Source: a virus. Taken from it: a stretch of DNA of 30,824 nucleotides. Both the position numbers and the translations under genes were made by a program. The DNA lies in IMG/VR virus record IMGVR_UViG_3300034152_000329, positions 1 to 30,824 of that record. One strand, 5' to 3'. The notes under the pieces are model-generated. The model was not told the DNA's origin, made no database searches, and saw only the letters and a list, made by a program, of their open reading frames with translations. The number at the start of each line of letters is the position of its first letter. Within the stretch, counting starts at the first letter, position 1. Positions 1 through 30,824 of this stretch are shown piece after piece.

Positions 1-543
1 CGAGACGAACGCCCGGAGCTCCGTCGCCGCCTGCTCGTCGATCGGCTCCTCGAGGTTCCCGAGCTCCGGGTACGGAGCGACCTCCAGGAGGAGCTCCCCG
101 CAGAGGTCCAGGAGCGCTTTGTCGCAGCCCAAGTCGCCGTACGTGAGCTGAAGGTGCTCCACCGGCGTACGACGCCAGATCCGGCAGAACTGCATGGCGA
201 TCGACGTCGAGGTCGGTACCGAGCCGACGGCGTCCCGGAGATCCGTCCCCGTAAACGAGACGAAGAAGGTCAGCGGGCCGTCCTGGTCCGTGTCCTGGGC
301 TCGGTCCTCGAACTTGAAGTCCATGATGGTAGCGTTCTCGAGCGCCCCCCAGAATAGCTCGAGGGGGCTGTCCGGCCACTGCGGCCACGCGACAACCCCC
401 TCGAACGGGTTGCTGTACTGCACGATCACTCGGTCCTCGACGACGAGCCGATCCTCCCGGCTCCTCCCCTCCCGGACGAGGAGGCGGAGGAGCTCGGGAA
501 CGGCCTCGGTGAGGTTCCGAACTTGCAGCACTATGGGGTTCAC
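1..543 (-). CDS. Partial protein, possibly thymidylate-synthase-like
   Basis: This open frame runs off the left edge; 181 codons are visible and the C-terminus is missing. The GTG start at 543 overlaps the TGA of the preceding lipoprotein gene in a GTGA junction, which indicates translational coupling. The first 30 residues (VRNLTEAVPELLRLL..EGRSRED) and the stretch around residues 45-70 (NPFEGVVAWPQWPDSPLELFWGALEN) recall the N-terminal layout of phage thymidylate-synthase-like proteins, where a similar start is followed by a proline-rich segment and an FxxLxEALW-type helix. The part around residues 125-150 (hydrophobic, then LQLTYGDLGCDKALLDL) could match the region that follows the catalytic loop. 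I see no clear catalytic Cys motif. The family call is recalled similarity only and is weak; that the gene is coding is much surer. Confidence 0.6.
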   Translation of the reverse strand, partial: MNPIVLQVRNLTEAVPELLRLLVREGRSREDRLVVEDRVIVQYSNPFEGVVAWPQWPDSPLELFWGALENATIMDFKFEDRAQDTDQDGPLTFFVSFTGTDLRDAVGSVPTSTSIAMQFCRIWRRTPVEHLQLTYGDLGCDKALLDLCGELLLEVAPYPELGNLEEPIDEQAATELRAFVS

Positions 544-821
544 TTCGCCGGCACCTTCCCCACTCGTACCCGCTGTATCTTACGGACGAGCAGATAGCCG
601 GCGCCGATCAGGCCGAGGATACCGGCCCCGATCTCCCCCCAGGGCGCGAGCCCCAGACCTTTACCGGTGTCCCGGATCGTGTCACCGACCTCGTTCGCCG
701 GTGAGACGCCCGTCACGGGGTCTGGGGCGAAGAACTCGTCGAGCTGGGCGCAGCCAGCCACGAGCAGGATCAGGCCCAGAACGGCGAAGAAGCAGATCGT
801 CGCAACGTCACGCTTACGCAT
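540..821 (-). CDS. Small putative lipoprotein / membrane protein
   Basis: This 93-residue protein starts with a basic tip (MRKRD), then a hydrophobic stretch ending in a lipobox-like LVAGC at residues 20-24. That predicts a type II signal peptide with Cys24 as the lipidated residue. A second hydrophobic segment around residues 63-80 (GEIGAGILGLIGAGYLLV) is followed by a basic tail (RKIQRVRVGK), giving two membrane contacts. An AGGAGG site lies 8 bases before the ATG. The position at the end of a replication cluster does not define a role. It could belong to lysis (spanin- or holin-like) or to the host envelope, for instance superinfection exclusion. No gene family was recognised, so the function stays open. 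Confidence 0.75.
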   Translation of the reverse strand: MRKRDVATICFFAVLGLILLVAGCAQLDEFFAPDPVTGVSPANEVGDTIRDTGKGLGLAPWGEIGAGILGLIGAGYLLVRKIQRVRVGKVPAK

Positions 822-840
822 CGTCGTGTCCTCCTTCTGT

Positions 841-1296
841 TTAAGGAATTCGTCTCCAAACTTTACCCGACCAGATACGAGAAATAGCGGAATGAGTTAC
901 TCCGTACTCTCTCGCTAAAACAGTCACCTTCTCTCCAGTCTTAAGTCTCCGCTTGATCTCAACCACTTGACGTCGCGATAGCTTCCCGTACTGCCCTTCT
1001 CTCCCGCGCCGCCACATGTCTCTCGCGTTGTCTCGTTGACTCCCAGATAATAGATGGCTCGGATTCACGCAACGCGGATTATCGCAGGTATGTCGAATCT
1101 TTGTCTCGGCTGACAGCTTAGAGATTCCGTTCGCAAGACAGTACGCATATCTATGAGCATACACTATGCGGCGCGGGTTCGATAGTCTAAAAACTCCGTA
1201 TTCTCCTCCCCTACCACCAGCTAGAGCTCCTAACCATGGCCAGCACTCATTAGTATTAGCTTCGACATAGAATCGTCTAAACCTATCTTCGCACAT
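841..1296 (-). CDS. HNH homing-type endonuclease with C-terminal HTH
   Basis: The protein (151 residues from ATG 1296) belongs to the phage HNH_3 type. An N-terminal segment with CWPWLGA and HRYAYCLANG is followed by the HNH core RHTCDNPRCVNPSHL. The C-terminus has a helix-turn-helix (LSRRQVVEIKRRL, then VLAREYGVTHSAISRIWSG) that probably supplies DNA specificity. ATG 1296 was chosen because GGAGG lies 7 bases ahead; an in-frame TTG at 1302 would sit almost on top of that site. The gene overlaps the 3' end of the upstream helicase gene by 14 bases. Its codons are AT-rich compared with all neighbours (many AGA, AAT, ATA, TCT), a sign of recent acquisition. Free-standing HNH genes of this kind usually act as selfish mobile genes that cut related phage genomes lacking them. 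Confidence 0.9.
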   Translation of the reverse strand: MCEDRFRRFYVEANTNECWPWLGALAGGRGGEYGVFRLSNPRRIVYAHRYAYCLANGISKLSAETKIRHTCDNPRCVNPSHLLSGSQRDNARDMWRRGREGQYGKLSRRQVVEIKRRLKTGEKVTVLAREYGVTHSAISRIWSGKVWRRIP

Positions 1297-2473
1297 AGAC
1301 AAGCCTCCGCGACGCCCGAGTCAACGCTGTGTATCTCCATCGCCACTGATTTTCTCTAAAGCATTCCCCCTCGTCCACTACCACCACCCCGTCCCACTGG
1401 CTCCCCTGGGCCTTATGGCACGTCAGAGCGTAGGCGTAGTCAAACTCCTCCGCCTCCGTTCGCTGGAACCACGGGAGGTCCTCGTCGAGGAAGTGACAGG
1501 TATGAACGTCGATAGCGAGCCGCGAGCCGCCCTCTACGTCCTCCTCGAGGAGCAGAGGTATGAAACCGTCGTCCGGGTCCCCGGCGCGCTCTACGACGCT
1601 CCAGATCGCCCCGTTCGCCAGCCCGAGGTCGTGGTTGTTGCGGAGGCAGACCAGGCGGTCCCCGGAGACCGGGAGCGGGTCTGTATAGCCCAGGCGCTCG
1701 CGGCGCCGGACGTTCGCGCGCTTCCGCGTGACGTTCTTCCCTACGATGATCTGCTCCCCCTCAGAGAGCTCCCGTACCGGGTCGAACTCGTCCCGGCGGA
1801 TCACCCGCGTCGCGCCGTACTCCCCGAACGGCGGGAGCTGCCGCCCCCGGGCCAGGGAGGCGAGGCGGATGATCGGGTCGTCCCGCGCCTGCCGGTGAAT
1901 CTCCGTCAGCATCACGTCCGGGTCGGCGGCCGTCAGGAACGCCGCGCCCCTCACCGGCGGGAGCTGAGCCGGATCGCCCAGGACGAGGATCGGGACCTCG
2001 AAGCTGAGGAGGTCCCGCCCCATGCGCTCGTCGACCATGCTGACCTCGTCCACGACGAGGAGGTCCGCCTCTCTGAGCTTGCTATCTGGGTTGAGCTCGA
2101 ACCGCGGCTGCCGCGCCTTCTCGAGCTCGCGTTCTTTCAGCTTGACGGCGACCTCGTCCGGCGGGTCCTCCTTACGGAGGGCGTCGAGCTCGGCCGCGAC
2201 GGTCACGAGGTCCGAGGCGTCGCCGTCCCGGACCTTGTATATAAGGCTGTGGATCGTCTCCGCCTCCGGGCAGCCCATGTTGCGGAGAACCGCGGCTGCT
2301 TTCCCGGTATAGGCTGCGAAGAATACCCGGCCGGCGTCCTCCGCGAGGTGGCGCGCGAGCGTCGACTTACCTGTTCCTGCGAATCCGAATAGCCGGAAGA
2401 TCGAGCTGTCACCGTTCCTCAGCCAGCGCGAGACGCGCCGGAGGGCCTTCTGCTGCTGCGCGCTCCAGTCCAT
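1283..2473 (-). CDS. RecD/Dda-like ATP-dependent DNA helicase
   Basis: This is a superfamily 1B helicase of about 396 residues. Visible motifs are Walker A GFAGTGKST (about residue 30), Walker B with DEVSMVD (about 145), motif III GDPAQLPPV (about 170), a UvrD_C_2-like segment with LTCHKAQGSQWD (about 350) and motif VI YTALTRASRRL at the very end. The family unwinds DNA 5' to 3' during phage replication or recombination. ATG 2473 is preferred because it overlaps the TAA of the preceding gene (TAATG). An upstream in-frame start at 2563 would add only a low-complexity Gly/Pro-rich stretch that shadows that gene. The last 20 or so codons switch to AT-rich usage where the HNH gene begins, as if this end was replaced together with it. 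The length fits compact phage Dda/RecD-like proteins. Confidence 0.92.
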   Translation of the reverse strand: MDWSAQQQKALRRVSRWLRNGDSSIFRLFGFAGTGKSTLARHLAEDAGRVFFAAYTGKAAAVLRNMGCPEAETIHSLIYKVRDGDASDLVTVAAELDALRKEDPPDEVAVKLKERELEKARQPRFELNPDSKLREADLLVVDEVSMVDERMGRDLLSFEVPILVLGDPAQLPPVRGAAFLTAADPDVMLTEIHRQARDDPIIRLASLARGRQLPPFGEYGATRVIRRDEFDPVRELSEGEQIIVGKNVTRKRANVRRRERLGYTDPLPVSGDRLVCLRNNHDLGLANGAIWSVVERAGDPDDGFIPLLLEEDVEGGSRLAIDVHTCHFLDEDLPWFQRTEAEEFDYAYALTCHKAQGSQWDGVVVVDEGECFRENQWRWRYTALTRASRRLVYVRR

Positions 2474-2697
2474 TACGTTCCGCTCAGTATCTCTTGGTCC
2501 AGGAGCTCCCGGACTACCCGGTTGAGCTCGTTCCGGTGACACTCCGCCCGCCATCCCATCCAATTCTCACCGTTGTGGCAGTGGAGGCGGACCTTCACGC
2601 GGTAGTCCGGGAGGATCTTGATCTCGAGCCCGTGCTGCGGGTGCCGCGCGAGGAACCCATTGACGAGCTGCATGGTTCCTGATTCGAGGTAGATCAC
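2473..2697 (-). CDS. Small conserved-looking hypothetical protein
   Basis: A 74-residue protein translated from GTG 2697, with AAAGGA about 8 bases upstream. An alternative ATG lies at 2673. It is rich in His, Trp, Cys and Asn (HPQHGLEIKILPDYRVKVRLHCHNGENWMGW) and has no hydrophobic segment. The centre reads as a short beta-sheet (LEIKILPDY-RVKVRLHCH) followed by a helix (NELNRVVRELLDQEIL). Its stop overlaps the start of the helicase gene, so the two are translated together and may cooperate. No family was recognised. Confidence 0.7.
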   Translation of the reverse strand: MIYLESGTMQLVNGFLARHPQHGLEIKILPDYRVKVRLHCHNGENWMGWRAECHRNELNRVVRELLDQEILSGT

Positions 2698-2726
2698 GTC
2701 GGAGTCCTTTCTCAGTTAAGAGGTGC

Positions 2727-2755
2727 CGGAGGGGAGGTTGGGGGCCTCCCCTCCG
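2727..2755 (-). terminator. Strong hairpin after the SSB-like gene (attenuator/terminator candidate)
   Basis: The inverted repeat CGGAGGGGAGG / CCTCCCCTCCG pairs over 11 perfect base pairs with a 7-base loop. It lies 38 bases downstream of the SSB-like stop and before the 74-residue gene. On the minus strand it is followed by GGCACCTCTTAAC, which is only weakly U-rich, so termination would be partial. It probably lowers helicase expression relative to the SSB-like protein, or protects the 3' end of the upstream message. Confidence 0.55.
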
Positions 2756-2792
2756 ACGAATCGTGAAGCAAGGAGTCTTGGTGGTCTCTCGC

Positions 2793-3635
2793 TCAGAACT
2801 CGACGTCGTCTTCGACGGCCTCGCCGCCGCCCTCACGCTCCTCCTCGGCTATCTTGGCCTTCCCGCTCAGGGCGAGCTTGCGGAGCTCCGCCGCGGCGAG
2901 CGCGCGCGGGTCCTCCGGGTCGAGGACGAGGGACGTGCGGATCGACCCGCCGGCGGGCTCGATCGTCATGTTGAAGAAGTTGTACCCGTGCTTCTTCTCG
3001 CCGCGGGTCCCGACCTTGATCAGGTGGTTGCTCAGGTCCGTCCGGCGCTTCTTGCCGTCGTCTCCGAGCACGGTGAACATGCTGGCCTTCTTCCGCCAGC
3101 GGTTGTAGGGGCCGTACTTCGTGCTCGTGATCGAGATTACGATCGGCTCCCAGTTGCCGTCCTCGTGGAGGATCAGCGCCCAGAGGTACGTGGTCTGGAC
3201 GATGTCGTTCCCGTTCTCCGGGTGCGTCAGCTTCCCGAAGTCCTTCTCCTGCCGGAGGCCGAGAATGAACGGGTCCTTCGGATCGTACTTCGCGACCGGA
3301 ACGCCGGCGCCTTCGACGGGCGGGCCGTCTGGCTTGCGCGGGATCCACTCGACGTAGCACATAGTCTCGAGGACGGGCAGGATCGTGAGCTCGCTCCCGT
3401 ACACCTCCTCGGAGACCGTGTTGAGATACAGACCCGGCTTCGCGCCGTCGACCTGGCACTCCGGGTCCATGATCTGCTTTGACTGCCCTTGGAGCAGCGC
3501 GAGGAACGGAACCGACATCTCCTTGTCGGCGTCCGGATCGAACCCTCCGTGCTCTCTGCCCTCGAGGTAGGACGCCGGAACGACCGACGCCTCCTCCCGC
3601 TTCGCGACTGCCTTCGTAGACTTCTGATTCGACAT
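2793..3635 (-). CDS. Putative single-stranded DNA-binding protein with acidic C-tail
   Basis: This is a 280-residue soluble protein with an AGGAGG site 6 bases before the ATG. The body (about residues 40-230) is beta-rich with many aromatic and basic residues (LPVLETMCYVEWIPRK; KYGPYNRWRKK; KHGYNFFNM). A Lys/Glu-rich linker then leads to an acidic tail ending GGGEAVEDDVEF. An acidic tail with a final aromatic residue is characteristic of phage and bacterial SSB proteins (T7 gp2.5, E. coli SSB), where it recruits partner enzymes. Its place between a coiled-coil protein and a helicase in the replication module supports the call. I cannot confirm an OB fold by eye. A recombination or annealing protein is an alternative. 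Confidence 0.65.
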   Translation of the reverse strand: MSNQKSTKAVAKREEASVVPASYLEGREHGGFDPDADKEMSVPFLALLQGQSKQIMDPECQVDGAKPGLYLNTVSEEVYGSELTILPVLETMCYVEWIPRKPDGPPVEGAGVPVAKYDPKDPFILGLRQEKDFGKLTHPENGNDIVQTTYLWALILHEDGNWEPIVISITSTKYGPYNRWRKKASMFTVLGDDGKKRRTDLSNHLIKVGTRGEKKHGYNFFNMTIEPAGGSIRTSLVLDPEDPRALAAAELRKLALSGKAKIAEEEREGGGEAVEDDVEF

Positions 3636-3657
3636 TCAGTACCTCCTGTAGAGAGAA

Positions 3658-4206
3658 TCAGACGACTTTAGCCTTCCTGGTAATCTCGAACGTCACGACG
3701 TCGGGGAGGTTCTCCCCGGCCTCGAGGCGTCGGCGAACCCAGGCTTTCAATGTGCCTTTGTGTACGGTCTCCTTCGACTCGACCATGGGGTACTCCGGGC
3801 GGAGCTTCTTCTCGAGCTCCAGCGCCTTCTCGCTCTGGTCCCGGTTGAACGCCAGGCTGAGCTCGCGCTTCACCATACCGGCCTCCCCGTTCGCGTCGAG
3901 CCACTTGATCAGCGCCGGCATGTTCGCCTTCGAGCAGTCCCCGTGGACCTCCTCCTTCACCATGATAGAGAACCCGTGCCGCGTCGGGATCTTCAGCCCC
4001 TCCGCCGGGATCGGTATCCCGAGCTCGACGACGAGCTCGGGGATGGTCTTCGTTGACATGACCTTCGCGCGGCGCTCCGCCGCGGCGAGCTGCTCCTTCT
4101 GGGCCTCGACCGCCTTCTCGAGCTCGACGAGCTCACTGGCGAGCTCCGCCAGTCGTTCCAGGCCGTCCTGCTCTGCGGGTTGGGTGCTGAATCCGTCGCT
4201 GCTCAT
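3658..4206 (-). CDS. Coiled-coil replication-module protein of unknown function
   Basis: This 182-residue protein starts with a long charged helix (about residues 12-50, LERLAELASELVELEKAVEAQKEQ), a probable coiled coil for oligomerisation. An alpha/beta domain follows with IPELVVELGIPIPAEGLKI, FSIMVKEEVHGDCSK and a C-terminal LKAWVRRRLEAGENLPD. Phages often carry proteins of this layout beside their SSB-like gene, but no activity is known to me. It is the first gene after a good sigma70-type promoter and has an AGGAGG ribosome-binding site, so it should be well expressed together with the SSB-like gene 22 bases downstream. Confidence 0.8.
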   Translation of the reverse strand: MSSDGFSTQPAEQDGLERLAELASELVELEKAVEAQKEQLAAAERRAKVMSTKTIPELVVELGIPIPAEGLKIPTRHGFSIMVKEEVHGDCSKANMPALIKWLDANGEAGMVKRELSLAFNRDQSEKALELEKKLRPEYPMVESKETVHKGTLKAWVRRRLEAGENLPDVVTFEITRKAKVV

Positions 4207-4242
4207 GGGTTCCTCCTTGCTCTTGGCTTCTCGATTGAAACC

Positions 4243-4271
4243 ATTTTATCACCGTCGGGCCGTTCTGTAAA
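4243..4271 (-). promoter_or_regulatory. Sigma70-type promoter
   Basis: On the minus strand a -35 element TTTACA (4271-4266) and a -10 element TAAAAT (4248-4243) are separated by exactly 17 bases. Each differs from the consensus at one position. The predicted start near 4236 gives a leader of about 30 bases to the ATG at 4206. It lies between the tRNA-like gene and the coiled-coil gene and would drive the coiled-coil, SSB-like and downstream helicase genes. Confidence 0.7.
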
Positions 4272-4313
4272 CAAAATTCTCGGACCGTAACTGTTTTTCA
4301 AGAGATCCGTGGG

Positions 4314-4385
4314 GGCGACCGCGGAGAATCGAACTCCGACCTCCGGGGCCACATCCCGGCGTCCTACCTTTGAGACCACGGCCGC
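4314..4385 (-). tRNA. tRNA-His (GUG anticodon), atypical 5' end
   Basis: A complete cloverleaf can be drawn on the minus strand. The acceptor stem is GCGGCCG/CGGTCGC with one G-U pair. The D stem is GTCT/GGAC with loop CAAAGGTA. The anticodon stem is CCGGG/CCCGG with loop ATGTGGC, which has U33 and anticodon GTG. The variable loop is AGGT, and the T arm is CGGAG-TTCGATT-CTCCG. The discriminator is C73, as usual for bacterial tRNA-His. However, base -1 is C, so the G-1:C73 pair that histidyl-tRNA synthetase recognises is not encoded, and position 14 is C rather than A. The bases after C73 are CCCA rather than an exact CCA. The gene begins 4 bases after the SNF2 stop and would be cut from that transcript. 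Confidence 0.75.
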
Positions 4386-4389
4386 GCCC

Positions 4390-5862
4390 TCAGATCCACT
4401 CCCGCGGGTCGTCGCCGACGAGCATGTCGGCGATCTCCTTCTTGTCCCGGAGGCACGGGATTATCTTGTCGTCGTCGACGGTCCCCGTCGCGACCACGTC
4501 TCCGATTATAACATGCCCGGTCTGCCCCGCGCGGTGCGCCCGGTCCTCGCTCTGGAGCCGGTGCGTGAGGTTGAACGAGTTGCTGTAATACTGGACCTTC
4601 CGCGCGCACTGGAGGTTCAGCCCGGTGCCGGCGCAGGCCGGGTTCCCGACGAAGAACTGGACGTCGCCGTCCCAGAACCGCTTCTTCGCCTCGAGCCGCG
4701 CCGCGTCCCCCGTCTGGCCGTCGTACCGCACGGCCTTCTTCCCGAGGATCTCGCAGAGCGCCGTCACGTCGTGCTGGAACCGCGCGTACACGATCGCCTG
4801 CTCATCCTCCGCCTCGAACCAGCTTCGCATAACGTCGAGTCGCGGGTTCTTGTCGAAGACGTGAGGGTTCGGCGCCTCGTGTCCGTCGTCCGTCGGGACG
4901 TACCCGCAGACGACCTGCTGGAGCCGGAGGAGCAGCGTGAGCTTGTGCTGTACCGTGACCTCCGCCCCGCTCTCGAGCTCGGCGCGGTAGTCGTGCAGCA
5001 GCGCCTCGTACGCCCGCCGCTGCTCCCGCGTGAGGTCGTAGTGTAGCTTCGTGAAGACCTTCGGCGGGAGGTCCGGGAGCGCGGTCTCCTTCGGGATCCG
5101 GGAGGCCGAGGCGGCGAGGATCGCCTTCAAGCGGTCGAGGTTCCGGTACGTCACGAGCTTCGGGAACCGGCGCCCCTCCCGGGTCTCGCACTGGATCCAG
5201 ACCGCGAAGAACGTCTTGAACGCCTGGAAGGAGTTCAGGCCGTGAGGCTTCCAAAAGTTGCGGTCAATGAACTTCATCTGCTGGTACACGTCGAACGGCT
5301 TGTTCGCCACCGGGGTCCCGGTCAAGATCCGGCGGTACGGGGCGAGGGACCCGCTCGCGATCACGAGCTTCGATCGGTGGGCTCCCGGGCTCTTCACCAG
5401 GTGGCTCTCGTCGAGCACGTACAGGCAGCGCCGGCGGGTCAGGAACTTCTTCGACGTCTCCTTCCCCTTCTCCGGTTGGGTCTTCTTCCGGCGGGTCGTG
5501 ACGAAGGAGTCGTAGCTCATGGTGAGGATCGAGAGCCCCGGGAACGCGAGCAGGGCCTCGATCTCCCGGGACTGCCACTTCGTCCCAGCGGAGGCGCCCC
5601 GGTACGCGAGCGCCTTGTACCGGACGCCCGGAGGGAGGTGCTTCGGGATCTCGTCGTATACCCAGCCCTGGTGAACCCCGTTGGGCGCCAGGACGAACAG
5701 GGCGTCGATCTCTCCGCGAGTGTAGAGCTCGCCTACCAGGTCCAAGACGGCGCGGGTCTTTCCGGTCCCGCAGTCCCAGAAGAGCGCCCAGGCGGGCGTA
5801 GAGGCACGCTCTCGGAGCTCCTGCGCCTGGTGCGCGTAGGGAGCCGGTCTGTGATCCTTCAT
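4390..5862 (-). CDS. SNF2-type superfamily 2 helicase/ATPase
   Basis: This 490-residue protein has all main SF2/SNF2 motifs. They are a Q-like N-terminus (PYAHQAQEL), motif I CGTGKT (about residue 31), motif II DESH (about 151), motif III LTGTP (about 180), a second RecA domain with IVYARFQHD, motif V NPACAGTGLNLQ (about 408) and motif VI QSEDRAHRAGQ (about 435). The DESH box and the final HRxGQ motif place it in the SNF2-like group that phages use in replication or recombination. A GAGGAG site lies 6 bases before the ATG. It follows the small SSB-like gene after 49 bases and ends just ahead of the tRNA. The length is typical for single-module phage SNF2 proteins, with no extra nuclease domain. 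Confidence 0.93.
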   Translation of the reverse strand: MKDHRPAPYAHQAQELRERASTPAWALFWDCGTGKTRAVLDLVGELYTRGEIDALFVLAPNGVHQGWVYDEIPKHLPPGVRYKALAYRGASAGTKWQSREIEALLAFPGLSILTMSYDSFVTTRRKKTQPEKGKETSKKFLTRRRCLYVLDESHLVKSPGAHRSKLVIASGSLAPYRRILTGTPVANKPFDVYQQMKFIDRNFWKPHGLNSFQAFKTFFAVWIQCETREGRRFPKLVTYRNLDRLKAILAASASRIPKETALPDLPPKVFTKLHYDLTREQRRAYEALLHDYRAELESGAEVTVQHKLTLLLRLQQVVCGYVPTDDGHEAPNPHVFDKNPRLDVMRSWFEAEDEQAIVYARFQHDVTALCEILGKKAVRYDGQTGDAARLEAKKRFWDGDVQFFVGNPACAGTGLNLQCARKVQYYSNSFNLTHRLQSEDRAHRAGQTGHVIIGDVVATGTVDDDKIIPCLRDKKEIADMLVGDDPREWI

Positions 5863-5898
5863 TTATACTCCTCGCGGGTACAACCGTGTCCAAAATAA

Positions 5899-5911
5899 GT
5901 ACAGAATGTAC
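5899..5911. promoter_or_regulatory. 13-bp palindrome between SSB-like and helicase genes
   Basis: GTACAGAATGTAC is a perfect inverted repeat with 5-bp arms and a 3-bp centre, sitting directly after the stop of the small SSB-like gene and 37 bases before the SNF2 start codon. It could be an operator. It is short enough to occur by chance, and no promoter of quality overlaps it. Confidence 0.25.
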
Positions 5912-6292
5912 TCAGAACGGGATCTCGTCGCCGTTCGCGTCGACGATCTTGTGGGACCCGTCCGGGTTCCGCTGGACGTACTGTGCCGCTGCGGCAGGCC
6001 CGAGCTCCGCCGGCGCCGCGGCGTCCGTACGCCCAGAGGGGGCGCCGCCCGTGCCGTGCGCCTGCGAGGCTCGCGTAATGCACAGGTCTGCAAACGCCTG
6101 CTGGAGGAGGGCCGCCGCGACGAGGAGGTCGTTGTCGAAGAGGAACGGCGAGTCGGTCCACTCCTGCGTCCGCTTGTCCTTGTACCGGCGGTTCAGCTTG
6201 AAGCTGTATCCCTTCTGCCCCTCCGGCCCGTTCTGCTCCCAGGCCGCGAGCTGTACCGCGCCCTTACGAGTCTGGTAGACTGGTCGTGCCAT
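5912..6292 (-). CDS. Small SSB-like protein with SSB-type C-terminal tip
   Basis: This protein has 126 residues. The N-terminal half (residues 1-75) has the pattern GAVQLAAWEQN ... GYSFKLNRRYKDKRTQEW ... DSPFLFDNDLLVAAALLQQAF. That layout is known from short phage and prokaryotic proteins, often unannotated, that look like ssDNA-binding domains. A flexible Ala/Gly/Pro-rich linker (about residues 78-105) leads to a C-terminus ending NGDEIPF, almost the same as the partner-binding tip of bacterial SSB (DDDIPF). It sits directly upstream of the SNF2 helicase, so this tip could recruit that helicase or host enzymes. AGGAG is placed 7 bases before the ATG. Family membership is inferred from pattern, not from a search. 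Confidence 0.65.
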   Translation of the reverse strand: MARPVYQTRKGAVQLAAWEQNGPEGQKGYSFKLNRRYKDKRTQEWTDSPFLFDNDLLVAAALLQQAFADLCITRASQAHGTGGAPSGRTDAAAPAELGPAAAAQYVQRNPDGSHKIVDANGDEIPF

Positions 6293-6310
6293 CGCGCTGC
6301 TCCTGCCGTC

Positions 6311-7738
6311 TTACGGCATCTTAGGTAGCTGCCGCTTCCGCTCCTCGTCCTGCGCCCAGGCGATGTGAGAGCTCCGGCAGCCGACCTCGTCGTACCGCCA
6401 CGCCTCGACGCTCTTCATGGGCTCCCCGATAAGGCTCTGCTCGTGGTGCCAGAAGTCCACGTTGCAGAGGGACGGGTGCCGGCGGATCAGGACGCCGTTC
6501 GTAGGGACGACGCCCTCGTACATCTTCTCCCACCTCTGGTGCTTGTCGCCGACCTGGATCTCCCGGTACGTCGAGGAGCTCCAGTACTCGATCGCCTGCT
6601 GCGCGAACGTCAGCGCGAGCTGGTTCGGCGCCGTCCTCGCCCCGTGGTCGAACCCGAGGAGGACGCCGCCGTTCAGCCGGAACTTCCGCGGGTTCGCTCC
6701 GAGATCGACCTTCACGCGCTCGTCGTAGAGGAACCGGTGCGCCAGTACGGCGCAGAGGGTATACGAGAGCACGAGGTCGTGGTTCCCGGGAACGTAGATC
6801 ACCTCGACGTTCCCGAACTCCGCCGCGGCGCGCTCTACCATGTAGCAGAGACACTTCAGGCCGGCGGTATAGACCCGCGCGAACCGGGAGTCGACGTCGA
6901 GGTGGTGCTCCCCGGCCGTCGTCCGCAGCCGCGCGTTGTCGAAGTGCAGGAAGTCGTTCCCCACGGGCATGAGGGCCTTCTTGATCGGGTACGGGCGGAG
7001 CTCCGCGATCATGTCGTCGACGGAGTTGAGGACGCGATTCGTCGCGATGTTAACGTCCCAGTCCGCGCCGACCTCGTCCCGCCAGGCGTACGCGCCGAGG
7101 TGGGCGTCCCAGACGCCCCAGGAGACGACCTCGTTCGCGCCCTTCTTCGGCTCCTGCCTCTTCCGGGGCCGTAGGGGCGCGACGTTGTCCCGGGCGAAGT
7201 CCAGGAGGGCCTCCTCCATGCTCTCCGTCATGATACGCTTGAACGTCGCCCCGCTCCCGTACAGTTGGACCTTCTGGTGCCCCTGCACGAGGCCGCGGTT
7301 GATCTCCGCGAAGACCTCGTCGTCCGAGAGCCCAGAGGAGAAGAGCTCTCCGAGCTTCCGGATCAGCGGCTTGTCGAGGAAGTTCTTCAGCTTGTAGAAC
7401 GACTGGTAGAGCCGGCTCCGGCCGTACTGAGGAATCCACCGCTTCGGGTCCATCCCGGCCATGTCCCGGATCTCCTCCGGGCTGAGGAGCCGGTCGTAGG
7501 AGAGGACCTCGACCGTGCCGTCGAGCGTCGATCGATCGACGACCTGTCCGACCTCCGCGTCCGGAACCGTTTCTTTAACTACCTTCCCTCCGCCTCCCGG
7601 GGCGTTCTTCTTGACCGCGCGAACGATCGTACTGTGGTCAACTCCGAGATCCTTCCCGATCGATCGGACGGTCTCCCCAGCGGCGACGCGGCGAACGGCT
7701 TCCTGGATCTGCGCGTCGGACAGCTTCTTTTTTGCCAT
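6311..7738 (-). CDS. HTH domain fused to calcineurin-like metallophosphoesterase
   Basis: The protein has 475 residues. Residues 1-42 form a resolvase-type helix-turn-helix (LSDAQIQEAVRRVAAGE, then IGKDLGVDHSTIVRAVKK). After a linker, the C-terminal two thirds carry metallophosphoesterase motifs: WDAHLG (about 210), GNDFLHFDN (about 255), PGNHD (about 317), GFDHG (about 357) and GDKHQ (about 398). These fit the DxH, GDxxD, GNHD and GH-type metal ligands of the calcineurin-like superfamily, with GND in place of the usual GD. Such enzymes cut phosphoesters in DNA or nucleotides, and the HTH suggests the substrate is DNA at specific sites. It is the first gene after the repeat-rich non-coding locus, which makes that locus an obvious candidate target. 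AAGGAG lies about 10 bases before the ATG. Confidence 0.88.
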   Translation of the reverse strand: MAKKKLSDAQIQEAVRRVAAGETVRSIGKDLGVDHSTIVRAVKKNAPGGGGKVVKETVPDAEVGQVVDRSTLDGTVEVLSYDRLLSPEEIRDMAGMDPKRWIPQYGRSRLYQSFYKLKNFLDKPLIRKLGELFSSGLSDDEVFAEINRGLVQGHQKVQLYGSGATFKRIMTESMEEALLDFARDNVAPLRPRKRQEPKKGANEVVSWGVWDAHLGAYAWRDEVGADWDVNIATNRVLNSVDDMIAELRPYPIKKALMPVGNDFLHFDNARLRTTAGEHHLDVDSRFARVYTAGLKCLCYMVERAAAEFGNVEVIYVPGNHDLVLSYTLCAVLAHRFLYDERVKVDLGANPRKFRLNGGVLLGFDHGARTAPNQLALTFAQQAIEYWSSSTYREIQVGDKHQRWEKMYEGVVPTNGVLIRRHPSLCNVDFWHHEQSLIGEPMKSVEAWRYDEVGCRSSHIAWAQDEERKRQLPKMP

Positions 7739-7790
7739 ACGGTAGGTGCTCCTTGGTTCCGGGGTTCTCTTGTCCTATGCTTCTGGTTCC

Positions 7791-7819
7791 AGAATACCAC
7801 ATAACGGCCGGGTTGTACA
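7791..7819 (-). promoter_or_regulatory. Candidate extended -10 promoter for the replication genes
   Basis: On the minus strand TGTACA (7819-7814) and TATTCT (7796-7791) are 17 bases apart. TGG stands directly before the -10 hexamer, as in extended -10 promoters. Each hexamer matches the consensus at four of six positions. Transcription would start near 7784 and lead into the HTH-phosphoesterase gene 46 bases later. The nearest TGGTCC repeat lies just upstream (7845), so a repeat-binding protein could control it. Confidence 0.4.
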
Positions 7820-7915
7820 GGGCAATTCTCGGAGGACCGGCGGGTGGTCCAACGCCCAGGGGTGGTCCCGAGGTGGTCCCGCCCTTGGTCCGCTCCTAAG
7901 TCCAAGTGTAAACTC

Positions 7916-8046
7916 ATGGTCCAATGGTCCATTACTTTTTTAAAAGTTAGAGAGAATAAAATAGGTTCCCTTTTGGGAATTTGGGAACGAAAATCGCGTG
8001 TAAAAAGTTTCGTTTTTCCCTCTGGACCACTGGACCATTGGACCAT
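7916..8046. repeat. Perfect 16-bp inverted repeat around an AT-rich core
   Basis: Arm ATGGTCCAATGGTCCA at 7916-7931 and its exact reverse complement at 8031-8046 flank 99 bp of AT-rich DNA. Each arm holds two TGGTCC units 8 bp apart. The right side has a third unit at 8024. The symmetry suggests binding of protein dimers on both sides of the core, or looping. Confidence 0.75.
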
Positions 8047-8105
8047 CCCTGATTCCATGCCAGTAGGGGTGATTTCTGGTCCCGATGGTCCAAGGGTCCG
8101 AGAGC

Positions 8106-8381
8106 TCAGTTGGTGAAAACGGCCTTGATCCCGAGGCCAATTGCCCCCGCGCAGGCGGATGCACCGATTCCCACGAGCACCATGACGGCGCGCCGGCGGG
8201 CGCAGGAGAGCGTCGTCCGGAGCTCCCGGACGAAGGCGAAGTCGTGCTGCACGCTGATCGGGTCCTCCATGTCGACGCCGAGCCCCCGGAACGTCTCGCG
8301 GACCGTCTCCTTCGCCGTCACGCGAGCGATCTTCTGCATGATGTCCTCGAGCTCTTCCTTACTGTATATCCGATCAGCCAC
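8106..8381 (-). CDS. Small membrane protein following the tip gene (DUF6127-like)
   Basis: This 91-residue protein starts at GTG 8381 with GGAGG 5 bases ahead. The N-terminal 60 residues are charged and helical (IYSKEELEDIMQKIARVTAKETVRETFRGLGVD). One transmembrane segment follows near the C-terminus (about residues 65-88, AVMVLVGIGASACAGAIGLGI), with a basic ARRR just before it. The pattern, including a GVD..DP..VQ.DF..VRELR core, matches small phage proteins I recall as DUF6127-like, often found after tail-tip genes. It may help injection or lysis (holin-like). It closes the tail operon, 11 bases after the tip gene. Confidence 0.8.
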   Translation of the reverse strand: MADRIYSKEELEDIMQKIARVTAKETVRETFRGLGVDMEDPISVQHDFAFVRELRTTLSCARRRAVMVLVGIGASACAGAIGLGIKAVFTN

Positions 8382-8392
8382 GGGGACCTCCG

Positions 8393-11350
8393 TCAGTAGA
8401 TCATTACTGCGTGCGCGTTCACCGTCCCGCTCGGGGCGAGAGACTCGAGGAACGTCTCCGTCGACGTCCCGGTGTTGCTGAGATGCTGAATCTCTATCGT
8501 ATCAGTTGCGGTGACGCCCGCCAGGGTTCCGGTCAGGAGACCCGCGGTGATAACGTTCTGCCACGCGCCGCCGTTGATCCGCGCCTGGACGTTCCCGCTC
8601 GGCATAGCCGTCCCGATGTTGAACGTATACGTCCCCGTCTGCGGAGCGGACCAGGTTCCGGAGATCGCGCCGAACGCGACGTTGCCCCAGTTGTGATCGT
8701 CGTCCAGCGTACTCGTCCCGGGACCGAACGTAAAGGTGAGCTCCTGCTGGGCCGTCCGCGTCGTCCCGTCCGCGTTGTGCCGGGTCTCGACGTCCACCCG
8801 TACCGTCGTGGGCTTCGTCCCGCCGGTCGCCCGGAGGATCTTCGTCCGGCTGAGGAAGGCGTTCGCCGCGCTCGCCCAGGAGGTCACCACGAGAGACGTC
8901 GGGCCGGAGGTGTCGAGGATCTCCGCCCGGTACTCCGTCGTGTCCTGCGTCGGGAAGCTGGAGTCCAGAGTCCCGGCGTCCGTTCCGATCGCCTCGACCT
9001 CGTCGAACCAGCGCCAGCTTCGGCGGGTGAACGTGACCTCGTACCCCCGGTCGTCGAGCGTCGAGCCGCCAGTCTTCAGGGTGTCCCAGGACGGGGCGCT
9101 CGGGTACCGGCTCCCGTTGATATTCATCTCGACCGGAGGGTACGGCTTCCGCGCGCGGTTGTCCATGGTCAGCGACTTCTGGACCGCCTCCCCCTCCGTC
9201 GTCTCGTCGGACCGGCTGACCTGCCGGAGCTGCGCGTGCACGTTGTTAGTCTGCGGGATCGCGGTGTCGGAGAGGTTCCCGCCGACGAAGACGAGGTAGA
9301 CCTTCGTCCCGACCGCGTGGTCCCGCGGGACTGAGTCGAGGAGGCCGCGGTGACAGGTCTCCAGGTCGATGTAGGTGGTCTGGTCCGTGACGGTCTCCGG
9401 CGCGAAGAACTCGTCCTCGACGAGAAGGAGGTTCGTGAGGTTCTGGCCCACGTCCGCGGCGTTGCTCGCGAAGAACTCGGCGAGGAGGTCCGCGTGCACG
9501 TCGTCGTCAGCCTCGAGCTGGATATCCGTCGTGCTCGGGTTCGGGTCCTCCTCGAGCATAGCCGTCTTGAGCTTCCCGATCAAGAAGAACTCCGAGACCT
9601 CGCCGGCGAGGCTGTAGCTCCCCGTGGGCGCTCCGGAGGAGTTGCGCTCGTAGAGGTTCATGCTGAGCGCCGGGGCGTCCTCCCGGCGGCCACCGGCCCA
9701 GAGGCGGTCGAGGGCGGTCGCGTTGACCGGGTCCCGCCGAATGAAGGCGTACGGCGCCTCGAAGACCAGGTGCCGCGCGTCCGGGATCTCCTCGACGTCG
9801 AAGTCGGGAGGGGTCCAGCCGCTCGCCGGCGGCGGAGCGTTGAACCCGCTCGAGTAGCTGTATATGTCCTGGACAGCCGTGATCTTGATCGTACCGTCCT
9901 CGAGCGTGCCGAGGTCGACGTCCGTCACGCGCATGGGGAGCTGTGTGTGCCCGATCTCGTCGTCGGTCCACGCGAAGACGTCTCCGGGGTTCAGGCCCCA
10001 GAACTCGCGCTTCACCTCCAGGACGCACTTCCCGAGAGGGCGGGCGCGCTCCCGGATCTCCCGGTCGGCGATCTGCTGCGCGAGCGTGGCGTCCTTCACT
10101 CCCGGGAACTTCAGGTGCGTCGGGTCCACCTGCCCCTGGGCGCGGATCTGCCCCGCGGAGCTCCCCTTCGCGTACGTCGGCTTGTACCCTCGGTTACGGT
10201 CACTGAAGTCCACGTACACCTCGTTGATGAGCGACTCCCAGGTGCCGGGATCCCAGTTCTTGACCCGCTTCACGTCGCCGTCCGCGCGGACGATCTGCGG
10301 TACCGAGCCGATCACGTAGTCGTCGCGAGCCAGGTTCACGGACCACTTCCCGGTGGTCTGGTTCAGGTAGATCGCGCCGTCGATCTGGCGCTCGAGCTCC
10401 CGGAGGAGCTCTCCGGCGTCCAGCGCGGACGTTACGACCATAGAGAACCCGTTGCCTTCACTATAGAGCGTGTCGGCCGCTGTAGTAAAGCCAGACGTAT
10501 CTATGTCGGAGGCCGGGAACCCGAAGCCCCAGCGCGGGTCCGTCAGGATCTCGTAGATCACGTTCATGGGGTTGCAGTCGTTCGAGTTAACGAGCTCCTT
10601 CCCGCCGGTGAGCCCGAGGCCGTTCGGGATCCGACGCACCTCGAACTTCCACGGCTTTATCGAGGGGGAGTTGCCGAGGTACCCGCCCTCCCAGACGACG
10701 TAGCAGACGGGCCGGTACGCGGACGTGTGCGGCGTCTGGTACGTCGAGAGGTACGTACTGGCCGGCTGGGACCCGTACCCGGAGAAGACGCGGAAGTCCC
10801 CGATCATGCCGCCCTGGCCGTGGTCGTCGCCGCCGAAGAGGTTCGGCTTGTTGATGCTGATCACGCCGTCCTGGACGGTTCCGCTCCAGACCTCCGTGTC
10901 GCCGATCCAGATCCGGCGGAGGTTGTCGATTCGGCCGCGGCAGAGGGCGGCCTGGACGCCGACGTTGTACCGGTACCCCTGGATGAACGACTTCTTCGAC
11001 CAGAGCCCCGTCTTGACGGTCTCCTTGATCGCGTTCTGCGAGAGGTCCCCGTACCAGACCACGTTCGGTCCCTCGAGCTTCACCGTACCCCAGACGATCG
11101 GCTGCGGCCTCCCCTCCGTCGCGGTCGGGAAGGTGAAGTCCCCGAGCGCGGCGGGGCGCGCGTCCTCGATGTTCGGCTTCGGGCGGAGGAGCTCCCCGAG
11201 CACGATCGAGGCGACGGCGATCACGGCGGAGACGATGAGCGAGACGCCGAAGTCCGCACGTACCGCGGTCGGGTCTGCCTCCTGGGCCGGAAAGAGGAGG
11301 CTAAGCGCCATGAGGAGCATTATCCAGCACGGGATCTTGATCGGCTGCAT
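8393..11350 (-). CDS. Tail tip / receptor-binding hub protein (GTA/J-like)
   Basis: This is the largest protein of the window (985 residues). The N-terminus has a hydrophobic segment (about 5-20) and another at about 37-55 (LIVSAVIAVASIVLGELL). The following domain, with RPQPIVWGTVKLEGPNVVWYG at about 80-100, is typical of siphophage tip-attachment proteins of proteobacterial phages. The hub region (about 240-520) has NPMNVIYEILTDPRWGFGFP and the REIRERARPLGKCVLEVKREFWGLNPGD segment known from phage tail hub proteins. Later parts look like fibronectin-like beta domains. The C-terminal ~130 residues (from about FGPGTSTLDDDHNWGN) read as a jelly-roll (SGTWSAPQTGTYTFNIG) and probably bind the receptor. 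ATG overlaps the TAA of the previous gene. It acts at the tail tip in host recognition and DNA delivery. Confidence 0.9.
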   Translation of the reverse strand: MQPIKIPCWIMLLMALSLLFPAQEADPTAVRADFGVSLIVSAVIAVASIVLGELLRPKPNIEDARPAALGDFTFPTATEGRPQPIVWGTVKLEGPNVVWYGDLSQNAIKETVKTGLWSKKSFIQGYRYNVGVQAALCRGRIDNLRRIWIGDTEVWSGTVQDGVISINKPNLFGGDDHGQGGMIGDFRVFSGYGSQPASTYLSTYQTPHTSAYRPVCYVVWEGGYLGNSPSIKPWKFEVRRIPNGLGLTGGKELVNSNDCNPMNVIYEILTDPRWGFGFPASDIDTSGFTTAADTLYSEGNGFSMVVTSALDAGELLRELERQIDGAIYLNQTTGKWSVNLARDDYVIGSVPQIVRADGDVKRVKNWDPGTWESLINEVYVDFSDRNRGYKPTYAKGSSAGQIRAQGQVDPTHLKFPGVKDATLAQQIADREIRERARPLGKCVLEVKREFWGLNPGDVFAWTDDEIGHTQLPMRVTDVDLGTLEDGTIKITAVQDIYSYSSGFNAPPPASGWTPPDFDVEEIPDARHLVFEAPYAFIRRDPVNATALDRLWAGGRREDAPALSMNLYERNSSGAPTGSYSLAGEVSEFFLIGKLKTAMLEEDPNPSTTDIQLEADDDVHADLLAEFFASNAADVGQNLTNLLLVEDEFFAPETVTDQTTYIDLETCHRGLLDSVPRDHAVGTKVYLVFVGGNLSDTAIPQTNNVHAQLRQVSRSDETTEGEAVQKSLTMDNRARKPYPPVEMNINGSRYPSAPSWDTLKTGGSTLDDRGYEVTFTRRSWRWFDEVEAIGTDAGTLDSSFPTQDTTEYRAEILDTSGPTSLVVTSWASAANAFLSRTKILRATGGTKPTTVRVDVETRHNADGTTRTAQQELTFTFGPGTSTLDDDHNWGNVAFGAISGTWSAPQTGTYTFNIGTAMPSGNVQARINGGAWQNVITAGLLTGTLAGVTATDTIEIQHLSNTGTSTETFLESLAPSGTVNAHAVMIY

Positions 11351-12153
11351 TAGTCCAGTCCTGTCTCGAATATATTCTTCTCGGGGACGAACGGGAACCC
11401 GCCGTGGTTGATCTTGTTATTGAACTTCGTGTGGCAGTCCTCCGCGATCCGTTTCTTACAGCCGGCGCGGAACCCTATCGTCTGGCCCAGGGGAGTCGTA
11501 GTAAATGGGACGAGGATCGTGAGGTCGTCCATGCTCTGCCGGATAATCGTCCGATACTCGCCGTTCCAAAGCACGAACCCGTTCTCGAAGTAGTCAGCGC
11601 CCAGGGCGCCGGCGCCGGTCGCCGTGAGGACGTCTCCGGAGACCGCCGTAACGTTGAGGTTGTGCGTGAACGCGGCCTCGTTTACCGTGCACTGAGAGTC
11701 GAAGAGGTCGTTGTTACAGAGTCCGGAGAAGGTATCCCGCGGGATCTGCCGGTTCTTGACGCTCGTGATCGGGAGGATCACGAAGATCGAGGTCCGGCCG
11801 TGGTCGTTGAACCCGGCGGAGAACGCGAACCCCTTGTAGTACGTGACCACGCTCCCGTCGTCCCGGTGCAGCCGGTAGATCGTGCAGGAGATCCGGTACC
11901 CGGGAGCCACGAGCTTGAAGACCTTCGCGAAGTCCGAGCTCGACGGCATCTGGATCTGCACCTTGTCGTTCCCGGCGTGAGACATCTTCTTGATCCGGGT
12001 CCGCTTGATGTTCAGCGGTTCCCAGGTCGCGCTGAGCGCGGAGACCTCGTGCTCGGAGCTCGTGTACCGGTGGGTCACGGTTCCGTACGCGAAGAGGTAG
12101 AGCTCGACCGGGTTCCCGGCTTCTACGCTGGATTCTCGTGCGTCGTACGTCAT
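11350..12153 (-). CDS. gpL-like distal tail protein (BR0599/DUF2163-type)
   Basis: This 267-residue protein has the order of phage BR0599-type tail proteins. An N-terminal beta domain (VELYLFAYGTVTHRYTSS) is followed by a KKMSHAGNDKVQIQMP segment and a C-terminal part with LCNNDLFDSQC (about 148-158) and GCKKRIAEDCHTKFNN (about 231-246), ending in NHGGFPFVPEKNIFE. The four cysteines resemble those that hold the Fe-S cluster in lambda gpL, so a metal cluster is likely, by analogy. It sits between the presumed distal tail protein and the tip protein, as expected for an assembly-initiating tip component. Its start shares ATGA with the preceding stop. Confidence 0.88.
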   Translation of the reverse strand: MTYDARESSVEAGNPVELYLFAYGTVTHRYTSSEHEVSALSATWEPLNIKRTRIKKMSHAGNDKVQIQMPSSSDFAKVFKLVAPGYRISCTIYRLHRDDGSVVTYYKGFAFSAGFNDHGRTSIFVILPITSVKNRQIPRDTFSGLCNNDLFDSQCTVNEAAFTHNLNVTAVSGDVLTATGAGALGADYFENGFVLWNGEYRTIIRQSMDDLTILVPFTTTPLGQTIGFRAGCKKRIAEDCHTKFNNKINHGGFPFVPEKNIFETGLD

Positions 12154-13868
12154 TCGAGTACCGTTCTGACCGGGGCCGATATGGCCGCCTGCCCGTTCGC
12201 GTTCGTGTGCTCGAGGATGATCTCATCGCTGTCGAAACGAACCTTCTCGATGAAGGAGACGCGAACGATCTCGTCGAGCGAGACGTTCTGCCCCCACTGT
12301 GAGTCTACCGTAAGCTGCTCCTCCGTAGCAGAGAGCTCCGTAGAGCCGGTGACCTGACGGTTCAGCTTCGTCCCGTCCGTCAGGAGCACCTGCACATCGC
12401 CCTTCGGCGACCGGTTCCGTACGAGGGCCGTGTACCCTACGTGCTTGATCTTGCACGTCGTCGAGGAAAGCGTGAGGTCCTCCGTGATCTCGAGGTCGTC
12501 GTAGAACGTCGGGAGGTAGAACGAGATCGCCCTCCCGCGGAGCGCGTGGAGGAGCTGCCGGACCTCCCAGAGCCGCTGCCGGCTCCCGCTGAAGAAGACC
12601 TTCCGGCTACCGCGCCGGGAGGCGTCCTCGTCGCTCCAGATGTTGAAGAGCCCGACCTTGCCGTCGAGCCGGATCTGCTCCCGCGCGAGCTCCTCCTCGA
12701 GCTCACCGGCGGCGATCCAGTTCCCCTCGTCGAGGAGAACCTTCCCGCGGTACGTAGAGAACGCCGCCGTAGAGGAGAGGTCGACGGCCGGCTCGACGAC
12801 GTGGTACCGGATATTGAGCCGCTGAACCTTCTGCGGGAACCGAGAGCCGCGGACCCGCTCCTCGAAGTGCGCGGTCCGGACGGGCATGACCATGGCGCCG
12901 GCCGCGAAGGCGGTTTGGAACGGAGACTTGAACGTGATCGTCGTCTCGGTGAAGCTGTCGACCTCGAGGGCCTCGAACGTCTCCGAGTTCTCCCAGACGA
13001 TCCCGACGGAGTCCTCGCGCCAGTCAGCGTACGAGGTTGACTCCACGTTTATCATCGTATCTGAGATCGCGATCGCCCCCGTGGCCCAGGTAGGCTCGTG
13101 CCACATCGGGAGCCCCGCCGCCCGCCCCTGGGCGTCGAAGAGGATCAGGAGGAACGCCCGCCGGTCGTGCCCGTCGAGCTGGTAGACGGTATCAAATATC
13201 TGCCTCGGAGCGTCCCGTAGAGCGATCCGCTGCTCCGCCCCCGTGAGCCCCTTGATCACGTCCGTGAAGAAGCCCAGGCGCTCAATGAACGGCGTCTCGG
13301 GGAGGAACGGGATCATGATCGCGCGCTGCCCCGTTACCGGGATCTGGAAGGCGCCGAACCCGACGACGCTAAAGTCGATCGTCCCGTTGATCGTCGGCGG
13401 CCCGTCCGTAGATACCGTGAGCGTCCCGAGGAAACCGCTCTGCGGGTAGAGCGTCGTCGGGAGGCTCGGGAAGTCCGGGATCGAGACGCCGGCGTCGACG
13501 TTGTTGGTCCAGGAGTTCCAGGTATGGCTTTGCCGCCTGAACGCGCTGTATATCTCGATGTCCCGTTGTACCTCGGAGAGGATGATCCCGAGGGCGTAGG
13601 AACGGTCGATTATGTGGATATCGCCCCACCAGTCGTACCCGGCGTTCTCGGTTAGTACGGCCGCGTGGCCCGTCGGCTGCTGCGTAATGACCCCTGCGCC
13701 CTGCGGACCGCCCGTCGCGGAGCCGGCGAGAATAGCGAGCGATTCTCCCGCCTTGGCGGTAACGGAGGACCACTGAGGGGCCGTACTGACCTGCCAGTTC
13801 GGCACTGTGATCCGATTTACCGTGTCGGCGGTAACTCCGGGGTGCTTTGCGCCAGGGTACTCTGCCAT
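12150..13868 (-). CDS. Distal tail protein, likely tail-tip ring component
   Basis: The protein has 572 residues and is beta-rich, with no membrane segment. Segments typical of phage tail sheets and rings include residues 280-330 (SDTMINVESTSYADWREDSVGIVWENSETFEALEV) and a C-terminal half with FFSGSRQRLWEVRQLLHALRGRAISFYLPTFYDDLEI, which resembles the GTA-type distal tail and tail-ring families. Its place between the tail proteins and the gpL-like gene supports a distal-tail role. It ends in an ATGA overlap with the gpL-like gene. The ribosome-binding site (AGGAC) is weak, so it may depend on coupling to the preceding gene, 6 bases upstream. The family assignment is by position and texture. 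Confidence 0.78.
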   Translation of the reverse strand: MAEYPGAKHPGVTADTVNRITVPNWQVSTAPQWSSVTAKAGESLAILAGSATGGPQGAGVITQQPTGHAAVLTENAGYDWWGDIHIIDRSYALGIILSEVQRDIEIYSAFRRQSHTWNSWTNNVDAGVSIPDFPSLPTTLYPQSGFLGTLTVSTDGPPTINGTIDFSVVGFGAFQIPVTGQRAIMIPFLPETPFIERLGFFTDVIKGLTGAEQRIALRDAPRQIFDTVYQLDGHDRRAFLLILFDAQGRAAGLPMWHEPTWATGAIAISDTMINVESTSYADWREDSVGIVWENSETFEALEVDSFTETTITFKSPFQTAFAAGAMVMPVRTAHFEERVRGSRFPQKVQRLNIRYHVVEPAVDLSSTAAFSTYRGKVLLDEGNWIAAGELEEELAREQIRLDGKVGLFNIWSDEDASRRGSRKVFFSGSRQRLWEVRQLLHALRGRAISFYLPTFYDDLEITEDLTLSSTTCKIKHVGYTALVRNRSPKGDVQVLLTDGTKLNRQVTGSTELSATEEQLTVDSQWGQNVSLDEIVRVSFIEKVRFDSDEIILEHTNANGQAAISAPVRTVLE

Positions 13869-13874
13869 GTCGTC

Positions 13875-14870
13875 CTACTTCTTGAACGCGAAGCCAGCGT
13901 TCCAGCTCTCGTCTGTATCGTTCTGAAGGTACTGCTTACGGACCCAGGGAAAGACCTTCCAGACGTCTGACCCGACCGTGAACTCGTCCCCGGGCTCCAT
14001 GTGTTTGATGTTTACGACCCGGATATCGGGGGCGTACCCGAGGAGGCGCCAGCCGTCCGGCGTGACGAAATCCTCCCGGTACCAGACCTGGATCGGGATC
14101 AGCGGGACGTACCCGTTGTTAGGGTTCGCGGCGTACGGACCCATGGCGTTCTGAAGGAAACCGTCCCGGACGCCCCCGACCGCGTACCCGCGACTCTCGC
14201 CGTCCCCGTCAGGCGTCATGCCGATCTCGCCCGCCCAGGAGACGAGCCAGCGCCCAGGGGAGCCGGGCTGATTCGGGAGCCCCTCCGCGTGGACCGTGTC
14301 GGCGATGTTGTACGCCGTCGTGTTCGCGGCGTCGAACGGGACGTGGTGTGACGTGGAGCGCGGATTATCCCGGTGGAACGTAGAGGAGCTCCAGATGTGG
14401 CCGCAGGCGTACTCGCCGCCGGTCCAGTCCCCGATCTTAACGAGTTTGCCGAATGACATGTGCCGGAAGACGCCGGCCTCGACCTCGAGGACGACGTGTG
14501 CGTACGTCGGGCTCGGGCCGTCCGTGAAGAAGTAGTGGTTCGCGAACGGACCGTTCCCGATCCGGTCGAGGCGCCGCTGCGTAGTGATCGGTGACCCGGT
14601 CTTCTGCCCGGTCCCGCTGTCGTTCGGGTGGTTCCCCGGCGTATTTCCGGGCGTGTACCCGAGCGCGTGGTGGATCGAGATCCCGCCGGTCGTGGCCGTG
14701 GCGTCCCACCGCATAGAGATGTAGACGGAGGCCGGCGACGTGATGTGGAACGCGAGCTCCTTGTTCGCCGTGTCCCAGTCGTCCTGCGTCCAGCCGTTCG
14801 CGGTGAGGAACGTGAGCATCTTGTTGAGGAAGTCCTGCTGAGAGGACGCGGTTCCGGTCTGGTATGCCAT
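13875..14870 (-). CDS. Tail-associated protein A (related to the next upstream gene)
   Basis: This 331-residue soluble protein opens with MAYQTGTASSQQDFLNKML followed by LTANGWTQDDW, a start known from many siphophage minor tail or tail-fibre proteins. The middle is rich in Gly, Asn, His and Trp and reads as a beta domain (GGISIHHALGYTPGN; YAHVVLEVEAGVFRHMSFGKL). The C-terminus (EFTVGSDVWKVFPWVRK ... SWNAGFAFKK) matches in pattern that of the gene before it, so the two share both ends. AGGAGG lies 5 bases before the ATG. It may decorate the distal tail or bind a surface glycan. The function is inferred from position. Confidence 0.78.
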   Translation of the reverse strand: MAYQTGTASSQQDFLNKMLTFLTANGWTQDDWDTANKELAFHITSPASVYISMRWDATATTGGISIHHALGYTPGNTPGNHPNDSGTGQKTGSPITTQRRLDRIGNGPFANHYFFTDGPSPTYAHVVLEVEAGVFRHMSFGKLVKIGDWTGGEYACGHIWSSSTFHRDNPRSTSHHVPFDAANTTAYNIADTVHAEGLPNQPGSPGRWLVSWAGEIGMTPDGDGESRGYAVGGVRDGFLQNAMGPYAANPNNGYVPLIPIQVWYREDFVTPDGWRLLGYAPDIRVVNIKHMEPGDEFTVGSDVWKVFPWVRKQYLQNDTDESWNAGFAFKK

Positions 14871-14879
14871 GTCGTCCTC

Positions 14880-16400
14880 CTATGCTTGCTCTATAGCGAA
14901 GAAGGCCCAGTTGTCCGATCGGTTGCAGTTCTGGAAGATCTTGTACACGCGGTTGCCGATCGTCAGGGTGTCCTCCGTCACGAGGTTCGTCGTGTCCGAC
15001 ACCGCGGAGACGGCATAGACACCGGCCATCTCGCCGTGGGCAACCTTGTCCGGGCTCGACTGGAGAACGGTCGCTGGGAAGAGGATCGACTGGTTGCCGC
15101 TCGAGTCCGGGGTCTGCATGATCTCGATCTGCTGTATCCCGGGGTCGCCCGTCTGCGGTATGAAGTCATTGCCCTCGTAGGTGTTGTTATAGTAGAGATC
15201 GGCGCTCGAAGCCGGCGGTGCCGGAGTCCCGCCAGGCCATACGACGCATTCAGTGACTTCTCCTCTCGCGGAGAACAGAAGCTCCGAGTTCCTGACGCAG
15301 CGCCAGTTCCCTCCCGGATCGCGGACGTATCCCGGGCCGAGGTCGTCGTCGTTCCCGGCGATAGGGTCACACATACCGCTGTAGTAGATCGAGGTCGAGC
15401 TGAAGACCGTCGCGTACTCGCTCTGGCAGCCCATAACGAGGAACGGGTAGTCGTACTCCGCGGAGGTTCCGAACTGGTTGAGCCAGCCGAGGTAGAAGTT
15501 CGGGTACGTCGATCCAGACTTCGCCACCCCAGCGATCCGCCGCGGAGTAACAGAGAACCAGTACGTGAGGGTCGAGTTGTTGAGCGGGGTGTAGCAGCCG
15601 GGACGCGCGGCCGTAAGCGGGTCGTCGTACCGCCCAGGGGAGATTCCGGGCTGGCTCTCGTAGAGGAGGCCGGAGTCGTACCCGGTCATCCCGGCGAGCT
15701 CCCAGTTGTAGGCGGAGGTTCCCTCCTTGAACGTCCGGATCCCGACGTATATCTCGTCGGAGCCGCCGCCGATCCCCTTCAGGATCGCCTCGTTGAAGTT
15801 CGTATCGTTATCTACGAACGTCGGAGTGAGCGTACAGCCGGAGCCGCCGGTCGGCGAGACCGTAGTGGCGACCGGGGTCGTGAGGGGTTCGGCGTAGTGT
15901 CCGGCGTTGACGACGGAGACCGCCGTGACGACTCCGCCGGAGACGGAGTCCACGTTGTACGTGGCGGCCGTGTCGTCCCCGAGTCCGCCGACGAGGGTGA
16001 GGGTATCGTTGACCGAGTACCCGGTTCCGCCCGCCGTAACGCTCGCCGTCGTACACTTCTGCGTACGGCGCTGCACGGACCACGGCGTGACGTACGTTAC
16101 AGCCAGCGTACAGCCCGTCCCCGTCCCTCCGGTCGTCGACGCGGGGTTCCCTGGGGTAACGGTGTAGTCGCCGCCTGCGAGGAGCTCCACGGTCGTAACG
16201 GCGCCCCCTGAGACCGCCGTGACCTCGAACGTGGCCGCGGTTCCGAAAGTTCCGCCGGAGACGGTTAGCTTATCCCCTACGACGTATGAGGATCCGCCGG
16301 CTGAGACTACGGCGGAGGTCGCCTGGTCTGCCGTGGCGAACGTGATAAGGTCGTCGAGGAGGTCGACGAAGTCGGTCGAGGTTCCAGTCTTCCAGCTCAT
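14880..16400 (-). CDS. Tail-associated protein B with two inserted Gly-rich beta domains
   Basis: This 506-residue protein has the same ends as protein A. The start is MSWKTGTSTDFVDLLDDLI, and the end carries TLTIGNRVYKIFQ ... WAFFAIEQA. Between them are two copies of a Thr/Gly/Val-rich beta domain at about residues 28-104 and 118-197 (AGG.SY..GD.LT.SGG, then VTAVSGG.VT.V...AG.Y, then TGG.G.GCTL). Each copy has the Cys near its end. The same domain occurs in the major tail protein of this phage. The start shares ATGA with the tape-measure stop. It likely forms an adhesive or stabilising part of the tail. Its exact role is unknown. Confidence 0.8.
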   Translation of the reverse strand: MSWKTGTSTDFVDLLDDLITFATADQATSAVVSAGGSSYVVGDKLTVSGGTFGTAATFEVTAVSGGAVTTVELLAGGDYTVTPGNPASTTGGTGTGCTLAVTYVTPWSVQRRTQKCTTASVTAGGTGYSVNDTLTLVGGLGDDTAATYNVDSVSGGVVTAVSVVNAGHYAEPLTTPVATTVSPTGGSGCTLTPTFVDNDTNFNEAILKGIGGGSDEIYVGIRTFKEGTSAYNWELAGMTGYDSGLLYESQPGISPGRYDDPLTAARPGCYTPLNNSTLTYWFSVTPRRIAGVAKSGSTYPNFYLGWLNQFGTSAEYDYPFLVMGCQSEYATVFSSTSIYYSGMCDPIAGNDDDLGPGYVRDPGGNWRCVRNSELLFSARGEVTECVVWPGGTPAPPASSADLYYNNTYEGNDFIPQTGDPGIQQIEIMQTPDSSGNQSILFPATVLQSSPDKVAHGEMAGVYAVSAVSDTTNLVTEDTLTIGNRVYKIFQNCNRSDNWAFFAIEQA

Positions 16401-19000
16401 AGTCCGAGTACTCCCTTGACGGCCTCCGGGTTCCGCTCGATCGAGTTTAGGATCACGTTATCCCCCGCGGGGCCGTTCATGGCGCGCGGTATACTCTCTT
16501 CATTATCCACGTTCACGACGGTCACGCTTACCTCCGAAGCGCCTCCGAGCTTATGGTTCGGGACGATCGTCCCGGAGCTCGGAGGTACGAAGACCTCCGG
16601 ACCGCGCTCCCCGACGACGGTCGGACGGTCCGCGATAACGCCTCCGCCGGCCTGCTTTCCGCCGCCGACGCCGATGATACCGCCGAAGAGTCCTGCTATA
16701 CCGGAGCCGGAGTCCGTCCCGCCGAGTTCGCCGCCGATCGCCTTCAGGATCAGCGTCTTCAGGATCAGTTGCAGGATATCACGGCCGAGTGAAGAGAAGA
16801 GGTCTGAGAACGCCTGCTTCAGGTCGTCGACGTTCTGGAACCCCGTGGCGGCGAAGTCCGCGAGGGCGCCGGTGGCGTCGTCGAAGGCCGAGACGAGCCG
16901 GTCCCCGACGTTCTGCCCGAGGGCGAGGGTCGAGGCGTTGAGCTGAGCCATAGCCTCGCTCATGCCGTCGAGGAAGCCCGGGGTCTCCGCGGCCTCCGTG
17001 TTGGCGTTCTTGAGATTCTCCGCGAAGTTACCGATCGCCGAGGCACCCTTCTCGGCGACCTCGAAGACCTTCTGCCCCGCCTCCGTCTGGGCGAAGACGC
17101 GACCGAGGGTCTCGACGCCGGCCCCGAGAGCTCCGCCGAGGGGTCCGCCCAGGGCGGTGCCGATCATGCCGCCTGCGCGCGGAGCCACCTCGAAGGCAGC
17201 CTCCCGCTGCCGCTGCTTCGCCCTCTCCCGCGCCCCCTCGAAGAGCCCCTTCGTGAGGTCCTCCAGCGGCGTCTTCTGGAATCCGATCTTGAACGCCTCG
17301 CCCATTGCTTCACCAAGGCGTTCGCCTATGGGTTTTATCTGACTTCTTTGCCGGCGCTCCATTGCTTTAAATTGTTGCGCCGGGAATCCGAGGCGTGCAA
17401 AGAGCTGCGGCGGAAGATCTACGCCAGGAGCTCTTTTTCTACCGAGAAGAAGTGCATCTGTAATTACCCCGCTAAGGTCGTTCTTGATCTCGTCGGCGAG
17501 AAACTGGACTGCTCGAATGATAGCCGCAACCATGCCGCGAGCAAGTCCGGTGATTCGATCGAACGTGCGCGCAAAGAAGAGGAGGATATTCTCAAGCGGA
17601 AGTTTCACGTCGTCCTGGAGGCCGGTGATATCGTCCTCGACCCCACCGAAGAGGTCGGACCACCACCGAACAGCGTCCGACAGCAGATTGATGACAGTTT
17701 CCCACGACTCGGACATGAGATCGCCGAGAGTGACGAGACCATCAGAAGTAACTCTTATCTCGTTCTTAAATGCGATTAGCGATCCGACTGCAGCGCCCAG
17801 GGCGACGATCAGGAGCCCGACGGGGTGAGCCGCTATGAATCCGAAGAGCGTCTTGACGGCCGGGATCATGAGTACCGTGATCACGCCGGCCACGATCTCG
17901 ATATTCTGGCCGAGGAACCGGAGGGCGTCCGCGAGGCCTCGGACCACCTTCTCGAGGACGTTCGCGGAACCGTTCATGTCCCCGAGCGAGAGCATGACCT
18001 CCTGGGCCGCCGACTTCAGGGCGAGGAGGGCGCCGTTCAGGTTGTCGTCCATGATCCGCGCCACGCGCTCCGCGGTCCCGCCCGCCTTGTCGAGCTGCGA
18101 CTCCATCTTCGTGATCGTGCCGTCTCGGACCGCCTCCCGGAGGACCTCGAAGGCCGGGCCGCCGCGGTCCCCGAATATCTTGAGGGCGCGGCCGGTGTCG
18201 ATCCCGGAACGGGCGAGCCGGTCGAGGGCGGTCGTCAGACCGACCTGAGAGACCCGCACGTCGTCCGCCGTGAGCCCGAGCTCCCGGAGGAGCTTCTGAG
18301 ACTTGGCGGCCGGAGACTCGAGCTCAGAGAGGATACGGCGGAGGCCGGTACCGGCGAGACTGGCCTGGAGACCCGCGTCGCTGAGGGCGCTGATCGCCGC
18401 CGTGGTCTCCTCGATGTCGACGCCGACGCCGGCGGCGACCGGGGCGACGAACTTCAGGGCGTCCCCGAGCTGCTGGACGTTCGTGTTGCTCTTGTTGGCT
18501 GCGAGGGCGAGGACGTCCACGACGCGGCCGGCCTGGTCCGTCTGGAGCCGGAACCCGCGGAGGACGTTCGACGCGATGTCCGCGGCAGAGCCCAGGTCGA
18601 GGGCGCCAGCCTGGGCGAGGTTCAGGGTGTCGTCTATAGTCTCGATCGCCTCGGAGGCGTCGAACCCCGCGCGCGCCAGGAAGGAGAGCCCCTGGGCCGC
18701 CTCGGTCGCGGAGAACCGCGTAGTGGCGCCGAGCTCCCGGGCGATATTCCGCAGGCCGGTGAACTCCTCCGCCGTGGCTCCGGTGATCGCGCGTACGGTG
18801 CTCATTTCCTGGCCGAAGTCCGCCAGGAGCCCGATCGCGGACCGGAGCGCGAGGGCGCCCCCGAGCGCGACGAGGGCGGTGTTGAGGCTCGCTACCTGCC
18901 CCTGGGCCTTTGCGCCGGCGGCGCCGACGCCGCGGAGGCCGCGGATCACGCGCCGCGTCCCCTTCTCGTTGACGAAGATTACGATACGTTCAGTCGGCAT
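16397..19000 (-). CDS. Tail tape-measure protein
   Basis: The protein has 867 residues. The N-terminal third is the TP901-type tape-measure core (ATGATAEEFTGLRNIARELG, then RFSATEAAQGLSFLARAGFD and ISALSDAGLQASLAGTGLR, about residues 90-220). Two hydrophobic segments at about 370-415 (IEIVAGVITVLMIPAVKTL; VGLLIVALGAAVGSLIAF) could cross the membrane during injection. A long helical region with a Gly/Ala stretch follows, then a coiled region, and the C-terminus has the common GERGPEVFVPPSSGTIVPN signature. At about 0.15 nm per residue the tail would be about 130 nm. The gene is downstream of the chaperone pair, as expected. A segment at about 17340-17790 (residues ~405-555) uses distinctly AT-richer codons than the flanks. 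Confidence 0.95.
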   Translation of the reverse strand: MPTERIVIFVNEKGTRRVIRGLRGVGAAGAKAQGQVASLNTALVALGGALALRSAIGLLADFGQEMSTVRAITGATAEEFTGLRNIARELGATTRFSATEAAQGLSFLARAGFDASEAIETIDDTLNLAQAGALDLGSAADIASNVLRGFRLQTDQAGRVVDVLALAANKSNTNVQQLGDALKFVAPVAAGVGVDIEETTAAISALSDAGLQASLAGTGLRRILSELESPAAKSQKLLRELGLTADDVRVSQVGLTTALDRLARSGIDTGRALKIFGDRGGPAFEVLREAVRDGTITKMESQLDKAGGTAERVARIMDDNLNGALLALKSAAQEVMLSLGDMNGSANVLEKVVRGLADALRFLGQNIEIVAGVITVLMIPAVKTLFGFIAAHPVGLLIVALGAAVGSLIAFKNEIRVTSDGLVTLGDLMSESWETVINLLSDAVRWWSDLFGGVEDDITGLQDDVKLPLENILLFFARTFDRITGLARGMVAAIIRAVQFLADEIKNDLSGVITDALLLGRKRAPGVDLPPQLFARLGFPAQQFKAMERRQRSQIKPIGERLGEAMGEAFKIGFQKTPLEDLTKGLFEGARERAKQRQREAAFEVAPRAGGMIGTALGGPLGGALGAGVETLGRVFAQTEAGQKVFEVAEKGASAIGNFAENLKNANTEAAETPGFLDGMSEAMAQLNASTLALGQNVGDRLVSAFDDATGALADFAATGFQNVDDLKQAFSDLFSSLGRDILQLILKTLILKAIGGELGGTDSGSGIAGLFGGIIGVGGGKQAGGGVIADRPTVVGERGPEVFVPPSSGTIVPNHKLGGASEVSVTVVNVDNEESIPRAMNGPAGDNVILNSIERNPEAVKGVLGL

Positions 19001-19003
19001 ACG

Positions 19004-19477
19004 TCAGTCCTCTCTCCCGCTCAGCTTACGTTCCTGGAGGACCTTCGCGCGCTTCAGTACCGCCTCGGCGGCCTTCAGCGCCGCCGGCAGCATCCCGTGT
19101 GGGGCCTGACGGCTCGTTCCGTCGTTCAGGTAAGTTATGTACTCGACGTTGTTTGTAATCACTACGGAGGCGCCCCGCGGACGGACGAAGAGTACGTCCC
19201 CCGCCTGGTCGAGGGCGGCCTGCGTGTTGGCCGCCTCCCGCGCTCCTGAGCCCCGCTCGCCGGAAGTGACCGGATTGACGATTTCGGCGGACGGAGACCC
19301 GATCGAGACGATCCAGTTGGCGCGAGCCCGCCCCGTATCGACGGGCGTAGCGGTCACAGCCGCCTCGTCCGCCGCGAGGACGACGCGCCGGATCAGGGCG
19401 TCAACGCCCGAGGCCAGGAACTTTCCCTGAAGATTCATTCTGGCCTGAAATTCCGGTCCGGTTTTGCTTGTTGCCAT
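19004..19477 (-). CDS. HK97 gp10-like tail/neck protein
   Basis: The protein has 157 residues from ATG 19477, chosen because GAGGAG lies 4-5 bases upstream. An in-frame longer start at 19498 would have no such site. The body is helical at first (QGKFLASGVDALIRRVVLAADEAAVTATPVDTGRARANW), where TPVDTGRARANW is the classic HK97 gp10 signature. A beta part (ASVVITNNVEYITYLNDGTSRQAPHGM) and a C-terminal helix follow, ending in KRAKVLQERKL. The family joins tail and head or completes the tail. It overlaps the chaperone T part by 77 bases, so translation is probably coupled. Here it lies downstream of the chaperones, unlike the more common place ahead of the tail-tube gene. Confidence 0.85.
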   Translation of the reverse strand: MATSKTGPEFQARMNLQGKFLASGVDALIRRVVLAADEAAVTATPVDTGRARANWIVSIGSPSAEIVNPVTSGERGSGAREAANTQAALDQAGDVLFVRPRGASVVITNNVEYITYLNDGTSRQAPHGMLPAALKAAEAVLKRAKVLQERKLSGRED

Positions 19478-19805
19478 GTTTCTCCTCGTACCAGGCAAGG
19501 AACTCTCTGTCCATTATACTGATGAAATAGAAGAGCTCGTCCGTCTGGTCCGCGTCGTAGCCGAGAGCCTCCGCGTAGTGGGAGATCGCGAGCCACGAGA
19601 TCGGGTACGCCCCGCCGAACCCGGCCTGCCGCGTCGTCGAGAGGTCCTGGTAGGCTTCCCACCAGAACTCGAGCCACGGGTAGAGCTGGGGAGCGTTCTC
19701 GATGAACTCGGGGAGGGGGAGGCGGCGCCGGTAGCACTGCTCCGCGATCCAGTCTTCGTCCTTCCCCTTCCCGAGCGCGTAGAGGAGGACGTCGGTCAGT
19801 TTTTT
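19401..19805 (-). CDS. T domain of the G-T tail chaperone fusion (-1 frame)
   Basis: This frame has no good start of its own. In-frame ATG or GTG codons lie only inside the G gene, with an Arg/Pro-rich shadow sequence before them. Coding quality begins exactly at the slippery site with LTDVLLYALGKGKDEDWIAEQ and continues for about 132 residues to the TGA at 19401. Ribosomes slipping back at A AAA AAC would make a G-T fusion of about 271 residues. The T part is helical with many Trp and Tyr (YPWLEFWWEAYQDL; AISHYAEALGYDADQTDELFYF). In lambda the corresponding fusion binds the tape measure and recruits tail-tube subunits, which fits the location directly before that gene pair. Confidence 0.82.
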   Translation of the reverse strand, partial: KKLTDVLLYALGKGKDEDWIAEQCYRRRLPLPEFIENAPQLYPWLEFWWEAYQDLSTTRQAGFGGAYPISWLAISHYAEALGYDADQTDELFYFISIMDREFLAWYEEKHGNKQNRTGISGQNESSGKVPGLGR

Positions 19806-20215
19806 GCGTCTTCTTCCCTGACCTCTTCCAGGAAGAGCTGCGCGTTCTGCGCCTGGGCCTGGAGGTCGTCGAAGAGGTCCGGGAGGTTCTGGAAGAGCCT
19901 GACGCAATTCTCGAAGGTGAACGGGACCTCCTTCTTGCCCTTCTCTCCGATGTCCTCCGCGCGGACGCCCTTCCAGTCGAGGACGATCGTCTTCGCGTAC
20001 GTCTCGTAGGCGATCTTCTCCTGGATCTCGTCGGGAATGAGGCCGTGCTTGAACTGCTGGCGGTACTTCCTGAAGAACTTCTGTCCCGCCGCCTGGAACC
20101 GCTTGTTCGATCGGCTGGCGCGGGCGACGAGGATCTGCTGGCCGTCCCCGTAGTCGAGCCAGATTCCCTCGTTCTCACTCTTCCGGTCCGTCTTGAACTT
20201 CTTCCTAAGTGACAT
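19796..20215 (-). CDS. Tail assembly chaperone G
   Basis: This 139-residue protein starts at ATG 20215 with CGGAGG 5 bases ahead. It has a basic N-terminus (MSLRKKFKTDRKSENEGIW), a beta part (YGDGQQILVARASRS) and helices (RFQAAGQKFFRKYRQQFKHG; FENCVRLFQNLPDLFDDLQ). It ends in an acidic LFLEEVREEDAKN. The final codons GCA AAA AAC TGA contain the slippery heptamer for the fusion with T. It lies between the major tail protein and the tape measure, the standard place for gpG-like chaperones. The function is inferred from position and frameshift, as these chaperones vary widely in sequence. Confidence 0.85.
   Translation of the reverse strand: MSLRKKFKTDRKSENEGIWLDYGDGQQILVARASRSNKRFQAAGQKFFRKYRQQFKHGLIPDEIQEKIAYETYAKTIVLDWKGVRAEDIGEKGKKEVPFTFENCVRLFQNLPDLFDDLQAQAQNAQLFLEEVREEDAKN
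19799..19805 (-). promoter_or_regulatory. Programmed -1 ribosomal frameshift site (A AAA AAC)
   Basis: The minus strand reads GCA AAA AAC TGA in the G frame, so A AAA AAC is in the X XXY YYZ phase and stands directly before the G stop codon. In the -1 frame the reading continues CTG ACC GAC into the T domain. The sequence, phase, stop position and tail-chaperone context all fit the conserved frameshift of long-tailed phages. Confidence 0.88.
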
Positions 20216-20234
20216 GCGATCCTCCGTAAAGTTG

Positions 20235-20290
20235 GGGGAGGGCGGCGCAGGGTCACACGGTTTATCCTCCGTCGCCTGACCGCCCTCCCC
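20235..20290 (-). terminator. Long-armed hairpin between major tail protein and chaperone G
   Basis: GGGGAGGGCGG (20235-20245) pairs perfectly with CCGCCCTCCCC (20280-20290), enclosing 34 bases that can fold further (ACGG/CCGT). The hairpin lies directly after the major tail protein stop (20299) and about 20 bases before the chaperone start, followed by a short TTT. It is probably a partial terminator that sets a high tail-tube to chaperone ratio, or it stabilises the upstream message. Confidence 0.55.
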
Positions 20291-20298
20291 GGGCTCTA

Positions 20299-22062
20299 TT
20301 ACTCAGCCGCGTCGGGCAGGTAATCGAAGAAGACCATGAGGAGCGTATGATTCAGCGCGCTCTGGATCTTCGCCCCCGTGGCCGCCTCGTTCGTGAGGGG
20401 CAGCGTGATCGGCTCGTCCTGGGCGACGTTCGGGCGCCCGTCCCCGAGGGAGAGGAGCGGAATGTCGACGACGATACCGGCATTGGCCTTCACGATCGCG
20501 AAGTCCAGGGTGATGTCGCTGTTGTTGCGGACGGCGCTGACGCCGGCCACGTCGGAGAAGTAGGCGGTCATGCTCCCGCCCACGGCGAACGTCCCGGCCG
20601 TAACCTCGAACGCGCCCAGGGTCCCGACGGCCTTCGCCGGGCTGAGGTTGTTGTTGATCGTGACCGTGAGCTCCTGCACGAAGGCGAAGAGGGGGGTCGG
20701 CGCCTCGTCGTCCCCGTCGTACACTGCGAGCCGGATTCGAGTGAAGTCTGAGCTCGTGTTGAAGGCGTCCGCCTCGGTGATGGCCGGACGGCTTCCGCTC
20801 TTGACGCCCGTCGAGGCGGTCCGCTGCTCCGCGTCCGCGGAGACAAACGTGAGGTCCGCGTTGACCTTGTCCGCCGTGTTGACGTTCAGGGTAAGCTCGG
20901 ACGGGATCGAGCCCGTCAGGTACTCGCTCTGGATCTGAGTCGGGGAGGCGTCGTCCGGAGCCCCGAGCGTGCGCTCGATGTTGTAGCTCCGGCGCTTGAT
21001 CAGCGTCCCGGTCTCGTTCTTCAGCACGCGGCCGAAGAAGATCCGGATGTCGAGTCCGGTCCCGGTCTCGGCGACCATCGTGGAGTCGCTCTTGTCGAGC
21101 GTGAGGACGTTCGCTGCGACGCTGAGGACCCGCTTGAACCCGTTGTTGACGGCGTTCGCGAACTGATCGGTAGCCGTATCTCCGCCTACGAAGATCCAGT
21201 CCCCGGGGATCAGGCCGAGCTCGGTAAAGTCCTTCGCCGAGGACGTGATCGTCGGGAAGGTCCCGGAGACGACGACGTCGAGGTCGGCGGTCCCGAACTC
21301 GTACCCTACGCGGGAGATCGTCCCCGTCGGGCTGGCTTCGTCCACGAGGTCCTCGGAGACGGGGACGGTATTCTCGTCCGGCGTCCCCGTGACGGTCTTT
21401 AGACCGTTGTTAGCTGCCTCCGCGAAGTCCTTCGCCCAGAGGAGGTCGCCGGCGGCGAACTGGCCCTCGGTATCCCAGGTGACGGTTAGCGTACAGCCCG
21501 TCCCGGTTCCGCCCGTGGTACTGACCGGGTCCGTCGGGACGACGGTATAGGATCCGGCCGTATCGAGCGTGACGGCCGTGACGACGCCGCCGGAGACCGT
21601 GGCCGTGAACGTGGCCGGAGTTCCGGTGCCGCCACTGGTACTAAGCGTGTCCCCGTCCGTATAGCCGGTCCCGCCGGCCGCCACGGCGGCGCTGAGCGCG
21701 GTCGCCGTGAGCTCGTACTCCTCCGCCGTCCCGTCGACGTTCGTGACGGAGTCTGAGTCGAACTCGCCCTTCGTGCGGAGATCCGCGTAGAAGAACCCCT
21801 GGAGGAGCCTCTGGAGGTTCGTCTGCGTGAGGTCGGTGTTGAACCCGCCCGAGGCGTCGAGATCGGTAATCACGCCCTTCTTGCGCTGCCGGTCCGCCGA
21901 GATCGGGTTCCGGGCCAGGAGCGTGACGGAGCCCCCGAAGTCGCTGTAGCTGTTAGGCTCCAGCGGGTACCAGACTGGGGAGCCCGGGAGGGTGTCGAAC
22001 GACGCTTCCTCCGCGAAGCGGAGCTCCGTGATGTTGCTGTCGATCTTGTTTACGGTTGCCAT
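20299..22062 (-). CDS. Major tail (tube) protein with an inserted Gly-rich domain
   Basis: This 587-residue protein has AGGAGG 6 bases before the ATG. It is of the long tail-tube type, with an N-terminus (ITELRFAEEASFDTLPGSPVWYPLEP) and a mid part with SSAKDFTELGLIPGDWIFVGGD and AVNNGFKRVLSVAANVLTLDKS. A C-terminal part contains LTVTINNNLSPAKAVGTLG and LLMVFFDYLPDAAE, the pattern of tail-tube proteins of large siphophages. About residues 123-196 hold an inserted beta domain (AAGGTGYTDGDTLSTSGGTG, then VSGGVVTAVTLDTAGSY) found also in tail protein B. A strong hairpin follows the gene. It builds the tail tube that surrounds the tape measure. Confidence 0.88.
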   Translation of the reverse strand: MATVNKIDSNITELRFAEEASFDTLPGSPVWYPLEPNSYSDFGGSVTLLARNPISADRQRKKGVITDLDASGGFNTDLTQTNLQRLLQGFFYADLRTKGEFDSDSVTNVDGTAEEYELTATALSAAVAAGGTGYTDGDTLSTSGGTGTPATFTATVSGGVVTAVTLDTAGSYTVVPTDPVSTTGGTGTGCTLTVTWDTEGQFAAGDLLWAKDFAEAANNGLKTVTGTPDENTVPVSEDLVDEASPTGTISRVGYEFGTADLDVVVSGTFPTITSSAKDFTELGLIPGDWIFVGGDTATDQFANAVNNGFKRVLSVAANVLTLDKSDSTMVAETGTGLDIRIFFGRVLKNETGTLIKRRSYNIERTLGAPDDASPTQIQSEYLTGSIPSELTLNVNTADKVNADLTFVSADAEQRTASTGVKSGSRPAITEADAFNTSSDFTRIRLAVYDGDDEAPTPLFAFVQELTVTINNNLSPAKAVGTLGAFEVTAGTFAVGGSMTAYFSDVAGVSAVRNNSDITLDFAIVKANAGIVVDIPLLSLGDGRPNVAQDEPITLPLTNEAATGAKIQSALNHTLLMVFFDYLPDAAE

Positions 22063-22073
22063 TCTGTAGCCTC

Positions 22074-22523
22074 CTACACGAACTCGTCGTACTCGAAGTC
22101 AGCGAGCACGTTTACCTGGTACCAGGACCCGTCTGGGCCGATTTCCTGGACTCGGACATTTCTGAACCAAATATGACTCGTGGTCGCCTGCCCCTCGAAC
22201 GCCGCCCTCGCCACGCCGGCGAGGCTCCGCGCGTTACTGAGCGCGGCCTGGCTGAGGGGCCAGAAGACCTGTATCGTTATTATACCAGCCCGATTGAACC
22301 GGCGCTGGGTCCCGGGAGCCCCCAGGTTCGCCTGCCCTCCCGTGAGGTGCCGGATCTGGACCCGCGCCCAGGGGTCGCCGGAGTCTGGGGGGCCGGGGTC
22401 GCCCACGCCGTCGTACCGGACCTCCGGCGGAGTCCCCCCGTTGAACGCCCCGGCGTTCGCCTCCCAGGCCGTACGGAAGGCGCCGAGGATCTCGTCGTAT
22501 GCCGTGTTTATGTCTGCGGCCAT
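22074..22523 (-). CDS. Tail terminator-like protein
   Basis: This 149-residue protein has an N-terminal helix (INTAYDEILGAFRTAWEANAGAF), a Gly/Asp-rich loop (VRYDGVGDPGPPDSGDPWARV), then beta strands and a helix (GIITIQVFWPLSQAALSNARSLAGVARAAF). It ends WYQVNVLADFEYDE. That fold pattern, alpha then beta-alpha-beta, and the place between the head-closure protein and the tube protein fit phage tail terminators (gpU-like), which cap the tube and join it to the head. The start shares TAATG with the preceding stop. The Ala/Gly loop is longer than usual. The call rests on position and shape. Confidence 0.75.
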   Translation of the reverse strand: MAADINTAYDEILGAFRTAWEANAGAFNGGTPPEVRYDGVGDPGPPDSGDPWARVQIRHLTGGQANLGAPGTQRRFNRAGIITIQVFWPLSQAALSNARSLAGVARAAFEGQATTSHIWFRNVRVQEIGPDGSWYQVNVLADFEYDEFV

Positions 22524-22891
22524 TACTGCCTCACCACGAGCTCGAACATGACGTACTGCGCCCCCGGCTTGAGCTGCCGGACGTGCGTGATCGAGAACCG
22601 GGTCCCGTCCGCGCGGACGATCTGGTCCGTCGCCGCCGTCGGCGTGATCGCGAGACCGGAGGCCGCGACGTATACGATCTGGTCGCCCGCCTCGACTACG
22701 GTCCCGAGCTCCCGGCCGAGCTCCGCCTCGAGCCAGACGGCGCGGACCTGGTAGCCGGTCTCCGCGGCGGTCCGGTTCCAGGGCTCCGTGGAGTCCGGGA
22801 TCGTGTCGCTCCGGCGCTGGATCGTGCTGAGCTCACCAAACTTGGTGATCAGCCGGAGCGCGAGGGCGCGGGCGTTGTCGTACTGGGCCAC
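22523..22891 (-). CDS. Head-closure / neck protein candidate
   Basis: This 122-residue protein starts at GTG 22891 with a weak AGGGGG site about 9 bases upstream. An N-terminal helix (ARALALRLITKFGELST) is followed by a compact beta-barrel-like run (GYQVRAVWLEAELGRELG; AGDQIVYVAASGLAI; TRFSITHVRQLKPGAQYVMFELVVR). The length and beta content match phage head-tail connector stoppers. It lies between the DnaT-like adaptor and the tail terminator, the usual connector order, and overlaps the terminator start by one base. Confidence 0.75.
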   Translation of the reverse strand: MAQYDNARALALRLITKFGELSTIQRRSDTIPDSTEPWNRTAAETGYQVRAVWLEAELGRELGTVVEAGDQIVYVAASGLAITPTAATDQIVRADGTRFSITHVRQLKPGAQYVMFELVVRQ

Positions 22892-22896
22892 CGTCT

Positions 22897-23406
22897 CTAC
22901 CCCCTGTCGGCGTACCCGGACGCCGTAGTGAGCCCCGCGAGCTTCCGGTCAGCGACCGGGTACTCCGGTGGCGAGTACAGGGCGGAGCCGGAGAACGACT
23001 TCGACTCCTCGATCGGTCCGACCTTCTCCCGCTTAGAGGAGACGGTGCGGCCGGAGACGTCCCTCTCCGGCGTAGGGTCGAGGTCGCCGGAGAGGGCGAT
23101 GAGGGCGTACTCTGAGCACGCCTCCTTAACCTTGGTCGGGACGCCGGTCCAGACGTATCCCTGAGAGTCTTCCGCGTCGCGTCGCGGCCACTCCGTCGCC
23201 TGATCCCTCGTGAGACGGACGCCGACGAACTCCCACCGGTCGTCCAGGTAGTCGGTAGCGGTAACGATCGCCTTCTCGATCTCCCCGCCGCCGCCGTCGA
23301 AGTCGTTGTCCCGCGCCTTGTGATATGCCTTGAACTCGGCTACAGTTACGTAGGCGTTAGCGTTGTCGATCGTCCCGCCGTCGTTCTGTACGAAGAAGTC
23401 AGCCAT
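22897..23406 (-). CDS. DnaT-like head-tail adaptor protein
   Basis: This 169-residue protein has the typical adaptor layout. The N-terminal IDNANAYVTVAEFKAYHKARDND is followed by helices (EIEKAIVTATDYLDD) and RWEFVGVRLTRDQATEWPRRDAEDSQGYVWTGVPTKVKEACSEYALI, a pattern of phage DnaT-like putative adaptors. The C-terminal part carries KREKVGPIEESKSFSG, which probably packs on the portal ring. It has a weak AGGTGA site and follows the small beta protein after 7 bases. In the capsid it would connect the portal to the neck. Confidence 0.85.
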   Translation of the reverse strand: MADFFVQNDGGTIDNANAYVTVAEFKAYHKARDNDFDGGGGEIEKAIVTATDYLDDRWEFVGVRLTRDQATEWPRRDAEDSQGYVWTGVPTKVKEACSEYALIALSGDLDPTPERDVSGRTVSSKREKVGPIEESKSFSGSALYSPPEYPVADRKLAGLTTASGYADRG

Positions 23407-23413
23407 GGGTCAC

Positions 23414-23761
23414 CTACTTCGTTATGTCCTGCGAGATCTCGAACTCCCCTTTGAGAATCGTCCGGATCTTGCTCGCGTCGTCTGTCATCTGCACGTCGTA
23501 GAAGTACGTATCAGGCTCCTGATCCGCCTGAAGCGCCGTCGGCTCGAACGAGACGATCCCGTTCGGACCGTCGACGATCGTACCCGAGAGCTGGAAGAGG
23601 TTCTCACTCGCGTCAGCGGGGTCTGAACTCGGATCCACGGTGAGGACGAAGGCGTATAGCGAGATATCGATCGCGTTCCCGTCCCCGTCCGTTATCGTCA
23701 GCGTGAACGGGTACGTATCGCCGCGCTTGCGGCAGATGTCTTGCTCCTGCGGGCAGGCCAT
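23414..23761 (-). CDS. Small beta-sandwich protein (BppU N-terminal-like)
   Basis: This 115-residue protein starts MACPQEQDICRKRGDTYPFTL, where RGDTYPFTLTITDGDGNAIDI resembles the first strands of phage BppU-type N-terminal domains. Further strands run through YAFVLTVDPSS, IVSFEPTALQA, TYFYDVQMTDD and the end ILKGEFEISQDIT. Two cysteines lie near the N-terminus. It sits one base after the 62-residue gene, among virion accessory genes, and is probably a structural or decoration component. Confidence 0.78.
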   Translation of the reverse strand: MACPQEQDICRKRGDTYPFTLTITDGDGNAIDISLYAFVLTVDPSSDPADASENLFQLSGTIVDGPNGIVSFEPTALQADQEPDTYFYDVQMTDDASKIRTILKGEFEISQDITK

Positions 23762-23762
23762 A

Positions 23763-23951
23763 TCAGACTCCTGTCTCTATCTCTTCCGGATCGATCGCGA
23801 CTGTAATCGTCGAATCCGTTACTACCACCGTAATCGAGTCCTCTTCCAGCGTAGCCGTGAGAGGTCCCTGAACTATAGTCGTGCTCGTCGGCGTCGGCGG
23901 GAAGACCTGGTTCCGAGTGAATATCGGGTAGATACTTATCGGATCTGCCAT
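23763..23951 (-). CDS. Small beta-rich hypothetical protein
   Basis: This 62-residue protein is rich in Thr, Val and Ile, with a Pro-rich start (PISIYPIFTRNQVFPPTPTSTT) and regular strands (GPLTATLEEDSITVVVTDSTITVAI). It has no signal or membrane segment. Its ATG overlaps the previous stop (TGATG), so it is translationally coupled to the repeat-fibre gene. It may be a small virion component. No family was recognised. Confidence 0.7.
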   Translation of the reverse strand: MADPISIYPIFTRNQVFPPTPTSTTIVQGPLTATLEEDSITVVVTDSTITVAIDPEEIETGV

Positions 23952-24994
23952 CAGGGAGTCCTCTCCCGCCGGTCCGGCGTAACGGTAAACGTGAAGGCCG
24001 GCGTCGTGTCGTCGTCCTCGTAGACCGTTATCAGCGTATCGCTGGCGTTCACTACCACGCGGTTCGTCGTAACCTTCCGGATCTTCTCCGCGGCGGCGAG
24101 GATCGTGACGAGGTCGTCGAGGTACGCCGCGCGGGCGGCGGTGTAGCCCTGGGCCGTCATGGCGGTCTGGACGTCCGCGATCGTGATATCGTTTAGCGCG
24201 GCGATCGCGGAGATTACCGCGGAGATCGTCGCGTCGAGGTTGTCGAGGTTCCCGGCTCGACCGGCCGTATAGCCCTGCGCTGTAAGAGCCGCCTGTACGT
24301 CCGCCTGCGAGAGATCGTTCAGCGCGGCGATCGCGGAGATTACCGCGGAGATCGCGGCGTCGAGGTTGTCGAGGTTCAGCGCCCGCCCAGAGGTGTAGCC
24401 CTGGGCGGTCAGCGCCGCCTGAACGTCCGCCTGCGAGAGGTCATTGAGGGCGCCGATCGCGGCGGTAACCGCAGAGATCGCCGCGTCGAGGTTGTCGAGG
24501 TTCCCGGCGCGCGCTACCGTATACCCCTGGTTATCCATGGCAGTCTGGACGTCCGCGACGCTGAGATCGTTTAGCGCCCCGATCGCGGTCGTGATGTTGC
24601 TCTCCGTCGTGGAGAGGGCCTGGTCGATGTCGTCTACGAAACCGCCGACCTTGATCTCCCCGACCAGCGGGAGGTTCGCCGCGTCCGTCCCGGGAGACTG
24701 GTCGACCCGGACCTCGTACGTATCGTCCGCAGCGGCGTTCGTGATCGCGCTCGTATCGAAGTCGGAGTGATACGTCCCGGGGTCGTTCGTAGCGTCGGTC
24801 TCCGTCATCTGCTCCTGTCGGGTGGTCCAGCCGGACGCCTTGAACGTGTCGTCGCTGAAGTCGTACCACTGCCCGTCGCTTACCCTACGGATCGAGAGCA
24901 GGATATCCGTTTTCCCGGTGAGAGGGTCGAGAGAGCCGTCGAGAACGACGGCCTCGATCCGCTCCGTATCTCCCGTTTGTATTCGTACGCTCAC
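23951..24994 (-). CDS. Fibre-like protein with four 42-residue repeats
   Basis: The protein has 347 residues from GTG 24994, which overlaps the TGA of the zinc-ribbon gene (GTGA). A longer in-frame start at 25363 is rejected because its extra part shadows that gene. Residues 1-115 form a beta head (RIEAVVLDGSLDPLTGKTDI; DDTYEVRVDQSPG) of the type found in phage fibre and baseplate proteins. Residues about 137-302 consist of four repeats (AIGALNDLS.ADVQTA...GYT..RA.NLDNLDAAISAV). A C-terminal beta motif follows (RVVVNASDTLITVYEDDDTTPAFTFTVT). The NLDNLDAAIS motif is common in phage fibre proteins that form trimers. It may be a head or tail fibre. Confidence 0.85.
   Translation of the reverse strand: MSVRIQTGDTERIEAVVLDGSLDPLTGKTDILLSIRRVSDGQWYDFSDDTFKASGWTTRQEQMTETDATNDPGTYHSDFDTSAITNAAADDTYEVRVDQSPGTDAANLPLVGEIKVGGFVDDIDQALSTTESNITTAIGALNDLSVADVQTAMDNQGYTVARAGNLDNLDAAISAVTAAIGALNDLSQADVQAALTAQGYTSGRALNLDNLDAAISAVISAIAALNDLSQADVQAALTAQGYTAGRAGNLDNLDATISAVISAIAALNDITIADVQTAMTAQGYTAARAAYLDDLVTILAAAEKIRKVTTNRVVVNASDTLITVYEDDDTTPAFTFTVTPDRRERTP
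24083..24586. repeat. Four tandem 126-bp repeats in the fibre gene
   Basis: The repeat period is exactly 126 bp: the GYT-coding landmarks lie at 24141, 24267, 24393 and 24519. The second and third units are closest to each other at DNA level. The outer units diverge, as expected for repeat expansion by unequal recombination. Copy number may vary between relatives. Confidence 0.9.
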
Positions 24995-25473
24995 GGCTCT
25001 ACGTCCAGTAGCTTCTTCGGCTCCCAGGTCTCCGGGTCGGGAACCTCCTCGGTCGTGAGGAACCCGTAGGCGATCGCGGCGATCGCCCCCCTGATCATGT
25101 CGTTCGGCGAGTCGAGGGTGACCAGCCGGGTCCACCCGTCGTACGGGGAGATCGTGCCGCCGCAGCCGGCGCACTCGCCCGAGGTGGCGGGAGCCCACGC
25201 GCCGCAGTCTCCGCACTTCCCGAGCGCCATACCGGGCTGGAGAGGGTTCATGCCGTTCTCGATCTTCAGGTACGTGAAGACGTCCTCGCCCGTATCCGGA
25301 TCCCGGTGCTGTATGAACGACGACTCGTCTGCCGGATTCGTCAGGCGGCCGATCGTGAGCCAAAACTCCACCCAGCGCTGGCCTATGTACGGGTTCTCCT
25401 CGATCTTAATAGAGGCGATCCGAACGCGGTCGAGCGTCTGGGATACCTTCGGGCTCCTAAGCAGCTTTGACAT
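24991..25473 (-). CDS. Zinc-ribbon protein of unknown function
   Basis: This 160-residue protein starts at ATG 25473 with GAGAGG about 9 bases ahead. It overlaps the glycosyltransferase 3' end by 17 bases. Residues about 88-106 contain CGDCGAWAPATSGECAGCG, two CxxC knuckles that probably bind one zinc ion. An N-terminal part (VSQTLDRVRIASIKIEENPYIGQRWVEFWLTIGRL) and a C-terminal helix (RGAIAAIAYGFLTTEEVPD) flank it. An in-frame upstream start at 25614 would add only Arg/Ser-rich shadow sequence. The setting between the glycosyltransferase and a fibre gene suggests a structural or modification role, but I do not recognise the family. Confidence 0.8.
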   Translation of the reverse strand: MSKLLRSPKVSQTLDRVRIASIKIEENPYIGQRWVEFWLTIGRLTNPADESSFIQHRDPDTGEDVFTYLKIENGMNPLQPGMALGKCGDCGAWAPATSGECAGCGGTISPYDGWTRLVTLDSPNDMIRGAIAAIAYGFLTTEEVPDPETWEPKKLLDVEP

Positions 25474-26674
25474 TCTCGTATACCTCTCTCGTCTTGGCGG
25501 CCGCGTCCTGCCAGGTAAAGTCCTCGACCCGCTGGAGTCCGAGAGCCGAGAGCTCAGCCTTCGCGGGTCTATTATACCGTAAGAAGGTGAGCGCCTCGAC
25601 GATATCGGAAGCACTTCCGGGCTCGATTATCAGGGAGAACTCCTGATCGTCCTCGGTAACGATCTCGCCGAGGCCCTCGACCTCCGTAGAGATCAGCGGT
25701 ACGCCGGCGGCCATGAACTCCAAGGCGACGATCCCGAACGGCTCGTTGATCGACGGCATGAGCCCGACGTCGGCGGCGGAGTAGAGCCCGCGGAGATCGG
25801 CGTCGTCGTCCTGGAACCCGACCCACTTGACCCGCTCCGGGAACTCCTCGCAGAGCTTCCGGAGCCGATGCGTAACGTCCCACCGCTCCTTATCCTCCTC
25901 AGTGTTAGCGTTTACCTCACCGGCAACGACGATCTGATATCCCGTATCCCGCGTCTCGACGGCGTCCAGGAGGGGTCGGATACCCTTCATGTCGGCGATC
26001 CGGCCAACGAAGAGCGCGATCGGGCGATTTAGGTCCGCGAGGCCGTACTTCTCAAGAACACGCGCCGCGAGAACCGGATCCCGAGCCCACTCCCGCGCGC
26101 GGATCCCGTTATGTATCACGTTTACGGGCCGGTCCGTCATGAAGACCCGCCGCGCCGTCCGCTCGTAGGCGCGGGAGCAGAGGATCAGCTCGTCGACGCC
26201 GACTACCAGGTGCCCCTCCTGCTGCATGAGGTAGAGGTCCGTCTCCTGGTACTTCGTCTCGGTGGTCCATTCCTGGAGCGTAAGGTCGGTGATACAGAGG
26301 TGCATGGTCCCGACGAGAGGGACGTCGAGGGCGTCTCGGGCGACCCGCGCGACCTGGAGGGCGTTCCACTCGTGAACGTGTACGACGTCCCAGCGGCGCC
26401 CCTGAGCGATCAGCCGGGCGAGGGTCTTCGTGAGCTGGATATCGGCGACGAGGAGGCTCGACATATCGGGCTGGCGAGGCTTCCAGCAGACGAGCTTATC
26501 GGCGTGGTGCTTCTGGCAGCCGAGGTACTCCGTCGTTCCCTCCGCCGGCCCGGAGGTGAGGATATCCACGGAGACGCCCTGCTCCGCCATGGCCCGGTAG
26601 AGCTCCCGGACGTGGCGCCCCATGCCGCCGAGGATCCACTCCGGGTCCTCCTGACAGATCGCCAGTACTCTCAT
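25457..26674 (-). CDS. GT4/GT-B family glycosyltransferase
   Basis: This 405-residue protein has both GT-B halves. The N-terminal part has GGMGRHVRELYRAMAEQGVSVDILT (about 16-40), the acceptor side. The C-terminal part has ALFVGRIADMKGIRPLLDAV (about 225-244) and the nucleotide-sugar motif PSINEPFGIVALEFMAAGVPLI (about 316-337). The E(x7)E pattern is represented by EPFGIVALE. The layout resembles glycogen/starch-synthase-like GT4 enzymes that use ADP- or UDP-sugars. The GAGGAG site is 9 bases before the ATG. It is embedded among virion protein genes rather than in DNA metabolism, so its likely substrates are virion proteins (fibres, the three related small proteins) or the host surface. Glycosylation of phage DNA is an alternative. 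Confidence 0.92.
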   Translation of the reverse strand: MRVLAICQEDPEWILGGMGRHVRELYRAMAEQGVSVDILTSGPAEGTTEYLGCQKHHADKLVCWKPRQPDMSSLLVADIQLTKTLARLIAQGRRWDVVHVHEWNALQVARVARDALDVPLVGTMHLCITDLTLQEWTTETKYQETDLYLMQQEGHLVVGVDELILCSRAYERTARRVFMTDRPVNVIHNGIRAREWARDPVLAARVLEKYGLADLNRPIALFVGRIADMKGIRPLLDAVETRDTGYQIVVAGEVNANTEEDKERWDVTHRLRKLCEEFPERVKWVGFQDDDADLRGLYSAADVGLMPSINEPFGIVALEFMAAGVPLISTEVEGLGEIVTEDDQEFSLIIEPGSASDIVEALTFLRYNRPAKAELSALGLQRVEDFTWQDAAAKTREVYENVKAA

Positions 26675-26686
26675 TCTCGGGTCTCC

Positions 26687-27211
26687 TCAGTATAGGATCG
26701 CGACCTCGCCCCAGCAGTTCAGGGTCCGGAGGCCGGCGGAGTAGTTCGTCCAGACCGTCCGGAATACCCGCGTCGTTCCCGGCACGGTCTCGTAAAGGTA
26801 CGCCTCGGTGAGCGATACGTCGGCGCCGGTAGACGCGAAGACCTTGTGGGAGAGGTTCAGCGCGCTCGCCCGCTTCGTGTAAACCGCGTTGTACGACGAA
26901 CTCGAGATCGTGCCGTGACCGCCCGTGGAGCAGGTCGAGGCGTCGAACTGGTTCCGGGTAGCGATCCCGACTACGCCGGCCTTCCCGCCGCCCTCGGCGG
27001 TCGTATTTGAGCTCCGGAACGAGAAGAGAACTGCCTGCGCCGCGTACGGGATCACGATGTCCCACTCGTCCGGCCCACCGGGGAGCGGGTAGACGGTGAG
27101 GGTAGTGTTAGCGACCTCGAGGTTCCCCGGCCGAACGTGGTGCTGGTCCGTGGAGACGTTCGTCAGCGCCGCGTGGGCGAGCGGGTGGCGGAGGAAGTCC
27201 CGGAGTCTCAC
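26687..27211 (-). CDS. Related small virion protein 3 (DQHH-type)
   Basis: This 174-residue protein has an N-terminus MRLRDFLRHPLAHAALTNVSTDQHHVRPG, in which STDQHH corresponds to the DxxxDHH motifs of the next two genes. A beta domain follows (VANTTLTVYPLPGG; ALNLSHKVFASTGADVSLTEAY), and the C-terminus (RVFRTVWTNYSAGLRTLNCWGEVAILY) matches theirs in pattern. N-terminal (S/D)xxDHH motifs are common in phage fibre or collar proteins. It shares ATGA with the preceding gene and stands just before the glycosyltransferase gene, after 12 bases. It is probably a fibre or head-decoration protein. Confidence 0.78.
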   Translation of the reverse strand: MRLRDFLRHPLAHAALTNVSTDQHHVRPGNLEVANTTLTVYPLPGGPDEWDIVIPYAAQAVLFSFRSSNTTAEGGGKAGVVGIATRNQFDASTCSTGGHGTISSSSYNAVYTKRASALNLSHKVFASTGADVSLTEAYLYETVPGTTRVFRTVWTNYSAGLRTLNCWGEVAILY

Positions 27212-27690
27212 TTCACCACCACGGAGCCGTAGCAGCTCATAAATCGAGTAACCGCGGCGGCGTTGTAGAACTCCAGCACGGCGTCGGAGCCGTCGATGTA
27301 GGCGTTCCGCAGGCGTACCCCGCCGCCGAACATCGGGGGCGTAAGGTACGCGTCGCCGTGGAGGCGTGAGTACCCGCCCATGTAGCTCGTTACGTACCCG
27401 CTCCCGTACGGCTTGATACCGATCCCGCTACATTCTCCCGCGGAGTCGCCAGCCACGACGAATACCCCGGTATGTCCCTGGATATCGACGTTCTCATCGC
27501 CCCTGAGGATCGCCCGGAGCGTCTTGTGACCGGGCTGCCCGAGAGGCTCGCGGTGCTCCCACGCAGAGCTCGCTGGGATCGACTGCGAGTTCACTATAAC
27601 GTCGTAGTACACGACTGACGGGTGGTGATCGTCCTCACCGACGTCCAGCAGCATGTCGTGATCTGTGACGATCTGCTCTCCGAGTCTCAT
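27208..27690 (-). CDS. Related small virion protein 2 (DHH-type)
   Basis: This 160-residue protein starts MRLGEQIVTDHDMLLDVGEDDHH. The DVGEDDHH motif matches that of the first family member (DVGAHDHH). A beta domain with TGVFVVAGDSAG, GYSRLHGDAYLTPPMFGGGVRL and AYIDGSDAVLEFYNAAA follows, ending SCYGSVVVK, in parallel with the ends of the other two. It starts one base after the previous stop. The three genes are a tandem family whose members differ mainly in the middle, consistent with different surface exposure. The role is probably fibre or decoration. Confidence 0.78.
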   Translation of the reverse strand: MRLGEQIVTDHDMLLDVGEDDHHPSVVYYDVIVNSQSIPASSAWEHREPLGQPGHKTLRAILRGDENVDIQGHTGVFVVAGDSAGECSGIGIKPYGSGYVTSYMGGYSRLHGDAYLTPPMFGGGVRLRNAYIDGSDAVLEFYNAAAVTRFMSCYGSVVVK

Positions 27691-27691
27691 G

Positions 27692-28207
27692 TCACCATAC
27701 CAGGGCTTGGCCCTTGACCCAGAGGGTCGCCGAGCCCCCGAAGTAGTTCCTGAACGTAATCCGGAGGATGCTCCCCGTGATTACCGCGTCCTGGACGCAG
27801 ATGTACCGGTTTCCGCTCCCCGTGTTAGAGTCGAATATCTTATGCGTAAGGTACGAATCCCCGTTCTGCTTCGAGTACGTCGCGGCGTACACCTTCTTCG
27901 GGCTCGCCGCGTCGCGGATACTGTGACCGACGGCCTCCGAGGAGTCCGTCGTTACGACGAGCTCGGCGCACTCCCGCCAGAGAGCGCTTGAGATCCCGGC
28001 CGGGATCACGGCCGGACCGGTTATCTGGACGCGCGCGAGCTGGTACCCAGTGCGCCCGAGCGGGACGTCGAGGTCGAACGTCGCCCCGGGCGGAAGAGAC
28101 TGGGCAGTGTTGCTGAAGCTGACGGATTCCGGAGCGTTGTGGTGGTCGTGTGCCCCCACGTCGAGGGCCTCGTGGCTTCGGCCGTCCGAGGGTGCCCCCA
28201 GGCGCAT
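27692..28207 (-). CDS. Related small virion protein 1 (DHH-type)
   Basis: This 171-residue protein begins MRLGAPSDGRSHEALDVGAHDHHNAP. The pattern DVG.hDHH is shared with the second gene and, in changed form, the third. A beta-rich middle (PPGATFDLDVPLGRTGYQL; PAVIPAGISSALWRECAELVVT) leads to NGDSYLTHKIFDSNTGSGNRYI. The C-terminus AVITGSILRITFRNYFGGSATLWVKGQALVW ends like the other two. It is the first of three consecutive relatives, right after a 59-residue gene. Fibre or decoration protein is the likely role, inferred from position and motif. Confidence 0.78.
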   Translation of the reverse strand: MRLGAPSDGRSHEALDVGAHDHHNAPESVSFSNTAQSLPPGATFDLDVPLGRTGYQLARVQITGPAVIPAGISSALWRECAELVVTTDSSEAVGHSIRDAASPKKVYAATYSKQNGDSYLTHKIFDSNTGSGNRYICVQDAVITGSILRITFRNYFGGSATLWVKGQALVW

Positions 28208-28211
28208 GGCT

Positions 28212-28391
28212 TCACCTCGCGGGGTCGTAGGTGGATACGTCTACCAGTACCGCGTCCGTCGTGCCGGCCGTCGCCCCGCGCACGTTGACGTGCGCCTGCC
28301 CCTTCGGGGGCGGAGAGACGTCGAGGGAGAACTTCTCTGTAGCCTGAACGTGCGCCTCAGCGAGGATCGTTTCCTTGGACTTCCATGCCAT
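28212..28391 (-). CDS. Small beta-rich protein, 59 residues
   Basis: A short gene runs from ATG 28391 to TGA 28212, with GAGGAG about 10 bases before the start. The protein opens MAWKSKETILAEAHVQATEKF and continues with SLDVSPPPKGQAHVNVRG and TDAVLVDVSTYDPAR. It looks like two or three beta strands with a helix at the start and has no membrane segment. It fills the space between the 61-residue gene and the three related genes, 4 bases ahead of the first. Good ribosome-binding site, codon use like its neighbours and tight packing support it. Function unknown, perhaps a small virion component. Confidence 0.72.
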   Translation of the reverse strand: MAWKSKETILAEAHVQATEKFSLDVSPPPKGQAHVNVRGATAGTTDAVLVDVSTYDPAR

Positions 28392-28415
28392 GTCTCTGAT
28401 TCTCCTCGTCTCTGC

Positions 28416-28601
28416 TTAGGATCTCGGAGCGTCCTTGTCCGTTCCGGAGGGAACGAACCCGCGCTCGCCGAGCTGAAGTTGCTCCATGTCCGCCCCGGTG
28501 AGCTGCCGTACCGGGCGCGCGCCGCGGACGAGTTCTGCGCGGTACTTCGGATTCCCGGTGGCCGACGTCCGACCCGTTGACGTGAACTTGACGAATGCCA
28601 T
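28416..28601 (-). CDS. Small basic hypothetical protein
   Basis: This 61-residue protein starts at ATG 28601 with AAGGGG 4 bases ahead. It is basic at first (FVKFTSTGRTSATGNPKYRAELVRGARPVRQLTG) and ends GERGFVPSGTDKDAPRS. No membrane segment is present. It is the first gene after the strong terminator downstream of the decoration gene, so it depends on read-through or on a promoter not recognised here. No family was recognised. Confidence 0.68.
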   Translation of the reverse strand: MAFVKFTSTGRTSATGNPKYRAELVRGARPVRQLTGADMEQLQLGERGFVPSGTDKDAPRS

Positions 28602-28611
28602 AGAGCCCCTT

Positions 28612-28653
28612 GTATAAAAAGAGAAACGAGGGGAGGCCGGAGCCTCCCCTCGT
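28612..28653 (-). terminator. Rho-independent terminator after the decoration gene
   Basis: ACGAGGGGAGGC (28626-28637) and GCCTCCCCTCGT (28642-28653) pair over 12 perfect bp with a CCGG loop. On the minus strand the stem is followed by TTCTCTTTTTATA. It begins just past the stop codon at 28655 and should end most transcripts that carry the capsid and decoration genes. Confidence 0.87.
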
Positions 28654-28654
28654 C

Positions 28655-29212
28655 TCAGAGCTGCGCGAGGATCGCCGGGATAGCCGTCTCGTCCTCGAGG
28701 ACAACTGACAGCGCGTCCCCCTCGAGCCCCTGATCGGTGATCGCACCGACGAGGTCGCTGAGAGGAGAGTCCGCGTTCGGGAGCCGCGCCTCGACTACGA
28801 GGGTGTGGTCTCCGATCGCGTCGCCGGCAGCCGCTACCTCGAGGGTATTGGTTGCCCCGGTGTACGTCGCGGTAAGTCCCGCGGCGACGAGGAGGGCGGC
28901 GAGGCCGTCCCCGATGTCGTCTACGGTATCGGCCGCGACGCCTGTGTACGTAACGTCGATGATGTCGGCGGAGCCCGCTACGAGCGGGTCGCCGGAGACC
29001 TTCACGTTGTAGGTGAAGCCCGCGTAGTCAGCCGCGACGCCGGCCGTGATCTCCGTCGCCGTAGCGCCGCTCCACGGGGAGTCCCCCGCGTCCTGGGCCG
29101 TGGCGACGCGGATGGCGGCGGCCTCCGAGTCGGCTTCGACGATCGCGGCGGTACGGCCGTCTATGATCGTCGCCCCGAAGGTCTGCGGTCTCTGAAGAAG
29201 GTAGAGAGCCAT
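28655..29212 (-). CDS. Head decoration-like protein
   Basis: This 185-residue protein is acidic and rich in Ala, Gly, Asp, Thr and Val. It starts MALYLLQRPQTFGATIIDGRTAAIVEAD, continues with GFTYNVKVSGDPLVAGSADIIDVTYTGVAADTVDDIGDGLAALLVAAG, and ends LSVVLEDETAIPAILAQL. It is beta-sandwich-like without membrane segments. It follows the major capsid gene and is closed by a strong terminator, so it should be made in amounts close to the capsid protein. That fits a decoration or head-stabilising protein. The family is not certain. Confidence 0.78.
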   Translation of the reverse strand: MALYLLQRPQTFGATIIDGRTAAIVEADSEAAAIRVATAQDAGDSPWSGATATEITAGVAADYAGFTYNVKVSGDPLVAGSADIIDVTYTGVAADTVDDIGDGLAALLVAAGLTATYTGATNTLEVAAAGDAIGDHTLVVEARLPNADSPLSDLVGAITDQGLEGDALSVVLEDETAIPAILAQL

Positions 29213-29309
29213 GTCGTATGCCTTTCGTCGTCAAATGCGGGCCGAGGGCGCCCCGGCTCCCGAGTACAGCCCGGAGAGCCGAGGCGACCAGAGCCCTCTC
29301 TGCCGCGGC

Positions 29310-30263
29310 TCAGTTCGTGATACCGTCCGCTTCCGCCAGACCGAGCTGGCTGAAGTTCGCGAGGCCGCAGTACCACTTGACGCGGGTGATCGTCTCGTCG
29401 CGAGACTCAGACTCGCCGACGGGCACGACGCGGATACCAGCGGCGCCCATGACGCTGAGGCCGGAGATACCCATGCTCCGGGAACCGTCGTCCAGGGTAC
29501 CGAAGTACACGCTGGTCGTGTTGTTGCTTCCGCCCTTCGTGACGTTCGTCGGGATGTTGTCGTTCACGAAGATCGGGATCTTCCTGTACGCGGAGACCTC
29601 AGCGCCCGAGGGGAGGGTCGCGACCTCGTTGATCGCGGCCCCGCCGAGACCACGGAGCAGCGCGAGGTAGCTCCGGTGGGTCCGCGAGTGCATGAGGATG
29701 TAGTCGACGTCCCCGTCCTTGTCCTTGATGAGGTCGATCCCCTCGTCGAGGAAGGCGAAGCTGAGCGGTCCGCCGCTCGCCCCCGTGGCGACGTGCTGGC
29801 TGGCGGCGACGAGGCCGGAGAGCCCCGTGAACTGGCCGTTGGCGCCGGTCCCGTTGATGAACATGTGCCGGAAGATCCGGCCGACGGTCTTGGACTTCGA
29901 GGCGACCTGGGCCACCGTCTGGTCCTGGACGTTGCTCCGGCTCTCCTGGATGAGGCCGTTGACGAACGCGTCGCCGACGATCGTGACCAGGGAGCTCGTA
30001 ACCTGCGTGAACGTAGCCGGCGCGGTACCGTCGGTCGAGGCGTCGATCGGGTTCTCGCCGTCGGAGGCGATCAGGTCGCCGACCTCGGTCACTACGGCGT
30101 TCCCGAGGACGTTCTCCCGGTTATAGGCGAGGGCGTTCCCATCTACCTCGTCGAACGGGAGGAGCTCGTACATGCGGTCAACCGTGACCACGTTCTCGAT
30201 GATTCCCGCCACCAGGAGGTCCTGGCTGAGCTTGGCGGATTCCGCGAGGGTGACACTTGCCAT
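29310..30263 (-). CDS. Major capsid protein (HK97-fold type)
   Basis: This 317-residue protein has TAGGAG 7 bases before the ATG. The N-terminal part (MASVTLAESAKLSQDLLVAGIIENVV, then MYELLPFDEVDGNALAYNREN) is the helix and extended arm known from short HK97-fold coat proteins. The middle carries GRIFRHMFINGTGANGQFTGLSGLV, DYILMHSRTHRSYLALLRGLGG and KIPIFVNDNIP, patterns of the P-domain and A-domain of phage coats. The end has IRVVPVGESESRDETITRVKWYCGLAN. The length fits a non-cleaved coat with a separate scaffold. The gene follows the scaffold-like gene and a structured leader. Confidence 0.92.
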   Translation of the reverse strand: MASVTLAESAKLSQDLLVAGIIENVVTVDRMYELLPFDEVDGNALAYNRENVLGNAVVTEVGDLIASDGENPIDASTDGTAPATFTQVTSSLVTIVGDAFVNGLIQESRSNVQDQTVAQVASKSKTVGRIFRHMFINGTGANGQFTGLSGLVAASQHVATGASGGPLSFAFLDEGIDLIKDKDGDVDYILMHSRTHRSYLALLRGLGGAAINEVATLPSGAEVSAYRKIPIFVNDNIPTNVTKGGSNNTTSVYFGTLDDGSRSMGISGLSVMGAAGIRVVPVGESESRDETITRVKWYCGLANFSQLGLAEADGITN

Positions 30264-30406
30264 TGTGTAACTCCTACACTGCTAAAGGGTTAAGGTGGAT
30301 CGGGTTCTCTCTGCACCGACCTGCCTCGGATCTCCCTGTAGCAGGCTGCCGCCGTCGGATCTCCCGCGGGCGGCGGGCGCCACACGTCTTATTGTACCAC
30401 GTCCCG
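30264..30406 (-). promoter_or_regulatory. Capsid leader with candidate promoter and two hairpins of identical loop sequence
   Basis: An extended -10 element TGG-TACAAT (TACAAT at 30396-30391) has no good -35. It would start the message near 30384. The leader then forms GCCGCC/GGCGGC (30348-30353 with 30369-30374) and CCTGC/GCAGG (30320-30324 with 30341-30345). Both loops hold the same 11 bases (TCGGATCTCCC on the plus strand, at 30355-30365 and 30326-30336). The capsid ribosome-binding site follows 40-50 bases later. The hairpins could bind a protein, delay decay or be an assembly-linked switch. Confidence 0.5.
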
Positions 30407-30824
30407 TCAGGACCTCTGAAGCCCAGGGAGTCCGGCCGCGATCTTCTGGTTCGCGCTCATGTCCGCCGCGCCGCGCGGGCCGCCTCCGCCGCCCGTCCCG
30501 GGACGGTGTCCGCTACCCTGCTTCGCCTCGCTCTTGAAGAGCCCCGCGTACTCCTTCGAGCCGCGCATCTCGGTCACGAGCTCCTCGACTGTCATCGGGA
30601 GCCCCGTCGTCCCGCTCATGCGGATCTCGCCGTCCGTCTTGAGGACCCGGATCGCGATCTTCCCGTCCGCCTCGATCGGCTTCACCTGCTGGCGGACGAA
30701 CGGGAGGACGAGCCGCGGGTTCTCGGCCGTATCTCCAACCGCGGAGAGGGTCTCGCCGTCGACGAGCTGGGTATAGAGCTGGAGCTGGAGGGCCTCGATC
30801 CGGCCCTGAAGCCCCTGCTTCTCC
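30407..30824 (-). CDS. Scaffolding-like protein, C-terminal part
   Basis: The reading frame is open to the right edge of the window, so the start lies beyond base 30824. The visible 138 residues begin with a coiled-coil-like segment (EKQGLQGRIEALQLQLYTQLVDGETL), then LVLPFVRQQVKPIEADGKIAIRVL and PMTVEELVTEMRGSKEYAGLFKSE, followed by a Gly-rich linker and the end MSANQKIAAGLPGLQRS. This order (helix, LPFVRxxV..., MTVEELV.EMR...) is seen in phage scaffolding proteins encoded directly before the coat gene. A start at GTG 30685 would cut off the clearly coding part. It should guide capsid shell assembly and leave before packaging. Confidence 0.8.
   Translation of the reverse strand, partial: EKQGLQGRIEALQLQLYTQLVDGETLSAVGDTAENPRLVLPFVRQQVKPIEADGKIAIRVLKTDGEIRMSGTTGLPMTVEELVTEMRGSKEYAGLFKSEAKQGSGHRPGTGGGGGPRGAADMSANQKIAAGLPGLQRS

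Follow-up and report, generated by a model that had tools for sequence, protein, structure and literature searches.

The window that we analysed is a 30.8-kb viral contig (30,824 nucleotides) in which a non-coding gap of 367 bp, at positions 7739-8105, lies between two minus-strand genes: a membrane-protein gene of 91 aa (8106-8381; phrog_6420; 37-41% to YuA and PaMx28) and a gene encoding an HTH plus phosphoesterase/exonuclease protein (6311-7738; phrog_704, 1.9e-53), the first of the replication module. The phosphoesterase gene and one small gene separate this gap, which we call locus A, from an SNF2-type helicase gene (4390-5862, minus strand; phrog_62), the counterpart of YuA gp02. The encoded proteins match those of Pseudomonas phage YuA (capsid 61%, Dda helicase 47%, SNF2 helicase 37%, and 56-62% for the counterpart of gp66, the major structural protein) in the same gene order, mirrored. 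With this YuA-type order and with homologues of the YuA capsid, tail, and helicase genes, the window virus is, judged from the sequence, a YuA-like (Mesyanzhinovviridae-like) siphovirus, of which the window is a fragment in mirror image relative to YuA. Because the proteins match YuA in mirrored order, locus A falls at the tail-end/early junction of YuA, between gp01 and gp02; the original prediction had rightly placed it between the structural and the replication modules, and this placement holds across the YuA-like group.

The most conspicuous feature of locus A is the word TGGTCC, of which there are, as claimed from the first inspection, 11 exact copies on either strand (TGGTCC/GGACCA), spanning 247 bp, out of 31 in the whole window. 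Four plus-strand copies (7845, 7863, 7874, and 7886) make up a left distal group at 7845-7891; two more (7917 and 7925) follow each other at 8-bp pitch in the left arm of an inverted repeat (7916-7931, plus strand); three minus-strand copies (8024, 8032, and 8040), also at 8-bp pitch, form a GGACCA triplet at 8024-8045 that overlaps the right arm (8031-8046); and a last plus-strand pair (8077 and 8086) occupies 8077-8091. The two arms are 16 bp long, 100% complementary, as had been described, and 99 nt apart. The 8-bp spacing reported for neighbouring words applies to those nearest the core (7917/7925 and 8024/8032/8040), whereas other steps within the arms measure 9-18 bp; the two words farthest right of the core (8077 and 8086) are direct again. 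Since the word is nearly palindromic (TGG-W-CCA), direct and inverted copies differ in the middle base only. The AT-rich core itself (7931-8010), a candidate DNA-unwinding element, has 30% GC, lower than anywhere else in the window (next lowest 41%), which bears out its original description. Inside the core, at 7966-7979, the minus strand holds a TTCCC-AAAA-GGGAA hairpin and then a T-rich run, a possible terminator of the structural operon. No known structured RNA in Rfam matched at the locus.

It is very improbable that this array is an accident of chance or a low-complexity artefact of a GC-rich genome. Hexamers are common, and the window has weaker 6-mer clusters in other places (at 16.4, 22.8, 24.1, and 28.8 kb), but the array in locus A is the densest of all, and its density is never reached in shuffles: in 40 dinucleotide shuffles of the window, the maximum was 7 copies of any 6-mer in 260 bp, against the 11 found here. 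Nor is the word equally dense elsewhere, at 0.65 per kb in the rest of the window compared with 44.5 per kb inside the array. Chance would also leave unexplained that the locus recurs at the same place across the group and that its words are conserved while the spacers diverge. The latter emerges from a comparison with L021, a contig that has a YuA-like terS (small terminase) gene preceded by a TGGTCC locus and that shares its sample with L006, a contig 99.76% identical to the window. Between the window and L021, a separate contig and possibly another virus, 65 of 66 word positions are conserved (98%), as against 125 of 193 (65%) in the rest of the locus; outside the core block, the figures are 53/54 for the words and 78/142 (55%) for the remaining DNA, and none of 259 circular shifts of the word mask reaches the observed word conservation. 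This directly shows the words to be the part of the locus under selection. A 46-bp block consisting of the word pair and the TTACTTTTTTAAAAGTTAGAGAGAA core (7911-7956, plus strand) is identical in L021, as are three of the four left distal words (the fourth reads GGGTCC) and both right distal words. The hairpin in the core is absent from L021.

We compared eight complete relatives (YuA, MW2, Ab18, Epa5, Sonora, RHph_I65, Simon, and Pam3), defining A as the gap upstream of the SNF2 gene and B as the gap upstream of terS, the position of the locus in L021, and matching A with the remainder of its own genome. A repeat locus A lies at the structural/replication junction, upstream of the SNF2 helicase, in YuA and the seven other complete phages, and outside itself A is always best matched by B, directly upstream of terS (33133 in YuA, 35251 in MW2, 31294-31598 in Ab18, 49371 in Epa5, 263 in Sonora, 16877 in RHph_I65, 54546 in Simon, and 54201 in Pam3). 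In RHph_I65 and Pam3, the match to B came first, and the terS annotation, consulted afterwards, agreed with it. Random same-length segments score clearly below the A-B match in Ab18, Epa5, RHph_I65, Simon, and Pam3. The A-B score is slightly above the highest random-segment controls in YuA, is equalled by one control segment in MW2, and is exceeded by some in Sonora, so in these three genomes, with their weak margins, the case rests more on the position of B. Across the seven genomes measured, the longest exact match between A and B covers 18 to 62 bp; relative to the genes, the two copies have opposite orientations in Ab18 and Epa5 and the same orientation in the other five. Simon and YuA are weak in a blind 7-mer cluster scan, though their A/B homology is clear. 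Two similar loci of repeats and AT-rich DNA are found in each of the eight complete relatives, and for the window only via L021. These comparisons indicate that YuA-like genomes carry a homologous pair of what appear to be short non-coding control sites, at both borders between the replication and the particle-building modules. As the window record is a fragment, holding neither a copy B nor an initiator gene, we infer that the phage itself has both.

Conservation of the locus in relatives extends to position and layout but not to the word itself, which differs between genera, while the arrangement of iterons flanking an AT/purine-rich core persists. In the contig L005, whose tail gene is 73% identical to that of the window, the repeat locus lies one gene away from the equivalent position; its word differs, being GTTCCCACC, and its core is TTAAGAAGAGTCAGAGAGAATATATAG. 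The orientation of the core is antisense in the window and L021 and sense in L005 and YuA. In a marine phage group of possible kinship to the YuA-like phages (L035, L041, and L050), TAAGACAAT words surround a GTTAGAGAGAAT core, close to the terminase genes. This marine locus is very dense (12 TAAGACA words) and has the same layout, and a MoxR-like ATPase gene was recognized by eye in these contigs. Of 80 segments of metagenomic contigs that we further collected around gp05-type genes, 57 have an SNF2 homologue and enough upstream DNA; the stretch upstream of that homologue is the most repeat-dense of its segment in 20 of the 57 and within the top 1% in 25, several of the 57 being near-duplicates, so that independent cases are fewer. 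The words in these segments include TAAGAAA, ACTTACT, CTTGACTT, GTTAAGA, CTCGACC, GTAGGGT, and GCTGCTA, most of them with an AT-rich core. Beyond the group, a core-pattern scan of 84,980 genome species returned 18 matches, none with surrounding repeats on inspection; viral contigs scanned for ATGGWCCAATGGWCCAT gave no match with this layout except L021; and DNA similarity searches with the locus itself in phages and plasmids gave weak matches only. A core similarity in Lactococcus P078 was rejected, being without repeats, and a word cluster upstream of the primase of PaMx28 was discarded as a coding repeat. TAAGACA words also occur in Aeromonas 13AC503A upstream of an AlpA HTH and a Prim-Pol gene, in one place only and without a core, which is a weak hint.

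Flanking words and an AT-rich core are arranged here as in iteron origins, and, weighed against promoter evidence from YuA, this leads us to favor, with modest confidence, the reading of locus A as a replication origin of the iteron type, with two homologous copies in a genome (A at the module border, B upstream of terS). The proposal of an origin or a central switch is in this way partly supported, the origin being the likelier of the two by inference. A transcriptional role for the pair is possible but rather unlikely: the words would be operators for a phage or host regulator coordinating the border operons, and the AT-rich core would be promoter DNA. We treat this as the main rival because both YuA loci are entered in databases as active promoter fragments. 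The promoter regions of the YuA record (NC_010116, 489-568 and 33014-33160), active sigma-70 fragments inside both loci, are the same two loci in the type phage; the record lists promoter fragments only, without noting the repeats, the core, or their mutual homology. The listed -35 hexamers overlap the word CTTAGGTTACTT, and operons follow both loci. In Brevundimonas phage vB_BsubS-Delta, a distant YuA relative, a 1.3-kb intergenic gap beside the structural module, word-dense like locus A, is packed with predicted CtrA sites, and host CtrA bound a probe of this gap and appears to repress a gene there (PMC9437464). The words in Delta are host CtrA sites, however, whereas TGGTCCA and most other words here are not: TTAA-N7-TTAA is absent from the window, L005, L035, and both A and B of YuA, the one occurrence among all loci checked being in B of RHph_I65. 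A consensus scan of window positions 7500-8500 found no sigma-70-like -35/-10 hexamers with 16-18 bp spacing, and no second TGGTCC cluster stands at another gene start in the window. Finally, a directional promoter is harder to reconcile than an origin with the inverted blocks in Ab18 and Epa5 and the varying sense of the core. Promoters may also overlap an origin here.

For an origin, a plausible initiator candidate is a D5/VapE-like primase-helicase, since a DUF5906 protein of this type is encoded in 12 of 12 complete phage records. YuA gp26 (L084, 19963-22374) is recorded as a putative integrase but is a DUF5906/VapE-like primase-helicase, and a 2025 paper (PMC11946847) notes that gp26-type proteins are often misannotated as integrases in this family. 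The gene adjoins neither A nor B, lying many kb away in the complete relatives. DnaA-dependent plasmid iteron origins have DnaA boxes, whereas no DnaA box (TTWTNCACA) was found in locus A or the whole window; a D5-type initiator might not need one. Cumulative GC skew of the window has its minimum at position 9225, near locus A, but cumulative skew in the complete relatives gives no consistent switch at A or B, and skew does not tell the readings apart. We infer binding, melting, and replication start at locus A along the following lines: an initiator encoded by the phage, with the D5/VapE-like primase-helicase (YuA gp26 family) as the likeliest candidate, would bind the TGGTCCA words on both sides, possibly assisted by a small HTH protein, and would melt the AT/purine-rich core, upon which the helicase would load. 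The second copy might serve as another place to start or, in the role proposed for SPP1 oriR, might block forks and thereby set off concatemer synthesis. More speculatively, and to our minds doubtfully, the genomes would have twin origins at both early/late borders, with the word re-specified per lineage alongside the primase-helicase, which would prevent co-infecting relatives from using each other's initiators, and with one copy also acting as a programmed fork barrier at which the synthesis of concatemers for packaging would begin.

A close parallel is phage SPP1, whose two origins, each combining direct repeats with AT-rich DNA, are bound by gp38, one of the two lying in the late region (PMC6316719); its oriR is proposed to stall forks and start concatemer synthesis. 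Like oriL and oriR, the loci described here are two similarly organised sites per phage genome, with direct repeats and a putative AT-rich unwinding element; they differ in that SPP1 oriL lies inside gene 38 whereas both loci here are intergenic at module borders, and in that SPP1 uses gp38/gp39/gp40 (DnaB-type helicase) whereas the candidate initiator here is D5/VapE-like. In PICI origins, an AT-rich region invariably lies between two sets of iterons, and PICI/SaPI origins are served by a primase/Rep-type initiator (PMC6092414). The present loci are in full phages with their own DNA polymerase and number two per genome, and whereas the PICI origin adjoins pri-rep, the primase-helicase in the complete relatives is many kb from either locus. 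That B immediately precedes terS in each of the eight complete genomes, in a family thought to package by headful (PMC11946847), would also suit a packaging or concatemer-processing site; the small terminase or a recombinase would then bind the words, B being pac and A a second copy. We consider this improbable: A lies far from terS, adjoining the replication genes, yet is equally kept, and a pac bound by TerS needs no AT-rich core between iterons.

In the open-access literature searched, including the available part of a 2025 survey of the Mesyanzhinovviridae, these loci are not described as repeats, pairs, or origins, nor is an origin assigned to this group, to which many Pseudomonas aeruginosa isolates belong. 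The 2008 YuA genome paper lies outside this literature and may already contain part of the findings. The two loci provide exact places to examine in phages that are in culture.

Several minor observations concern sequences around these loci. What may be the end of a TnpB-like transposase lies at positions 1-380 of L021, beside its TGGTCC locus, together with a CCCCCCTCGTGAGAGATTTG-GTAAATTTCGTAGAACGG repeat that occurs twice. The structural module of the window includes a GT4-like glycosyltransferase gene (25457-26674; 405 aa, judged by eye from the translation) that has no YuA counterpart in the protein comparison. Two neighbouring structural-module proteins at 27208-28207 are diverged duplicates with ~30% identity, adjoined by a third protein of like size (26687-27211). 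Short coding repeats of the AACCTCGAC type are clustered at 24085-24290, where they encode repeated ALNDLSQADVQAALTAQGY-like segments.
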